From Synechococcus elongatus PCC 11801 (GTDB lineage: Bacteria > Cyanobacteriota > Cyanobacteriia > Synechococcales > Synechococcaceae), in assembly GCF_003846445.2 (NCBI RefSeq), contig NZ_CP030139.2, positions 1,178,001-1,242,000 on the forward strand: a stretch of 64,000 nt of DNA, in the 5' to 3' direction. The position numbers and the translations under genes are program-made. Positions 1-64,000 of this stretch are shown one piece after another. Positions within the stretch are counted from its first letter, which is position 1. Every line of letters begins with the position of its first letter. A model generated the notes under the pieces. The model saw only the letters and a program-made list of their open reading frames with translations. It was not told where the DNA came from and did not search any database.

Positions 1-949
1 CTGTCGGCTCGTCCACAGCTAAACGGCGAGGCACGTCGTAGCTGAGGAAATCCTTAGCCAGCATCGTCTGCGGAAAAATCGCCTGAGCTTCCGCCAGCAA
101 ATCATCGAGGGTTTGCTCATTGCCCGGGGCATAGCGCGGGCTGAAGTGGGTCAGAATCAGCTGCCGTACGCCCGCTTGCCGTGCTACTTCCGCTGCCATC
201 GTCGCCGTTGCGTGCAGCCGCTGTTCCGCCATCTCGCGATCACGATCGGAGAAGGTTGATTCGTGAATCAGGACATCGGCATCCTGCGCAAGGGCGATCG
301 CCGACTCACAGAAAATCGTATCGGTGCAGTAGACAACACTGCGACCACGCTCGGTCGGCCCGCAAAGCTGTCGACCGTCGATCTGGCGACCATCTTCTAA
401 AGTGACCGTCTGTCCGTCCTTCAGTTGTTTGTAGATTGGCCCCGGCGGAATACCGAGCGATCGCGCTTTTTCCACATCAAAACGTCCGGGACGATCGCGT
501 TCTTGGATGCGATAGCCAAAAGCTGGCACACGATGATGGAGTGGCGCACAACTGACGACAATTTCATCGTCTTCGTAGATCACCCCCGGCTGGACCATCG
601 CAATCTGCAATGGGTAGTTGATATGGGTGCGTGAATGTTGAGCACAAGCTTGCAGGTAATCGCGCAGAGACTTGGGGCCGTAGAGATCGATGCGCTCTGG
701 ATTTCCTGCCAACCCAACACTGGCCAACAGACCCATCAAGCCGAAGACGTGATCGCCATGCATGTGGGTGACGAAGATGCGCCGCAGCTGACTGATCCGC
801 AGTTCACTCCGCAGAAATTGGTGCTGAGTGCCCTCTCCACAATCGAAGAGCCAGACCTCAGCACGCTGGGGCAAACGCAGCGCTACCGCCGAGACATTGC
901 GCGATCGCGTGGGCACGCCGGAACTCGTACCAAGAAAAGTGACCTGCAA
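1..949 (-). CDS. rnz: Ribonuclease Z (tRNA 3' processing endonuclease), C-terminus cut by window edge
   Basis: Cytoplasmic zinc metallo-beta-lactamase-fold endonuclease that removes 3' trailers from tRNA precursors. The minus strand reads open from 949 to the window edge, about 316 codons, close to the family's usual length, so only the last few residues should be missing. The N-terminus has the family opening [14 protein letters not shown]. The metal-binding THMHGDH motif lies at residues 61-67 (H62, H64, D66, H67). A later HESTFSD segment and an LTHFSPRY segment carry further expected ligands. I chose the TTG start at 949 because it begins exactly at the conserved MQVTFLG; no ATG fits. It is divergent from the SpoIID-like gene, with about 115 bp between them. 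Confidence 0.93.
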
Positions 950-1064
950 GGGGTTGAGGAATGGAGATTCGTTCCCTATCCTGTCACAGGACAGCAGCGG
1001 AACCTGCAGTCAGTTGCCAGCGTCCGGCAGCTTCGGATCTGTGGTGTGGAGTGAGTCAATCTAA

Positions 1065-2267
1065 ATGCCCATGGCAACCCTCCGGCCGGCGTTGATCGCC
1101 AGCCTTGCAGCGATCGCCTGCATTCCTGCCTTTAGTTCAGCGGCAACCGCGCAGACTTCTCCAACGATTCGTGTCGGCATTGCGATCGCCCGACCTCAGA
1201 TTCGCGTTGGCAGCTCCACCCCAGCGATCGTCCGCAATGAGCAAGGTCAGCAACTAGGGCAGCTCCCCACTCAGCAGGGCAGCTATGCCCAGCCCTTAGC
1301 CAATGGGCAGGTGCAACTCGGATCTTTTCGAGCTCGTCAGATTTGGCTGGAACCCAGCAACGACGGTCTCGTATGGATTGGCGATCGCTGGTATCGGGGT
1401 CGCCTGCAACTAATTTTGGATCAAGGCGCGGTCACTGCCGTTAACCACGTTGGACTAGAGTCCTATCTCTACAGCGTCGTTGGCAGTGAGGTCTACGCCA
1501 GTTGGCCAATGGAAGCGCTCAAGGCTCAAGCTGTAGCCGCACGCTCCTTCGTGCTCTACCGTCGCGATCGCAACCGCGACCCCCGTTTCGACGTCGGCAA
1601 TTCCACCACTTGGCAGGTCTACAAAGGGGTCTCCAGTGAAGCCCCGACCACAATCAACGCCGTCAATGCCACAGCAGGTCAGGTACTGACCTACAACAGC
1701 CGCGTTATCGAAGCCGTTTTCCATGCCTCCAGCGGCGGTCATACCGAAAATGTCGAGGACATCTGGAGCAACTCGCTGCCCTATCTGCGCGGCGTCCAAG
1801 ACTTCGATCAAAGTGCACCGGTGTTTAACTGGAGTCAAAGTTTTTCAGCGCAGGACCTCTCGGCCAAGCTCACTGGTGTGGGGCGGATTTTGCAGATTGA
1901 GCCTCTGAAAACCACACGCTTTGGCCGCATTCGTGATTTGCGCATCACTGGCGATCGCGGTAGTCGTGTTGTTAAAGGTGATGAAGTGCGGCGCGCCTTA
2001 AACCTCCGCAGTAGCCTGTTTACCGTCAGCAGTGAAACGAGCAGCGGCTGGTTTGACTTTCTACAACTCAATCGCAGTGAACAACCACCTAGCCAGTTCA
2101 CAATCACGGGGCGCGGCTACGGCCATGGTTTGGGCTTGAGCCAGTGGGGTGCTTACGGCCTCGCTAGTCAGGGCGTGGACTACCGCCGAATTCTTTCGCA
2201 TTTTTACCAGAACACGAATCTTAGCGCTCTGGGTGGCGCGATCGCTCAAAACTCGCCTAGCGAGTAA
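1065..2267 (+). CDS. SpoIID/LytB domain protein, exported
   Basis: A 400-residue protein with an N-terminal signal sequence (hydrophobic about 8-28, ending in an Ala-rich SSAATAQ stretch), so probably periplasmic. The SpoIID/LytB domain fills the rest. Around residues 142-165 is the characteristic segment with E142 and EALKAQAVAARSF, and near the C-terminus GYGHGLGLSQWGAYG. In Bacillus SpoIID is a lytic transglycosylase acting on peptidoglycan stripped of its side chains, and E142 aligns with the catalytic Glu region. The cyanobacterial versions are vegetative, so wall remodelling is inferred only from the family. The ATG two codons further in (1071) is an alternative start. Confidence 0.85.
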   Translation: MPMATLRPALIASLAAIACIPAFSSAATAQTSPTIRVGIAIARPQIRVGSSTPAIVRNEQGQQLGQLPTQQGSYAQPLANGQVQLGSFRARQIWLEPSNDGLVWIGDRWYRGRLQLILDQGAVTAVNHVGLESYLYSVVGSEVYASWPMEALKAQAVAARSFVLYRRDRNRDPRFDVGNSTTWQVYKGVSSEAPTTINAVNATAGQVLTYNSRVIEAVFHASSGGHTENVEDIWSNSLPYLRGVQDFDQSAPVFNWSQSFSAQDLSAKLTGVGRILQIEPLKTTRFGRIRDLRITGDRGSRVVKGDEVRRALNLRSSLFTVSSETSSGWFDFLQLNRSEQPPSQFTITGRGYGHGLGLSQWGAYGLASQGVDYRRILSHFYQNTNLSALGGAIAQNSPSE

Positions 2268-2299
2268 ACCTTGTTGATCGACCCCATCCACACCAGAGG

Positions 2300-2827
2300 C
2301 TAGGGCTGGATCAAATCGAGCGGCCCAGCGTCACGATCGTAGACCAAGACATCCCATTGGCCGCCCAACGCCGCTTCGAAGGCAATTCGCTGCCCATCAC
2401 GACTCAGGCTAGGATTGCGCACGATCGCCTCTAAATTGGCGGTCAAGTTACGGAGCTGTTGGCTGCGGCGATCGTAGAGGTAGATGTTGGTGCGATCGCC
2501 CCGACTACCGGCAAAAGCAATCCAGTGACCGTCTGCGGAAATTGCCGGATGTTCGACGAGCAAATCGAGGCTGTTGAGCCCAGGCAGAGGAATCTGTTGG
2601 CGCTGCTCCCAGTTGTAGAGATAGGCATCTTGGCTACCGCGGCGATCGGAGACGAAAACGAGCAGGGAGCGATCGCCCAAGCTCGGGAATAACTCCGCAT
2701 AGCGACTGTTGACACCGCGATCGCCACCAGGAAGTGCAACTAAGCGCGGTGCTCCCGAACACCCCATCAGGATCAGGCTCAAGAGCAGTGCTAGCCCTCG
2801 AAGGAACCACGACGATCGCTGCTTCAT
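2300..2827 (-). CDS. TolB-like beta-propeller lipoprotein
   Basis: A 175-residue predicted lipoprotein: signal peptide residues 1-22, then a lipobox with Cys23 (LILMGC). The mature part has about three PD40/WD40-like strands of the type SxDGxxIAFxxxRxG...IYLYDR seen in TolB propellers. Three repeats cannot close a full propeller, so it may pair with its neighbour, whose repeats look alike. Its ATG overlaps the TGA of the upstream gene (ATGA), which points to translational coupling. No catalytic residues are visible. Periplasmic protein-protein interaction or envelope sensing is a guess from the fold. Confidence 0.75.
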   Translation of the reverse strand: MKQRSSWFLRGLALLLSLILMGCSGAPRLVALPGGDRGVNSRYAELFPSLGDRSLLVFVSDRRGSQDAYLYNWEQRQQIPLPGLNSLDLLVEHPAISADGHWIAFAGSRGDRTNIYLYDRRSQQLRNLTANLEAIVRNPSLSRDGQRIAFEAALGGQWDVLVYDRDAGPLDLIQP

Positions 2828-3414
2828 GGCTGAGTCGGCGCGATCGGGACTGAGGTCTCGCGGCTGCCGTCTGGGCGATCCAGTTCTGTCAGCTCACCGC
2901 GGTCAAACAGCTCAATATCCCACTGGCCTCGGCGGCTACTTTCAAAGGCAACAAAGCGACCATCTGGGCTAATGCTAGGTTGTCGAACCCAACCGCGCCA
3001 GCCTTGGGTCAACACGTCGCGTCGCTGCGTGGCACGGTCATAGACTTGGATTTCGGGTCGACCGCGATCGCTACCCACGTAGGCGATGTAGCGTCCAGTC
3101 CAACTCAAGCTAGGCGATTCTGCGATCGCATCGCGATCGGCAAACCCCGGCAAGGGCTGCAGCTGGCGAGATTGAAGGTCGTAGAAGTAAATCGTGCGAT
3201 GACCATCACGTTCAGCCACATAGGCTAAGTAACGGCCATCCCCGCTCAGCGCCGGTTGCGACTCGCTATAGCGACTGTTGAGATTCGGCGTTACGACCAC
3301 AGAACCAGGACGAATCAGCCAACTAAACACCACAAAAGTAAGACCGATTGCAAGCCCAATACCCGCAATCAGCCAGCTCCAGCGACGGTAATTCCAGCGA
3401 CGACGGCGCGGCAC
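2824..3414 (-). CDS. Membrane-anchored TolB-like protein
   Basis: A 196-residue protein with an Arg-rich N-terminus (MPRRRRWNYRRW), one transmembrane helix at about 13-34, and then three PD40 propeller strands, for example ALSGDGRYLAYVAERDG and SISPDGRFVAFESSRRG. The positive-inside rule puts the propeller strands in the periplasm. It starts 8 bp after ycf66 and overlaps the following lipoprotein gene by 4 bp. The three form one transcription unit, and the two propeller proteins look like a paralogous pair. Function is not known. Confidence 0.75.
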   Translation of the reverse strand: MPRRRRWNYRRWSWLIAGIGLAIGLTFVVFSWLIRPGSVVVTPNLNSRYSESQPALSGDGRYLAYVAERDGHRTIYFYDLQSRQLQPLPGFADRDAIAESPSLSWTGRYIAYVGSDRGRPEIQVYDRATQRRDVLTQGWRGWVRQPSISPDGRFVAFESSRRGQWDIELFDRGELTELDRPDGSRETSVPIAPTQP

Positions 3415-3422
3415 AGGAAAAA

Positions 3423-4259
3423 TTAGTCGTCAAATTGGCTCGAGTTATCATCCTCTTCTGGCTGAGGATTCCGAGACGTGCTCAGCGGTTGGAAGTCAAC
3501 GTAGGGTTCATCAGCCGACGGTTCTGCACCGCGACCAGCCGGACGGCTACGACGGCTGGCAGCAGCCGATTCTTCTGTCCGCGATCGCCGCGAACTACGA
3601 GGCATCCGATCCGAAACCCCAGTCAAACGCCGCTGCGGCCTAGACGGCTCTGGTGCAGGCTCTGGTTCGGGATAGTCTTCGACGAAACGATCGGCAGCCG
3701 GTAGGGGCGTTCCGTAGTCATCCCAGTCATCTCGAGCCGGAGCACGACGACTGCTACTGACACGCTCTTCAAATGCTGGCGGTTCTGCCCTGCGAGAACG
3801 GGGCGATCGCATCGGCATTTCGTAGCTATCGTCTTCTAGCTCTTCGCGCTGGAAGCGACTCCCACGCAGGCGGCGTTCCGGTGCAGGAGCCCGATCCTCG
3901 AAGCGATCGTAGTCATCTTCGGGTTCGTAGCGATAGACCCGACTGACTGGGCGATCGTCATCAATTAGTGGTGTGTTGCGCTTAGCCTGTTCAGTGGCAA
4001 TGCCCCGCAAACGCAGCGCTTCGTAGGCAAAAAAGACCGTGGTTCCAGCTAGCAAAAACTGACCGAATTGCAAAATCGGGTCGAGGCGCCAGCCTTGAAA
4101 GAAAAGAATGCCGCCACAGAGCAGACCGACAGCAGCAAAAAAGACATCGTAGTCTCGGGCGAGCGCTGGCCGAATCGTCCGCAGAAAGTAGAGAAGTGCT
4201 CCACCCACTGCCAAAACAATGCCAACAATGCTGGCCCAGTTCAGACTGGCGTTAACCAT
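3423..4259 (-). CDS. ycf66: Ycf66 family membrane protein with long disordered tail
   Basis: 278 residues. The first 85 or so form the Ycf66 domain: three hydrophobic helices (about 9-28, 36-55, 63-80) with DYDVFFAAVGLLCGGILFF in the middle one. Ycf66 is conserved in cyanobacteria and some plastids and has no established role. From about residue 95 to the end the chain is low complexity, rich in Arg, Glu, Asp, Pro and Tyr, with alternating acidic and basic clusters, and is probably disordered. It heads the operon with two TolB-like genes. A similar Arg/acidic/Tyr tail occurs on the PRC-barrel protein at 32309-33352. Confidence 0.85.
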   Translation of the reverse strand: MVNASLNWASIVGIVLAVGGALLYFLRTIRPALARDYDVFFAAVGLLCGGILFFQGWRLDPILQFGQFLLAGTTVFFAYEALRLRGIATEQAKRNTPLIDDDRPVSRVYRYEPEDDYDRFEDRAPAPERRLRGSRFQREELEDDSYEMPMRSPRSRRAEPPAFEERVSSSRRAPARDDWDDYGTPLPAADRFVEDYPEPEPAPEPSRPQRRLTGVSDRMPRSSRRSRTEESAAASRRSRPAGRGAEPSADEPYVDFQPLSTSRNPQPEEDDNSSQFDD

Positions 4260-4327
4260 TACGATCCTCCGCAGACGCGGCTCGATACTCTACATCTTAG
4301 CGGCCGGTGCCGATGGACCTGTAGCGT

Positions 4328-4361
4328 AAAACAGCCTAAGCACAACGACTCAGGCTGTTTT
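4328..4361 (-). terminator. psbX terminator hairpin
   Basis: Perfect 10-bp inverted repeat, AAAACAGCCT at 4328-4337 and AGGCTGTTTT at 4352-4361. On the minus strand the stem ends in TTTT about 15 bases downstream of the psbX stop. It separates psbX from the ycf66 operon. Confidence 0.7.
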
Positions 4362-4376
4362 GGCAAGCCTGTGATT

Positions 4377-4496
4377 CTAGCTACGACGGACTTTATCCGT
4401 TTGGCTGATGAAGATGAGTGCAACGGTCAGAGGAATCACCACAATGACACCTCCCAGAACAAGGCTCCAGATGAAAGCAGACAACGTCGGCGTCAT
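4377..4496 (-). CDS. psbX: Photosystem II protein PsbX
   Basis: A 39-codon gene. The product begins [12 protein letters not shown], continues with one hydrophobic helix containing [16 protein letters not shown], and ends SQTDKVRRS. This is the single-helix PsbX subunit of photosystem II in the thylakoid membrane, near cytochrome b559, with a part in quinone turnover at QB. Length and the SQ-D-x-V/I end match the cyanobacterial family. GGGAG lies about 8 bases before the ATG. A TACAAT hexamer at 4540-4535 could be the -10, though no clear -35 was found. A strong hairpin follows, so it is probably monocistronic. Confidence 0.93.
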
Positions 4497-4652
4497 AAAT
4501 GAACTCCCTCGGCAGCTCTAGGTTTCGTCTCATGATTGTATCGACCTAGCCTCGCAATTGAGAAGCGATCGGTCATTTCTAGACGGACTGTTTCCTCTAG
4601 GCCAGAAGTCGATCTCCCCTAGGATAAGGTCAGCGCTGTAGGAAGAGTATCG

Positions 4653-4940
4653 ATGCAACCCTTGCTGTGGTTTAGCTGGATTTTGGGTGGTCTGCTAGCA
4701 ATCATGACCCTCCTCTTTATCTTTCGGATTGTCCTGACTTGGTACCCTCAAGTTGATCTGCAACAAGGTCCCTATCGCGCGATCGCATTGCCCACAGAAC
4801 CGTTTTTAGCTCCAACCCGTCGGTTGATTCCACCGCTGGGTGGCGTCGATATTTCACCAATCATTTGGGTCGCCTTGATTAGTCTGATCCGCGAGGTTCT
4901 CTTGGGCCAACAGGGTCTGCTGACCATGGCTCTGCGCTAG
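4653..4940 (+). CDS. YggT/Ycf19 family membrane protein
   Basis: 95 residues with two hydrophobic helices (about 5-28 and 70-92). Between them is the family signature: RIVLTWYP early, then PTEPFLAPTRRLIPPLGGVDISPIIW. YggT/Ycf19 proteins are membrane proteins linked to division, nucleoid distribution and photosystem assembly in plastids and cyanobacteria. The exact role of this copy cannot be read from sequence. Monocistronic, with two hairpins and then a tRNA on the other strand downstream. Confidence 0.85.
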   Translation: MQPLLWFSWILGGLLAIMTLLFIFRIVLTWYPQVDLQQGPYRAIALPTEPFLAPTRRLIPPLGGVDISPIIWVALISLIREVLLGQQGLLTMALR

Positions 4941-4958
4941 GACAAAGTGATGACTACA

Positions 4959-5051
4959 AGAACGATCAGGCTTCTAGACTCGGTCGTTCTGTAGGACGTT
5001 AGGGCTTCCGAAACAATCGCCCAAGCTGAACGAAACTGCGACATTTCAGCT
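4959..5051 (+). terminator. Two consecutive hairpins after the YggT gene
   Basis: Stem AGAACGA/TCGTTCT at 4959-4965 and 4984-4990, then AGCTGAA/TTCAGCT at 5024-5030 and 5045-5051 followed by AATTTTG. Neither has a strong T-run. The second also lies just past the 3' end of the minus-strand tRNA and may bound both transcripts. Confidence 0.35.
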
Positions 5052-5060
5052 AATTTTGAA

Positions 5061-5131
5061 GCCGATGAGGGGATTTGAACCCCTGACCGCTCGATTACGA
5101 ATCGAGTGCTCTACCACTGAGCTACATCGGC
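5061..5131 (-). tRNA. tRNA-Thr (anticodon CGT)
   Basis: 71-nt cloverleaf on the minus strand. Acceptor stem GCCGATG pairs with CATCGGC, the D arm is GCTC-AGTGGTA-GAGC, the anticodon stem CTCGA/TCGAG encloses loop TTCGTAA (anticodon CGT, reads ACG), and the T arm is AGGGG-TTCAAAT-CCCCT. The 3' CCA is not encoded, as is common in cyanobacteria. Confidence 0.96.
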
Positions 5132-5191
5132 GCACGGTCTCTGATTGTATCAGGAGCCACTAGGATCAGGACAAGTTTTGGTGAAAATCCT

Positions 5192-5434
5192 GTGCCCCAA
5201 CTTGATCCCGAGCAACGTGCTCGCTTGCAAGCGGAAGTGGCAGCACCCTATCGAGGCTTGCGCCGCACCTTCTATGGGGTCTTTGCAGCCTCCGGTGCGA
5301 TCGGGGCTTTTATTTTTCTACTGAAGGCGATCGCAGGGGAATCATTGGCGACAACGCTCCCCAACCTTGCTCTTCAAATCGGGGTTGTGGCTCTAATGAT
5401 GGTTTTACTGCGACTAGAACAACCCAAGTCTTAG
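5192..5434 (+). CDS. DUF3493 family small membrane protein
   Basis: 80 residues starting at GTG. The N-terminal segment RLQAEVAAPYRGLRRTFYGVFAASGAIG is typical of DUF3493, a cyanobacterial and plastid family that includes plant Low PSII Accumulation 3-type proteins. Two hydrophobic helices follow (about 27-46 and 53-72). A thylakoid assembly role is suggested by the plant members but not shown by this sequence. The GTG fits the family N-terminus, and no upstream in-frame ATG exists before the tRNA. Convergent with the low-complexity-tail gene. Confidence 0.78.
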   Translation: MPQLDPEQRARLQAEVAAPYRGLRRTFYGVFAASGAIGAFIFLLKAIAGESLATTLPNLALQIGVVALMMVLLRLEQPKS

Positions 5435-5492
5435 CAGCTGAGGCCTGAGTCAAACTGGCGATCGCGCTTTCCCCATCAAGATGTAGCACGGC

Positions 5493-6350
5493 TTACTGAG
5501 CGGCTTTAGCCGCTTCATCATTCGTCTCTGGCACTTCATCCGTTGTGGGTTGAGCGCTCGTCTCTGCAGGCGGAGATACTTCAGTTTCTGCCGTGACACC
5601 AGCAGGAGCACCATCTTCCTCAGCCGGTTCTGCAACCGAGCTAGGACTGTTGGGTTGCCCGGAAGTCTCTGGGGCAGTCTCAACTGGCGCTGGGCTAGGC
5701 TGGGCCTCGGGTACTGCGGGGCTACTATCAGCACCGACAGATGCTTCTTCAGGACGATACCAGTCAGCCGGCAGTAAGCCCTTCAATGGCAGCCCCAGAA
5801 TTGTGAACTGCTGGGCAATTTGTCCGGGAGCCAAAGGCTCGGTGCTCGCAATCGCAGATTCCGAGAGCCAGAGCAGGGGTGCAACACTGACCGGCACTTG
5901 GACAAACAAGTTGAGTGCCAAAACCGTCACGATCGCCAGTAGAAAAGCTGGGAACGGATCGAGTGCTGCCAGCGGATTTTGCAACTGCACAATTGGTAAC
6001 CAGCGGTAGAGTTGCAGCAAGATCAACGCCAGCCCGATCGCAGTGGCGATCGCCAAAATGCGATTGAGACTGGAGAGAAACCAGCGCAGCAGTTTGCGTT
6101 GACCTTCCTGTAGAGCTTCTGGTTTGAGGGTCAAGACCGCTAGGGAAAAGATGTAAAACGGTCGCCGCAGTTGCATCCAAAGAATCGAGCCAATCCCAAT
6201 CAGCCCTGCCAAAATCGCTGTGAAGCCGGATGGCAAGAAGGGATCAGGATTGGCGATCGCGAACAGAAATAAAGCGGCCCACAGAGGTACTGTCGCCAGT
6301 CCTGCCAAGTGAATCCAGAGAAAGGGTTCAGCACGAGGACTTAGCGACAT
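5493..6350 (-). CDS. Low-complexity-tail membrane protein
   Basis: 285 residues from the ATG at 6350 (MSLSPRAEPFLWIHLAG). A TTG/ATG-rich extension to 6368 is possible but less like the family start. The first 190 residues hold four to five hydrophobic helices and a conserved EPFLWIH opening. From about residue 205 the chain is Pro/Ala/Glu/Thr-rich low complexity, which gives the family its name. It follows infB by about 80 bp on the same strand, so it may be the last gene of the rimP-nusA-ylxR-infB operon. No function is known. Confidence 0.78.
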   Translation of the reverse strand: MSLSPRAEPFLWIHLAGLATVPLWAALFLFAIANPDPFLPSGFTAILAGLIGIGSILWMQLRRPFYIFSLAVLTLKPEALQEGQRKLLRWFLSSLNRILAIATAIGLALILLQLYRWLPIVQLQNPLAALDPFPAFLLAIVTVLALNLFVQVPVSVAPLLWLSESAIASTEPLAPGQIAQQFTILGLPLKGLLPADWYRPEEASVGADSSPAVPEAQPSPAPVETAPETSGQPNSPSSVAEPAEEDGAPAGVTAETEVSPPAETSAQPTTDEVPETNDEAAKAAQ

Positions 6351-6431
6351 CTGTAGCTCACCGTTCAATCGAGGGCAGAAATCTGGTGCAATCGCGGTTC
6401 AGAGGGCACTAATCCGCGATCGCTGACCTAT

Positions 6432-9400
6432 CTACACTTGCAGGGTGCGGCGCTTAGTGACCATCCGATAGGTCTCGATGATGTCACCTTCCTGCCAAGC
6501 ACTGAAGCTATCGAGGCCAATCCCGCATTCGTAGCCGGAGTTGACTTCCTTCACGTCTTCCTTCATCCGCTTCAGCGAATCCAAGGTACCGGTATAGACC
6601 AGATTGGAGCCTCGACGGACTCGGATGTTACAGTTGCGGATCGCTTTGCCCGACTGGACATAACAACCTGCCACAGCACCGCGACCAATCGAGAAGACGG
6701 CCCGCACTTCGACTTGACCCAAGGGTTCTTCAACCAGTTCGGGTTCGAGCAAGCCTTCCATTGCCGCTTGAATATCCTCAAGCAGCTTGTAGATGATGTC
6801 GTAGTCCCGAACATCCACACCCGCTTCATCAGCAGCCCGCTTCGCACCGCTTGCCAGCGTTGTGTTGAAGCCGACAATCACAGCACCGGAAGCAGCCGCC
6901 AAGTCTACGTCCGTTTCGGTGATTTCGCCTGGCGCAGCCAACAGCACCCGCACCTGGACTTGTTTCTGCGGCAGCTGTTCCAACGAGCCAAGAATCGCTT
7001 CCACCGAACCTTGAACGTCTGCCTTCAGAATCAGGTTCAGCTCTTTCAGCTCGCCTTCTTGAGCTTGAGCCGAAACGGTTCCCAGCGAGACACGACGCGA
7101 AGCCATGGCCTGCTGGAGGCGCGATTGGCGTTGCTCATCAGCACGACTGGTCGCCACAGCGCGAGCGCTTTTCTCATCGCCGTAGACTTCGAACTCATCA
7201 CCCGCCGCAGGCACGTCACCCAAGCCGAGCACCTCGACTGCGTAGGACGGGGTTGCTGCTTCGACGCGATCGCCACGGTCGTCAACCATGGCCCGCACTT
7301 TACCAAGGACAGAACCCGCGACGAGAACATCACCGACACGCAAGGTACCGTTTTGGACCAAGAGGGTCGCGACTGGACCCCGAGCTTTGTCGAGGTGAGC
7401 TTCAATCACCGTGCCGCGAGCCGCGCGATCGGGATTGGCAACCAGTTCTTCAACTTCGGTCACCAGCAGGATCATCTCCAGCAGCTGATCGATGTTTTCT
7501 CCTTTGATGGCGCTGACTGGCACCATGACCGTGTCACCGCCCCATTCTTCAGGAACCAGACCGTATTCCGTCAGCTCTTGCTTCACGCGATCGGGCTGGG
7601 CTTCTTCCTTATCACATTTGTTGATCGCCACAATCAGCGGTACTTCCGCCGCCTTCGCATGGCTGATCGCTTCCAGCGTTTGGGGGCGCACGCCGTCATC
7701 CGCAGCCACCACCAAGATGGCGATGTCTGTCACCCGCGCACCACGTGCCCGCATTGCGGTAAACGCTTCGTGGCCCGGTGTGTCGAGGAAGACAATCTGA
7801 TGCTCTTCACCGTTATGTTCCACATCGACGTGATAAGCACCGATGTGCTGGGTAATCCCGCCAGCCTCGCCTGCTGCCACCCGAGTTTTACGAATTGCAT
7901 CCAACAGGGTGGTTTTACCGTGGTCAACGTGGCCCATAACCGTAACCACCGGCGGACGCGACTGCAGACTTTCAGCATCTGCATCTTCCACCATCTGGGT
8001 GGTTTTCCGAGCCCCAGATTCTTCGGTCTCTTGCTCGACCAGAATGCCGAATTCTTCGGCAACCTGCTCGATCGTGGCAACATCCAGCGACTGAGTGACC
8101 GTTGCCGCAATTCCCTTGAAGAAAAGGGATTTGATGATGTCGGTTTCGGGCACAACCATCAGTTGCGCCAACTCCTGCACCGTCATGCTCGATCGCAGGC
8201 TGATAAGCTCTGGGCGGACGGGCTTTTGCTCACGCTCCATGCGACGACGATGTTGCCGTTCTCGCGCGGACTCACGACGGGGCTTGCGTCCTTTGGAGGG
8301 CATGACTGCCGCCACCGGCTTCGCCTGAGCCGCTTTCGGCTTACTAGGACGTGCCAAGGACAGTGCCAAGTTCAGAGCGTCAGCCGCAGCTGTTTCCTGC
8401 TCGGCCGTGAGCAGATCGTCATCGTCATCATCTTCAATCAGCTGACGACGCTTAGCTTTGGCGGCCGCTTTCCCAGCTTTCCGACTAGCTGCTGCCCGTT
8501 CTTCCTCTTCTTCCTCCCATCCTTTGCGAGGCCGAGAGGGCCGAGCCGGAGCGGTAGGCCGCCGCAGTTCTAGTGGCGGAACTGGCTGGAAGACCTCAAC
8601 AGTCGCCGCCAGATCCTCACTACTGACAGGCGTTGCCGGTTTTGGACGCTGCTTCAGTTCTGGATTGGGTGCCGTTGGTTTCTGCGGCTTATTAGGCAGA
8701 ACCCGAGAGGCAGCGGCAGGAACACCGCTGGCACTTGCAGCCACTTTGGGTCGGGACGGTGGCGCCACCAACTCAATTGGCTTGACCGGCTTGGCTGGTT
8801 TATTGACACCGCTACTGGCTGCCGGCTGTCCTAGTTGAGGGCGAGCAGGCCCAGTTTGTTCCGGCCGACGCTCAACCTTGGGTCTGGGGGCAGGTGCTTC
8901 TCCCGATCGCTCCCGTTCCGGCTTTGCTTCTGTGCGCCGCACAATTTCTGGCTTGCGAAGTAGCTCAGCTGCCGGCTTCGGCTTTTTCGTCTCCATCGCT
9001 GGCCGAGGTGCTGGAGCCGCAGCTGGTCGAGAGGCTGGCTTGACCGTATCAGCACTGGCTGCAGGAGTAGCAGGCCGAGGCGCCACGATTTCAGACTTCT
9101 CAGCAACCGGCTTTTCAGATCGAGCAGGCTTGACAGGGGGTTTACCAGACTCAGCGGCTGTTGCTGGGCGACGCGGAGGGGAAACGATACTCGGGCGTTC
9201 AGCCTGGGGCTTTGCGGGAGCTGCGGGACGAGCCACAATCTCCGGTTTGCCGCTGTCTGCCTTAGGGGTTGTTGGGCGACGAACTGACACGATTTCCTGC
9301 TTGCGCTCTGCCTTGGGCGAATCAGCGGGTGCTGCCGCTGTCGCGGAGTTGGATGGTGCCGCCCCACCTAAAACTTGGCGAACTTGGACGACTTGCTCTT

Positions 9401-9524
9401 CACTGAGCGTACTGCTGTAGCTCTTGTAGGGAATCTCTAACCGATCGCAGACGGCCAGCACATCCTTGTTATCGAGGTTTAACTCCTTCGACAGTTCGTA
9501 AATTCTGACCTTGCCATTATTCAT
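6432..9524 (-). CDS. infB: Translation initiation factor IF-2
   Basis: 1030-residue GTPase that places initiator tRNA on the 30S subunit and promotes subunit joining. An IF2_N module opens the protein ([18 protein letters not shown]). Residues 55-420 are a Pro/Ala/Lys-rich linker, long as in cyanobacteria, with EEEEEE and a run of Asp near 365-370. A second IF2_N module lies at about 445-495. The G domain carries GHVDHGKT at 531-538, then DTPGHEAF and NKCD. Domains II, III and the C-terminal fMet-tRNA binding domain complete it. It lies directly downstream of nusA and ylxR, the standard bacterial order. Antisense frames through the Pro/Ala linker stay open by composition only. Confidence 0.98.
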
Positions 9525-9676
9525 TCAGCTCGATTCCCGTTGTCTGCGATCGCGGTCGAAAAGGTGCACGATGGCCTGAAGAAGCAAACGATATTGCTCA
9601 ATCGGACGAGGAGCCCATCGCCATCACCGATCAGGGTTTGGGCAGCACCTCTTTTCATCTTGCCTCAAAATTTGGG

Positions 9677-9970
9677 CTATCCGTCAGGCTCCCCAGAAGC
9701 TGAGGGAGCCGTAGCAGCAGTCAAGCGCTCAGCCAGCACGGTGAACAGCTCTTCAGGGATGCTGGCGCGCAAAGCGCGACCCAAGCGATTTTTGCGTCGG
9801 ACTTGGTTGAGACAATCGGCAGTTGGGCAGAGATAAGCCGATCGCCCCTCCCCATGATCGAGCGCGATCACCCCTGTACTGGACAGTCGAATAACCCGCC
9901 AGAACACCTGCCGGTGAGCGAGTCGCCGGCAGGCAATACAGCGTCGATACCCCTGGGGCAAACGACTCAA
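9677..9970 (-). CDS. ylxR: YlxR family RNA-binding protein (DUF448)
   Basis: 97 residues from a TTG at 9970 that overlaps the nusA TGA stop (TTGA), implying coupled translation. The core has YRRCIACRR near the start, a VIRL strand, GRSAYLCPTADC, and RKNRLGRALR, all typical of YlxR. The family sits between nusA and infB in many bacteria and has been tied to rnpB transcription and RNA binding. An upstream in-frame ATG at 10024 would lie inside nusA and give a non-conserved N-terminus, so I rejected it. A 150-bp gap to infB holds no gene. Confidence 0.85.
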   Translation of the reverse strand: MSRLPQGYRRCIACRRLAHRQVFWRVIRLSSTGVIALDHGEGRSAYLCPTADCLNQVRRKNRLGRALRASIPEELFTVLAERLTAATAPSASGEPDG

Positions 9971-11265
9971 GCCTTCTCTTCCTCCGCTGCCGCTGCTGCA
10001 CGGGCTGCATCTTCTGCTTCCCATTCCGCTAGCTCGGCTGCCTCAGCCGCCGCACGCGCTTCTTCTTCAGCAGCGATCGCGGCACGTTCTTGACGCTCTT
10101 GCACCAGTTCAGCAATGCGCTGCCCTTCGGTCACCGCGTCGTAGAGAGCCACATCCTTGATATCGATTTTCCAACCCGTCAGTCGAGCCGCAAGACGGAC
10201 ATTTTGCCCTTCTTTACCAATCGCTAAGCTGAGCTGATCTTCGTTGACCAAGACGTGGGCGATGCGACCTTCGGGGTCAACGAGCCGTACCTCTTGCACC
10301 CGAGCGGGGCTGAGAGCATTGGCGATATAGGTTGCTGGATCAGGAGACCAACGGATCACGTCGATTTTTTCACCGCGTAACTCATTCACAACAACCTGAA
10401 TCCGCGATCCCCGCGCCCCAATGCAAGCCCCGACAGGATCGACTTCCCGTTCCAGCGTATCGACAGCAATTTTGGTACGGGGACCGACATGGCGTGTGGG
10501 GGGATTCGCTTCTCGCGCAACCGCCACGATGCGGACAACACCATCCTGAATTTCAGGGACTTCGTTTTCGAACAGGTAGACGACAAGACCCGCATTCGCC
10601 CGTGAAACGATCAACTGAGGGCCACGACGGGGTACTTCGCTGACCTCTTTGAGGAAGACACGGAAGGTCGCGTTAGCGCGGTAGTTATCGTTAGGCAGTT
10701 GCTCGCGACGAGGAAGCTCCGCCTCAACTTCAGGACGACCCAAGCCACTACTCACGCCCAAGATGACCGACTGACGCTCAAAGCGCAGCACCTTGGCCAT
10801 CAAGACCGGATCTTCAAGATCTTGGAATTCTTCTTGAATCAGCTTGCGCTGATGGTCGCGCAGTTTCTGGGAGAGAACTTGCTTGGTTTGGATGGCTGCC
10901 ATGCGCCCAAAGTCGTCCTTGTCAGGCGTGACATCAAGGACAACGATCTCGCCCGCTTGGGCGTCGGGGGCAACCTCTTGCACATCAGCTAGGGCGATTT
11001 GGTGGTCCGGGTTTTCGACCTGTTCGACAATGGTTTTGGTCGCCAAGACCCGAAAGCCTTCCTGTTCGATATCGAGTTCGACATCGATGTTGTCGAAGTA
11101 GTCTTCTTCGAACTGCTCCCCGATTTGCTGCGTCCGACGATAGCGCTCATAGCCTTTGAGGAGTGCTTCTTTGAGTGCCTCTTCAATGACGTTGGCCGGC
11201 AGTTTTTTTTGCTCGCTAATGGCGTAGATCAGCTGCTCTAAACCGGGCAGGGTGACCATTGACAT
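9967..11265 (-). CDS. nusA: Transcription termination/antitermination factor NusA
   Basis: 432 residues. The N-terminal RNA polymerase binding domain starts at LEQLIYAISEQKKL. An S1 domain follows at about 135-200, then two KH domains around 230-360, with the conserved VGACIGARGSRI and AIGKEGQNVRLAARLTGWKIDI. The C-terminus is a short Ala/Glu-rich helix, without the acidic repeats of E. coli NusA, as in other cyanobacteria. GGAGG lies 8 bases before the ATG at 11265. An ATG two codons in is possible. It sits between rimP and ylxR. Confidence 0.97.
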   Translation of the reverse strand: MSMVTLPGLEQLIYAISEQKKLPANVIEEALKEALLKGYERYRRTQQIGEQFEEDYFDNIDVELDIEQEGFRVLATKTIVEQVENPDHQIALADVQEVAPDAQAGEIVVLDVTPDKDDFGRMAAIQTKQVLSQKLRDHQRKLIQEEFQDLEDPVLMAKVLRFERQSVILGVSSGLGRPEVEAELPRREQLPNDNYRANATFRVFLKEVSEVPRRGPQLIVSRANAGLVVYLFENEVPEIQDGVVRIVAVAREANPPTRHVGPRTKIAVDTLEREVDPVGACIGARGSRIQVVVNELRGEKIDVIRWSPDPATYIANALSPARVQEVRLVDPEGRIAHVLVNEDQLSLAIGKEGQNVRLAARLTGWKIDIKDVALYDAVTEGQRIAELVQERQERAAIAAEEEARAAAEAAELAEWEAEDAARAAAAAEEEKA

Positions 11266-11321
11266 AGGGGGAGCCTCCAGAGGGTGAGCGTAAGGACAAA
11301 AATGACGTTGAGGGGCGCTCG

Positions 11322-11783
11322 CTAGAGCTGTTCGATGAGCTTCACTTCCAAGACTTGATTGCGGGCAATCCGCACCGTTCGCCCTCGCTTGTTGAGATAG
11401 ACATAGTCAGCATCTCGACTGAGGAGAGTCCCTTGCTGCTCAACAGTGCCATCGTTGGGGTCGCGACTGGTCACTTGAACAGGGAAGCCTTTGAAGGAGA
11501 GAAAATCGCGATCGCTTTCGAGCGTGTCGGAGAGGCCAGGGCTAGAAATTTCCAGCACATAGGCATCGGGAATGATGTTGGCCTCATCCAACGCCAGTTC
11601 AAAGCTCCGACTCATTCGTTCGCAATCCTCAAGACCGGTATCTCCCACGCGGCTCCGAATATCCAGTCGGAGAACTGGGGGGCTTTGGTTGGTGTAGAAG
11701 ACCGCTTGGACAACCTCTAAGTCGAGGTCGTCAGCAATGGGACGGGCAAGGTCGAGGATGGCAGGAATGAGAGGGTGAGCCAT
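11322..11783 (-). CDS. rimP: Ribosome maturation factor RimP
   Basis: 153 residues, the normal length. The N-terminal alpha/beta domain contains ARPIADDLDLEVVQAVF, then DCERMSRSFELALDE and YVLEISSPGLSDTL, the RimP signature, with an SH3-like C-terminal domain. It assists 30S subunit assembly. First gene of the rimP-nusA-ylxR-infB operon. A terminator-like hairpin with seven T's ends about 15 bases before its start codon (see that entry). Confidence 0.95.
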   Translation of the reverse strand: MAHPLIPAILDLARPIADDLDLEVVQAVFYTNQSPPVLRLDIRSRVGDTGLEDCERMSRSFELALDEANIIPDAYVLEISSPGLSDTLESDRDFLSFKGFPVQVTSRDPNDGTVEQQGTLLSRDADYVYLNKRGRTVRIARNQVLEVKLIEQL

Positions 11784-11797
11784 GGTTCGCTGTCAAT

Positions 11798-11824
11798 AAA
11801 AAAAGCGGGCAAGTACTTACCCAC
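11798..11824 (-). terminator. Terminator-like hairpin in the rimP leader
   Basis: On the minus strand a stem (about 8 bp with two G-T pairs, GTAC loop, paired bases 11805-11824) is followed by seven T's at 11804-11798, the layout of a Rho-independent terminator. It lies only 15-40 bases before the rimP ATG. It could end the upstream DUF72 transcript, or attenuate the rimP-nusA-infB operon if that transcript starts further upstream. Confidence 0.65.
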
Positions 11825-11946
11825 TCCTCTAAAAGCTGCGGCAGATCCGCGGCAATTTCGCTCAGAGATGCGAATCGCGTAAGACAACCAGACAGCTCTA
11901 TCAGCTCTCATCATAAGCGCTTTCGGACAGCAGCGTGGACTGTCCA

Positions 11947-12810
11947 TTAGGAGAAGAGAGTCAACTGCTGCTGAGCCGGTGCAGGCGGCGTTGGCAGTGG
12001 GGGCACCGCGATTCCAGCTTTCTCGAGTTGCTGCTGGAAGGCGATCGCAGTGACGGGTGAGTAAATTTCCTGTGGGCAGTGCACGAAAAAGTAAATGATT
12101 TTCCCCTGCTCAAGCCATTGGCGCAGCCGTTCTTGCCATTCCGAAAGGTAGTTCAGGTTGCGATCGCGATTGGGATGGCTGATGAAGCGTACAAAAGCGT
12201 AGTCACTGATGACATCTGGGTGCAACGGCAGTTTGGGTTTGCGGCGATCGCTCGTTGCTTGCGGATCGTCTGTACCGTCGTAGAGCGGACGAGTATCGAG
12301 CAGAACGCGTCCGCAGCCATAGCGTTGCAAAAGCCGATTGAGGGACTGACGCGACTGAGGCTGGAACCAGTCAGGATGACGCGGTTCAACAGCCAGCGGC
12401 CACTGTTCTACTGGCCAAGCAGCTAGAAATTGGGCGAGATCCGCGATCGCAGCAGGGCCATAGCGCGGCGGCAGTTGCAGGAAGGCAGGTCCAAGGCGAT
12501 CGCCTAAGGGCTCCAGTTGACGGCGAAACGCTGCCGCCGCTTCGATCTGAGCTGCCAAGGAACCGACATGACTCAGCGATCGCGGCAACTTTAGACAAAA
12601 GCGAAAACCCTCAGGCGTCTCTTGCCGCCAGCGCTGAACGGTTTCAGTTGAGGGAATCGAGTAAAAAGTCGTGTTGCCTTCGACAGCAGTAAGGCGTTCG
12701 CCATAGCGGCGCAGAAAAGCATCACTGCCCGTACCGGCGGGATAGAACGAACCAACCCAGTCGCGATAGGCCCAAACGGCGCATCCCAGCCAGAACTGTT
12801 GCTTTTCCAT
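11947..12810 (-). CDS. DUF72 (YecE-like) protein
   Basis: 287 residues from the ATG at 12810, which begins MEKQQFWLGCAVWAYRDWVG, the typical DUF72 opening. The longer frame to 12903 adds a non-conserved, HIP1-containing stretch. DUF72 is a TIM-barrel family with conserved YWVG/W-Y-FYP and EPRHPDW motifs; both FYP and VEPRHPDW are visible here. FVRFISHPNRD and YFFVHCPQEIYSPV are also typical. The biochemical role is unknown. It diverges from the glycosyltransferase cluster, and its transcript runs towards rimP. Confidence 0.85.
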   Translation of the reverse strand: MEKQQFWLGCAVWAYRDWVGSFYPAGTGSDAFLRRYGERLTAVEGNTTFYSIPSTETVQRWRQETPEGFRFCLKLPRSLSHVGSLAAQIEAAAAFRRQLEPLGDRLGPAFLQLPPRYGPAAIADLAQFLAAWPVEQWPLAVEPRHPDWFQPQSRQSLNRLLQRYGCGRVLLDTRPLYDGTDDPQATSDRRKPKLPLHPDVISDYAFVRFISHPNRDRNLNYLSEWQERLRQWLEQGKIIYFFVHCPQEIYSPVTAIAFQQQLEKAGIAVPPLPTPPAPAQQQLTLFS

Positions 12811-12925
12811 CGTGACTCTCAGGGCGATCGCAGAAGCCTGTCCCAAACAGCGTACGGTGAGAAGGAGATCCGCGATCGCGGATTCAAGTTGATGCAAAAG
12901 CAAGGGGAGCTGTAGTCCAGCCGTA

Positions 12926-14011
12926 ATGAGAGTTGCGATCGTTCACTACTGGCTGGTGCAAATGCGCGGCGGCGAGCGGGTGCTAGAAGCCCTGTGCGAT
13001 CTCTTTCCAGAGGCTGACCTGTTTACCCATGTCTGCGATCGCGATCGCCTGAGTCCAACGTTGCAGCGGCACCGCATCCAAACCAGCTTCATTCAACGAC
13101 TGCCAGCAGCCAAACGTCGCTATCCGACTTATCTGCCGCTGATGCCCTTCGCACTGGAGCAATTCGATCTGCGCGGCTATGACCTCGTGATCAGCAGTGA
13201 GTCTGGTCCTGCCAAAGGCGTGATCACCGATCCCAACAGCCTCCACGTTTGCTATTGTCACAGCCCCATGCGCTACCTCTGGGACTTGGCGCCCAGCTAT
13301 CGTCGTCAAGCGGGTTGGCTGAAACGCCGTGCCATGGATTTGTTGTTGCCACCATTGCGGGTTTGGGATCAGGCCACAGCTCAGCGTGTTGATCATTTTT
13401 TGGCCAATTCCCGCTTTGTTGCGCAGCGAATTCGCAAGTATTACCGGCGTGAGGCGACCGTTCTGCACCCGCCCGTCAATGCCGAGCGCTTTGCGATCGT
13501 GCCCGATGGTCCTGAAGACTTCTACCTTTATCTCGGGCAACTGGTGCCTTATAAGCGAGCAGATTTAGCCGTCGCTGCCTGTACGGCGCTCGGTAAGCGG
13601 CTCATCGTTATTGGGGATGGTGAGGAGCGATCGCGGCTAGAAAAATTGGCAGGGCCTACCGTGCAGTTTCTCGGTCGCCAATCCGATGCTGCGATCGCCA
13701 GCTACTACCAACGCTGTCGGGCACTCTTGTTTCCCGGTGTGGAAGACTTTGGCATTGTGCCGTTGGAAGCCATGGCCAGTGGCCGCCCTGTAATTGCTTA
13801 CGAGGATGGCGGTGCATTGGAAACAGTGAAAGCGGGTGAGACCGGTCTTTTCTTCAACAACGCGACTGTGGAAGGCTTAACGACCGCGATCGCCCAGTTC
13901 GAAGCCAGTCAGGGACAGTTTGATCCAGTGGCCATTCGGACTCACGCTTTGAGCTTTGATTGCGATACTTTCAAAGCGAACTTCCAGCACTTCCTCGCTT
14001 CGGTGCTCTAG
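12926..14011 (+). CDS. GT4 family glycosyltransferase (WbaZ-like)
   Basis: 361 residues, GT-B fold. The N-terminal domain begins MRVAIVHYWLVQMRGGERVLEAL with the glycine-rich acceptor loop. A HVCYCHSPMRYLWDL segment is typical of WbaZ-type mannosyltransferases. The C-terminal nucleotide-sugar domain has LGQLVPYKRADLAV and the EX7E motif in GVEDFGIVPLEAMASG. It probably adds a sugar from an NDP donor to a lipid-linked oligosaccharide at the cytoplasmic face. The ATG immediately precedes the conserved core. First of four contiguous sugar-transfer genes, 2 bp before the next. Confidence 0.88.
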   Translation: MRVAIVHYWLVQMRGGERVLEALCDLFPEADLFTHVCDRDRLSPTLQRHRIQTSFIQRLPAAKRRYPTYLPLMPFALEQFDLRGYDLVISSESGPAKGVITDPNSLHVCYCHSPMRYLWDLAPSYRRQAGWLKRRAMDLLLPPLRVWDQATAQRVDHFLANSRFVAQRIRKYYRREATVLHPPVNAERFAIVPDGPEDFYLYLGQLVPYKRADLAVAACTALGKRLIVIGDGEERSRLEKLAGPTVQFLGRQSDAAIASYYQRCRALLFPGVEDFGIVPLEAMASGRPVIAYEDGGALETVKAGETGLFFNNATVEGLTTAIAQFEASQGQFDPVAIRTHALSFDCDTFKANFQHFLASVL

Positions 14012-14013
14012 GT

Positions 14014-15417
14014 ATGCCAGGCCAACGGTCTTGGATTCGTCCCTACGAGCGACAACTGCCTTATCTGCAGCTTGCGCTCGACTTGCTGCTGATTGTGATT
14101 AACGCAGTCATCGCTTTTCGGCTGCGCTTCGAGTTCAGTTATTTCCAAGACAACGCGCGTTACCTCTTGCCACTGCTGCTGGCTTTACCCGCTGCGGCCA
14201 TCTATTTCCCGCTGTTCAACCTCTACGACTCGTGGCGCGGGCGATCGATGATCCCGCTGATGTTGCGGGTGGCAGCAGCTTGGGGACTGACGATCGCCAC
14301 AACCGTCACGATTATTTTCGCTCTGCACTACGGCAGTGCCTTTTCACGGCTTTGGTTTACAACTTGGGCGATCGGGACGCTCTACAGCTTTGGGCTGCTG
14401 CGGCTGCTCTGGGTGGCAGGGCTACAACTGATGCGCCACAAAGGCTGGAATGAGCGTCGTCTACTGATTGTCGGAGCCGGTGATCTGGGTCAAGTCTTGG
14501 CCGATCGCCTTGCCAATGCCCGCTGGACGGGGCTGCGAGTCGTGGGCTTTTTGGACGACAACCCCGAGCTCGAAGGGCAAAACTATCGAGGTATTCCCAT
14601 CACAGCCAACGTTGATCAGATCGAAGACTGGATTGGCCGCTTTGATGCCCACGAAGTCTGGCTAGCGCTGCCGCTCCGCGCGCAAGAACGCGTACAAGAA
14701 ATCCTGCATCTACTGCGCCACAGTACGATCACGATTCGTCTGATTCCAGACGTTTTCAGCTTCCGATTGATCAATCACGGCTTTACAGAAGTCCTCGGTG
14801 TACCGCTGATTGACCTCAATGCCACGCCGATGATGGGCTCGAATCGCTTCATTAAGGCGATCGAAGACAAAGTATTGGCTGGCATTATTCTGCTGCTAGC
14901 TAGTCCCGTGATGATAGCGATCGCGATCGCTATCAAGTTGACCTCACCAGGGCCGATCTTCTACCGGCAAGAGCGGATTGGCTGGAATGGTCAGCCATTC
15001 ATGATGCTCAAGTTCCGGTCGATGCCCGTCAATTCCGAAGCGGGTGGTGTGCAGTGGGGCAAAGCCTACGCCAAACCCACGACGCCCTTAGGTGGACTAC
15101 TACGCCGTACCAGCCTGGACGAGTTACCGCAGTTCATCAATGTGCTGCGCGGCGAGATGTCGATTGTCGGCCCACGTCCTGAGCGATCGCTGTTTGTCGA
15201 GCAGTTCAAGGACGAAATTCCCGACTACATGAAGAAACACATGGTCAAGGCGGGAATTACGGGCTGGGCACAGGTGAATGGGCTGCGCGGCGACACGGAT
15301 CTACGCAAGCGGATTGAGTACGACCTCTACTACATCGAAAATTGGTCGCTGGCGTTTGATCTGAAAATTATTGGTATGACGCTGCTGAAAGGCTTCGTCA
15401 GTCGCAATGCGTATTAG
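14014..15417 (+). CDS. Polyprenyl glycosylphosphotransferase (WbaP/CpsE type)
   Basis: 467 residues from the ATG at 14014. The frame extends 18 codons back into the GT4 gene, which I reject. The N-terminal third holds about four transmembrane helices. A CoA-binding-like Rossmann region follows (LLIVGAGDLGQVLADRL). The last 200 residues form the bacterial sugar transferase domain: SPGPIFYRQERIGWNG, MLKFRSM, RRTSLDELPQFINVL, SIVGPRPE and GITGWAQVNGLRG. The enzyme moves a sugar-1-phosphate, usually glucose or galactose, onto undecaprenyl phosphate and so begins repeat-unit assembly. This is the committed step of the cluster and indicates exopolysaccharide or O-antigen synthesis. Confidence 0.92.
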   Translation: MPGQRSWIRPYERQLPYLQLALDLLLIVINAVIAFRLRFEFSYFQDNARYLLPLLLALPAAAIYFPLFNLYDSWRGRSMIPLMLRVAAAWGLTIATTVTIIFALHYGSAFSRLWFTTWAIGTLYSFGLLRLLWVAGLQLMRHKGWNERRLLIVGAGDLGQVLADRLANARWTGLRVVGFLDDNPELEGQNYRGIPITANVDQIEDWIGRFDAHEVWLALPLRAQERVQEILHLLRHSTITIRLIPDVFSFRLINHGFTEVLGVPLIDLNATPMMGSNRFIKAIEDKVLAGIILLLASPVMIAIAIAIKLTSPGPIFYRQERIGWNGQPFMMLKFRSMPVNSEAGGVQWGKAYAKPTTPLGGLLRRTSLDELPQFINVLRGEMSIVGPRPERSLFVEQFKDEIPDYMKKHMVKAGITGWAQVNGLRGDTDLRKRIEYDLYYIENWSLAFDLKIIGMTLLKGFVSRNAY

Positions 15418-15420
15418 TGC

Positions 15421-16164
15421 GTGCCCAAGCTTTCTCTGATTATTGCCACCTATAACGATGCGATTGGTTTGGCGCGTTGTCTCGACAGTATCGAGCAGCA
15501 AACGGTGCGAGCCGATTGCGAAGTGTTGGTGTTCGATAACGCCTCTAGCGATGGCACGGTGGAGCTGCTCAAGGATCGGAGCGATCGCCTCGACTACTGG
15601 GAAAGTGAGCGCGATCGCGGTATCTATCACGCTTGGAACAAGGCGATCGCCCGTACCAGTGGCGATTACGTTGCCTTCGTTGGGGCGGATGACTATTACG
15701 CCAGTCCAACAGCACTGCAACAACTGCTGGAGCTGACCGTAGGGCAGCCCGACTTGGTCAGCGGCCGCAATGCCTACTACAGTGCTGAGGGTAAATTTCT
15801 CCGCAACTGGGGCTACGCCTGGGATTGGCAGCGGATGCGGGAGTCGATGATCCTCAGTCATCCCGGTTTGCTGATGCGGCGATCGCTGTTCGATCGCATT
15901 GGGCTGTTTGATGAGCGGTTTCGGATCTGCGGCGATTATGACTGGCTGCTGCGGCTGCCGCCCGATCTGAAAGCAGTCCACACCAATCAGGTCATCCTTT
16001 GCCTGAGCATGGGCGGCGTCAGCAATACCCAAGTGGGTCGCGTCTTTGCGGAGACTTTCCGTGCCCAACATCGCCAGCCCGACTTGGGACTGTGGCGCAG
16101 TGGTGCCTACTGGCTCTTGAATTGGCTCAAGTACGGTCGCCGTAAACTCATAGGACTGGCTTAG
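15421..16164 (+). CDS. GT2 family glycosyltransferase
   Basis: 247 residues, GT-A fold. It opens with PKLSLIIATYNDAIGLARCL, continues with VFDNASSDGTVELL, and has a DxD-type GADDYY metal and nucleotide motif at about residue 82. WcaA/colanic-acid-type enzymes look alike. The GTG start is 3 bp after the preceding stop and matches the family N-terminus. Donor and acceptor sugars cannot be told from sequence. Third gene of the polysaccharide cluster. Confidence 0.87.
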   Translation: MPKLSLIIATYNDAIGLARCLDSIEQQTVRADCEVLVFDNASSDGTVELLKDRSDRLDYWESERDRGIYHAWNKAIARTSGDYVAFVGADDYYASPTALQQLLELTVGQPDLVSGRNAYYSAEGKFLRNWGYAWDWQRMRESMILSHPGLLMRRSLFDRIGLFDERFRICGDYDWLLRLPPDLKAVHTNQVILCLSMGGVSNTQVGRVFAETFRAQHRQPDLGLWRSGAYWLLNWLKYGRRKLIGLA

Positions 16165-16178
16165 GTGCAGACGCGATC

Positions 16179-17240
16179 GTGGGCAATCTGTTAGTCAACT
16201 TGGCGATGGTGCTGCGCCAGCCGACAGGGATCAGTACCTATGCCCTCAGCTTGCTGCCCCATCTGCGATCGCTGCAACCCACCCTGCTGAGCGATCGCCT
16301 CTACGACGGCTTCACCCATCAACTGATTTCCCACAAGCTCTGTAGCGATCGCGGTCGGCGGGCTCGCCTGCGTCGGCTGTACTGGACGCAGACGCAAATT
16401 CCTAAGATCTACCGACGTTTGAACAGTCGCCTGCTGTTTTCGCCCGCTCCTGAAGCTCCGATCGATCGCCACTGTCGATTGGTGGTGATGGTGCATGATC
16501 TCCGGCCTTTGAAGTTGCCATCTCAGTCTTGGCAGACCTACTACTTCCGCTGGGTGGTGCCCAAGGTGGTTGCCCAAGCCAGTCATGTGATCTGTAACTC
16601 GGAAGCAACCGCTGCTGATCTCTGTGACTTCTACCAGCTCCCTGCTCAGAAAATTACGCCGATCTACCTCGGCTACGATCGCCAGCATTACCAACCTTGG
16701 CAGGGCAAGACCGGCAATTACTTCCTGCACATTGGGCAGCAGTTTCCCCACAAGAATCTCGAGCGGCTGATTCGCGCCTTTGCCCAGCTGCCAGCGGACT
16801 ATCAGCTCTACTTGGCAGGCAGTCGTCATCCATCGGAAACGCCAAGGTTGGAGCAGCTCGTCCAAAGTTTGGGGCTGCAGGAACGCGTTCGATTGCTGCG
16901 CTATGTGGACTATGCGGATCTGCCACAGTTGATTGGTGGGGCGATCGCGCTGGTTTATCCCAGCCTCTGGGAAGGCTTTGGCCTGCCTATTTTGGAAGCG
17001 ATGGCTTGCGGCACGCCCGTGATCACCTCCAACTGCTCCTCTCTGCCAGAGGTAGGAGGAGAGGCGGTGCTGTATGTCGATCCCTATCAGGTGGAGGCGA
17101 TCGCCTCTGCTATGAAATCGTTAATTAGCGATGGATCGTTACGGGCTGATCTCCGCCAGCAAGGGTTCGCCCAAGTCCAGCGCTTCAACTGGGAAAAAAC
17201 TGGTAAGGAGACTTGCGAGATCCTGAAGCAATTTCTCTAA
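16179..17240 (+). CDS. GT4 family glycosyltransferase
   Basis: 353 residues, GT-B fold. [21 protein letters not shown] opens the protein. The C-terminal domain has [18 protein letters not shown] and the EX7E region [19 protein letters not shown], then SLPEVGGEA, all typical of GT4 enzymes such as mannosyl- or rhamnosyltransferases. GTG start 14 bp after the GT2 gene. An alternative GTG further upstream is in another frame. Last gene of the four-gene cluster; no flippase or polymerase gene is adjacent, so those steps must be encoded elsewhere (murJ at 29.5 kb serves lipid II). Confidence 0.88.
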
Positions 17241-17363
17241 AACAGCACGGATCCGCCCCAGCTCTGCCTTGCAACAGATTAAGAACTGGAAAAGTTCTGA
17301 GCGATCGCACACAGAAAATCGCGATCGCGCCGATAGACTAGCGAGGTCGCTCCCAGCTTGTCT

Positions 17364-18950
17364 ATGACCGCTCAGCAGCTCTGGCAACGCTATCTCGATT
17401 GGCTCTACTACGACCCCACGCTGGAGTTTTACCTCGACATCAGCCGCATGGGCTTTGATGACGCCTTCGTGACAACCATGCAGCCCAAGTTCCAGCATGC
17501 CTTTGCGGCAATGGCAGAACTGGAAGCCGGAGCGATCGCCAACCCCGATGAGCAGCGGATGGTCGGCCACTATTGGCTCCGCGATCCTGAGTTAGCACCC
17601 ACACCCGAGCTGCAAGCCCAAATTCGCGACACGCTAGCAGCCATCCAAGACTTTGCGCTCAAAGTTCACAGTGGGGTTCTGCGTCCACCTACTGGATCAC
17701 GCTTCACAGACATTCTTTCGATTGGGATTGGTGGGTCAGCCTTAGGACCCCAGTTTGTTGCAGAGGCATTGGCCCCCGACGATGCCCTACTGAACATTCA
17801 CTTCTTTGACAACACCGATCCGGCTGGCTTTGATCGCGTTTTGGCACGACTGGGCGATCGTCTAGCATCAACTCTGGTGATCGTCATCTCTAAATCTGGC
17901 GGCACCCCCGAAACCCGCAACGGCATGCTGGAAGTGCAAGCGGCTTTTGCCCAGCGTGGCATTGCCTTTGGCCCCCAAGCGGTTGCCGTGACGGGCGTTG
18001 GTAGCCATCTCGATCAAGTCGCGATCGCGGAAGGATGGCTGGCTCGCTTCCCGATGGAAGACTGGGTGGGTGGCCGCACCTCAGAACTCTCAGCCGTTGG
18101 GCTGCTGTCGGCTGCACTGTTGGGCATCGACATCACGGCCATGCTGACGGGGGCACGGCAGATGGATACGCTCACTCGCGTACCAGATCTGCGCCGTAAC
18201 CCAGCGGCACTACTCGCCCTGAGTTGGTACTGGGCAGGCAATGGGCAAGGCCAAAAAGACATGGTGATCCTGCCCTATAAGGACAGCCTGCTCCTGTTTA
18301 GCCGCTACCTGCAGCAGTTGATTATGGAGTCGCTCGGCAAAGAGCGCGATCTCCTCGGCAAAGTCGTTCACCAAGGTATTGCGGTCTACGGCAACAAGGG
18401 CTCGACCGACCAGCATGCCTATGTGCAGCAGTTGCGCGAAGGCATCGCCAATTTCTTTGCCACCTTCATCGAGGTTCTGGAAGACCGGAACGGGCCATCA
18501 CCAGCTGTCGAGCCCGGCATCACTAGCGGCGACTACCTCAGTGGTCTGTTGCAGGGAACCCGCGCCGCACTCTACGAAAATGGCCGAGAGTCAATCACAA
18601 TCACCGTGCCTCGCGTTGATGCAGAACAGGTTGGAGCCTTGATTGCGCTCTACGAGCGGGCGGTGGGCCTCTATGCCAGTCTGGTCAACATCAATGCCTA
18701 TCACCAGCCAGGGGTAGAAGCGGGCAAAAAAGCTGCAGCCAGTGTGTTGGCGCTGCAACGGCAGATTGTGGAGCTACTTCAGCAAGGGCAGCCGCTTGCG
18801 ATCGCGGCGATCGCAGAAGCTCTAGGCCAAACGGAGCAAGTCGAGACGATCTATAAAATTCTGCGTCACCTTGCAGCGAATGGTCGGGGTGTCCAGTTGA
18901 GCGGCGATCGCCACGACCCTCTGAGCCTGGTCGCCAGTTGGCAAACCTGA
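17364..18950 (+). CDS. pgi: Glucose-6-phosphate isomerase
   Basis: 528 residues from the ATG at 17364; a TTG two codons earlier is possible. The enzyme interconverts glucose 6-phosphate and fructose 6-phosphate in glycolysis, the oxidative pentose phosphate route and glycogen synthesis. Visible landmarks are [41 protein letters not shown] and [18 protein letters not shown], covering the phosphate-binding and catalytic regions. Length is normal for the cyanobacterial form. It is monocistronic and convergent with cpcG. It lies next to the glycosyltransferase cluster, which shares hexose-phosphate precursors, but a functional link is only inferred. Confidence 0.97.
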
Positions 18951-18983
18951 GCCCTTGAGTCTCCTCAGGAGGCAACAGCTTTA

Positions 18984-19005
18984 ACAAGGGGCTTACGCCC
19001 CTTGT
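18984..19005 (+). terminator. Hairpin downstream of pgi
   Basis: Perfect 9-bp inverted repeat ACAAGGGGC / GCCCCTTGT with a TTAC loop, about 35 bases past the pgi stop. The following bases (CGCTTAC) are not a T-run, so it is a weak terminator or an mRNA-stabilising stem. Confidence 0.5.
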
Positions 19006-19046
19006 CGCTTACACAATGGCAAGTTGTGTACAAATGCACAAACAAA

Positions 19047-19077
19047 GCTGCTGCTCTCCTCTCTGGAAAGCAGCAGC
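19047..19077 (-). terminator. cpcG terminator
   Basis: Stem of 9 bp: GCTGCTGCT at 19047-19055 pairs with AGCAGCAGC at 19069-19077. On the minus strand it is followed by TTTGTTTGTG. It starts about 37 bases after the cpcG stop. Confidence 0.7.
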
Positions 19078-19113
19078 CTCAGCAATGCTAGGGGTTAGGG
19101 AGTGACCCGAGCC

Positions 19114-19866
19114 TTAGCGCTTGCGGTAAGGAACTTTGTTGAGGTAGTCGATGTCAGCGGAAGCACCCAAGGCTTGACCGCGTGCACCGATGCTGCGAGC
19201 CAAGTCGAGGTATGCACCCGGATCGCCAGCTTTGGCGCTGAGGTATTGCGCCGGGAAGCGTTTGACCGGACCACCAGCGTAAACCGCTTTCGGGAAGCCG
19301 AGAATCGAACGGTAGTAAGCGTCGTAGCGGGGCGACTTGATGTTGAACGGGGTCTCACCCAGTGCACGGCCCGGCAAAATGCGACGACGTTGGTAGGGCA
19401 CCTTGTCGTAGCCAAAATTGCTCAGGTATTCATCGCTGTTGAGCAACGTGTCGATGAAACCTTCATAGCCTTGGGTGGCAACTGCCAAGGACCAAGCAAT
19501 TTTTTCCCGTTCGCCGTAAACATCGCGACCCAACACGCGTTGGACGACTTGTTCAACAAAACGATAGTTGCTGTTTTTCTCGTAGAAGCTGGAACGGAAG
19601 GTTTCAGAGAGCAGGAGACCGCGGACGAAGTCTCGAACCGTGATTTGACCATTCCGCAGCTGCGATTCCAGCACCACTTGGCGATCGCGCTTGAAGGCGT
19701 GGAAGAAGAGCTGGCGATAGGCCGCCTGAATCACTTCATCAAATTGGACCGGTGAGTACTGGTCTTCAGTGTTGTACTGTTTTGGCTGCTCGTCGCCAGG
19801 AACTTCGAAGCCAGCTACGCGCGAATTTTGCGTTGTTGGCGCGTAGTTCAAGAGGGGAAGGGCCAC
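19114..19866 (-). CDS. cpcG: Phycobilisome rod-core linker CpcG
   Basis: 250 residues from a GTG at 19866, giving the mature-like start [22 protein letters not shown] lies about 10 bases upstream. The longer frame to 19914 has no conserved sequence. The PBS linker domain covers about residues 25-160 ([60 protein letters not shown]). The C-terminal part, about 160-250, anchors the rod to the allophycocyanin core. CpcG attaches phycocyanin rods to the core in the phycobilisome on the cytoplasmic face of thylakoids. The bilin lyase gene lies just upstream on the same strand. Confidence 0.95.
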
Positions 19867-19989
19867 GCAATAAAACTCCCTAACCTTACGAATTCTTGCG
19901 AAGATTAAGCCCAATCATATCGGCGTCGGGGAACGCCACCGAAACTCAGTCCCGAAATTCTTACAGAGCTTAACGATCGCGGCTTTTTG

Positions 19990-20571
19990 CTACCAACCCA
20001 AGCTGGAGTAGAGCTGATCGACATGCAACGGTTCGTCAGCAGCGACAGCTTCCGTTTGGCGAATCTCCGCACAGAACGCTGCAGTGCTCAAACCGCCAAA
20101 ACGAGTCACGGTGCTGGCACGCAAGCGCAGGTTGGGTCCCATGAACCAAAACTGTTCCACCGCGCTCATGGTTTCGTAGTCGGTGATCAGGTTGAGGTTG
20201 TTGTTGTCGTCGAGATCAAAACGACCAATCACCGGCACGATCTCCGCATAGCCACGCTCGCGCAGGAGTTGACCGCTGCGACCGCTGGCATCATCGGGCA
20301 CAAGGGCAAATACGGTCGTTCCCGAATGGCCTTCTGCTTCACGATCCCAATCCATCGACCCCTGCCAGCTGACATAGGCTCCCCCGATCGCGGTCGCTGG
20401 ATCAACAGCATGCATGGTGCAGATTTCAACGACCCGTGGATCGGTCTTTTCCAAAGCCTCCACAAAGATGCTGGAGTCGCCATTTTCAGCCCGCCGAAAG
20501 GCAAGGTGGTGGGTGGTGCGCTGCGATCGCCACTGACCGGCACTCTGCCGGAAAAATTCCATTGCGTCCAT
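19990..20571 (-). CDS. cpcS: Phycobiliprotein bilin lyase CpcS/CpeS family
   Basis: 193 residues starting MDAMEFFRQSAGQWRSQRTTHHLAFRR, the hallmark of CpcS/CpeS lipocalin-fold lyases. These attach phycocyanobilin to the conserved Cys82/84 of phycocyanin beta and allophycocyanin subunits. Other family segments are DYETMSAVEQFWFMGPNLRLR and STAAFCAEIR near the C-terminus. The enzyme is cytoplasmic. It lies 123 bp upstream of cpcG on the same strand, so a chromophorylation enzyme and a linker for the same complex are neighbours. Subtype (I versus III) is not assigned here. Confidence 0.92.
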   Translation of the reverse strand: MDAMEFFRQSAGQWRSQRTTHHLAFRRAENGDSSIFVEALEKTDPRVVEICTMHAVDPATAIGGAYVSWQGSMDWDREAEGHSGTTVFALVPDDASGRSGQLLRERGYAEIVPVIGRFDLDDNNNLNLITDYETMSAVEQFWFMGPNLRLRASTVTRFGGLSTAAFCAEIRQTEAVAADEPLHVDQLYSSLGW

Positions 20572-20684
20572 GCGTTTCGGGGAAATAGCACCGCTTTTGA
20601 TCTTAGGGGGCGATCGCGATTCCGGCGGGTGAATTGACAGTCCTGCCTACGCCTGCGTGAATCGTGGCAGTGCTTCCCCCTCTT

Positions 20685-21875
20685 ATGGCTCGACAACGCC
20701 TCGCTTTTTTTGCCGTTGCGCTCAACGTCTTTATGGACGCTTTGGGGGTAACACTCTTGCTGCCGATTTTGCCGGAGCTGCTGCGCCCCTTTGGTAGCAA
20801 TGCTTTTCTGCTCGGTGCTTTTGCTAGCGTTTACACCCTGGCGCAGTTTATTTCAACGCCCGTTCTCGGCTCGCTCTCCGATCGCTTCGGCCGCCGCCCG
20901 CCGCTGATCCTGACGCTGGTGTTTACAGGGCTGGCTTATGTGCTGCTGGCGATCGGTAGTTTGGTGGAAAATCTGCCGCTGCTATTTGCGGCGCGGATTT
21001 TGGCTGGTCTAGCAGGTGGGGTGTTTGCGATCGCCCAAGCCTACATCGCCGATCGCGAATCAGATCCTCTGAAGCGATCGACTCAATTTGGCTGGATTGG
21101 CGCAGCCTTTGGATTGGGCTTTTTGTTTGGCCCTGCCTTGGGAGGCTTGCTCTCAGGGATTAACTTGCGCTTACCAATTTGGTTTGCGGCGATCCTTGCC
21201 TTCATCAACGCCGCGTTGACGGTATTCACTGTGGTGGAATCGCTGCCACCCGAGCGCCGCCGAATCGTACCTTGGCAAGATCTCAATCCGCTCAAACAAC
21301 TCTGGGCAGTGAGTCGCGACCCCAAGCTGCGGCGATCGCTGGCGAGTGCCTTCATCTACAACTTCGCTTTCGCAGGCTTCACTAGTTTGTTTGTGCTGTT
21401 CGTGCAAAATCGCTTTGGCTGGACACCCTTGCAGGTAGCGGGCGTGCTGATCGCGGGCGGGTTTACTTCTGCACTCGGTCAAGGACTGATCTTTGGTCGG
21501 CTACTGCCCTACTTCCAAGAAAAGGGCTTGGCACTTCTAGGGCTTGGGGGTATGGCAGCGGGTTACTTCTGGCTGGCACAGGTACCGCAACCCGGGACTC
21601 AACTTTATCCAGCTCAAATTTTGACGGCGCTGTTTGGCGGCTTCGTGATTCCGGCATTAAGCGGCTTGTTTTCTCGGCGCGTCACCGCTGAAGAACAGGG
21701 GCAGGTTTTGGGCAGTGTGCAGGGCTGGCAGAGCCTCGCGCAGGTGATTGGCCCGCTGATTTTGGGCGTTGTTTACGATCGCGGCGGCGCGGATCCTTTC
21801 TTCTGGAGTTTGGCCGCTTTGAATGTGATCGCCATCCTGTTGCTCTTGCCGCGATCGCGTCAGCCCATAGAATGA
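20685..21875 (+). CDS. MFS transporter, TetA-like (DHA1) efflux family
   Basis: 396 residues from the ATG at 20685 (MARQRLAFFAVALNVFMDALGV); a GTG seven codons upstream at 20664 is possible. There are twelve hydrophobic helices. Motif A, GSLSDRFGRRP, lies between helices 2 and 3, and LAGLAGGVFAIAQAYIAD is the helix 4-5 region of drug:H+ antiporters. It is a proton-driven exporter of the inner membrane; substrate unknown. A methyltransferase gene follows after 21 bp and a glycosyltransferase 4 bp beyond that, so the three are probably co-transcribed. Confidence 0.87.
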   Translation: MARQRLAFFAVALNVFMDALGVTLLLPILPELLRPFGSNAFLLGAFASVYTLAQFISTPVLGSLSDRFGRRPPLILTLVFTGLAYVLLAIGSLVENLPLLFAARILAGLAGGVFAIAQAYIADRESDPLKRSTQFGWIGAAFGLGFLFGPALGGLLSGINLRLPIWFAAILAFINAALTVFTVVESLPPERRRIVPWQDLNPLKQLWAVSRDPKLRRSLASAFIYNFAFAGFTSLFVLFVQNRFGWTPLQVAGVLIAGGFTSALGQGLIFGRLLPYFQEKGLALLGLGGMAAGYFWLAQVPQPGTQLYPAQILTALFGGFVIPALSGLFSRRVTAEEQGQVLGSVQGWQSLAQVIGPLILGVVYDRGGADPFFWSLAALNVIAILLLLPRSRQPIE

Positions 21876-21896
21876 CCGCAGTTAAGAGCTGCTGCG

Positions 21897-22589
21897 ATGG
21901 CTGACTCGGTCTCCACTTCGGTTTGTGTTTACGGCCGTACATTGGCCCAGTACGAGCAAATTTTCGACTTTCAAGCAACGGCTTGGCAGGGCGATCGCGT
22001 GCTGGATTGCTCGGGCGGGCCAGCCTCATTTGTTGCAGAAGCGAATGCATTAGGAATTGCCGCGATCGGGGTGGATCCAGCCTATGACCCCGATCCAGAA
22101 GTGGTACGACAGCAGATCGAGGCGGATATCGATACCGTGGTGCAGCTGTTCCCGATCATCTCGGCGCAGTTAGGCGATGCGGCACCCGAATCCTCAGTTG
22201 TCGAGGGCTCGGCACGCCAGGCTGCAGCTGGGTTCTTAGCTGATTTTGAAGCAAATCGCGATCGCTACATTCAAGCAGCACTGCCCGTTTTGCCCTTCGA
22301 CGATCGCCAATTCGATCGTGTCCTCTGTGGCAACTTCCTGTTCATCTACGCCAGCGACGACGGCTTCAACTACCCCTTTCATTACCAATCAGTGCTGGAA
22401 CTCTATCGGGTCTGCGATCGCGAGGTACGCATTTCCCCGACGCGGGGCAGCGGTGGTGGCAGTCATGCCTACGTGGAACAGTTGCTGAGCGATCTGACGG
22501 CAGCGGGAATTCCGGCGGAACTGAAAGCGGTGCGCGATCCGGTCTATGGCGAAACGCAAATGCTGCTGTTAACTCGTCCGGCGGAGTAG
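21897..22589 (+). CDS. Putative SAM-dependent methyltransferase
   Basis: 230 residues. A Rossmann-like core is visible: VLDCSGGPASFVAEA (motif I region), GVDPAYDPDP where acidic motif II would lie, and FDRVLCGNFLFIYA after the central strand. VLELYRVCDREVRISP resembles the strand-helix usually following in class I enzymes. Motif I is atypical (DCSGGPAS rather than DxGxGxG), so methyl transfer is likely but not certain. It sits between the MFS exporter and the GT1 gene, with a 4-bp gap to the latter. Confidence 0.7.
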   Translation: MADSVSTSVCVYGRTLAQYEQIFDFQATAWQGDRVLDCSGGPASFVAEANALGIAAIGVDPAYDPDPEVVRQQIEADIDTVVQLFPIISAQLGDAAPESSVVEGSARQAAAGFLADFEANRDRYIQAALPVLPFDDRQFDRVLCGNFLFIYASDDGFNYPFHYQSVLELYRVCDREVRISPTRGSGGGSHAYVEQLLSDLTAAGIPAELKAVRDPVYGETQMLLLTRPAE

Positions 22590-22593
22590 ATCG

Positions 22594-23832
22594 ATGCGGA
22601 TTGTCATTCTGACGATTGGGACGCGCGGCGACGTGCAGCCATTTATGGCGCTGGGCGTGGGTCTGAAAGCAGCAGGTTATGAGGTGGCGATCGCCACTCA
22701 AGCCAACTACCAGTCGATGGTGGAAGGGCTAGGGCTAGAATTCCGGCTGCTAGCAGGCGATCCTCAAGGCGTGCAGCAACAATCAGGGGCCTATTCCAAG
22801 GAGACCGTGGCTGCAGCCGCACAGCTTCTTGGCCAGATTCTCAAGGATTCTTGGCTGGCTTGTCAGGATGCAGAAGCGATCGTGGCTTCGCCAAATGCGC
22901 GGGGAGCAACTCATATTGCCGAAGCCCTGCATATTCCCTGTTTCCTGGGATCGCCAACCCCCTATGGCTTTACCCATGCCTTTGCCAGCCCTTGGTTTCC
23001 GCCCAACTTCAAGCTTGGCGGGAGCTGGGGCAATTGGCTCAGTCACTACGCAGTCGATAAGTTGCTCTGGGCGGCAACCCGCAAGACCGTTAACCAGTGG
23101 CGGGTTCAAGATTTAGGGCTGAAACCCTTGGGGTGGAGTAGTCCCTACAAACAATTGGTGCGCAAAGGGCAAGTCTTCCTGCATCCGCTGAGCGAGGTAA
23201 CCTTGCCGAAGCCAGCAGACTGGCCGGAGCAGGCACATCTGACTGGCTACTGGCTGCTACCCGAAACCGAGGCAGCCCTTTCGCCAGAGTTGGAAGCATT
23301 TCTCGCAGCGGGTGAACCACCCGTGTTCATCGGCTTTGGCAGCATGGTCGACCAAGAACCAGAGCGGTTGACTACGATCGCGGTTGAGTCCTTACTGCTG
23401 AGTGGTCAACGCGGCATTTTGCTAGCGGGCTGGAGTCGGGTCGATCGCTCTCAACTGCCAGATACAGTCTTTCCGCTAGAGTCTGCACCCTTTGGTCTGC
23501 TATTTCCGCGCCTTGCGGCCGCAGTGCATCACGGCGGCTGTGGCACCACAGCAGCGAGCTTGCAGGCAGGTTTGCCAACGATCATCACGGCCTACGGCAA
23601 CGACCAAGCTTTTTGGGGCAAGCGGGTCGCAGAACTGGGCGCAGGTCCAGCACCAATTACCCGCGAGGGCTTGACGGCAGAGACTCTGTCCAGCGCAATC
23701 ACCCAAGCCGTTAGCGATCCGCACATGCGATCGCGGGCGCAGGCGATCGGAGAACAGTTGCGGGCTGAGGATGGGGTTGCTAAAGCAGTGAAGCTACTCG
23801 GTGATTATTTGGCGGCAGGGACTAGTTCTTGA
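22594..23832 (+). CDS. GT1 glycosyltransferase (UGT/sterol-glucosyltransferase-like)
   Basis: 412 residues, GT-B fold. The N-terminus has TIGTRGDVQPFMALGVGLKAAG, the GT28/UGT80-type acceptor domain. The donor-binding C-terminus has VFIGFGSMVDQEPE and AAVHHGGCGTTAASLQAGLPTI, the UGT signature with the catalytic-region HHGGCGT. Related enzymes glucosylate lipids, sterols or secondary metabolites. The acceptor is unknown, and S. elongatus is not known to make sterols. The gene ends 28 bp inside the convergent Rieske gene. With the MFS and methyltransferase genes it looks like a tailoring and export module. Confidence 0.85.
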   Translation: MRIVILTIGTRGDVQPFMALGVGLKAAGYEVAIATQANYQSMVEGLGLEFRLLAGDPQGVQQQSGAYSKETVAAAAQLLGQILKDSWLACQDAEAIVASPNARGATHIAEALHIPCFLGSPTPYGFTHAFASPWFPPNFKLGGSWGNWLSHYAVDKLLWAATRKTVNQWRVQDLGLKPLGWSSPYKQLVRKGQVFLHPLSEVTLPKPADWPEQAHLTGYWLLPETEAALSPELEAFLAAGEPPVFIGFGSMVDQEPERLTTIAVESLLLSGQRGILLAGWSRVDRSQLPDTVFPLESAPFGLLFPRLAAAVHHGGCGTTAASLQAGLPTIITAYGNDQAFWGKRVAELGAGPAPITREGLTAETLSSAITQAVSDPHMRSRAQAIGEQLRAEDGVAKAVKLLGDYLAAGTSS

Positions 23833-24842
23833 GCAGCTGTTCTGGAGTCGGCGATCGCCCAACCGCGATCGCGGGCTTGTCGCAGCAAGTTGCGGTAGCC
23901 GATTTGCAGGGCATCAGCGGCGACGTGGGTTTCGCTGCGATCGTCCAAGGGAATCATCTTGGGGCGCTGAGTTTCGACAATCCGCTTGTCCTCTTCGATG
24001 ATTTTGAGGCTGCGGCGCACCGTGTCGCCATCCGCCCAAGCACCGGTGAAAAAGGTGCGCACAGTCAGCCAAAAGGTCTTGGTCGTCTCCGCATCGATGG
24101 GCAGGTTTGCGCCATAGCCAATGAAGCGGAAACCATTACCCAAGTCCGTTTCGGTGCGGACGATACAGGGCATGTACAGGGTGATCGTCGTCGTGACCGT
24201 TCGCGGGGCATCGCCGCGATTGAACAGCTTCCAAATGCCGCGATAGGCCGATTTGGTGAACTGGGTTTGGGCGCGCAAGCCTTCTGGAAGTTGTTCGACT
24301 TTATAAGGCTCAATTAATGGATCTGATGCTGCCCCAAACGAACCCGAGTGGGTGAAGGGCGCGTGAGCGAAATCCATCAGGTTTTCAGTGACGCGGGTGT
24401 AGTGGGTGGTGTAAGTCACTTCGCCCTGCACGGTACGCCAAGCTGGATCATCATATTCCGGCAAGGGTGGCAAGGGTGGACGCTCGGCCTCGGGCAAATC
24501 GCCGTAGAACAGCCAGACTAGGCCATAGCGTTCTGTCGCTTCATAGTGGGGGACTTTCGCCGCGAAGGGAATCCGCTGTTGCTCCGTATTGGCGGGAATT
24601 TTGCGGCAGTGGCCTTGGGCGTCGTACTGCCAGCCGTGGTAGGGACAAACGAGACAGTCGTTTTCGACCCAACCGCCGGAGAGTGCTGCACCCCGATGAA
24701 CACAGCGATCGCTCAAGGCCTGAATCTGACCGCTGCCATCACGGTAGAGAGCGATCGCTTCACCGCAGAGGGTAACGGACAAGGGGCGATCGCCAACCTG
24801 CTTAGCCAGGGCTACGGGATACCAGTAGTTCTTGAAAAACAT
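23805..24842 (-). CDS. Rieske non-heme iron oxygenase (PaO-like), copy 1
   Basis: 345 residues. The Rieske [2Fe-2S] ligands are C47, H49 (RCVHRGAAL) and C66, H69 (CPYHGWQYD). The mononuclear iron site is D157, H160, H165 (MDFAHAPFTH). The late EDKRIVETQRPKMIP segment is typical of ring-hydroxylating alpha subunits of the pheophorbide-oxygenase/vanillate-demethylase group. No transmembrane tail or C-terminal CxxC of plant PaO/Tic55 is present, so it is probably soluble. It needs an electron donor encoded elsewhere. The second Rieske gene lies 3 bp upstream on the same strand. Substrate unknown. Confidence 0.88.
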   Translation of the reverse strand: MFFKNYWYPVALAKQVGDRPLSVTLCGEAIALYRDGSGQIQALSDRCVHRGAALSGGWVENDCLVCPYHGWQYDAQGHCRKIPANTEQQRIPFAAKVPHYEATERYGLVWLFYGDLPEAERPPLPPLPEYDDPAWRTVQGEVTYTTHYTRVTENLMDFAHAPFTHSGSFGAASDPLIEPYKVEQLPEGLRAQTQFTKSAYRGIWKLFNRGDAPRTVTTTITLYMPCIVRTETDLGNGFRFIGYGANLPIDAETTKTFWLTVRTFFTGAWADGDTVRRSLKIIEEDKRIVETQRPKMIPLDDRSETHVAADALQIGYRNLLRQARDRGWAIADSRTAAQELVPAAK

Positions 24843-24845
24843 GGG

Positions 24846-25859
24846 TCAGCCTTGAGTGACGAGGTAGCGATCGCAGTGTTGCTGCCAGAGCTGGCGGTAG
24901 TGCAGTTGCAGGCGATCGGAAGCGACCGAAATTTCATTGCGATCGCGCAGGGGCAGAATGCCTTCAATAATCCGTTGGTCTTCCTGAAAGAGCTTGGCGG
25001 TACGTCGCCGCGTTCCACTATCAGCCCAGCCTGCCGTCAAGAAATTTCGGACATGCAACCAGTGACTACGAGTTGTTGTTGCTGAAGTGGGTTGGTGGAT
25101 GCCCACCAAGATCAGATGAAAATTGCCAAACTCAATATCGATCCGGGTGATGTTCGGTAAGTGAAATGCCGCCCCCGATCGCCCTGCTTTAGGAGTCTCT
25201 TGCTTGCGTCCTAGCAGGTTGAAGCTGCCGCGATAGTTCGCCTTCGGCTCAATTGGAATCCAGATTTGAGCCCCGCGATCGCTTTTTTCCAGTTCAAAAT
25301 CAGCGATCACTTCATTGCCACTGGCGCCAAAGGAATTGGCGTGGACGAAAGGCGAGTGCGCCACATCCATGCCGTTTTCCGTGACGCGCCGATAGTCCGC
25401 TGCCCAGTCGAACTGACCTTGGACAACCCGCCAGCCAGGTTGTTCATACTCCGGCAGTTCCCAGAGGGGCGTTTGGCCAGCCCGATCGCGATCGCCCGTG
25501 AATACCCAGATCAAGCCGTAGCGCTCTTGCACCGGATAGGTCGCCACTTTGGCAGCTTGAGGAATTCGCGCCTCAGCTTGCTGAGAAGGAATGTGGACAC
25601 AATGACCGTCGGGTGCGAATTGCCAGCCGTGATAGGGACAGGCGATCGCGTTGTCCTTGACTTGCCCACAGGCCAGCGAGGCCCCCCGGTGGGGGCAGCG
25701 ATCGTCCAGTGCCACAACTTGCCCGCCAGCAGTGCGATAAATCACCAGCTGTCGATCGAGCAGAGACGCTGCGATCGGCGTTGTACCTACTAAGTCAGTA
25801 CTGGCTGCAACGGCATACCAGTGATTCGGCAGCAGCGTGACATCTAATAAATTAGCCAT
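24846..25859 (-). CDS. Rieske non-heme iron oxygenase (PaO-like), copy 2
   Basis: 337 residues, clearly paralogous to copy 1. The Rieske ligands are C55, H57 (RCPHRGASL) and C74, H77 (CPYHGWQF). The iron site is D165, H168, H173 (MDVAHSPFVH). EDQRIIEGILPL marks the C-terminal helix, with the usual Q-P weakened to ILP. Both copies retain every metal ligand, so both should be active. Tandem non-identical oxygenases suggest two successive oxidations or a hetero-oligomer. Its start overlaps the end of the membrane-protein gene upstream by 8 bp, implying one operon. Confidence 0.88.
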   Translation of the reverse strand: MANLLDVTLLPNHWYAVAASTDLVGTTPIAASLLDRQLVIYRTAGGQVVALDDRCPHRGASLACGQVKDNAIACPYHGWQFAPDGHCVHIPSQQAEARIPQAAKVATYPVQERYGLIWVFTGDRDRAGQTPLWELPEYEQPGWRVVQGQFDWAADYRRVTENGMDVAHSPFVHANSFGASGNEVIADFELEKSDRGAQIWIPIEPKANYRGSFNLLGRKQETPKAGRSGAAFHLPNITRIDIEFGNFHLILVGIHQPTSATTTRSHWLHVRNFLTAGWADSGTRRRTAKLFQEDQRIIEGILPLRDRNEISVASDRLQLHYRQLWQQHCDRYLVTQG

Positions 25860-26496
25860 GACTGAAATGCCAGACGCTCAACAGAAGACTGGCGCAGAAC
25901 AGCACTTCGCCACCATTACTGGCCAGCACCCCCACCAGCCGAATCGGGATGGCACCGGTCACGAGCATGGCGATCGCACCCGCTTGCAACCAAGGCCATT
26001 GCCGCTCGCGATCGAAAAGAATGCCCAGCCCCAGCAAAATCAGCGTGGTCAGAATGACTGGAATTTCAGGATTGAAGCGCACATCCTTATAGCGCAGCGT
26101 GCCGCCGAAGTTGACGGGCGCGAGATCCAAGCCGCGGTAGCGCGTCCAGAGGTCAATGCCAATCAGACTGGCCGTCAGGGCGATCGCCAGCCACATCGCC
26201 GTGGATGTTTCCGCCCAAGCAAAACCCGCTCGTAGGGCCACCTGCCAACCGGCAATGATCAAAAGCGGCGAGCCAAGGATGTGCAGTAGATAGCGCCACT
26301 TAGCGAGACCTGCGAGGCGATCGCCTTCCCCAATCCAGCGGCCAGCCGCCACGATCGCGTTGTCATAAACCAGCCCGAGCGCCACAAACGCGAGGATGGC
26401 CGTGTCCCAACCCGGCGATCGCCAACTGAGCAGCAGCGCACCGACCAGTAGCAGGCTGTGCAAAACGCTGTAGCCGACAAATACAACAGTCGCCAT
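25852..26496 (-). CDS. Polytopic membrane protein of unknown function
   Basis: 214 residues from the ATG at 26496 (MATVVFVGYSVLHSLLLVG); a TTG at 26520 extends it without family support. There are six or seven hydrophobic helices. Between them are polar loops with GRWIGEGDRLAGLAKWRYLLHILGSP and GTLRYKDVRFNPEIPVI. No catalytic motif is recognisable to me. Because its 3' end overlaps the second Rieske gene by 8 bp, it probably acts with the oxygenases, for example as a membrane partner or substrate handler. That role is inference. Confidence 0.7.
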   Translation of the reverse strand: MATVVFVGYSVLHSLLLVGALLLSWRSPGWDTAILAFVALGLVYDNAIVAAGRWIGEGDRLAGLAKWRYLLHILGSPLLIIAGWQVALRAGFAWAETSTAMWLAIALTASLIGIDLWTRYRGLDLAPVNFGGTLRYKDVRFNPEIPVILTTLILLGLGILFDRERQWPWLQAGAIAMLVTGAIPIRLVGVLASNGGEVLFCASLLLSVWHFSHG

Positions 26497-26683
26497 AGGC
26501 TGGGGTTTGGAAGACAGCAAAAACTTCCCAGACTTTAGCGCCCACTCTGGCGATCGCGGTAGAGGTACTCCCAGTGCATCGCGATCGTCAAGTTATCACC
26601 AGCCGCCCACTTGCTGGATTCTGGTCTCAAACAGGGGCAATCACCAGTCTCAAGCGAGAAAAATATCCGCAACTGCGATCGGG

Positions 26684-27376
26684 CTAGGACTGCCCCTCTG
26701 GTTCTTCGGCCCCAGTTACCTCAGATGCAGCAATAAACGCAAACTCAGGCAGCATGCCTCGCACATTGAAAACAGTCGCTAAAAAGCGAATCGGTAGCTC
26801 AATCAGCATTTCAGGACCGTGGGGAATATCACTTTGAAAAGTGAGCGCATCTCCCGCTTGCAGCAAGTAAGATCTATCGCCGTGGCGATACTGCATTTTT
26901 CCTTCGAGAACATAAATTGATTCAAAGCCGGGATGTTCAAAAGCGGCAAACGGCTCCGACCCTTCATGAAGGGTAATTAAGAAGGACTCAAAGCAAAATT
27001 GCGTACTGGGATCACTAGCTAATAGCTGATAAGTGTGGCCGTTGCGAGTTCCCCGTCGAACCACCTCTTTGGCAGTACCGCTGGGAACCAAAAAGACTTT
27101 CTCTGTCGAGACTTCGTAGCCCTTAAACAGCGCACTGAGCGAAATTCCTAGAACAGATACTAATTTTTCTAGGGTTTCTAAACTCGCTGATGTTTGTGCG
27201 TTTTCAATTTTCGACAGCATGCCACGCGAGATTCCAGCCTTCTGAGAGACTTCTGCAATCGTTAATCCATGGCGCTGACGCAATTCGCGAATGGTATTTC
27301 CCAAGTAGCGACAAAGGGCATTATTACCCCCTATTGGACCGCTTGAAGCTCCCAAATCAGCGTCCGCCGACCTCAT
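26684..27376 (-). CDS. XRE family regulator with cupin sensor domain
   Basis: 230 residues. A helix-turn-helix of the Cro/cI type lies at about 25-80 (IRELRQRHGLTIAEVSQKAGIS then MLSKIENAQTS). A C-terminal cupin_2 barrel lies at about 140-210 (HEGSEPFAAFEHPGFESIYVLEG and LQAGDALTFQSDIPHGPE). This architecture is common in repressors or activators that sense small metabolites or amines. It is the first gene on the minus strand ahead of the membrane protein and the two Rieske genes, about 190 bp away, so it may control them. Upstream is a 500-bp AT-rich intergenic region. Confidence 0.88.
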   Translation of the reverse strand: MRSADADLGASSGPIGGNNALCRYLGNTIRELRQRHGLTIAEVSQKAGISRGMLSKIENAQTSASLETLEKLVSVLGISLSALFKGYEVSTEKVFLVPSGTAKEVVRRGTRNGHTYQLLASDPSTQFCFESFLITLHEGSEPFAAFEHPGFESIYVLEGKMQYRHGDRSYLLQAGDALTFQSDIPHGPEMLIELPIRFLATVFNVRGMLPEFAFIAASEVTGAEEPEGQS

Positions 27377-27882
27377 CCCAGACCTCAGATAACAAAGAGA
27401 TTCTTATAACTGTAAACCGGAATATGTAACCACTGAACACATTTTAGAAGAGATGATCTAAATTTCAGAGAATCAGCGGCTACAGTTCCACCATCAAGAA
27501 ACAAAGTTTCTTTATTTTAACCAAAAAATCATGATCAACGTGCAGGAAAAAGAACACTAAGAACGGACTTTCAAGATGATTTCGTGAATCATTTTGTGAT
27601 GTTCAGCATGCTTCATCGCCAGACCCAGCATCCGATCGCTGAACGCAAGGAACTCACTCCTTCTCATCGATCCATTCATTAGCCCTAGCATAAGCACTCA
27701 AGACCAGCACACAGCAATGCGCAATTGCTTCACTAATCACTATTCCACTCAGGAGAAACTTCTTTTCCTGCAGCTATCAAATTGTGAGCTGAGACAGGCT
27801 CAATTCGATAAGAACAATGGCTGGACGGAGGGATTGAATACTGTTTTAGAGAGCATCCAGCCAGGTGACTCTGAAGGAGACT
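27377..27882. other. AT-rich intergenic region without a gene
   Basis: About 500 bp between the XRE-cupin gene and the coiled-coil gene, visibly more AT-rich than its surroundings and free of the HIP1 octamer. A small stem AAGAAAC/GTTTCTT at 27496-27512 is followed by TATTTT and could be a weak plus-strand terminator. One 89-codon plus-strand frame starting at 27717 runs into the next gene antisense and has no recognisable family, so I did not call it. Confidence 0.6.
27403..27430 (-). promoter_or_regulatory. Possible promoter/operator of the XRE-cupin gene
   Basis: On the minus strand TATAAG at 27408-27403 could be a -10. Upstream of it, two direct (G/T)TTACA hexamers lie at 27430-27425 and 27416-27411, 14 bp apart. 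They resemble HLR1 half-sites, but the spacing is wider than the usual 10. No good -35 is present. Confidence 0.3.
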
Positions 27883-28692
27883 CTAGGCACCGCCTAGCCA
27901 ACGGCGGACTGTGGCAGGGCGCACACCAGCCTGTTGGCTCAAGCGCTGCCGAATCAAAATCTGGAGCTGCTCACGAACTTGAATGAGTTGCGTCTCTTGT
28001 TCTGCTCTGCGCTCTTGCTCTTCTTGCAGCAGTGATTCCAGCGCGGTCAAGTTGTCGTGGAGTTGCTGGATGGTTTGCTCGCGCACCTGCAGATTACTAA
28101 TGAGCTCCCGATTCTGCTCATCTAAACGGCTGGCTTGGCTGGTCAGACTACCTTGCTGTACTTGCAGTTGCTGAAGGGTCTGGGCCAGCTGATCGCGATC
28201 GGTTTGCGCGAGTTCCATCGCTTCCAAGATTTGTTCGCGCTCTTCCAGTAGCTCTTGAAAATCCTGCGATCGCTGATCAGCTTGGGCTTCAAGGGTCTGT
28301 AAAGCCGTGGTGAGCTGGGCAATTTGGCGATCGCGATCGCTAACTTGAGTGAGTAAATCTTGTTTCTCTTGAACTAACCCTAAGAGAGTGTTTTCTTGGT
28401 CTTTAACCTGCTGCTGCAGTTGACTTACTAAGCGTTCAAGTTGCTGATTGTTTTGGGTCAGGATTGCATTCTCAGCCCGCAGTCGACCGACTTGTCGAAG
28501 ATCTTCGGGAGCTTCTTCAAGTTTCCGCTCCAAGTCTTGAAGTTGCTGACGGAGCTGAATCAAGGTGCGATCGGGATTCAAGACATCCCTGACCCAACTG
28601 CGGACGGCAGCCACGCCCAAAACAGCAGCACCGCCAAAGGTGATGACCTCAAGGGTGCCAGTCAGGACAGCTTGGGTAAGAGCGTAGTTCAT
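27883..28692 (-). CDS. Membrane-anchored coiled-coil protein
   Basis: 269 residues from the ATG at 28692 (MNYALTQAVLTGTLEVITF). The longer frame to 28794 overlaps sfsA and has an unlikely Cys/Phe-rich start. A hydrophobic N-terminal segment (about 8-30) is followed by a near-continuous coiled coil from about 40 to 245, rich in Gln, Glu and Leu with heptad spacing. The last 20 residues (QQAGVRPATVRRWLGGA) look like a helix-turn-helix fragment (A-G-V...TVRRWL). Such proteins can be scaffolds or tethers. I do not recognise the family. It starts about 80 bp after sfsA on the same strand. Confidence 0.75.
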   Translation of the reverse strand: MNYALTQAVLTGTLEVITFGGAAVLGVAAVRSWVRDVLNPDRTLIQLRQQLQDLERKLEEAPEDLRQVGRLRAENAILTQNNQQLERLVSQLQQQVKDQENTLLGLVQEKQDLLTQVSDRDRQIAQLTTALQTLEAQADQRSQDFQELLEEREQILEAMELAQTDRDQLAQTLQQLQVQQGSLTSQASRLDEQNRELISNLQVREQTIQQLHDNLTALESLLQEEQERRAEQETQLIQVREQLQILIRQRLSQQAGVRPATVRRWLGGA

Positions 28693-28771
28693 AGCAAAGC
28701 AACAGAAGCGATCGCAGCCTAGCGCAGGTTCCAGAAGAAACCCAAGTGCATCCTGAACATCACTGATCCCT

Positions 28772-29482
28772 CTAGAGTTGCAAAGGGGCCACACCTAGAA
28801 AATCAATTCCTTCAGGACTGATCTGGAACTGACAGGGATAGACTTCAAGTCCTGCTGCTACGCCAGTCCGCAACAGTTGGCCATAGACCGGATCAGCGCT
28901 GTCACCCGGTGCAAAGGCGGTGCAATCACCGCGATTGATGAAGTAGAGCATCACCGCTCGCGCTTCCGGTAGCAGGGCTGTCAGCTCTCGGAGATGCTTT
29001 TGGCCACGGGTCGTAACGGTATCGGGGAAAAGCGCTAGACGGCCATCTGTCCAGGTCGTGTTTTTGACCTCGACGTAGATGGGGCGATCGCCTTCTAGTC
29101 GAAAGTCCACCCGACTGTTTTCACCGTAGGGAACCTCCCGCTGGACTGTGCCGTAGTCACCTAGAGCGGTTAGATAATGCTGCTCCAACAGGGCTTGAAC
29201 CACACGATTGGGCAAGCCGGTGTTGACGCCTACCCAAGTCGGTTCGTTGTCCGTTACCTCAATCAGCTCCCAGGTGTAGGCCAGCTTGCGCTTAGGGTTA
29301 TCCGATTTCGAGACGTAGACAGGATTACCGATCTGGCAGATACCTGTCATTGGACCTGTGTTGGGACAGTGAGCAGTAATCGTCTCACCACTGTCGAGTT
29401 CAATATCGGCAAAAAAGCGTTTGTAGCGCTGGAGCAGGCGCCCCCGCAACAGAGGGGGATAGGTGTAGAGCCGCTGAGGCAT
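28772..29482 (-). CDS. sfsA: SfsA family DNA/RNA nuclease
   Basis: 236 residues. The OB-like N-terminal part has RGRLLQRYKRFFADIELDSG and ITAHCPNTGPMTGI. The nuclease core has SRVDFRLEG followed by YVEVKNTTW, a PD-(D/E)xK-like site, with FPDTVTTRGQKHLREL after it. SfsA was named for sugar fermentation stimulation in E. coli and later shown to have nuclease fold and activity. The physiological role remains unclear. It is divergent from murJ with 47 bp between starts. Confidence 0.92.
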   Translation of the reverse strand: MPQRLYTYPPLLRGRLLQRYKRFFADIELDSGETITAHCPNTGPMTGICQIGNPVYVSKSDNPKRKLAYTWELIEVTDNEPTWVGVNTGLPNRVVQALLEQHYLTALGDYGTVQREVPYGENSRVDFRLEGDRPIYVEVKNTTWTDGRLALFPDTVTTRGQKHLRELTALLPEARAVMLYFINRGDCTAFAPGDSADPVYGQLLRTGVAAGLEVYPCQFQISPEGIDFLGVAPLQL

Positions 29483-29529
29483 GGGGGCGTCGTAGACTGT
29501 TCAGGCCGTCATCCATTCTTTCGCATCCT

Positions 29530-31152
29530 GTGCCAGACGCTCCTAAACCGGCCCGATCGCTTGCTGGCATTGCTGGCATCGTTGCTGTGGCCACCCTGCT
29601 CAGCAAAGTTTTTGGACTGGTCCGGCAACAGGCGATCGCGGCCGCCTTTGGGGTTGGGCCAGCCTTCGATGCCTACAACTATGCCTACGTCATTCCGGGC
29701 TTCCTGCTCATTCTATTGGGGGGGATTAACGGTCCTTTTCACAGTGCGATGGTCAGTGTTCTTGCCAAGCGCGATCGCCGCGACAGTGGCCCCTTGGTCG
29801 AAACGATTACGACCCTTGTTGGCATCAGTCTGCTGATCGTCACCGTGCTGCTGGTGATCTTTGCTGATCCGCTGATCGGTTTGGTTGCACCGGGTCTGGA
29901 CCTAACGCCGACCGGTCAAGAAACAAGGGCGATCGCGGTTCTTCAGCTGCGGATCATGGCACCGATGGCCTTGCTCGCAGGGTTGATTGGCATTGGCTTT
30001 GGCGTGCTCAACGCCGCTGATACCTACTGGCTACCCTCAGTCAGCCCGCTCTTTTCCAGCTTGGCTGTGATTGGTGGCGTCGGGGTGTTGTGGTGGCAAG
30101 TCGGCAGCCAAATCACCAGTCCCCAACTCGCAATTCTGGGCGGCATTGTGTTGGCAGGTAGCACGCTGCTAGGCGCGATCCTGCAATGGGTGATTCAACT
30201 GCCCGCCCAGTTTCGTCATGGCCTCGCCGGACTGCGATTGCGCTTTGAATGGCAACGTCCCGAGGTACAAGCAGTCCTGAAAATTCTCGGCCCTGCCACT
30301 TTTTCTTCAGGCATGCTGCAGATCAACGTCTACACCGATCTGTTCTTTGCCTCCTTCATTCCCCAAGCCGCCGCCGGTTTAGGCTATGCCGGTCTACTGG
30401 TGCAAACTCCCCTCGGCATTCTCTCGAATGTCATTTTGGTACCGTTGTTGCCGGTGCTCTCTCGTCTAGCAGAGCCGGAGCAATGGCCAGAACTGAAGCA
30501 GCGGATCCGTCAGGGCTTATTTTTGACTGCGCTGTTGATGCTGCCCCTCGGAGCTTTGATGGCAGCACTAGCTTTCCCAATCGTGCAGTTGGTCTACGAG
30601 CGCGGCGCCTTTCAAACTGAAGCAACTGATCTGGTGGCTTCGCTGCTGGTGGCCTACAGCATCGGTATGTTTGTCTACCTCGGGCGCGATGTCCTAGTGC
30701 GGGTTTTCTATGCCCTAGGCGATGGTCAGACTCCATTCCGCATCAGCATCTTCAATATCTTCCTCAATGCCCTGTTCGACTGGCTGCTGCTCAAACCCTT
30801 TGGCGCACCCGGTTTAGTCTTGGCCACCGTAGGCGTCAACCTTGTCTCTCTTATTGCCCTGCTCTGGATTTTGCATCGTCGACTGAAAGGATTGCCTCTC
30901 CTGCCATGGGGGAGCTGGATTGCGCTACTCAGTGCTTGGAGCTTTGGCTGTGGGGTCTTGGCCTACGGTGCTCAACTGGGGCTCGATCGCCTCTGGCCCG
31001 CGCAGAATCTGATCCTGCTGATTGTGAAACTGGCGATCGCGAGTGGCGTGGGTTTACTGGCTTTTGCTCTGCCGGTCAGTCGTTTGCCTCTACCAGAAGT
31101 TCAGCAACTGCGCGATCGCCTGCTCCGTCGTCGGCAGCCAGTGGATTCCTAA
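29530..31152 (+). CDS. murJ: Lipid II flippase MurJ (MviN family)
   Basis: 540 residues with about 14 hydrophobic helices of the MOP superfamily. The N-terminal signature SLAGIAGIVAVATLLSKVFGLVRQ and NYAYVIPGFLLILLGG are typical. It flips the lipid-linked peptidoglycan precursor across the inner membrane. GTG start at 29530, because the conserved ARSLAGIAGI follows ten residues later and no ATG fits. Convergent with the small basic protein gene, 13 bp apart. A WzxE-like role in exopolysaccharide export is less likely given the MurJ-type length. Confidence 0.92.
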   Translation: MPDAPKPARSLAGIAGIVAVATLLSKVFGLVRQQAIAAAFGVGPAFDAYNYAYVIPGFLLILLGGINGPFHSAMVSVLAKRDRRDSGPLVETITTLVGISLLIVTVLLVIFADPLIGLVAPGLDLTPTGQETRAIAVLQLRIMAPMALLAGLIGIGFGVLNAADTYWLPSVSPLFSSLAVIGGVGVLWWQVGSQITSPQLAILGGIVLAGSTLLGAILQWVIQLPAQFRHGLAGLRLRFEWQRPEVQAVLKILGPATFSSGMLQINVYTDLFFASFIPQAAAGLGYAGLLVQTPLGILSNVILVPLLPVLSRLAEPEQWPELKQRIRQGLFLTALLMLPLGALMAALAFPIVQLVYERGAFQTEATDLVASLLVAYSIGMFVYLGRDVLVRVFYALGDGQTPFRISIFNIFLNALFDWLLLKPFGAPGLVLATVGVNLVSLIALLWILHRRLKGLPLLPWGSWIALLSAWSFGCGVLAYGAQLGLDRLWPAQNLILLIVKLAIASGVGLLAFALPVSRLPLPEVQQLRDRLLRRRQPVDS

Positions 31153-31165
31153 CAGCGCCGCCACC

Positions 31166-31498
31166 TTATTTGGCGGGACCAGAACCAGAGGTTTTACGTT
31201 TGCGGGGCGATCGCGTTGTTTTCGCTTTCGACGCTGTGGCGGCGGGTTTACGCTGACGGGTTGGAGTTGATTTGGGCGCAGTGGCTGGCTCGGGCTCTTC
31301 CACAAACGGCCCAGCAGCATCGAGTACTGCTTGGTTTTGAGCCACATACTCTTCCAGAATCGCCAGCACCAAGCCACTGAGATCGGGCTTGCCCTTGTGC
31401 TGGCCACTGTTGTGATAGAAACCCTTAATCAACGCCAACTGCTTCAATTGCTGGCGTAAATCTTCCTCAACGCGGACACCAAAAATTTTTTTTGCCAT
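31166..31498 (-). CDS. Small protein with RHH-like domain and basic histone-like tail
   Basis: 110 residues from the ATG at 31498. The N-terminal 60 residues (KKIFGVRVEEDLRQQLKQLA and SGLVLAILEEYVAQNQ) look like a strand and two helices of a ribbon-helix-helix domain. The tail from about 75 is Lys/Arg/Ala/Pro/Thr-rich with RSPRKRK and repeated P-x-K/R steps, like histone H1 or AT-hook tails. DNA binding is a reasonable inference; no partner is known. The start codon is followed by a run of eight A's, which could cause slippage. It lies downstream of speD on the same strand, separated by a terminator. Confidence 0.72.
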   Translation of the reverse strand: MAKKIFGVRVEEDLRQQLKQLALIKGFYHNSGQHKGKPDLSGLVLAILEEYVAQNQAVLDAAGPFVEEPEPATAPKSTPTRQRKPAATASKAKTTRSPRKRKTSGSGPAK

Positions 31499-31528
31499 GG
31501 TTCGTTCATGTGCTGTGCAGCAAAGAAA

Positions 31529-31578
31529 AACAACGGAAAAGAGAAGGCGGCCCCCAGACTTCGGTTCAAGGAGCCGCC
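31529..31578 (-). terminator. speD terminator
   Basis: On the minus strand GGCGGCTCC (31578-31570) pairs with GGGGCCGCC (31554-31546), a 9-bp stem with one T-G pair. It is followed by TTCTCTTTTCC and further T-rich sequence to 31529. It begins about 38 bases after the speD stop. Confidence 0.75.
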
Positions 31579-31615
31579 CACCGCTAATCACTAGATTGAA
31601 TCGATGACCTTGGCG

Positions 31616-32035
31616 TTAGGCCGGCACGCGCTCGTGTTCGCGAATCGCAGCGGGAGGCCGTCTGACAATACTGTGCAGACTATGATGTTCAGCTTTGAAA
31701 GCTTGAATGAGATGGTGGCAGGCGACTTCGGGCTGAGTGTGGTCGCCGCAAGTAAAGACATCCACCGCTGCATAGCCATTTTCGGGCCAGGTGTGGATGG
31801 AGATATGGGATTCAGCCAGCAGTGCTAGAGCTGTCACGCCCTGAGGTTCAAACTCATGGCAGACCTGATTGAGGAGAGTCGCTCCGGCAGCGATCGCGGC
31901 TTCACGAATCGAACGATCTACGTAAGCAGCATCATTGAGCAGTTCACCGGCACAGCCGTAGATCTCAAGGATGCAGTGCCGTCCAACACCGAGTGCAGGA
32001 GGATCAGCCAAGAGGGGATTGAGGGAGACGGTCAT
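31616..32035 (-). CDS. speD: S-adenosylmethionine decarboxylase proenzyme
   Basis: 139 residues, the prokaryotic class 1B size. The proenzyme self-cleaves between E75 and S76 in LLAESHISIHTWPE, and Ser76 becomes the pyruvoyl cofactor. H81 and C96 (VFTCGDH) correspond to the processing and catalytic residues of the Thermotoga enzyme. It makes decarboxylated SAM, the aminopropyl donor for spermidine. GGAG lies 4-8 bases before the ATG. A plausible promoter and a palindromic operator-like element lie just upstream (see that entry). Monocistronic. Confidence 0.96.
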   Translation of the reverse strand: MTVSLNPLLADPPALGVGRHCILEIYGCAGELLNDAAYVDRSIREAAIAAGATLLNQVCHEFEPQGVTALALLAESHISIHTWPENGYAAVDVFTCGDHTQPEVACHHLIQAFKAEHHSLHSIVRRPPAAIREHERVPA

Positions 32036-32043
32036 GGTTCTCC

Positions 32044-32099
32044 GTTAAACAAAGACAACCTGTTAAACAGGTATAACTTGTTCTCTGTATTTTTAGCAA
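32044..32099 (-). promoter_or_regulatory. speD promoter with overlapping palindrome
   Basis: On the minus strand TTGCTA (32099-32094) and TATACC (32075-32070) are separated by 18 bp. The palindrome ACCTGTTTAACAGGT (32072-32058) overlaps the -10 and the predicted start point. A second TGTTTAAC copy lies at 32051-32044. The layout is that of a repressor operator; the regulator is unknown. Confidence 0.45.
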
Positions 32100-32308
32100 G
32101 CGATCGCGCCAAATTCGTGTGGGACTGCGGGAAGTCGCCAATTCTTGAGCATGGCGATCGCGCAGTTAGAGAACCGCAAGCAGCAACCTGAGTCAGCAGG
32201 CAAAGACTGACGCTGCTTGAGTTGTACGCGTTTTACAAAATATCAGGCAATGAGCCACTGTTGAATATCACTACTGCCTGCAGTAGCTCAATTTCGATTC
32301 AGTGCAAC

Positions 32309-33352
32309 CTAGCCTTCTTCGTATTCTGGCTGACGTTGGTGCTGGGGCAGCTGCAGTTCAGGACTGTTATCTGGCTCGGCCCATGCGTCCCCAAACGGAT
32401 CATCATCTTGGGGCAGCGGTTGTGGGTTGCTCGCCCGAGTTGGTGCGGGTCGTGCTGAATCAGCACGACGTTGGACGCGGGGTGCAGGCAGATCGTCGTA
32501 GCCTTCATCTTCGTCGATGTAGCGATCGCGGCTAGGCTGTTGCGATCGCGGGCGAGGTGCAGGCTCATCTTCCCAGCGACGTTGTGCGGGTGCCGCTTCT
32601 TCCTCGTCCATGTAGAGACGACGGGCAGCCGGACGACTTTGGCGCAGCGGTTCAACCAGTTCTTCTTGGCGGCGATCTTCGCGCCGAGCGCGGAACGGTT
32701 GCTGGCTGTAATCCCGTTGCGGCGGCAGCGGTTCACCGGCACCGAGCTGATTTTCGACTGGGGTAATCGGTAGGGAGTAGCGATCGTACTCGTCGTCGTC
32801 CCAACCACCGAGCCCCAGTTTCTCGAGCAGGCCAGCGGTCAGCTGCACCATCCGATCTTCGGCACCCTCAAAGACAATGACGCGATCGGGCCCGCCACTA
32901 ACAATTTCCTGTACGCCCAGCTCAAAGGTACTGAGGACACTTTCCGGCACAAAAGCCAAGCCCAAAGAGGCGATCACTAGGGATTCGAGCTTACCGGTGG
33001 CGATGTCAAACTTAAACCCACGGACACGACCCAGCGGCTCTCCCGCTTCGGTAATCACCTCGCAATTAATCAGATTGCTGAGGCCGATCGCATCGAAATT
33101 GTCTTCAATCACATCGTCGTTATCGACGAGGATGACATCACCGACTTGTCGGATGCTGCTCAGGAACATATAGCGCGGGACGCCGGGCAAGAAGCGCGTC
33201 AGCAAGTTGTCGCGCAAGCCCAAGGCCACTACTTCGCGGCGATCGATATCGACGAGTAACTCACCGACCACGCCCAATCGTCGCCCGCTGTCACGAGTAA
33301 TGACTTGGGTTCCCATAATTTCGGAACGCAACCAAACTTGCTCAGCGGTCAT
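32309..33352 (-). CDS. PRC-barrel domain protein with disordered Arg/acidic tail
   Basis: 347 residues. Two PRC-barrel-like modules are visible at about 5-75 (EIMGTQVITRDSGRRLGVVGEL) and 92-165 (NLINCEVITEAGEPLGRVRGF). The rest, from about 185, is low complexity with alternating RR, EEE, DE and Tyr, plus Pro/Gln-rich stretches. PRC barrels occur in RimM and photosynthetic reaction-centre H subunits and usually bind proteins or RNA. The role of this cyanobacterial version is not known to me. The tail resembles that of Ycf66 in this window. It is monocistronic, divergent from nothing and downstream of smc on the same strand after 143 bp. Confidence 0.8.
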   Translation of the reverse strand: MTAEQVWLRSEIMGTQVITRDSGRRLGVVGELLVDIDRREVVALGLRDNLLTRFLPGVPRYMFLSSIRQVGDVILVDNDDVIEDNFDAIGLSNLINCEVITEAGEPLGRVRGFKFDIATGKLESLVIASLGLAFVPESVLSTFELGVQEIVSGGPDRVIVFEGAEDRMVQLTAGLLEKLGLGGWDDDEYDRYSLPITPVENQLGAGEPLPPQRDYSQQPFRARREDRRQEELVEPLRQSRPAARRLYMDEEEAAPAQRRWEDEPAPRPRSQQPSRDRYIDEDEGYDDLPAPRVQRRADSARPAPTRASNPQPLPQDDDPFGDAWAEPDNSPELQLPQHQRQPEYEEG

Positions 33353-33495
33353 TCTTGAGTCCTATCGTGAGGGACCAATGCTTAGGCCCCAGAAGTGGCG
33401 ACAGCTTGGTCAGAAGCAGTCACTTCGGATTGTGGCTGATGTCGCGACATCTTTACATTGTCGCCCAGCATAAGGCAATCCTAGCGGCCGGTTGG

Positions 33496-36400
33496 CTAGG
33501 GTTGTGGGATCCCCAAGACTTGGGTGTGGGCCCCACGAGCTTGGGTAACGCCAATCGTGCGCTCCGCCGCTTCAATCATGGGGCGCCGGTGGCTGACCAC
33601 AATAAATTGGGCTGCTTGCGCTTGCTGACGAATCACCCGTGCCAGCCGCTCCACGTTAGCACCGTCGAGGAAGCTATCCACTTCGTCGAGGGCATAGAAA
33701 GGGGAGGGCCGATAGCGCTGCAGGGCAAAGATAAAACTGAGAGCCGTCAGGGATTTTTCGCCGCCGGACATCGACGCGAGGCGACGCACCGGTTTGCCCT
33801 TGGGGTGGGCAATTAGATTGAGGCCACTGCTGAAGGGATCTTCAGGGTTGTCCAGCTGCAGTGAGCCGTCGCCGTCAGACAGGTGCGCAAAAATCTCCTG
33901 GAAATTGCGATCGATCGCCTCAAAGGATTCCATAAAGGCGCGTCGACGCAGGGTGGTGAAATTTTCGATGCGCAGCAGTAACTCCGTGCGCTCCGCTTCA
34001 ATCGTGGTCAGCTTCTCTGATAATTCCTCCAGTCGAGCTTGGGTGCGCTCATATTCTTCCAGCGCCAGCATGTTGACTGGCTCCATCGCCTGAATGCGCT
34101 TCGCCAGCGATCGCAGTTCATGCTGCAGCGCTTCCATACCCTGCTGTTGCACCGCTTCCGGAATTTCGGGCAGGGGCTGCGGCAATTCCTGCTGCTGTGC
34201 CTGGAGTTGGGCCTCGAGCTCGTTCAATTGCTGTTGCAGTTCTAGTTGTTGCTGCTGGCGCTTTTCTTGCTGCCAGACCAGATTTTGTCGCTGCGATCGC
34301 TGCTCTTGCAGTTGCCGTTCCGCCCGATCGCGATCGACTTTCTCTTGCCCGAGTTGGGCTTCTAGTTGGGCTTGGCGTTGCTGGAGCTGGGCGATCGCGG
34401 TCGCTTGCTGGCGCTGCTGTTCATCGATCTGAGCAAGACGATTGAGCTGTTCCGCCTGCTGTTGCCGCAGCTGGCTGACTTGGGTTTGGGCTGCAGTGGT
34501 GCGGTCCTGCAAGCGTTTTTGGTCGGTCTGCAATTGCTGCAGCTGTTGTTCGGCTTGGCGCAGAGCCGTTTCCTGTCGCTGGAGCAGCGCCTCTTGCTGT
34601 TGCAGAATCGTTTGCCGCTGCTGCCACTCGCCGTGGATGGGGGAGTCCTCCAATTCCACCAGGGCTTGCCGGAGTACTTGAAGTTGTTCCAGTGCAGCAG
34701 GCAATTCTACGGCCAAGGCTTCCAGCCGTGCCTGGGCATGACTCGCTTGCTGTTGGCGTTGCTGCAGTTCAGCCTTGAGATGTTGCTGTTGTTGCTGCAA
34801 ACGCTGCAGGGTTTGCTGGCGTTGTTGAACAGTCAGTTGCTGCTCGCGTTGTTGCTGGCGGCGATCGTTGAGCGCACTGGCCGCATCTTTAATCACCGCT
34901 TGCAGGTTGAGAATCTGCAACTCACTGCGATCGAGAATGACTTCCAACTGTTCGAGGCGATCGCGAATCGCTCGTACTTCCGCCGATTCGCCGCTATCGG
35001 GACTGCCAAAACTCAATCCGCCCGATCGCCGCGACAAGCTACCGCCAGTCATCGCCCCGCTGGTTTCCAGCAGCTCGCCATCGAGGGTGACGATGCGGTA
35101 CTGACCCATGTAGCGGCGAGCTTGGTCGAGCCGTTCAAAGACAACGGTGCCGCCCAAAACAAACTTGAACACTTCGCGGTAGCGATCGTCGCAATCCACC
35201 AAGGCGATCGCCAAATCAACCAACCCCTCTGGCTGCTGCCAACGCGGAATTTCCGGCTGCTTACCAGCCCGAATGCGGTTGAGGGGTAGGAAGGTAATCC
35301 GACCGGCCTTCTTTTGCTTGAGCAGTTCAATACCTGCTGCTGCAACGCTGTCATCATCGACGACGAGATAGCCCAAACGCCCGCCCGCCGCCACTTCCAA
35401 GGCGACTTGGTAGCGGGGCTCAACTCGTCCAAGTTGGGCCACAAGTCCATGGACACCAGGCAAGCCCGTCTCCAGAATCATTCGCGCAGCGGCCGTGCCT
35501 TGGGTTTCTTGCAGGGCTTGGCGCAAGCTCTCTTGACGATCGAGCTGGCGTTGTTTCTCACGCTGCTCCTTGAGCAGGCGATCGCGGGTTTCCTGTTGGA
35601 TTTGCAGTTCTTCCTCTAGCCGCACAAGCTGATCTGCCGCAGTGACCACCGCCGCTTCCGCTTGGCTGAGAGCGGCACGATCGCCTTCAGCCTGTTCTGT
35701 CTCTAGCTCGGCTGTGACCGTTACCAAGGCCGCTTGGGTTGCCTCCAGTTGTTGCTGCAGTTGAGTTTGGCGCTCCAGCAGTTGGGCCTGTTCTGCTCGC
35801 TGCGGTTCCACTTGAGCCGCGATCGCGTCGGCCTGTTGACGCAGGCTGGTTTGGCGCGTCACCCAGTCTTGGGATTGGGCGGCGAGGGCGTGGGCAGCCT
35901 GCCGTGCAGCCTCCACTTGTTCCAGCGCTTGCTGATACTGCGGCTGTAAGGTTTGGGCGATCGTCGTTTGCAGGGTTTGGGCCTGCTGCGCCTGCTGTTG
36001 TCCTTCCGTCTGCAACTGGGTTTGGGCTTGCAGCAATGCCTGAATTTGCTGCTGCGTCTGGGTTTGAGCCTCGACTAATTCCTGCTGCTGCCGCTGACTC
36101 TGCCGCTGTTCAGCCTCCTGCTGGGCCAGCGCTGCTTGCAGTTTTAGCAGCTCTTCTTCCCCCAGTGCTTTAACCCGTTGATTGAGGCTCTCTAGGGTTA
36201 CTTCCGTCTGCTGAATTTGTTGCTCGAGCGTCTGCTGAGTTTGTTGATCCGTGGCTGCATCAGTCGCTAACTGAGTTAGCGATCGCTGCAGGGTTTGGAC
36301 CTGCTGCTGACCCGCCCGCCAACGCAACACAGCTTCCCAGATCTGCTTGGTCGCCTGTTCTTGGCGCAGCGCTTGATACTTCTGAGCTTTTTCCCGATCC

Positions 36401-37077
36401 TTAGCCAGGCGATCGCGCTGCTCGATCAACTCCTGCTCAACGATCCGGCAGCGATCTTCTCGCTCCTTCACCGATTCGAGTTTGCCTTTGGCCTGCTCGA
36501 TTTTGCGATCGAACTGAGCCACACCCGCCAGCTCATCAATAATTTGGCGGCGATCGCGGGGACTCATTGAAATGATGTTGGTTACATCGCCCTGCAAGAC
36601 GACGTTATAGCCCTCGGGATAAATCCGCAGTCGACTCAGTTGCTCATGCAATTGCTGCAGCGTGCAGGCCTCGCCATTCATGGCGTAGGTGCTGGTATAG
36701 GTGCCCGAGGGTGTCACTCGCAGCTTGCGGCTGACCGTCCACTCCGCCATGCCCGACTGTATGCCAGTGCCTTCTTCCTCTTCTGTCTCCTCTGCTTCGG
36801 GCTGCCAGTCATCGAGGGCAAAGGTAACGCTGACTAGCGTTTCGACCGTGCTACGGCTGCGACTGGCGTAGGTGGAGTTAACCAGATCCGGCAGGCGATC
36901 GGCTCGCATTCCCTTGGAGCTCGAGAGTCCGAGGGCAAACAGCAATGCATCGAGGATGTTGGATTTCCCAGAACCATTCGGCCCCGTCACCACCGTGAAT
37001 TCCGGCAGCAACGGCAGCGAGGTGGTGCCCCCAAAGGACTTGAAATGGCTCAGCTCGATCTGTTTGATGTAGACCAA
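33496..37077 (-). CDS. smc: Chromosome segregation protein SMC
   Basis: 1193 residues, full family length. Walker A GPNGSGKS lies at 32-39. Two long Gln-rich coiled coils flank a hinge at about 530-680 (TGLPGVHGLVAQLGRVEPRYQ, ITFLPLNRI). The C-terminal head has the signature LSGGEKSLTALSFIFAL and Walker B region PFYALDEVDSFLDGANV. SMC dimers compact and segregate the chromosome with ScpA/ScpB, which are not in this window. The start is TTG at 37077, giving the conserved MVYIKQIELSHFKSFGG; no ATG fits. The Gln repeats make several antisense frames look open; they are not genes. Divergent from gcvH. Confidence 0.97.
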   Translation of the reverse strand: MVYIKQIELSHFKSFGGTTSLPLLPEFTVVTGPNGSGKSNILDALLFALGLSSSKGMRADRLPDLVNSTYASRSRSTVETLVSVTFALDDWQPEAEETEEEEGTGIQSGMAEWTVSRKLRVTPSGTYTSTYAMNGEACTLQQLHEQLSRLRIYPEGYNVVLQGDVTNIISMSPRDRRQIIDELAGVAQFDRKIEQAKGKLESVKEREDRCRIVEQELIEQRDRLAKDREKAQKYQALRQEQATKQIWEAVLRWRAGQQQVQTLQRSLTQLATDAATDQQTQQTLEQQIQQTEVTLESLNQRVKALGEEELLKLQAALAQQEAEQRQSQRQQQELVEAQTQTQQQIQALLQAQTQLQTEGQQQAQQAQTLQTTIAQTLQPQYQQALEQVEAARQAAHALAAQSQDWVTRQTSLRQQADAIAAQVEPQRAEQAQLLERQTQLQQQLEATQAALVTVTAELETEQAEGDRAALSQAEAAVVTAADQLVRLEEELQIQQETRDRLLKEQREKQRQLDRQESLRQALQETQGTAAARMILETGLPGVHGLVAQLGRVEPRYQVALEVAAGGRLGYLVVDDDSVAAAGIELLKQKKAGRITFLPLNRIRAGKQPEIPRWQQPEGLVDLAIALVDCDDRYREVFKFVLGGTVVFERLDQARRYMGQYRIVTLDGELLETSGAMTGGSLSRRSGGLSFGSPDSGESAEVRAIRDRLEQLEVILDRSELQILNLQAVIKDAASALNDRRQQQREQQLTVQQRQQTLQRLQQQQQHLKAELQQRQQQASHAQARLEALAVELPAALEQLQVLRQALVELEDSPIHGEWQQRQTILQQQEALLQRQETALRQAEQQLQQLQTDQKRLQDRTTAAQTQVSQLRQQQAEQLNRLAQIDEQQRQQATAIAQLQQRQAQLEAQLGQEKVDRDRAERQLQEQRSQRQNLVWQQEKRQQQQLELQQQLNELEAQLQAQQQELPQPLPEIPEAVQQQGMEALQHELRSLAKRIQAMEPVNMLALEEYERTQARLEELSEKLTTIEAERTELLLRIENFTTLRRRAFMESFEAIDRNFQEIFAHLSDGDGSLQLDNPEDPFSSGLNLIAHPKGKPVRRLASMSGGEKSLTALSFIFALQRYRPSPFYALDEVDSFLDGANVERLARVIRQQAQAAQFIVVSHRRPMIEAAERTIGVTQARGAHTQVLGIPQP

Positions 37078-37417
37078 AACGGCTGCTCTGCCACGAGGTC
37101 AGAGGTTAGTGTACCGGTTTCAATTCTCGGGATGGCAGAAACCGAGATTGCAGACTCAGCAGCCCAGCGGGAATGGACTGGATTGCAACAGCTATGCCAA
37201 TCGCGATCGCACCATGATCACTGAGATGTCAAGGCAATAAAAAGCTGCGATCGCATGAGATGACAATCCGTTGAGGGGTGTGGTTCTCCAAGCTGTGGGG
37301 ACTAGCACTGCACTCCCCAACCGCTGCTGCAAGAAGGATTACAGATTCTCGGCTTGACCCCCTGTTTTTCCCGTCGGGCAACGGGCAAACTGAAAGCGTC
37401 CTCCCGATTTTGTTGCG
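37078..37417. other. Intergenic region between smc and gcvH
   Basis: 340 bp holding the divergent smc and gcvH promoters. Hairpins visible: CAATTCTCGG/CCGAGATTG (37121-37130 with 37142-37150), TGGGGA/TCCCCA (37296-37301 with 37314-37319) and CCCGT/ACGGG (37370-37374 with 37381-37385), the last just before gcvH. I saw no glycine riboswitch consensus. TTGACC at 37354 is a possible -35, without a convincing -10. Confidence 0.4.
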
Positions 37418-37807
37418 ATGGCGCTGATCTACCCCGACAACCTTCGCTACTTCGATAGTCACGAGTACCTTCAGCTGGACGGCGATGTCGCCACCATTGG
37501 GATCAGTGCCTATGCGATCGACCAGCTCGGTGACATCGTTTTTCTGGAACTACCGGAAGTGGGTAGCACGATCACAATCGGGGAAAGTTTTGGCACCGTC
37601 GAGTCTGTTAAAGCAGTTGAGGAACTATACGCGCCGGTGACTGGCGAAATTCTGGAACGGAATGAAGCCGTGTTAGAAGCCCCAGAGATTCTGAATAGCG
37701 ATCCCTACGAGCAGGGTTGGTTGCTTAAGGTACAACTGGCCGCCAAGCCCGATTTGTCAGACTCCTACGATGCCACTCAATATCAAGCGCTGGTCGAAGG
37801 GAAATAA
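37418..37807 (+). CDS. gcvH: Glycine cleavage system H protein
   Basis: 129 residues, biotinyl/lipoyl-like fold. Lys65 in [16 protein letters not shown] is the lipoylation site that shuttles the aminomethyl group between the P, T and L proteins. [22 protein letters not shown] is typical. In cyanobacteria the complex handles glycine from photorespiration. The gene is followed by gcvP after about 60 bp, so H and P are probably co-transcribed; the T gene is not here. Confidence 0.97.
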
Positions 37808-37866
37808 CACCTGCCGATCGCCCCAGGATCTTGCACAATAGGCCCAACCTTGCGGGGGATTTGTCC

Positions 37867-40728
37867 ATGCCTGCTTCGCCCCACGACTTTGCTCAGCGTC
37901 ACCTTGGCCCTCGGCCAGCAGATGTGGAGCACATGCTGCAGAAGCTGGGCTGCGACAGTCTGGAAGACTTACTCTCCGTAGTTGTGCCGGCCAATATCCG
38001 GCTGCCGCGATCGCTCAACTTGCCTGAGCCCTGTAGCGAAGCCGAGGCACTGGCAGAACTCAAGGCAATCGCTAATCACAATCAAGTGCTGCGCTCCTAC
38101 CTCGGTCAAGGCTATGCCAACTGCCTGACACCACCGGTGATTCAGCGCAACATTCTCGAAAATCCTGGCTGGTACACCGCCTACACGCCCTACCAAGCGG
38201 AGATTGCCCAAGGTCGTTTAGAAGCGCTGCTCAATTTCCAGACGATGGTCAGCGATCTGACGGGTCTAGAGATTGCCAACGCCTCCTTGTTGGATGAGGC
38301 GACAGCGGCAGCCGAAGCGATGACGCTCAGTTTAGCAGTCGCGAAGTCAAAGTCTCAGACGTACTTCGTTGCCCACAACTGTCATCCGCAAACGATCGCC
38401 GTGGTGCAGACTCGAGCTGCTGCGCTGGGGATTGAAGTGCTCGTTGGCGATCCGCTGCAGTTTGACTTTCAGACCCCAATTTTTGGGCTGCTACTGCAAT
38501 ATCCCGCCACTGATGGCACGATCGCAGACTACCGCTCGGTGATTGAACAAGCCCATGCTCAGGGCGCGATCGCGACCGTTGCCTGTGACTTGCTGGCGCT
38601 CACTCTGCTGACCCCGCCGGGGGAATTTGGTGCCGACATCGCGGTTGGTAATAGTCAGCGGTTTGGCGTTCCGCTCGGTTACGGCGGCCCTCACGCTGCG
38701 TTTTTTGCGACCAAAGAAGCCTACAAGCGACAGATTCCAGGTCGGATTGTCGGCATCTCTAAAGATGCTCAAGGGAATCCGGCTTTGCGCTTGGCATTGC
38801 AAACCCGCGAGCAACATATTCGTCGCGACAAAGCCACTAGCAACATCTGTACGGCGCAAGTCCTGCTGGCAGTTGTAGCTGGATTTTATGCGGTCTACCA
38901 CGGGGCAGAAGGGCTGACTGCGATCGCGCAGCAAGTGCGGCGTAACACTCAAATTTTGGCTGAGGGGCTGCAGTCCCTCGGGTTCAAGATTCCTCAACAG
39001 CCCGGCTTTGACACGCTGATCATCGAGGTCGAAGACCCGAAAGTTTGGCAGTCGCGAGCAGAAGCAGCGGGTTTTAATCTGCGTTGTCTGAGCGATCATC
39101 GGCTTGGTATCAGCTTGGATGAGACGACAACTCAGACTGATCTAACTGAATTACTGACTGTTTTTGCCGACGGCCAATCATTGCCCGCTTGGGAAGACAT
39201 CACTGCTGCGGCAGATGGACAGGTGGATCCGGCTTTTGCGCGGCAGACGCCCTTTCTGACTCATCCTGTTTTTCAGCAATACCACTCCGAAACTGAGCTA
39301 CTGCGCTACATCCATCGCCTGCAAAGCCGCGATTTGTCGTTGACTACGGCGATGATTCCGCTCGGCTCCTGCACGATGAAGCTCAATGCCACGGCTGAGA
39401 TGTTACCGATCAGTTGGCTCGAGTTTAATCAAATTCACCCCTTTGCACCGCTGAACCAAACTCAGGGTTATCAACAACTTTTTCAACAGCTGGAAAACTG
39501 GCTCGCTGAGATTACAGGCTTTGCCGCCGTTTCCCTCCAACCAAATGCCGGCTCCCAAGGGGAATATGCGGGTCTACTGGTCATCCAGCGCTACCACCAA
39601 AGCCGTGGCGAAGGTCACCGCCAGATTTGCTTGATTCCTCAGTCCGCCCACGGCACCAATCCCGCCAGCGCAGTCATGGCCGGCATGAAGGTCGTGCCGA
39701 TCGCCTGTGACGATCGCGGCAACATTGATGTCAGTGACCTGCAGCAAAAGGCCGCCCAGCATGCGGATCAGCTAGCGGCACTGATGGTCACTTATCCTTC
39801 CACTCACGGTGTTTTTGAGGAGGCGATCGCAGAGATCTGTGCGATCGTCCATCAACATGGCGGCCAGGTTTATCTCGATGGCGCCAACCTCAACGCCCAA
39901 GTGGGTCTCTGTCAGCCCGGTCAATTTGGGGCAGATGTTTGCCACCTCAACCTCCACAAGACCTTTTGTATTCCCCATGGCGGCGGCGGCCCTGGAGTTG
40001 GCCCGATCGGTGTAGCGGCGCACCTTACCCCGTTCCTGCCGAGTCATCCGCTTGTTCCGGAAGTCAATATCGATCCGCAAGCACTTGGCCCGATCGCAGC
40101 AGCTCCTTGGGGCAGTGCCAGCATCCTGCCCATTTCTTGGATGTATATCCGGATGATGGGTGCCGCTGGACTGACGCAAGCCAGCGCGATCGCGATTCTC
40201 AATGCCAACTACATTGCCACCCGCCTCGCGCCCTACTATCCCATCCTCTATCGAGGCGATCGTGGCTTTGTTGCCCACGAATGCATCCTCGACCTGCGGC
40301 CACTCAAACGTACGGCAGGCATCGAAGTTGAGGATGTCGCTAAGCGTTTGATGGACTACGGCTTTCACGCTCCCACCATGTCTTGGCCAGTGCTTGGGAC
40401 GCTGATGGTGGAGCCCACTGAAAGTGAATCGCTGGCAGAACTCGATCGCTTCTGTGAAGCCATGATCGGCATTTACCACGAGGTCGAAGCGATCGCCTCT
40501 GGTGAGTTCGACGCCCTTGATAATCCGCTCAAACAAGCACCTCACACCGCTGCGGTCTTGCTCCAAACTGACTGGAATCACTCTTACAGCCGCGAGCAAG
40601 CTGCCTATCCCGCCTCTTGGACACGGGAGCATAAGTTTTGGCCAGTGGTCAGCCGTATCGATAATGCCTACGGCGATCGCAACCTTGTCTGCTCCTGCTT
40701 ACCGATGAGCGCCTACAGCGATCGCTAA
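37867..40728 (+). CDS. gcvP: Glycine dehydrogenase (decarboxylating), P protein
   Basis: 953 residues from the ATG at 37867 ([15 protein letters not shown]). A TTG at 37831 adds 12 residues without conservation. It is a single long P protein carrying both halves, as in plants and other cyanobacteria. The PLP lysine is in [18 protein letters not shown] in the second half. [17 protein letters not shown] and SGEYAG-like [11 protein letters not shown] are family marks. It decarboxylates glycine and passes the aminomethyl group to lipoyl-H protein, releasing photorespiratory CO2. Convergent with psaB, with a shared hairpin between. Confidence 0.98.
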
Positions 40729-40830
40729 ACGGGCAACTGAATCCAGTCTTAGATTTCCCCTCTCTTGTTTTGGGAGGAGGAATATTCAGCGAATCCGAAG
40801 ACGCAAACCATTTGTTCTCCAACGACAAAA

Positions 40831-40852
40831 CCCCCAACCGAAGTCAGGGGCT
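40831..40852. terminator. Bidirectional terminator between gcvP and psaB
   Basis: CCCCCAAC at 40831-40838, a CGAA loop and GTCAGGGG at 40843-40850 form an 8-bp stem (two G-T pairs). On the minus strand it is followed by TTTTGT, on the plus strand by CTTTGCTTTGTT, so it can end both psaAB and gcvHP transcripts. Confidence 0.75.
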
Positions 40853-40882
40853 TTGCTTTGTTATTGGCCTAGCTGAGCGCTA

Positions 40883-43087
40883 TCAACCGAACTTGCCGGC
40901 TGTCGAAGCAATCAAGAAGGCCGCATAGGTTAGGAAGTAACCCACCGTGAAGTGAGCCAGACCCACAACCCGAGCTTGGACGATCGACAGAGCCACCGGC
41001 TTGTCTTTCCAGCCAACGATGTTGGCCAGCGGGGTGCGTTGGTGCGCCCAGACGATGGTTTCGATCAGCTCTTGCCAGTAACCCCGCCAAGAGATCAGGA
41101 ACATGAAGCCAGTTGCCCAGATCAGGTGACCGAAGAGGAACATCCAAGACCAGACAGACAGGTTGTTCGTGCCGAAGGGGTTGTAACCGTTGATCAGCTG
41201 CGAGCTGTTCAACCAGAGGTAGTCGCGCAACCAGCCCATCAGGTAGGTGCTGGACTCATTGAACTGAGCCACGTTGCCCTGCCAAACGGTCAGGTTTTTC
41301 CAGTGCCAGTAGAAGGTCACCCAGCCAACGGTGTTCAGTGCCCAGAAGACAGCCAGGTAGAAAGCGTCCCACGCCGAGATGTCGCAGGTGCCGCCACGGC
41401 CAGGACCGTCGCAAGGGAAGCTGTAACCAAAGTCTTTCTTGTCCGGCATCAGTTTGGAGCCACGGGCATCCAAAGCACCTTTGACCAGGATCAAGGTGGT
41501 GGTGTGCAGGCCGAGAGCGATCGCGTGGTGAACCAGGAAATCGCCAGGGCCGATCGGCAGGAAGAGAGCGGTTTTGCCGGAGTTGATAGCATCCAGCCAG
41601 TTGGGCAGGTAGGTGCCCAGGCTTGCAGCAGTCGCAGCGCTGTCAGCATTCGCCAGCAGCACGTTGAAGCCGTAGAGCGCTTTACCCGAAGCGGCTTGCA
41701 CAAATTGTGCGAAGACCGGCTCGATCAGGATTTGTTTTTCGGGGGTACCGAAAGCAACGACGACGTCGTTGTGAACGTAAAGGCCGAGGGTGTGGAAGCC
41801 CAGGAAGAGCGAGACCCAGCTCAGGTGGCTGATGATCGCTTCTTTGTGCTCCAGCACGCGAGCCAGCACGTTGTTTTTGTTTGCCTCAGGGTCATAGTCG
41901 CGAATCAAGAAGATCGCACCGTGGGCAAACGCACCGCACATGATGAAGGTCGCGATGTACTGGTGGTGGGTGTACAGCGCAGCCATGGTCGTATAGTCCT
42001 TCGCGATGAAGGCATACGGAGGCATGGAGTACATGTGTTGAGCCACCAGCGAGGTGACCACACCCAGCGAAGCCAGTGCCAGCGCCAGTTGGAAGTGCAG
42101 AGAGTTGTTCAGCGTTTCGTAGAGACCTTTGTGGCCTGCACCCAAACCACCAGCCGGGGGTTTGTGAGCTTCCAGAATCTCTTTGATGCTGTGGCCGATA
42201 CCAAAGTTGGTCCGGTACATGTGGCCCGCAATGATGAAGATCACTGCGATCGCCAGGTGGTGGTGGGCAATATCCGTCAGCCAGAGCGCTTCCGTTTGCG
42301 GATGGAAGCCACCCAGGAAGGTCAGGATTGCGGTACCCGCACCTTCAGCCGTACCAAAGGCATGGCTAGCGGTGTCCGGATTTTCGGCGTAAACGCTCCA
42401 GTTGCCAGTGAAGAACGGAGCCAAACCAGCCGGGTGAGGCAGGGTGGACAGGAAGTTATCCCAGCCCACATGTTGGCCACGAGCTTCAGGGATGGCGACG
42501 TGCACCAAGTGACCCGTCCAAGCCAGCGAGCTGAAGCCGAACAGACCTGCCAAGTGGTGGTTGAGGCGCGATTCGGCGTTCTTGAACCAGCTGAGGCTGG
42601 GGCGGAACTTGGGCTGCAAGTGCAGCCAACCTGCAAACAGGAATAGCGCAGACAGGATCAACAGGAAGATTGAGCCTTGGTAGAGGTCACCATTGGTGCG
42701 CATGCCGATGGTGTACCACCAGTGGTAGACGCCTGAATAGGCGACGTTCACCGGAGAAGAAGCACCCGCTTGGGTAAAGGCGTCGATCGCCCCTTGACCA
42801 AAGTGGGGATCCCAAATCGCGTGGGCGATCGGGCGAACATGGAGCGGATCTTGGCTCCACTGCTCGAAGTTACCTTGCCAGGCGACATGGAACAGGTTGC
42901 CAGACACCCACAAGAAGATGATTGCGAGGTGTCCAAAGTGCGAGGCGAAAATCTTCTGGTAAAGATTTTCCTCGGTCATCCCGTCATGACTTTCAAAGTC
43001 ATGGGCGGTAGCAATCCCATACCAAATCCGACGTGTTGTCGGATCCTGAGCGAGGTCTTGGCTGAATTTAGGAAACTTGGTTGCCAT
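40883..43087 (-). CDS. psaB: Photosystem I P700 apoprotein A2
   Basis: 734 residues, eleven transmembrane helices. Starts [16 protein letters not shown]. The FX loop [12 protein letters not shown] supplies two of the four cysteines of the bridging [4Fe-4S] cluster. Many paired His residues (for example [18 protein letters not shown]) bind chlorophyll a. With PsaA it binds P700 and the A0, A1 and FX cofactors in the thylakoid membrane. It lies 19 bp downstream of psaA in the same operon, ending at a bidirectional hairpin. Confidence 0.99.
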
Positions 43088-43106
43088 AAGTCCTAGATGC
43101 TCGCTC

Positions 43107-45397
43107 CTAACCTACTGCAATGATGCGGGCCAGGAAGAAAGACCATGTGGTCACAATTCCACCCAACAGGTAGTGAGCAACGCCCACTGCCCGGCCTTGG
43201 ATGATGCTGAGCGCACGCGGTTGGATGGCAGGAGCCACTTTGAGCTTGTTGTGAGCCCAGACGATGGACTCGATCAGCTCTTGCCAGTAGCCACGGCCAC
43301 TGAACAGGAACATCAAGCTAAAGGCCCAGACAAAGTGAGCACCCAAGAACAGCAGGCCATAGGCAGAGGTCGAACTGCCGTAGGAGGTGATGACCTGAGA
43401 CGCTTGCGCCCACAGGAAGTCACGCAGCCAGCCATTGATCGTTAGGGCACTTTGAGCAAAGTTGCCATTCGCGATGTGCGCCACCGAACCATCCGGCAGC
43501 ACGGAACCCCAAACATCGGACTGCATTTTCCAGCTGTAGTGGAAAATCACAATCGACAGGGAGTTGTACATCCAGAACAAGCCCAGGAACACGTGGTCCC
43601 AACCAGAGACTTGGCAGGTGCCGCCACGGCCAGGGCCGTCGCAGGGGAACCGGAAGCCAAGGTTGGCTTTGTCAGGAACCAGACGCGAGCTCCGAGCGTA
43701 GAGAACGCCCTTGAGGAGAATCAGCGCCGTGACGTGAATCGTGAAAGCGTGGATGTGGTGGACCATGAAGTCCGCAGTTCCCAGCACGATCGGGGCAGCA
43801 GCGACTTTGCCGCCAACTGCAACCACATCGCCACCAAACACTTGGCTGACCGAAGCCAGGGCATTGGGAGCAGTGTTACCCGGTGCAAGGGCATGAATGT
43901 TTTGGATCCACTGCGCAAAGATGGGCTGCAGTTGGATAGCCGAATCCGAGAACATGTCTTGGGGACGGCCTAACGCACGCATCGTGTCGTTGTGGATGTA
44001 GAGGCCGAAGCTGTGGAAGCCCAGCCAGATGCACACCCAGTTCAGGTGGCTGATGATCGCATCGCGGTGACGCAGAACGCGATCGAGGAGGTTGTCGACG
44101 TTCTTGGCCGGATCGTAGTCACGCACCATGAAGATGGCAGCGTGAGCGCCAGCACCGACGATCAGGAACCCACCAATCCAGATGTGGTGAGTAAACAGCG
44201 ACAGCATCGTCGGGTAGTCGGTCGCCAAGTACGGATACGGAGGCATCGCGTACATGTGGTGAGCCACGATGATGCTGATCGAACCCAGGATGGCTAGGTT
44301 GATCGACAGTTGGGCATGCCAAGAGGTGGTCAGAATCTCATAGAGACCTTTGTGGCCTTGGCCAGTGAAAGGACCTTTGTGAGCTTCCAAGATTTCTTTG
44401 AGGCTGTGGCCGATACCCCAGTTCGTGCGGTACATGTGACCCGCAACGATGAAGAGAACGGCGATCGCCAAGTGGTGGTGAGCCGTATCGGTCAGCCAGA
44501 GGCCACCGGTCACGGGGTTCAAGCCACCTTTGAAGGTCAGGAAATCTGCGTAGGCTCCCCAGTTGAGCGTGAAGAAGGCTTTCACACCCGCTTCAAAGCC
44601 CGGGAAGAGCTGCGAGATCAAGCTGACATCCAAGAACTCGTGCGGCAGCGGAATATCAGCCGCAGAGGCAATGGTTTTGCCGTTGAGCACCAACGGTTCG
44701 CCAGCGTCGATCGCGTCCAGCAGTTTGTTGACCGGCAGCGACACGTGGATCTGGTGACCCGCCCAGGACAAGCTGCCCAGACCGAGTAAACCAGCCAAGT
44801 GGTGGTTCAACATCGATTCGACGTTTTGGAACCACTCCAGCTTGGGAGCTGCTTTGTGGTAGTGGAACCAGCCAGCAAACAGCATGAGGCCCGCCATCAC
44901 GAGCGCACCGATCGCCGTGACGTAGAGCTGAAACTCGTTGGTGTAGCCGGAGGCCCGCCAGAGCTGGAACAGACCGGAGGTGATCTGAATGCCATGGAAG
45001 CCACCGCCGACATCGCCGTTGAGGATCTCCTGTCCGAAGATCGGCCAAACGACTTGGGCGCTGGGCTTGACGTGGGTTGGATCGGCCAGCCAGCCGCTGA
45101 AATTGGAGAAGCGAGCGCCATGGAAGTAAGCGCCGCTCAACCAGATAAAGATCACCGCGAGGTGACCAAAGTGAGCGCTGAAGATTTTCCGCGAAATATC
45201 TTCAAGGTCACTGGTATGACTATCGAAATCGTGAGCGTTAGCGTGAAGGTTCCAAATCCAGGTTGTGGTTTTGGGTCCTTTGGCCAGCGTGCGGTCGAAG
45301 TGACCCGGCTTGCCCCACTTCTCGAAAGAAGTTGGCACTGGATCTTTATCGACTGACGCCTTCACCTTCGCTTCTCGCTCCGGTGGGCTTATCGTCA
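43107..45397 (-). CDS. psaA: Photosystem I P700 apoprotein A1
   Basis: 763 residues with start [13 protein letters not shown] (first base at 45398 on the minus strand). GAGGAGAG lies 5-10 bases before that ATG; a frame running back to 45455 is not conserved. The FX motif [12 protein letters not shown] is present, as are [22 protein letters not shown] and [19 protein letters not shown]. Eleven helices carry chlorophylls, and the C-terminal half binds P700 and the electron-transfer chain with PsaB. First gene of psaAB, with a long leader. Codon use is the biased type expected of a very highly expressed gene. Confidence 0.99.
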
Positions 45398-45398
45398 T

Positions 45399-45916
45399 TG
45401 AGACTCTCCTCTCTTCAGACAGGGTGAGGCCTCCTCCTTCCTCTGAGAGCCACACGATGGCGACCTCAGATTTCTCGGGGCCACCCCCTCGGCAACTCCG
45501 AGACTAAACAGCACCATGAACCCGGGTAGCGCAGCGCACTCAGCAAGGGAGTGATGAGCGCCAGGGTTAGGAAGGTCCCGCAATCTCTGAAAACAAAAAC
45601 AGCGACGCAGGATTCCACACGGGAAGGAGCACTGATGGGAGCATTATAGGGGCGCGTTTTTGGGCCTCCCAAGGGGATTAACAATAATTCAAAGAGCTTT
45701 CAGGACAAGGGTTTTGGCCTCCTAAAACGAATGAAAAGCATTCAATTAGCAGCCATTTACTGGGCAATCATTGAGAGATGTAAAGGTTTACTGAATCGTC
45801 GCTTCTATGCTGACGAACTGTGCTGGGGGCGATCGCTCGGTGGGGTCAGCGGATGATTTGGAGGAGTGTCCCTCAACGGTGTATCAACAGGACAAGGGGC
45901 AAGTGAGAGGCTTGAC
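45399..45916. other. psaA upstream region
   Basis: About 500 bp between psaA and the divergent lipoprotein gene. It holds the psaA promoter (next entry) and a predicted leader of roughly 240 nt. TTTACAT on the minus strand near 45784-45778 is a single RpaB/HLR1-like half-site; no complete HLR1 pair was seen. Local short frames lack any family. Confidence 0.5.
45643..45673 (-). promoter_or_regulatory. Candidate psaAB promoter
   Basis: On the minus strand TTGGGA (45673-45668), an 18-bp spacer and a perfect TATAAT (45648-45643). The predicted start lies near 45636, about 240 nt before the ATG, which fits the long leaders usual for psaA in cyanobacteria. Confidence 0.45.
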
Positions 45917-47221
45917 GTGGATCAACAGGGCATAAAGCGACTCTGGCAAGGGATCGCGGTTTTTCTTCTGGCGATCGCCTTGATCGGTTGTCGTGCGGAT
46001 CCCAGTGCGTCACTCTTGGATGCCCAGCCGCTGCGAGCCAGTCGTCTCAAAGAAGTTCCACCACCGGCATTAATCGCTGATCTGAGTCGATCGCTGGATC
46101 AGTATCAACCGCAGGTCAAAATTCTCAGCCCCAAGCCCGACCAAGTTATCGAGAGCGATCGCGTCGAGGTCAAGCTCCAAGTCCGCGACTATCCGCTCTT
46201 TCTGAATGAGCAGTGGCAGATGGGGCCACACCTGCACCTAATTCTCGATAACGAGCCCTATCAAGCGATTTACGACGTCAGCCAACCGATTGAACTGACG
46301 GATCTCCAGCCCGGAACCCATACTCTGCGAGTGTTTGCCTCGCGGCCCTGGCATGAGAGCTTCAAGAATGAAGGTGCCTACGCCCAAGTTAGCTTCAGCG
46401 TCTTCACCCCTACTGAGAGCGATCGCCCAAACCTCAACCAGCCGTTGTTGACCTACAGTCGTCCCAAGGGCAGCTATGGCGCTGAGCCCGTGATGCTGGA
46501 CTTTTACCTCACCAATGCGCCGCTCCACAGTCTGGCTCAGGCCGATGACGAGATTGAAGATTGGCAGATCCGCGTCACGGTCAACGGTGAAAGCTTCCGC
46601 ACAGAAGACTGGCAGCCGATCTATTTAGAAGGGCTGAAGCCCGGCCGCAACTGGGTGAAGCTGGAACTGCTCGATGAGCGGGGGCAACCGCGATCGGGGC
46701 CACTCAACACCACCGTGCGCTTGATCGACTATCAGCCCGGCGGTCAGGCCGTACTCGATCGCCTAGTGCGGGGTGAACTCGATCGCCGCGAAATTCTGGG
46801 CATTGTCGATCGCAATTACGTGCCGCCAGCACCGGAACCAGAACCTGCAATCGCAGAACCAGAAGAACTTCCTGCTGTTCCCGATCGGGCACCTGAGACA
46901 GCGGAGCCAAGCGTTGTTCCCAATCAAGACTCAGAGCCATCGGCTGAAGCCGTGACGGAATCGACGACCGAGCCGGTTGTCGAGGACGCCGCCGCAGATG
47001 ATTCTGAGACTGCCGCGATCGCCCCCCCTGTGACTGAGGAGGATAGCAGTGACGCCGCAGAAGCTGAACCGATCCAAGTCCCTGAGCCAGCGACTGAGCC
47101 AGCAGACCTGTCCGCCGATCGCGAGGCGGTTGACACTGCCCTGCAACGCAATGCAGCAACACCTGAAGCGATCGAAGACTCAGATCAATCCGATGAGGAT
47201 CTGTTCGACTTCTACGACTAG
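45917..47221 (+). CDS. Predicted lipoprotein with acidic disordered tail
   Basis: 434 residues from a GTG at 45917, preceded by AGAGG at 6 bases. A GTG at 45866 gives 17 more residues but its GGAGG is too close. Signal helix at about 8-22, then lipobox ALIGC (Cys25). The middle part has two beta-rich segments: VKILSPKPDQVIESDRVEVKL, with GPHLHLILDNEPY, and VMLDFYLTNAPLH, like Ig-like or FixH-type folds. From about 300 it is Glu/Pro/Ala-rich, acidic and probably disordered. I do not recognise the function. The last stop shares a CTAG with the convergent nuclease gene. Confidence 0.75.
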   Translation: MDQQGIKRLWQGIAVFLLAIALIGCRADPSASLLDAQPLRASRLKEVPPPALIADLSRSLDQYQPQVKILSPKPDQVIESDRVEVKLQVRDYPLFLNEQWQMGPHLHLILDNEPYQAIYDVSQPIELTDLQPGTHTLRVFASRPWHESFKNEGAYAQVSFSVFTPTESDRPNLNQPLLTYSRPKGSYGAEPVMLDFYLTNAPLHSLAQADDEIEDWQIRVTVNGESFRTEDWQPIYLEGLKPGRNWVKLELLDERGQPRSGPLNTTVRLIDYQPGGQAVLDRLVRGELDRREILGIVDRNYVPPAPEPEPAIAEPEELPAVPDRAPETAEPSVVPNQDSEPSAEAVTESTTEPVVEDAAADDSETAAIAPPVTEEDSSDAAEAEPIQVPEPATEPADLSADREAVDTALQRNAATPEAIEDSDQSDEDLFDFYD

Positions 47222-48657
47222 AACGCGATCTGCTCATCGCCGCAGGTCGCTACTGCAGGCAGCGAGGGCTCATGCAGAAAATCTGCGAGCCAGTCTTTGA
47301 CGATCGCTGTCGCCTGACAGTCATCTTCGTTGTAGAGCAGGATGCGATCGAGCCAGGTGCGATCGCCCGTTTCCAGCCAGTGGTCGTACCAAAGGATCGC
47401 CTGCGAGCCATTGGCCTCGGTATCGCGCCAGTCGAAGCCCAGCCAGCGGGCAATGCTTTTTAGGGCATAGCTCTCGGTGGGTAGCAGAACACTGCGAGTC
47501 AGCACCGCATGGATATCGATGAAGCGTTCGAGTACCGGCTCTAGGGCATGAGCAGCGAGGCCATAACGCTGCCCGAGCCGACGCAGGCTGTCCACTTCAA
47601 AACTACAGAAGTGGTAGATCGGGGCTTGGGGATGGCGATCGAGCAACATCATTAGTTGCCGCCATGTCTCGCCTTCCTGATCGGGTTGTTCAGCCAATAG
47701 CGGCTCAAACTGGGCATGTCCTCGACGGCGATCGCGAATCAGCACTCCGTGGAGATAGCAGAGATCCAGATCGGGCTGAGCTTCGATATCGAAGAAGATC
47801 TCGATGGGTGAATCCGGAAAAATGTAGGGCTGGAGAGGTTGCGGCTGTTGATCGAGAAAGACAGCGGCTTGCTGCACTAAACGCTTGGCAAGACTGGGTT
47901 CCCAGTCAGCTGCGATCGCTAAACTCTGCGGATCAGCGGTTGCTAAAGCTTCCAGTTGATCCAGCTGGAGATCCCGCAGGATGGCAAATCGGCTAGGCGA
48001 TACCCCTGGCAGCAGCGAAAGATGAACCTGATCACGGGCGCGATCGCGGCAATCCGTCTGCCAAATGCAGAGGTCGCAACGACTGCGGCTGATGAACAAC
48101 TCCGGTTCGCGCTGACGAGCGAGGATTTGCCGGCAATCTTCTAAGTGAGTTTGCAGTTGCGATCGCCGCAGATCGAGGTTATAAGGCTTGGGATAGCAGT
48201 CGCGGAGCAAAAGCCAGCCTTGTTCCGGCCAAGTGCCTTGAAGACTGGTTAGCAGCTCTGCCTGAAACGCCAGCTGCAGCAGATATTCCGTCTTGGGTTT
48301 CTTCGCTAGTTTGACGGCGGCGGGCTGGTAAATCCAATCGCCCCAAATCGACTGACCGGGCTGCCGAATCAGCAAATCAGGATCGGCCCAGTCCGTACCA
48401 ACTTGGAGATGAGCACCTTCGATGCAGTCGACCCCCTGCGCCATCAGATCAAGGGTCGAGGCAGAGCGATCGATTGGATCAACCGCGATCGCCTGCCATC
48501 CCGCCGCCACTTCTCGCCGGCGTTCTAAGGCCAGACGACGCAACCGCTGTAGATAAGCATTGGGAACTTCAGCTTGTTGGCGATCGCCCCAGCGATTCAG
48601 ATAGAGCCGCCGCGCACAGCGGAGGTAATCGAGTAAATCAGCATCGCCAAGCCCCAT
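47218..48657 (-). CDS. TM0106 family RecB-like putative nuclease
   Basis: 479 residues. The N-terminal half carries a RecB-like PD-(D/E)xK-type region ending in an Fe-S cysteine cluster (SRSRCDLCIWQTDCRDRARD). The C-terminal half is RNase H-like with FFDIEAQPDLDLCYLHGVL, SFEVDSLRRLGQRYG, and YNEDDCQATAIVKDWL, the exonuclease DEDD-type acidic motifs. Family members occur near Cas4 and UvrD/DNA2-type genes, but no such neighbour is here. Metal-dependent DNA degradation is inferred. ATG at 48657. Its TAG stop overlaps the lipoprotein stop at a CTAG tetramer. Confidence 0.85.
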   Translation of the reverse strand: MGLGDADLLDYLRCARRLYLNRWGDRQQAEVPNAYLQRLRRLALERRREVAAGWQAIAVDPIDRSASTLDLMAQGVDCIEGAHLQVGTDWADPDLLIRQPGQSIWGDWIYQPAAVKLAKKPKTEYLLQLAFQAELLTSLQGTWPEQGWLLLRDCYPKPYNLDLRRSQLQTHLEDCRQILARQREPELFISRSRCDLCIWQTDCRDRARDQVHLSLLPGVSPSRFAILRDLQLDQLEALATADPQSLAIAADWEPSLAKRLVQQAAVFLDQQPQPLQPYIFPDSPIEIFFDIEAQPDLDLCYLHGVLIRDRRRGHAQFEPLLAEQPDQEGETWRQLMMLLDRHPQAPIYHFCSFEVDSLRRLGQRYGLAAHALEPVLERFIDIHAVLTRSVLLPTESYALKSIARWLGFDWRDTEANGSQAILWYDHWLETGDRTWLDRILLYNEDDCQATAIVKDWLADFLHEPSLPAVATCGDEQIAF

Positions 48658-48667
48658 AGCCCTTAGC

Positions 48668-49540
48668 CTAGCGCCGCTGAGGTTGAAGGGTTTCTCCGAG
48701 TCCTTCGCCCAGTAGCGAGAGCGCGACCACCAGCAGCGTCATTGCCAGCCCAGGAAAGAGTGCGGTCCACCAAATTCCTGTGGGCAGGGCATCTAAAGCC
48801 TGACGCAGGTCATAGCCCCATTCCGGCACTGCCTCCGGTAGACCTAAACCGAGAAACCCCAAACCACCCAGAATCAAGACCGCATCAGCTGCGTTCAAGG
48901 TGAAGAGCACCGGCACACTTTGAATGACGTTGGCCACCAAGTACTTGCGCAGGATGTGCGGGGTCGAAGCCCCCAGCGATCGCGCCGCCTCAATATAGGG
49001 TTCGCTTTTGACACTCGCAGTCTGGTTGCGCACCACGCGGAAATATTGGGGGACGTAGGCAATGCTGAGTGCGATCGCCGCATTGGGTACGCCACGACCA
49101 ACCACAAAAGCGAGTGTGATCGACAGCAACAACCCAGGCAGCGTATAGACCACGTCCATTAAGAAAACGAGGGCACGATCGAGCCAACCACCCCAATAAC
49201 CAGCAATTAACCCTAAGGGCACCCCGATCGCTAGGCTCAAGCTAGTTCCCAGCAAGACCACCTGCAGTGCCACTCGGGTGCCAAACAGGGTGCGGGAAAA
49301 GACGTCATACCCCTGACGCGTTGTACCAAACCAGTGCTGCCAAGAAGGAGCGGCATGAATGGGATTGAGCAGCGCTTCTGTCGGATTTTGAATCCAGCCC
49401 AAGGACTGCAAGAGCGGTGCTGCGATCGCAATCACAACGTAGATCAGGCTGATGCCCAGTCCCCAGCGCGCCAGTCGTGCCGCAAAGGTCGAGCCACTAA
49501 AGCCAGGGAGCCGCAAGCGATCAAGCACTGCAAGTTGCAT
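48668..49540 (-). CDS. ABC transporter permease (DppC/OppC type)
   Basis: 290 residues from the ATG at 49540 (MQLAVLDRLRLPGF). The ORF upstream to 49690 has no family sequence. Six helices. The binding-protein-dependent transport motif EAARSLGASTPHILRKYLVAN (the EAA loop) contacts the ATPase. HWFGTTRQGYDVFSRTLFGTR at about 90 is typical of the DppC/OppC N-terminal domain, as is the GTSLSLAIGVPLGLIAG helix. Peptide or nickel uptake is the usual role. The B permease, ATPases and binding protein are not adjacent. 10 bp separate it from the nuclease gene upstream, on the same strand. Confidence 0.9.
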   Translation of the reverse strand: MQLAVLDRLRLPGFSGSTFAARLARWGLGISLIYVVIAIAAPLLQSLGWIQNPTEALLNPIHAAPSWQHWFGTTRQGYDVFSRTLFGTRVALQVVLLGTSLSLAIGVPLGLIAGYWGGWLDRALVFLMDVVYTLPGLLLSITLAFVVGRGVPNAAIALSIAYVPQYFRVVRNQTASVKSEPYIEAARSLGASTPHILRKYLVANVIQSVPVLFTLNAADAVLILGGLGFLGLGLPEAVPEWGYDLRQALDALPTGIWWTALFPGLAMTLLVVALSLLGEGLGETLQPQRR

Positions 49541-49682
49541 CCGAGATTCGATCAGCAGTGAAGGGCAGAAAGTGGCCTCATCATCAGCGGAGATGGAGCG
49601 GCTGGCAAGTCCCTCTGGAGCGATCGCCCTCGAGTTGGACTCCAGCCAGATGGCAGAGTGGAGAAAGCATGGAGACTCCTGA

Positions 49683-51614
49683 ATGATCACGGCTGCCTAC
49701 GGTTCTTGGCGATCGCCGATCAGTGCCGACCTGATTGTGCAAGGCAGTGTTGGATTAAGCGGTGTATCGCTAGCAGGAGGCGATCGCTACTGGCTGGAGT
49801 CGCGCCCCACGGAACGCGGCCGCACCACCCTGATCCGCCAAAGTTCTGAAGGACAGATTGAAGAACTGACGCCAGCACCTTGGAATGTCCGCACCCGCGC
49901 TCATGAGTACGGCGGCGGCGCCTACTGCATCGATCAGGGCGTGGTCTACTTCAGCCATGACAAGGATCAGCGGCTCTACCGCCTCATTCCCGGCCAAGAT
50001 CCGCAGCCATTAACGCCGGAGCTGCCGCTGAAATTTGCCGATGGGCTGATCGATCGCCAGCGCCACCGCTGGATTGGCGTGCGTGAAGATCACCGTCCCG
50101 AGGGTGAAGCGATCGATGCGATCGTGGCGATTCCCCTGACTGGCGAACCCAGTGAAGGACAGGTTCTCGCGATCGGGGCTGACTTCTACGCGTCGCCGCG
50201 CCTTAGTAACGATGTACAACGGCTGGCTTGGCTGACTTGGTCACACCCGAATATGCCTTGGGATGGCACTGAGCTCTGGGTGGCAGAGTTCCAAGCCGAT
50301 GGTTCGCTAGCAACGCCGCAAAAGGTAGCAGGTGGCGATCGCGAGTCGGTGTTTCAGCCGGAATGGCTGCCAGATGGGCGCTTGGGCTTTGTCTCCGATT
50401 GCAGCGGTTGGTGGAATCTCTACTGCTGGGATGGTCAAACGACGCAGGCGATCGCGCCTACTGAAGCGGAATTTGGCATGCCCCAGTGGGTATTTGGCAT
50501 GCGCACTTGGGCACCAATCGATCGCGATCGCTGGCTAGCCGCTTCTACGAAAGCAGGGCACTGGTCGCTCTCGCTGGTGGATCTCGCTACGGGTAGCCTG
50601 AAACCGTTTGACCTGCCGTTCACGGACATCTCCGGCTTAGTTGTTGAGGGCGATCGCGCTTTGTTTACTGGAGCCGGTCCCGATCGCCCGGGTGCCGTGG
50701 TTGAACTGCAGATCAGCAGTGGCGAGTGGCAGGTACTCAAATCCAGCTCCAGCCTGGATCTTGATCCGCGTTATCTCTCCATTCCCCAAAGCATCGCCTT
50801 CCCCAGCGCCAACGGTCGGGTTGCCTACGGTCACTTCTACCCGCCGAGTAATCCCGACTACCAAGCGCCTGCGGACGAGAAGCCACCGCTACTGGTCAAA
50901 AGCCACGGTGGCCCAACTGCACAAACCCGCAGTAGCCTCAGCCTCGGCATTCAGTATTGGACGAGTCGCGGTATCGCCGTCCTCGATGTGGATTACGGCG
51001 GCAGCACCGGCTATGGCCGCCCCTATCGCGATGCCCTGCAAGGACAGTGGGGCATTGTCGATGTCGAAGACTGTGCCGCGGGTGCCCAATGGCTAGCGGA
51101 GCAAGGGCTGGTCGACGGCGATCGCCTCTGCATTGATGGCGGCAGCGCTGGCGGCTACACCACACTCTGCGCCTTGACCTTCACCGATGTTTTCAAAGCG
51201 GGAGCTAGCCGCTACGGGATTGGTGACCTTAAAGCCCTCGCCGAAGACACCCACAAGTTTGAGTCCCGCTACCTCGATGGCTTGATTGGCCCTTGGCCGG
51301 CAGCGGCGGATCTCTACCGCGAGCGATCGCCGATTCACCACGTTGAGCAACTCAACTGCCCGGTGATCTTCTTCCAAGGGCTGGAGGATAAGGTCGTGCC
51401 ACCGGCGCAGGCCGAAACGATGGTCGCCGCCCTCAAAGCGAAAGGTCTGCCTGTCGCCTATGTCCCCTTCCCCGAGGAACAGCACGGCTTCCGGCAGGCC
51501 GCCAACATCAAGCGATCGCTCGAAGGTGAGCTGTATTTCTACAGCCAAATCTTCGGCTTCAAGCTGGCCGATGAGATTGAGCCTGTGGCGATCGCCAACT
51601 GGCCGCCCGCTTAA
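49683..51614 (+). CDS. S9 family prolyl oligopeptidase-like peptidase
   Basis: 643 residues. An N-terminal beta-propeller (about 1-370) is followed by an alpha/beta-hydrolase domain. The nucleophile Ser is in GGSAGGYT, the Asp in GLEDKVVPPAQAE and the His in EEQHGFRQ. KSHGGPTAQTRSSLS forms the oxyanion region. The family includes acylaminoacyl-peptidases and dipeptidyl peptidases with cytosolic or periplasmic roles. No signal peptide is seen, so it is probably cytoplasmic. Its stop shares a TTAA with the convergent methyltransferase gene. Confidence 0.92.
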   Translation: MITAAYGSWRSPISADLIVQGSVGLSGVSLAGGDRYWLESRPTERGRTTLIRQSSEGQIEELTPAPWNVRTRAHEYGGGAYCIDQGVVYFSHDKDQRLYRLIPGQDPQPLTPELPLKFADGLIDRQRHRWIGVREDHRPEGEAIDAIVAIPLTGEPSEGQVLAIGADFYASPRLSNDVQRLAWLTWSHPNMPWDGTELWVAEFQADGSLATPQKVAGGDRESVFQPEWLPDGRLGFVSDCSGWWNLYCWDGQTTQAIAPTEAEFGMPQWVFGMRTWAPIDRDRWLAASTKAGHWSLSLVDLATGSLKPFDLPFTDISGLVVEGDRALFTGAGPDRPGAVVELQISSGEWQVLKSSSSLDLDPRYLSIPQSIAFPSANGRVAYGHFYPPSNPDYQAPADEKPPLLVKSHGGPTAQTRSSLSLGIQYWTSRGIAVLDVDYGGSTGYGRPYRDALQGQWGIVDVEDCAAGAQWLAEQGLVDGDRLCIDGGSAGGYTTLCALTFTDVFKAGASRYGIGDLKALAEDTHKFESRYLDGLIGPWPAAADLYRERSPIHHVEQLNCPVIFFQGLEDKVVPPAQAETMVAALKAKGLPVAYVPFPEEQHGFRQAANIKRSLEGELYFYSQIFGFKLADEIEPVAIANWPPA

Positions 51615-52552
51615 ATCGCTTGGGCAATCAGCGTATGGTGGCGGGGACTATTGCGAACTCGAGTCGGAGCAGTAAACCCCGCCGTCTGAAACACAGCATC
51701 CAAGTCCAAGCTGAAATATTCATCGATGTAGGGCTCGGTACTCTTCAGCAGCGTCAGGATGTAGGGCGGCATCTTGGCGAAGACTTCCGACTGCGGATTC
51801 ATGTCCATCAGGGCAATGTGACCACCGACGGGCAGCAAGCGTCGCGCCTCTTTGAGGATGTCTTGAGCTGCTTGAGCCGGTAGTTCGTGAAAGACCAGGC
51901 AGGAAGACACTAAATCAAAACTTTGATCCGGTAGCCCTGTGGCTTCGGCAGCAGCATGGTGCCAAAGCACCGATCGCCCCGCTTGCTCAGACTGATATTT
52001 CGCGACGGCAAGGAAGTAGGGCGAGAGATCCAGACCGGCGATCGCGGCTTCGGGGAACGTGTCTTGCAGCGTGAAGGTACTCATGCCGACGCTACAGCCG
52101 ATATCCAAAATTCGCTGGGGTGCGGTTGGCAATTGCTCTTTCAATACTTGGTGATAGCTGGCGCGCAGTTGTGCATCCCCTTGGGCACCAGCTTCCGGCC
52201 AAATGCGGGCATGGACTGAAAGTGCCGCCACTTCAACTTCCATGGCGGGATCCCAGCCCAGGTTGCCTTCGGGATAGGCATGGAAGGGTGCGACGTAATA
52301 GCTCGGGTACTGGAGATCAGGATTAGTTAGAGCCTGCAGATCCTGTTCCCAGTCGGGCGAGAACGACTGCTCGCTTTGCCGCTGGCGCAGGGCAGCAGTT
52401 CTGGCTGGCCAATCGACACCGATTTGACTGGCACGCTGCACCATCATCGATCGCGCCCGTTTGCGGGCGAGGTCAAACAGCGGCTGGATCTGGAGGATGC
52501 CACTGACCAAACGAGAGGCAAGCCCCATCGGTTTTACAGTCGTAGCCGTCAT
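51611..52552 (-). CDS. Class I SAM-dependent methyltransferase
   Basis: 313 residues. The SAM motif ILDIGCSVGMSTFTL lies at 148-162, then GLDLSPYF for the acidic residue region, and FDLVSSCLVFHEL for the post-I strand. The N-terminal 140 residues are extra to the minimal fold and contain YPSYYVAPFHAYPEGNLGWD, seen in a cyanobacterial subfamily. The C-terminus (PTRVRNSPRHHTLIAQAI) ends in the terminal strand. Substrate unknown; quinone or lipid methylation would fit the family but is not shown. Convergent with the S9 peptidase, divergent from ubiH-like gene by 101 bp. Confidence 0.85.
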   Translation of the reverse strand: MTATTVKPMGLASRLVSGILQIQPLFDLARKRARSMMVQRASQIGVDWPARTAALRQRQSEQSFSPDWEQDLQALTNPDLQYPSYYVAPFHAYPEGNLGWDPAMEVEVAALSVHARIWPEAGAQGDAQLRASYHQVLKEQLPTAPQRILDIGCSVGMSTFTLQDTFPEAAIAGLDLSPYFLAVAKYQSEQAGRSVLWHHAAAEATGLPDQSFDLVSSCLVFHELPAQAAQDILKEARRLLPVGGHIALMDMNPQSEVFAKMPPYILTLLKSTEPYIDEYFSLDLDAVFQTAGFTAPTRVRNSPRHHTLIAQAI

Positions 52553-52653
52553 GGAAACGCCCAGAATTCTCTCTGCTTATTATCGCGATCGCCCCCCGCT
52601 TTCCTGAGAAGCGTTGAAAATAAAGCTGTCCCCTGCTGGAGTGGTGCCTATCC

Positions 52654-53898
52654 ATGTTGACCGAGGCCAACCCCACCGAGTTTGCTCCTTCGCCTTTACT
52701 GACCACCGATGTCGTTGTTGTCGGAGCTGGCATTGTCGGTAGTTTGGTGGCCTATGGCCTAGCCCGCCAAGGGTTGCGGGTTGCCCTCGTGGAAGCTCAA
52801 CCACCCAATGTCGTCCTCAGCCGCGATCGCGCCTATGCCTTGACCTTGGCTGCTGCCGATTTACTAGAACAGTTGGGGCTGTGGGAAACATTGCTGCCCC
52901 GTATTCAACCTTTCCAAGAAATTCAGCTCAGTGATACAGCCCTTCCCAAGTCAGTACGACTATTGCCGAAGGATTTACAGCGATCGCAAAGTCTTGGCTA
53001 CGTCGCTGAGCATCGGGTTCTGCTCGAGACGCTGTACGAGCAGTTCGCAACGGTCCCGAATTTGACTTGGCTCCCCTCAACACAGCTTCTCGAAGTCAAC
53101 TTGGGGACCCGCCAAGCCATGCTGTTGCTAGAGCGGGATGGCATTCAACAGCAGTGGCAGAGTCAACTCGTCGTTGCGGCCGATGGCCCCAATTCCCCCC
53201 TGCGTGAAGCCTGCGGCATTCGTCGCGATGGCTGGGCCTACTGGCAATCTTGTCTGACGGCAGTGATCAGCTTAGAGCGATCGCACCAAGGCATTGCTCA
53301 GGAATGTTTCCGCAAGAGTGGTCCCTTTGCCGTGCTGCCCCTGCCAGGCGATCGCGCCCAGATTGTCTGGACGGCACCCCATGCTCAGGCGCAACAGTTG
53401 CGTGATCTTCCCGAGTCAGAGTTTCTCCAGCAACTGCAACAACCCTTTGGCGATCGCTACGGACAACTGCGCTTGCTCAGCGATCGCCGGATCTTTCCGG
53501 TGCAGCTGCGTCAAAGCCGTCGCTACGTCCAGCACCGCTTCGCTCTTGTCGGAGATGCAGCCCACTGCTGTCATCCTGTCGGTGGACAGGGGCTGAACCT
53601 CGGCATTCAGGATGCGGGCGCCCTGATAGAAACCCTGACGAGCGATCGCCAACGACGCAAAGATTTGGGACGCCTAACGCTCTTGCGGCGCTACGAACGC
53701 CGCCGCAAACGCGAAACTTGGCTGATTTTGGGCTTTACCGATCTACTCGATCGCCTCTTTTCCAATCACTTTTGGCCGCTAGTCCAGTTGCGGCGCCTCG
53801 GGTTGTGGTCACTGCGCCATATCCCACTGCTACGCAAGCTCGCCCTGCAAATCATGACGGGTCAGTGGGTGCAACCGATTCACCTCAAAAAACCCTAA
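52654..53898 (+). CDS. UbiH/UbiF/Coq6 family FAD-dependent hydroxylase
   Basis: 414 residues. The FAD-binding Rossmann motif VVVVGAGIVGSLVAYGLARQG lies at about 21-41, then RDRAYALTLAAADLLEQLGL. The second FAD motif is RFALVGDAAHCCHPVGGQGLNLG with the DG/GD fold, at about 297-320. UbiH-type enzymes add oxygen to aromatic rings in quinone synthesis. In cyanobacteria plastoquinone comes from a different route, so the substrate here is uncertain. The C-terminus (about 360-414) is Arg-rich and may touch the membrane. Monocistronic; the next gene has its own promoter. Confidence 0.85.
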   Translation: MLTEANPTEFAPSPLLTTDVVVVGAGIVGSLVAYGLARQGLRVALVEAQPPNVVLSRDRAYALTLAAADLLEQLGLWETLLPRIQPFQEIQLSDTALPKSVRLLPKDLQRSQSLGYVAEHRVLLETLYEQFATVPNLTWLPSTQLLEVNLGTRQAMLLLERDGIQQQWQSQLVVAADGPNSPLREACGIRRDGWAYWQSCLTAVISLERSHQGIAQECFRKSGPFAVLPLPGDRAQIVWTAPHAQAQQLRDLPESEFLQQLQQPFGDRYGQLRLLSDRRIFPVQLRQSRRYVQHRFALVGDAAHCCHPVGGQGLNLGIQDAGALIETLTSDRQRRKDLGRLTLLRRYERRRKRETWLILGFTDLLDRLFSNHFWPLVQLRRLGLWSLRHIPLLRKLALQIMTGQWVQPIHLKKP

Positions 53899-54027
53899 GC
53901 ACTTTTGCTCTCTTGTCAAACTCGCCAGGACTGTTAACATCAGCGCACTAAAAGCCGCTGATTGTTGCTTTCGTTTGCGATTCAGCGACCCATCTGTCTA
54001 AGCTGCACTACTCTGAATGCACATCGC

Positions 54028-54055
54028 TTGACTTTTTCTGTCATCGGTGTAACAT
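54028..54055 (+). promoter_or_regulatory. Promoter of the DUF2949 gene
   Basis: TTGACT at 54028-54033, 16-bp spacer, TAACAT at 54050-54055. The predicted start is near 54062, about 38 bases before the ATG. Confidence 0.5.
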
Positions 54056-54099
54056 TTGGGCTCCTAAGCATTCTTCCTCGGTCATCCTCGCAACATCCC

Positions 54100-54339
54100 A
54101 TGAGTTTCATCCCCTTCCCGGGCAACGAATCTAGTCTCAATACTCCAATCGCTGCAGCGAAGCCAGAGCTGATTCGTTTCCTGCAGGAAGAGCTGGCATT
54201 GCCAGATGCCTCGATTGAGATGGCCGTCCGCCATAGCGAACAAGAGCAAGGCCCCATCCCGATGGTGCTCTGGCGCTACGGTTTGGTGAACCTGCAAGAA
54301 CTCGAACAGATTTACGACTGGATGGAAGCTGCCGCCTAA
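54100..54339 (+). CDS. DUF2949 family small protein
   Basis: 79 residues from the ATG at 54100 (MSFIPFPGNESSLNTP). The ORF upstream to 53962 spans its promoter and lacks conservation. The helical core LIRFLQEELALPDASIEMAVRHSE and GPIPMVLWRYGLVNLQELEQIYDW is the DUF2949 signature, common in cyanobacteria only. No function is established. Soluble, no signal peptide. It lies between the hydroxylase and plsY genes with independent transcription likely. Confidence 0.8.
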   Translation: MSFIPFPGNESSLNTPIAAAKPELIRFLQEELALPDASIEMAVRHSEQEQGPIPMVLWRYGLVNLQELEQIYDWMEAAA

Positions 54340-54477
54340 GGACAATCGCTCCTTCAACTTTTCCTGCCTGCTGAAGCCGGTTGTCTTGGACAGTCGGCTT
54401 TGCTGTTTATAGCCGAGTCCAGCTCCGGAAGCTCACGCCTCGTAATAAGGTAGTGTCCAGACTTCTGACCCAGACCC

Positions 54478-55122
54478 ATGTTGCTCAGTGTTGTCACGAT
54501 CGCGCTGCTTGCTTACCTCTTGGGCTCATTCCCCGCGGGCTATCTGGCCGGCCGCTGGCTCAAAGGCATTGATATCCGCAAGGAGGGGTCTGGCTCAACT
54601 GGCGCTACCAACGTGCTGCGCGTGTTGGGCAAAGGTCCCGCCTTGGTGGTGTTCATTACCGACATTCTCAAGGGTGTCCTCGCAGTCGTTGCAGCACGGG
54701 CGATCGCTTCAGCTAATGGTCTGGATCCCATCGCGATCGCTTGGCTAGCCGCCTTTGCTGCGATCATTGCTGTCGTCGGTCATAGCCTGCCCATCTGGCT
54801 CAACTTTCGTGGCGGCAAATCCGTCGCCACCAGCCTGGGTGTGCTTCTGGCCTTATCGCCCGTAGTGGGGCTCTCAGGATTTGGGGCCTTCTTACTGCTG
54901 CTGGCGCTGTTTCGGATTGTCTCGCTCGGTTCGATCGCCGGAGCGATCACCGTCATTGTTTTGATGCTAGTTCTGCCCGAGCCGCTACCCAACAAGATTC
55001 TGGGCATCGCAGCCGGTGTTTACGTCATCTATCGGCATCGCAGCAACCTCGATCGCCTACGGCGGGGCGAAGAACCCCGCATTGGCCAGCGGCTATCGAC
55101 GAATCGTGAGGCAGGAACCTAG
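54478..55122 (+). CDS. plsY: Glycerol-3-phosphate acyltransferase PlsY
   Basis: 214 residues, five to six hydrophobic helices. It uses acyl-phosphate from PlsX to acylate glycerol 3-phosphate, the first step of phospholipid and thylakoid lipid synthesis. Motif 1 [12 protein letters not shown] and [19 protein letters not shown], then [20 protein letters not shown] for motif 2, are all visible. Length is normal. The stop shares CTAG with the convergent proC gene. Confidence 0.95.
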
Positions 55123-55913
55123 CCCAACTGTTGCGATCGCAGCGCCGCGGCCTTGACTGCTTCAATCAGCGCCGAGCGTAGGCCATGAGATTCGAGTGTC
55201 GCCACCCCGGCGATCGTGGTACCGCCGGGGCTACAGACGCGATCCTTGAGTTCACCTGGATGCCAGCCGGTGTCTTGGAGCAGTTCTGCCGTTCCTCGCA
55301 CCGTTTGAATCGCCAGCTCTGTAGCGATCGCACGCGGCAAGCCGGCAGCTACACCACCATCGCTCAGGGCTTCGATAATCAAGGCGACATAGCCAGGGCC
55401 CGACCCCGATAGACCCGTCACAGCATCTAGTTGCGACTCAGGCACGGTGACAACGCGACCCACAGCCGCGAAAAATTCCTGCGCTTGGCTGATCTGATCT
55501 GCAGTCACCTGCTGCCCCGCTGCGATCGCAGTCACCCCAGCTCCAACAGTCGCCGGCGTATTGGGCATCGCTCGGATCACTGCTTCACCGGGAAATGCCG
55601 CTTCCAGCTTGGCCAAGGGCACCCCCGCCAAAATCGACAAGATCAGGCGATCGCAGCGCAGACTTGCTAAGCCTGACACTGCGGCATCAAACACCTGGGG
55701 CTTGATCGCCAGCAATAGCCAATCCGCCTGGGATGCCTCAGCATTTTCGGCAACACACTTCACCCCATAGCGATCGCTCAAAAACTCACGACGAGCGGCA
55801 AAGGGTTCACTAACGATCACTGCCGCGGCATCCACCTGACCTTGGGCCAACAGCCGGGCAAGCAGGGCTTCTCCCATCACACCGCCGCCAATGATGCCCA
55901 AGCTGCTGATCAT
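55119..55913 (-). CDS. proC: Pyrroline-5-carboxylate reductase
   Basis: 264 residues. The N-terminal NAD(P)-binding motif is LGIIGGGVMGEALL. The C-terminal all-helical dimer domain has SGSGPGYVALIIEALSDGGVAAGLPR and the P5CR signature TELLQDTGWHPGELKDRVCSPGGTTIAG. It makes proline from pyrroline-5-carboxylate with NAD(P)H in the cytoplasm. It lies downstream of sepF on the same strand by 134 bp, the pipX-pipY-sepF-proC order being found in other cyanobacteria. Confidence 0.97.
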   Translation of the reverse strand: MISSLGIIGGGVMGEALLARLLAQGQVDAAAVIVSEPFAARREFLSDRYGVKCVAENAEASQADWLLLAIKPQVFDAAVSGLASLRCDRLILSILAGVPLAKLEAAFPGEAVIRAMPNTPATVGAGVTAIAAGQQVTADQISQAQEFFAAVGRVVTVPESQLDAVTGLSGSGPGYVALIIEALSDGGVAAGLPRAIATELAIQTVRGTAELLQDTGWHPGELKDRVCSPGGTTIAGVATLESHGLRSALIEAVKAAALRSQQLG

Positions 55914-56047
55914 GCCGATCCCGACTCAAAAATTCACTTCTGATCCTAGAGCAACGAAAAACCTGCCAAGTGCAATCACTGCGATCGCCCTCGACAGGTA
56001 CTAGGGGGAGGTGCCGCTTAAGGCGGTGCGGAGAGTCTACTTGTACG

Positions 56048-56623
56048 CTATTGAGCGGCGTAGCGCGTTTCCGTTGCCCAAGCTGGCGTGGGAGTTGCTG
56101 TCCGACCAAAACTCGCCGCGGGCTGAACAGGGGCTGCCACCGGTGTGTCGCTCAGGTACTGCTCACCACCTTGGGTTGTGACGTGAACACAGCTCGGGGT
56201 GAAGAGGAAAATGCTTTCGCCAACGCGCTCCTGATGGCCATCAATCGCAAAGGTGCCGCCAGCAACGAAATCAACGGCACGCTGAGCTTGCTCCGGCTCC
56301 ATCATCGTCAGATTCAAGACGATCGTCTTACGCTCGCGTAGGGCTTGGATAGCTTGGGGCATCTCTTCAAAGGAGCGGGGTTCCATCACCACAACTTCCG
56401 AGCTGCTGCTGAGACCAGGCAAGCCAATCACATTGCTGGTAGGGGTGCTGGCGGGCTCTAGAGCGGCCGTGTGGCTGCGCTGTCTCCGGCGGGAACCAGT
56501 CTCTGCAGCATCGTTATAGCTGTTGTAAGAGTCCGTACCGACATCATAGGTTTCGTACTCTTCGTCGTACTCCACCGACTCATTGAGACCGACGATATCG
56601 CGGATGCGATTTACAAAAGACAC
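56048..56623 (-). CDS. sepF: Cell division protein SepF (Cdv2/Ycf50-related)
   Basis: 191 residues from a GTG at 56623 preceded by GGAGG at 9 bases; the upstream ORF to 56728 is unconserved. The N-terminal amphipathic helix [12 protein letters not shown] binds membrane. A disordered acidic linker with Tyr repeats runs to about 70. The SepF domain covers about 80-165 ([50 protein letters not shown]). SepF anchors and aligns FtsZ filaments at the division site; in cyanobacteria without FtsA it is essential for Z-ring placement. It follows pipY by about 220 bp. Confidence 0.95.
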
Positions 56624-56846
56624 GGTCAAGTTCCTCCAAGGACAACGACACCACACTCTTTCCGCCGACCACCAGCGAGGCCGTGTGGCACTGCTTGGGT
56701 CTATGGAGACGCAGTAGTAATAGCACAAACAACAAGATTTTGACTGGTCTTATTGAACAAATCTCAGCTTTTTTTTAACAATGGTGCTGAAAGCTGCTTA
56801 CAACGCGATCGCAGGCTCAATCTGGGAGCTGGATGATCAATTTCAA

Positions 56847-57515
56847 CTACTGGGGCGATCGCGGACCAAAGAGCTGAGTCCCTACCCGAATCCAAGTTGC
56901 TCCTTCCGCGACTGCGAGGGGCCAATCATTCGACATTCCCATCGAAAGCTCAGTCAGTTTTAGCTGCGGCGCTTGCTGCTGTAACTCCGACGCCAAGGTG
57001 TGCGCTTGGGCAAACAAGGCTTGTGTCTCGGCAGGCGTCAAACCCAGGGGTGGAATGGCCATCAAGCCGCGGATCTGGATGTGCTGCAGTTGGCTGAGTT
57101 GACTGAAGTCTGCACGGAGGTCGACGGGGTCCCAACCGGCTTTATTCGGATCCGGCAACAGTTTGACCTGCAAGCAAATCTGGGGCGATCGCCCGAGTTC
57201 GCCGGCAATGCGATCGAGTCGCTCAGCCAAAGCCCAGCTATCCACAGAGTGAATCCAATCGAAGTGTTCGACCGCTTTGCGGACTTTATTGCTCTGGAGT
57301 GGCCCGATCAGATGCCAAGTCAAATCTGGCAGATCGGTTAGTTCTGCTTGTTTGGCGATCGCTTCTTGAACGCGATTTTCACCAAAGTGCCGTTGCCCCG
57401 CTGCATAGGCTTCCCGAATTGCGGTGGCGGGATGGTTTTTACTGACGGCGATGAGCTGGACTGAAGGCGGCAACTGCGATCGGAGACTGGCCAACCGCTC
57501 GGCAATTTGGGCCAT
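56847..57515 (-). CDS. pipY: YggS/PipY family PLP-binding protein
   Basis: 222 residues, fold type III TIM barrel like alanine racemase N-domain. The PLP lysine is K26 in LIAVSKNHPA; HFGENRVQEAIAKQ and WHLIGPLQSNKVR are typical. YggS/PLPBP proteins bind PLP without a known enzyme activity and hold vitamin B6 and amino/keto acid balance. The gene follows pipX by 24 bp in what is described in S. elongatus as the pipXY operon, and the products are functionally linked. The stop lies in a HIP1-containing stretch. Confidence 0.95.
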   Translation of the reverse strand: MAQIAERLASLRSQLPPSVQLIAVSKNHPATAIREAYAAGQRHFGENRVQEAIAKQAELTDLPDLTWHLIGPLQSNKVRKAVEHFDWIHSVDSWALAERLDRIAGELGRSPQICLQVKLLPDPNKAGWDPVDLRADFSQLSQLQHIQIRGLMAIPPLGLTPAETQALFAQAHTLASELQQQAPQLKLTELSMGMSNDWPLAVAEGATWIRVGTQLFGPRSPQ

Positions 57516-57539
57516 GCCTGCCTCTGACTCCTTGGCTCG

Positions 57540-57809
57540 CTACAGAAAAGTTTGCTTAAAGACTTGCTGCAACTGATTGTATTCCTGCAGGCTGGCTTCG
57601 CGGCGCAGCTGACGCAGGCGATTGTCAACTAGCATGCGCGCTTCATTGCGTCCGATCGGCTCAAAGCGTGTGCCGCGAGCATCGAAGGCGACTAAGAAAA
57701 AGAGGCGCTGAGCATACAGAGTCGCAAAGAGTTCTTTGCTATCCCCAAAGCTGCAGATCTGATAGAGCAATCCGAAGGTGGGATGGTTGAGGTAGTTTTC
57801 GGAAGCCAT
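57540..57809 (-). CDS. pipX: PII-interacting protein X, NtcA co-activator
   Basis: 89 residues, start MASENYLNHPTFGLLYQIC. The N-terminal Tudor-like domain (about 1-53, with LYAQRLFFLVAFDARGTRFEPIGR) binds PII or NtcA. Two C-terminal helices follow (NEARMLVDNRLRQLRREA). PipX bridges nitrogen status: when 2-oxoglutarate is high it activates NtcA, otherwise PII sequesters it. Found only in cyanobacteria. Directly upstream of pipY. Confidence 0.97.
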   Translation of the reverse strand: MASENYLNHPTFGLLYQICSFGDSKELFATLYAQRLFFLVAFDARGTRFEPIGRNEARMLVDNRLRQLRREASLQEYNQLQQVFKQTFL

Positions 57810-57955
57810 TGCTTGGGGGAAACGATCCTCAAGTTGAAGCGAGACAACTGCTCACTGGGATTCTGTAACAATCACAGCAGCGCTTCAAAAACTTTACGGG
57901 ATCTTGGCAAAGGCGGCCAGCGTTGCAGGGGCTAAATACAGCCCTTCATCAGCCT

Positions 57956-59191
57956 TTAGCGAGCTACGACCGCCTGCCAAAACAGTTGGAGTTCCCGTCC
58001 TTGCTGACCCATTAGCCCCCAGCGCACATCGTTCGGCGCTTGGGCAAACAAGCCGAGCATGGCTTGAATTAGCTCCGGTAGCGAGAGCGTGTTGGTCAAA
58101 AAGCCGTACCACTGCTCCTGCGGCAGACCAAAGAAGGTTTGGAAATGGTGGTTGAGTTGCGTTTCCGAGAAGCGCATCAACTTTTCGAGGCCAAATTGAT
58201 AGATGTAGTGCTTGCGAATTTTTTCGGTTGGCCAAAGACCTCCCCAAGCCTGTGCTGCCAATTCTGCGGTTGTCAAACTGGGGCTCGCATTGAGTCCGGC
58301 CGCGATCGCATTTGCTAGGTCAGGAGCCCGCCGCAGTAACGCCCCGACCATATAGCCAGAAGCTGGATGCACCATGCTGGCCGCCCCACCAAAACCCACC
58401 ACCGGCTGAGTCAGATCGGGTAGTGGCAAATTCATCGGAAATAGGCAATATTCCTCGTGTTGAATCGCCTGCACCGTCACGCCGCGAGCATTCAGTCGCT
58501 GATAGAGCCGCTGTTTGAGACGATCGTAGGGAATAGCTGGGCAAGCCGCTAATGATGTTTCTTCAACGAAGTAGATATCGTTACCGAGATCCATCGCGTA
58601 GAGGAAGGTTGGTGGCAGCTGGCGCTCCTCCGGTGAAAGGTGATCGCTGCGGTAGTCCATCAGCACAAACTGCCCGGGTTCAATCGGCGGCTGAGAGAAC
58701 TGCCCAATGATCCCGTAGGCCGCTTGGTAGGCGATCGCGTCTGACTGAGGACGCTGGATTAAGGCCGCTTGGTGCCCGGTTGTGTCAACTACTAACCGTG
58801 CTTGCAGTTCCTGACCTACTTCTGTGGTGACGCAGGAATGGTGCGAGTCGTAGGCGATCGCGGCTGCTTTGCCGAGCTGCCATCGCATTTCGCCTTGCTC
58901 ACACTGCTGCAACCAGTGCTGTTGCAATTTGGCGCGATCGAAGAGGCCGTAATCGTACTGGTGTCGAACTAAAGCATCACCAAAGTAGCTAACACAGTTC
59001 GACCAGCGATGCCCGAATAGGTGCCCTAACCCCAAGCTATCCAGCTCGGGTCCCCAGATACCGTAGGTATTTTCCCAAGGATGGAACGGATAAACGGGGG
59101 ACAGTCCTTGGACTTTCAAGCCGCGCTGTGCCAGCTCCGCCGCGATCGCCAAGCCCGCTGGCCCCGACCCAATCACTAAGGCATCAAACAC
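57956..59191 (-). CDS. crtL: Lycopene beta-cyclase CrtL
   Basis: 411 residues. The dinucleotide-binding motif FDALVIGSGPAGLAIAAELAQRG starts at residue 2. LVVDTTGHQAALI, FLYAMDLGNDIYFVEETSLAACP and VGFGGAASMVHPASGYMVGALL are typical of plant-type CrtL-b cyclases. The enzyme makes two beta-ionone rings on lycopene to give beta-carotene, at the thylakoid or cytoplasmic membrane. The length and order match the cyclase first cloned from S. elongatus PCC 7942 (recalled, not looked up). 147 bp separate it from pipX. Confidence 0.95.
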   Translation of the reverse strand: MFDALVIGSGPAGLAIAAELAQRGLKVQGLSPVYPFHPWENTYGIWGPELDSLGLGHLFGHRWSNCVSYFGDALVRHQYDYGLFDRAKLQQHWLQQCEQGEMRWQLGKAAAIAYDSHHSCVTTEVGQELQARLVVDTTGHQAALIQRPQSDAIAYQAAYGIIGQFSQPPIEPGQFVLMDYRSDHLSPEERQLPPTFLYAMDLGNDIYFVEETSLAACPAIPYDRLKQRLYQRLNARGVTVQAIQHEEYCLFPMNLPLPDLTQPVVGFGGAASMVHPASGYMVGALLRRAPDLANAIAAGLNASPSLTTAELAAQAWGGLWPTEKIRKHYIYQFGLEKLMRFSETQLNHHFQTFFGLPQEQWYGFLTNTLSLPELIQAMLGLFAQAPNDVRWGLMGQQGRELQLFWQAVVAR

Positions 59192-59265
59192 GCGATCGCT
59201 CTCCCAGCCTTTACTTGCACCGTGATCACCGATTGCGATCCTAGCCCTGCAGGACGCGATCGCCC

Positions 59266-60042
59266 CTAGCGATTGAGGTGATCGAGCTGGTTGAGGCTGG
59301 CGTAGTGTGTCAAGTCGTACTGCAGCGGCGTCACCGTCACATAGTTGCGGCGGATCGCATCGACGTCGCTCCAGTGGCTATCAGCCGGTTCCTGCGGCTC
59401 ACTTTCTTCCACAACTTCGCCTGCGAGCCAGAAGTAGGGCTTACCGCGTGGATCAACCCGCTGATCGAATAGATCGACATAGCGGCGAATGCCTTGGCGC
59501 GTCAAACGAATGCCTGCGATCTCTTCCTTCGGTACGGGCGGAATGTTGACGCTCAGCAGCACTTTCGGTGAACTGGGGTGCGGCAAGCGCTCCAGTAACT
59601 CCACAGCAATTTCAGCAGCCGGTTCAAAATCACGTGCTGTGAAGCTCGCCAGGCTCAGAGCAATGCTGGGAATCCCTTCAATCACCCCTTCCATCGCTGC
59701 CGAGACAGTGCCCGAGTAAAGCACGTCGGTGCCCAGATTCGGACCGTGATTGATGCCGGAGAGAACAAATTCGGGGAGTTCCGGTAAAAGCGTACCGAGC
59801 GCTAGTTTGACGCAATCTGAAGGCGTCCCGGAGCAAGCCCAGACCTGCACAGCCGGATCAAAAAGTCCTTCAATCCGCTCAGCCCGAATCGGTTTGTGTA
59901 ACGTCAGGCCGTGACCCGTGGCCGATCGCTCGCGATCGGGACAGACAACCGTGACCTCATGGCCTGCCTGCGCGAGGCGGTTGGCGAGGGTTTGGATGCC
60001 GAGGGCGAATACGCCATCGTCGTTGCTGATCAGAAGTCGCAT
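59266..60042 (-). CDS. surE: 5'/3'-nucleotidase SurE
   Basis: 258 residues. The metal site is built from D8 and D9 ([18 protein letters not shown]), then S in [16 protein letters not shown] and N in [27 protein letters not shown]. It dephosphorylates nucleoside monophosphates and short polyphosphate in the cytoplasm, at stationary phase in E. coli. Start at the ATG 60042; the neighbour pheS is divergent with about 136 bp between. Confidence 0.95.
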
Positions 60043-60178
60043 ACCGAATTGCTGGGCCTGCCCTGACTACCCTAGCCGGATTCTGCGCCCAAAACGGGTT
60101 GGGTGGCCGACACCGGCGCGATCGCACGACTGGTAATCTGGACTTTGATGGCTCCGCCGCCCTTTTTGCTTGAATCCT

Positions 60179-61180
60179 ATGCTCAGTCAGCTCAGCGAGC
60201 TTGAGGCTCAACTCGAAGCTCTGCAAACCCGTGCCCTCGAGGCGATCGCTGCAGCGAGCGATCGTGAAGCCTTGGAGCAACTGCGCATCGCCTTTTTGGG
60301 TAAAAAAGGAGAACTTTCAGCCATCCTCGGCGCGATGGGCAAACTGGATGCCAGCGATCGCCCCCGCATTGGTGGCCTAGCCAACACTGTCAAAGCGCAC
60401 ATCACAACCGATTTGGATCAGCGGCGCGAAGCCCTCGGTAAAGCAGAACTGGAAGCACGACTGATTGCAGAAGCGATCGATGTGACCATGCCGGGGCACT
60501 ACCGCCCGCAGGGTCGCATTCATCCGCTGCAAAGCACGATCGATCGCATTCTCGACATCCTGGTCGGCCTCGGCTATCAGGTGGCTGAAGGCCCAGAGAT
60601 GGAGTCGGATTATTACAACTTCGAAGCCCTGAACATGCCCGCTGATCACCCAGCGCGGGACATGCAGGACACCTTCTACCTGACTGACGGCAACCTGTTG
60701 CGGACGCATACTTCTTCCGTGCAGATTCGCCACATGGAAGAGCAGGAGCCGCCAATTCGGGTCGTCGCTCCAGGCCGCGTCTATCGCCGCGATGCCGTTG
60801 ATGCGACTCACTCGGCAGTCTTCCATCAGGTGGAATTGCTAGCTGTGGATGAGGGTTTGACATTCACGGACCTGAAGGGCACTGTCAAAACCCTAATTCA
60901 GGCATTGTTTGGCGATTTACCGATTCGCTTCCGCGCCAGCTTCTTCCCCTTCACCGAACCGTCAGCTGAAGTCGATGTGCTCTGGCAAGGCAAATGGCTA
61001 GAAGTCTTAGGCTGCGGCATGGTCGATCCCAATGTTCTCAAAGCCGTGGGCTGCGATCCGGAAACCTACAGCGGCTTTGCAGCCGGTTTTGGCGTGGAGC
61101 GCTTCGCGATGGTGCTGCACGGTATGGATGATATCCGCCGTCTCTACGCCAGTGATCTCCGCTTCCTCAAGCAGTTCTAA
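60179..61180 (+). CDS. pheS: Phenylalanyl-tRNA synthetase alpha subunit
   Basis: 333 residues from ATG 60179; a TTG nine bases upstream is in frame. The N-terminal coiled coil (about 1-90) contacts the tRNA. The class II catalytic core has [38 protein letters not shown], then [15 protein letters not shown] (motif 2) and [13 protein letters not shown] (motif 3). Alpha2-beta2 enzyme; pheT is not here. A loose hairpin follows at 61189-61224. Confidence 0.97.
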
Positions 61181-61188
61181 TGCACACT

Positions 61189-61224
61189 AAAACCACAAGA
61201 GATTCGGAGGACTTCACTGGTTTT
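61189..61224 (+). terminator. Possible pheS terminator
   Basis: AAAACCA at 61189-61195 pairs with TGGTTTT at 61218-61224, which continues into TTGTGG. Long loop of 22 nt; weak. Confidence 0.35.
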
Positions 61225-61314
61225 TGTGGAGCCCTTGTTATTGATTAGATTTTGCTGGACTTCTAATTACAACCGAAATCACTCAAGAGATTTAAGGGTC
61301 GATCGCATCAAACA

Positions 61315-61344
61315 AGCCAGACCCTCAATCATTAAGGTCTGGCT
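61315..61344 (-). terminator. Terminator of the RTX-type gene
   Basis: AGCCAGACC at 61315-61323 pairs perfectly with GGTCTGGCT at 61336-61344. On the minus strand the stem is followed by TGTTTG. It lies about 37 bases beyond the stop codon. Confidence 0.65.
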
Positions 61345-61381
61345 GACGAGTTGAAGGATGTGACTGAAGAAGCCGTGAAGA

Positions 61382-62806
61382 CTAGCCTAGGAAAGTAATG
61401 TCACTGGCAGTTAAAGCAGCTCCTCCTTCAAGGACTGCAAAGACTCCGCCTTCGCCAAAGCCTGCAGCCGCACCATTCTGGTTAAAAAAGAGAGAGCCAT
61501 TCCGTTGGTCATAGACAAACAGGTTGTTGCTCTCTAATGCTTGTGCTAAGACTGCATCACTGTTGACAGTTTGAAAGCTCAGCACCGTATTCGCTGCCAA
61601 ATCAAAAGCGGCTCGAGAGATTTCAAGGCGATCGCCTGCCAAGCGGTTGAAATCGGTGATGCGATCGGCCTGATTCAGACCGAATTCAGGAGTTGTAAAC
61701 CGAAAGCGATCGCTGCCATTGCCACCCGTCAAAATATCGCGACCTTGACGGCCATCTAGCAAATCATTGCTGGTGCTACCTGTCAGGACATCATTCCCAG
61801 CAGTACCGATCAAAGTCTGACCCGATTGAGTCGGTGCACCAGACAGATTGGGCGCTGATTGAGCACCACCGATCGCTTGACCCGGATCATTCAGAAAGCG
61901 AGAGTCGCCAGCAGGATTACTGCCCCCATCGCCAGGATTAATCACACCTGCGCCATTACTGTTACCAAAGGTGTCGAGGCCTTTGTTGCCGCCGCTGACA
62001 TTCTCACCATTCAAGCCGGTGGGCTGACCAAATAGATTTTTGCCGAGTTGTGATTGAGAATTAACCGCGATCGCACCACCTTGAAATACCCCACCAATTC
62101 CACCATCATCGACTGGCATGGCATCTCCACTTCCACCTTGCCCGACAGGTTTTCCTAAATTCACTTGAGCGAGCTGATCCAGAATAGCTTCGCTAATAAT
62201 ATTGACGATTTTTCCCTGCATTTCTGGGTCTGGAATCTTGATAGCAGATCCTGTAGCAGTACCTTCAACTGGTGTTCCGTACGTCTCAGTTAGTCTTACA
62301 ACAGCGTGAGCATAAGCACCATATCCTCCTAAAACTGCGCCTGCTGCAAGTAAAAGAGGTGCGGATACTCCAGCTAATGCAGCTACACCTGCTGCCGCTC
62401 CAAGGCCAGTAGCAGCAACCATTACATCGTTAGCAAAATCTTTGACGAACTGAGTTTCCTGAGGATCGTAATCTATTGCGATAAGACTAGCTTTATTAAA
62501 GTCTTCAAGTGTTTTAACTCCTGCACTAGCTGACGTACCTAGTAGCCCACTGACGCCATTGTTTTGAAAAACATCCATGGGATTGCTGCTAATGGGTGAT
62601 TTTCCACCTGCTGTTGCTACTACTCCAAGAGCTGAGGAACCTCCTGAGGAAGTACCAATTGAACCTGCATAACTAGGATTTGCATCAGTAGATACTGATA
62701 CAAATTTTGGTAAATTAGCAAAGCCTTGATTAAATTCAGGAGAATTGATAATCCTTGTCAAATTCTCTAAAGAGACACCTGTTTTGGTGGCAACTTCTTC
62801 TAGCAC
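61382..62806 (-). CDS. RTX/hemolysin-type calcium-binding protein, C-terminal part of a frameshifted gene
   Basis: 474 codons from GTG 62806. The frame stays open upstream to about 62860, and its start lies inside the upstream fragment, so it is the second piece of one gene. Hydrophobic, Gly/Ala-rich segments lie at about 125-165. A Gly/Asn-rich linker follows. Calcium-binding nonapeptide-type repeats at about 330-370 include GTAGNDVLTG, STSNDLLDG and GGNGSDRF. The C-terminus, DRITDFNRLAGDRLEIS and GSLFFNQNG, is the usual end of type I-secreted cyanobacterial RTX proteins. Secretion is inferred. The 5' part lacks HIP1 octamers, while the repeat region has several. Confidence 0.8.
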   Translation of the reverse strand: MLEEVATKTGVSLENLTRIINSPEFNQGFANLPKFVSVSTDANPSYAGSIGTSSGGSSALGVVATAGGKSPISSNPMDVFQNNGVSGLLGTSASAGVKTLEDFNKASLIAIDYDPQETQFVKDFANDVMVAATGLGAAAGVAALAGVSAPLLLAAGAVLGGYGAYAHAVVRLTETYGTPVEGTATGSAIKIPDPEMQGKIVNIISEAILDQLAQVNLGKPVGQGGSGDAMPVDDGGIGGVFQGGAIAVNSQSQLGKNLFGQPTGLNGENVSGGNKGLDTFGNSNGAGVINPGDGGSNPAGDSRFLNDPGQAIGGAQSAPNLSGAPTQSGQTLIGTAGNDVLTGSTSNDLLDGRQGRDILTGGNGSDRFRFTTPEFGLNQADRITDFNRLAGDRLEISRAAFDLAANTVLSFQTVNSDAVLAQALESNNLFVYDQRNGSLFFNQNGAAAGFGEGGVFAVLEGGAALTASDITFLG

Positions 62807-63147
62807 AGATTGCCAAATATTTGCACCTGTTTCTTTGCCAAAGAGTGCTTCAAAAAGCTCTCAACAGTGAATCCAGTGCCAAAAATAGTTCCATTGTTTT
62901 TCTGTCCACCGGGTGTGGTTTGAATGGCTCCCTCGATATCTTTGGTCGGTGCTTTGAAGTCAGGGATTGGGCCCGCAAATCCAGAAGGTGGGTTGAGCTT
63001 ATTCGTATATTCTGGCGTAACTGCAATCTGAGCAGCAGCTTGTTCCTTAACAGACTCAGGAATGGCTTGGCTAACGGTCGTTTTTTGAGTGATTTGAAGG
63101 GAGTCGTTTAGGAGAGTCATGAGCTGTTCTTCTGAGAACACTTTCAC
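62800..63147 (-). CDS. N-terminal fragment of the frameshifted RTX-type gene
   Basis: 115 codons from a GTG at 63147 (or 63141), with GGAGGAG just upstream. The product MKVFSEEQLMTLLNDSLQ continues through a Gly/Pro-rich stretch (PPSGFAGPIPDFKAPTKD). It stops at 62800, 7 bp inside the next fragment. The reading frame after 62856 gives an unlikely Lys/Gln tail. In the neighbouring frame the same DNA reads FEALFGKETGANIWQSV and runs straight into the second fragment, so one base is probably missing from the A5 run (T5 on the coding strand) at 62852-62856. I do not recognise the N-terminal domain. Confidence 0.7.
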   Translation of the reverse strand: MKVFSEEQLMTLLNDSLQITQKTTVSQAIPESVKEQAAAQIAVTPEYTNKLNPPSGFAGPIPDFKAPTKDIEGAIQTTPGGQKNNGTIFGTGFTVESFLKHSLAKKQVQIFGNLC

Positions 63148-63497
63148 TCTCCTCCGATCGCTGATTTGGAGCTTTGTAGCAGCTCACAAGCAACTGTGAG
63201 ATTGATCACACGCAGCAGCTTTACTCTGGTTCAGCTCGTTTCCATATCCGATCGCCTGCAAATCAGGTCACAATTCAGCAGTACTGATCACCAGCGATCG
63301 CTTGCGTTGTCGTCTGCTTCTGGGTAATCAAACAACAGTCCTCTGTCTCACGCTGGGTTTGAGGTGATTGGAAACCATCCATGAGGATGACGCACTCTCA
63401 CAATGAGGCAGTTCTCCTGCTTGCACCAAGCAGACAGAAGGTAGAGGGTGAAAGAGACTAAGGTCTCAACAGTGCCTGCATCGTTCTTGCTGTTCTG
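63148..63497. other. Divergent promoter region between the RTX-type and DUF1853 genes
   Basis: 350 bp. It contains the TGTGA half-site array (next entry), a perfect 7-bp hairpin CTGCTTG-CAC-CAAGCAG at 63417-63433 and a small GAGAC/GTCTC stem near 63455, both upstream of the DUF1853 gene. No clear -10/-35 pair was found. Confidence 0.5.
63184..63210. promoter_or_regulatory. CRP-like half-site array upstream of the RTX-type gene
   Basis: TCACA at 63184-63188, TGTGA at 63195-63199 and TCACA at 63206-63210. The last two form a perfect TGTGA-N6-TCACA, the CRP/SyCRP1 consensus. The first two form the everted arrangement. Start-to-start spacing is 11 bp each time. It lies 37-63 bases before the start codon. 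Confidence 0.5.
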
Positions 63498-64000
63498 ATG
63501 GCTGCTCAGTCTCTCACTTGGCCGCGTGAGTTGGCAGATGTGCTGTGGCTATTGCAAAGTCCAGCATTGATTCGCCGCGATCGCTATCCCTTGGTGGGGG
63601 ATGCTCGACTACACCTTGCAGGACAACAGTTACAAGCCCAATGGCAAGACCAAGATCGCGATCGCCTTGCGGCCGAAGCCGCAGAGTGGGTGACGGCACA
63701 GCCCCGTACCTACAAGTTGGGGATCCGTGCGGAAGCATTGCTGGTCTGGGCACTCCGGCAGCTTCCACGCTTTCGACTGTTAGCCTCTCAGCTTCAACTC
63801 CGCGATGGCTCGACCTGCTTAGGAGAATTGGATTTCCTGATTGAGGATCGCGTTTTGCAACGCTACGAGCATTGGGAACTCGCACTCAAGTTTTTTGGCT
63901 GGAGCGGTGCTGCTTGGGTTGGCCCAGATAGCAAGGATCTGCTGACTCAAAAACTGCAGCGTATGCAAGGACGACAGTTGGCCCTGAGTCAAACAAACGC
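63498..64000 (+). CDS. DUF1853 family protein, C-terminus cut by window edge
   Basis: 167 codons from the ATG at 63498 to the window end without a stop. The N-terminus MAAQSLTWPRELADVLWLLQSP, then TYKLGIRAEALLVWALRQLPRF, GELDFLIED and HWELALKFFGWSG match DUF1853, whose conserved acidic residues (E-D-F) and W-E-x-K/V-K-F suggest a PD-(D/E)xK-like nuclease fold. Function is not established. Divergent from the RTX-type gene. Confidence 0.8.
   Translation, partial: MAAQSLTWPRELADVLWLLQSPALIRRDRYPLVGDARLHLAGQQLQAQWQDQDRDRLAAEAAEWVTAQPRTYKLGIRAEALLVWALRQLPRFRLLASQLQLRDGSTCLGELDFLIEDRVLQRYEHWELALKFFGWSGAAWVGPDSKDLLTQKLQRMQGRQLALSQTN

Follow-up and report, generated by a model that had tools for sequence, protein, structure and literature searches.

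Does the block of seven genes at 20664-27376 of the S. elongatus PCC 11801 window encode a single pathway, and on what kind of compound would its two Rieske oxygenases act? Positions are those of the window, the whole stretch of 64,000 nucleotides that was analysed. All seven ORFs of the original prediction could be confirmed in the sequence, along with their coordinates, gaps and overlaps, in two convergent groups. The plus strand carries a DHA1/Tet-like MFS exporter (20664-21875, 403 aa; MFS_1, PF07690, 1.8e-52), a divergent class I methyltransferase-like protein (MT; 21897-22589, 230 aa) and a GT1 glycosyltransferase (GT; 22594-23832, 412 aa; Glyco_transf_28, PF03033, and EryCIII-like_C, PF06722). 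The MFS gene starts with a GTG at 20664, an in-frame ATG at 20685 being the start given previously, and the three genes are separated by 21 bp (MFS-MT) and 4 bp (MT-GT). On the minus strand RO1 (23805-24842, 345 aa) lies 3 bp from RO2 (24846-25859, 337 aa), which overlaps by 8 bp the gene for a seven-helix membrane protein (TM; 25852-26520, 222 aa). An XRE-cupin regulator (26684-27376, 230 aa; HTH_3 and Cupin_2) follows on the same strand. The minus-strand genes had been described as abutting, which holds for RO1, RO2 and TM and not for the regulator, 163 bp from TM. The GT and RO1 genes overlap at their 3′ ends by 28 bp (23805-23832).

RO1 and RO2 are VanA-type oxygenases, each combining a Rieske domain (PF00355; 8.7e-26 and 2.1e-25 respectively) bearing the CxH...CxxH motif with a VanA_C domain (PF19112; 6e-29 and 2.6e-24) and a 2-His-1-carboxylate site; the two domain models score above cut-off in each protein. 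The iron ligands, in RO2 numbering C55, H57, C74, H77, H168, H173 and D294 with D165 as the bridging residue, are complete in both proteins and occupy invariant alignment columns, bearing out the claim that both oxygenases keep every ligand. The label 'PaO-like' had to be abandoned: the PaO domain PF08417 was absent from the Pfam matches of RO1 and RO2 at E ≤ 0.01, while VanA_C matched at 1e-24 to 1e-29, and the PaO/CAO/TIC55 family was thereby ruled out. The label fails by family, yet the clusters in which relatives of these oxygenases reside point to tetrapyrrole chemistry.

The convergent arrangement of the RO operon and the MFS, MT and GT genes could mean that the two halves are chance neighbours with separate functions, as could the finding that relatives of GT, MT and XRE-cupin occur separately elsewhere. 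We consider this very unlikely, since MFS-RO adjacency recurs in other cyanobacterial families. RO-RO-hydrolase-MFS and RO-RO-MFS operons, as well as MFS genes convergent with ROs, are found in several of these, with convergent RO/MFS 3′ overlaps of 4 bp (L126) and 18 bp (L247), and the MFS relatives that directly adjoin ROs or TM in other cyanobacteria share 42-46 % identity with the window protein. Further arrangements include an RO-TM-RO operon in Aff. Roholtiella, pairs of RO and TM genes running divergently (G100 and four f23 genomes, including that of Pseudanabaena biceps), and hydrolase-MFS-TM operons in G226, G076, G108 and G088. Co-occurrence with RO, calculated with the kinship of genomes ignored, was marked for both TM (14/21 versus 48/369 genomes, p=8e-8) and MFS (10/16 versus 20/176 genomes, p=9e-6). 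Because they stand side by side in several families and co-occur, the MFS gene and the oxygenases of the opposite strand belong together, and by genome comparison RO1, RO2, TM and MFS are the core of a conserved cyanobacterial module.

The TM component has no Pfam or PDB relative, whether searched as a single sequence or as a profile. Homologues are present in 21 of 390 genomes, often adjoining RO, MFS or hydrolase genes. Its AF2 model (pLDDT 83, pTM 0.83) retrieved generic seven-helix bundles only, with best TM-scores of about 0.6 and rmsd above 5 Å, and fold comparison was not informative as to its identity.

The proposal that all seven genes form one functional block thus stands for MFS, RO1, RO2 and TM, on recurrent adjacency and co-occurrence; the converse expectation, that the parts would be found separately in other genomes, proved true for GT, MT and XRE-cupin, which look like local additions (MT and GT) or a neighbour (XRE-cupin). 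In the other genomes read, neither MT nor GT was found beside ROs, except for a distant GT1 in tolyporphin-type clusters. The MT family is present in 193/390 genomes, and apart from PCC 11801 and its sister genome the homologues that were inspected showed no linkage within about 1.5 kb; the window protein itself gave no Pfam match, although 12 of the 16 family members scanned matched Methyltransf_11, and its single-sequence AF2 model (pLDDT 54) was unusable. A candidate assignment of GT as an orthologue of TolD was rejected, the match being weak and partial. The XRE-cupin protein had been presented as the pathway's own regulator. Its close orthologues (58-64 %) adjoin purU- and/or soxB-like (sarcosine-oxidase-like) genes in four of the five genomes read, which makes a role specific to this module improbable. 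The sole other genome of the genus (G001) has an identical gene order, with proteins 85-97 % identical where frames are intact and an MT-GT spacing of ~250 bp, compared with 4 bp here. The frames of RO1 and GT appear broken in that genome, so the pathway there may be decaying or the sequence may be faulty.

To place the oxygenases we used a 'quick' tree of the wider 75-row set minus six long rows, with SH-aLRT support and with the solved enzymes NdmA, DdmC and SxtT/SxtDIOX left out. The whole RO set separated from 11 other VanA-type enzymes at 97. RO1 and RO2 are sisters (support 95) and fall into a cyanobacterial clade (support 96) with 13 oxygenases from clusters containing hemA, hemF, tolI- and tolJ-like genes. 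RO1 and RO2 are in this way grouped with the 'hcaE' oxygenases that occur in duplicate in tolyporphin clusters, a placement that carries SH-aLRT support only and involves long branches for both window proteins. One of these clusters lies on the Nostoc FACHB-892 contig, which is the published tolyporphin contig (PMC8401325). Other members of the cyanobacterial clade have different surroundings; three adjoin xanthine-dehydrogenase-like genes within one genome (G008) and many stand alone. Beyond the cyanobacteria, a profile search with the RO alignment found relatives at E ≤ 1e-55 that adjoin RCC-reductase-type proteins in 8/8 cases, and PF06405 was above cut-off in 6/6 of the first-type RCC-reductase-like proteins scanned. 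These RCCR-linked relatives show 37-43 % identity and lie outside the cyanobacterial clade in the tree, so a change of substrate is possible. The kinship of RO1 and RO2 with the oxygenases of tolyporphin and RCC-reductase clusters is evident from comparison of the sequences.

On this basis we favour, tentatively and with the chances put somewhat short of even, a ferredoxin-driven oxidation of a tetrapyrrole by the oxygenases, followed by export and optionally by conjugation. RO1 and RO2 would oxidise a hydrophobic compound of tetrapyrrole type, such as a chlorophyll, porphyrin or bilin derivative, either endogenous or imported. The photosynthetic ferredoxin pool probably supplies the electrons, because the block encodes no reductase. 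TM would work beside the oxygenases in the membrane, where it may hold or hand over the lipophilic compound, and export of the oxidised product would fall to the Tet-like MFS pump. In S. elongatus PCC 11801 the added GT and MT-like protein may conjugate that product before export. We infer the substrate, the donor, the order of the steps and the roles of TM, GT and MT alike. No tetrapyrrole enzymes are encoded within the block itself, and the presence of CpeS next door is probably coincidental. RCC reductase was rejected as the cyanobacterial partner: it occurs in 9/194 genomes with no evident excess in those containing ROs, and PF06405 has no match in the S. elongatus PCC 11801 genome.

The same genes could instead serve general detoxification, in which lipophilic or aromatic xenobiotics of various kinds would be oxidised by the ROs, conjugated by GT and MT and expelled through the Tet-like pump. 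Tetracycline-efflux models are the closest to the MFS protein, the GT family includes drug-inactivating enzymes (the Rgt model of NCBIfam scores 131 bits against a cut-off of 800), GT relatives elsewhere often adjoin TetR-type genes, and among solved enzymes the ROs come closest to the methylxanthine and dicamba demethylases and to the saxitoxin enzymes SxtT/SxtDIOX. The RO clade is narrow, however, its clustered relatives accompany tetrapyrrole-type genes, and the maintenance of two old tandem RO paralogues across families suggests a fixed two-step reaction. We regard detoxification as possible, if on the unlikely side. A small secondary-metabolite tailoring cluster seems quite unlikely; its oxidised, methylated and glycosylated product would belong to a class other than the tetrapyrroles, such as the terpenoid or carotenoid glycosides. 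The nearest solved relative of GT by sequence resemblance is a sterol 3-beta-glucosyltransferase (5xvm/5gl5, 224 bits) and the best NCBIfam model for both ROs is 4beta-methylsterol monooxygenase (about 116-124 bits, cut-off 600), but GT and MT are unlinked to the module elsewhere. Moreover, the S. elongatus PCC 11801 genome has no match to squalene/hopene cyclase (SQHop_cyclase_C), so there is probably no endogenous sterol or hopanoid, and a substrate of that class was rejected.

Tetrapyrrole oxidation, our preferred reading, also has a bolder form, which we think unlikely: VanA-type oxygenases would do the work of PAO and TIC55 in plants, opening or hydroxylating a macrocycle derived from chlorophyll, TM would represent a new family of seven-helix membrane proteins, and the efflux pump would excrete the phototoxic product, here after glycosylation. 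The module would then be what cyanobacteria have of a wider bacterial system for oxidising tetrapyrroles. If true, a close relative of the model Synechococcus elongatus would possess a means of breaking down and excreting chlorophyll. In contrast to the plant PAO pathway, little is known of how cyanobacteria get rid of chlorophyll and other phototoxic tetrapyrroles. A literature search on Rieske genes of Synpcc7942 and on putative locus tags from that strain yielded no papers. The block offers a compact candidate that is open to genetic work, and its genome is a close relative of those of the model S. elongatus strains. It also leads to a cluster, apparently undescribed so far, that occurs in actinobacteria and members of other phyla and sets oxygenases of this kind beside RCC-reductase-like proteins.

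Among characterised systems, the solved VanA-type enzymes NdmA, DdmC and SxtT/SxtDIOX share the Rieske and VanA_C architecture and the same ligands, but are distant in sequence and differ in gene context, there being no reductase gene nearby here. Tet-type DHA1 pumps are the best family match of the MFS protein, whose top NCBIfam model is Tet(A/B/C), although its 225 bits fall far short of the cut-off of 475. In plants the Rieske oxygenase PAO is paired with RCCR, and TIC55, a second Rieske enzyme, hydroxylates phyllobilins for the attachment of sugars, with export following (PMC8219035). RO1 and RO2 differ in being VanA-type proteins of about 340 aa that lack the PaO domain, in a genome that falls outside the plant pathway for want of an RCC reductase match, while their bacterial relatives resemble it in adjoining RCC-reductase-like genes. 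Hem genes grouped with tolI/tolJ mark the tolyporphin clusters of filamentous cyanobacteria (HT-58-2 BGC-2, Nostoc FACHB-892 and Oculatella LEGE 06141). No hem, tolI, tolJ or P450 genes lie in the block or beside it; its GT has only a remote relationship to theirs (about 30 % over part), and the window exporter is an MFS protein in place of DevBCA. They resemble the block in their duplicate Rieske oxygenases, a GT1 enzyme and exporter genes (PMC8401325, PMC10459692), and the Nostoc FACHB-892 oxygenases share a clade with RO1 and RO2. In HT-58-2 BGC-2 the duplicate 'hcaE' genes have been described as being of unknown relevance (PMC10459692), and the module described here suggests a use for them.

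The seven genes occupy the positions given for them in the original prediction: an MFS exporter (20664-21875, plus strand, counted from a GTG; the in-frame ATG at 20685 is the start originally predicted), a methyltransferase-like protein (MT, 21897-22589) and a GT1 glycosyltransferase (GT, 22594-23832), followed on the minus strand by two Rieske oxygenases (RO1, 23805-24842; RO2, 24846-25859), a seven-helix membrane protein (TM, 25852-26520) and an XRE-cupin regulator (26684-27376). The predicted gaps of 21 and 4 bp, 28-bp convergent overlap, 3-bp gap and 8-bp overlap were likewise confirmed; 163 bp separate TM from the XRE-cupin gene on its upstream side. The same gene order, flanked by cpcG/cpeS on one side and sfsA/murJ on the other, is found in G001, the sole congener in the genome set, with block proteins 85-97% identical, counting intact frames. 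The RO1 and GT frames of G001 are broken (locus L021:11512-13760), representing either pseudogenes or old sequencing errors, and its MT and GT are ~250 bp apart, thus their tight spacing is not conserved. In the window a divergent cpeS (bilin lyase, PF09367), itself upstream of cpcG, lies ~93 bp from the MFS start (19990-20664), and G001 has this order too; the closeness to pigment genes is possibly coincidental.

Both oxygenases carry Rieske and VanA_C domains, with iron ligands and bridging Asp invariant in 16 aligned sequences, while a domain search found PaO (PF08417) in neither. The exporter is Tet-like. TM has no known relatives by sequence; AlphaFold2 confidently models it as a bundle of seven helices plus a beta-hairpin, for which fold searches returned only generic seven-helix proteins.

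TM homologues occur in few Cyanobacteriia genomes (21 of 390). Oxygenase relatives (~40% identical) are divergent from these homologues at 0.4-0.9 kb in G295, G205, G198, G191 and G100, and aff. Roholtiella LEGE 12411 has a single RO-TM-RO run. In G226, G076, G108 and G088, TM is directly downstream of, or overlaps, an MFS relative (41-43%), with an alpha/beta-hydrolase upstream. TM is fused with hydrolase-like domains in G004, G086 and G329; loci L080, L083 and L084, from cyanobacteria other than the one studied here, show it joined N-terminally to domains of alpha/beta-hydrolase-like or DUF1350 type, the partner domain being below cut-off in L080 and L087. A TM relative in Streptomyces sp. 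G-G2 (L232:20353-20991, minus strand) is followed by a PETase/chlorophyllase-type hydrolase, ~9.5 kb from a cluster of oxygenase and red chlorophyll catabolite reductase (RCCR) genes.

Oxygenase relatives, counted at E<=1e-55, occur in 62 of 390 genomes, many as tandem pairs or triplets from old paralogue clades. Their neighbours include MFS relatives at 42-46% identity in genome families f12, f15, f24 and f26 and at 31-35% in f2. At loci L126 and L247 the MFS gene converges with the oxygenases (sharing 4 and 18 bp, respectively, at their 3' ends), which is the window geometry minus MT and GT. Fisher tests, uncorrected for kinship of genomes, gave p=8e-8 for co-occurrence of TM with RO (1.4e-6 without the genus) and p=9e-6 for MFS with RO. 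The oxygenase-membrane protein-exporter module is real, partly conserved and apparently undescribed before, and its three components are very probably linked in function. Other recurring neighbours are a tail-anchored cNMP-binding protein, a MinD/ParA-like ATPase and DevBCA-type exporters (L070, L071, L078, L234, L247); G000, the genome studied here, keeps a cNMP-hydrolase pair away from the block.

The remaining genes are local additions to, or neighbours of, the module. MT belongs to a family in which 12 of the 16 members scanned match Methyltransf_11; its relatives occur in 193 of 390 genomes, and among homologues read with short flanks none outside this species pair adjoins a block gene. 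GT shows sequence similarity to sterol glucosyltransferases and to glycopeptide GT1 enzymes, its relatives elsewhere (40-44%) frequently neighbouring TetR-type genes. XRE-cupin orthologues (58-64%) adjoin a PurU-like (formyltetrahydrofolate deformylase) and/or sarcosine-oxidase-like gene, both named by reading their sequences, in four of five cyanobacterial genomes read (L308, L310, L312 and L313; L309 is the exception), which suggests control of one-carbon or sarcosine metabolism.

Outside cyanobacteria, RCCR-type proteins stand beside the oxygenase at every one of the eight loci reaching E<=1e-55 (Dactylosporangium, two Nocardia, Streptomyces, Actinoplanes, an Acidimicrobiaceae MAG, a MAG titled Deltaproteobacteria and an unplaced MAG) and beside a weaker match in Ca. 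Roseilinea. The six first-type proteins that were scanned all exceed the PF06405 cut-off, whereas those of the second type match below it or not at all. Other genes recognised there encode a nitrilase, a hydrolase, an SDR and an arylmalonate-decarboxylase-like protein; across L227, L228, L229, L230, L232, L233, L235, L236 and L269 the set comprises Rieske oxygenase, RCCR-type, nitrilase, PETase/chlorophyllase-like hydrolase, SDR, arylmalonate-decarboxylase/maleate-isomerase-like and CitE-like proteins. This apparently undescribed bacterial cluster reads like tetrapyrrole breakdown via maleimides. G000 itself has no match to RCCR or to squalene/hopene cyclase.

In a quick tree (long rows left out, SH-aLRT support only, long branches for RO1/RO2), RO1 and RO2 are sisters (95) within a cyanobacterial clade (96) that includes tolyporphin-, MFS-, TM- and Dev-linked oxygenases, and this clade groups with the RCCR-linked enzymes against 11 other VanA-type enzymes (97).

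A profile scan of genome contigs, which yielded named oxygenase relatives, recovered the order hemF-tolI-tolJ-hemA-RO-RO-GT on NZ_JACJTR010000005 of Nostoc sp. FACHB-892, one of several published tolyporphin clusters (PMC8401325); Calothrix MO_192.B10, G053, G151, G222, G246, G282 and G039 have similar gene sets. A review of the tolyporphin system terms the relevance of the duplicate oxygenase (hcaE) genes in BGC-2 unknown (PMC10459692). In plants, the Rieske enzyme PAO and RCCR act in sequence, and hydroxylation of phyllobilins by TIC55 enables later sugar attachment (PMC8219035). Taken with the tolyporphin and RCCR contexts and the tree, this parallel makes a tetrapyrrole the best-supported substrate of the module, which we tentatively infer rather than demonstrate.
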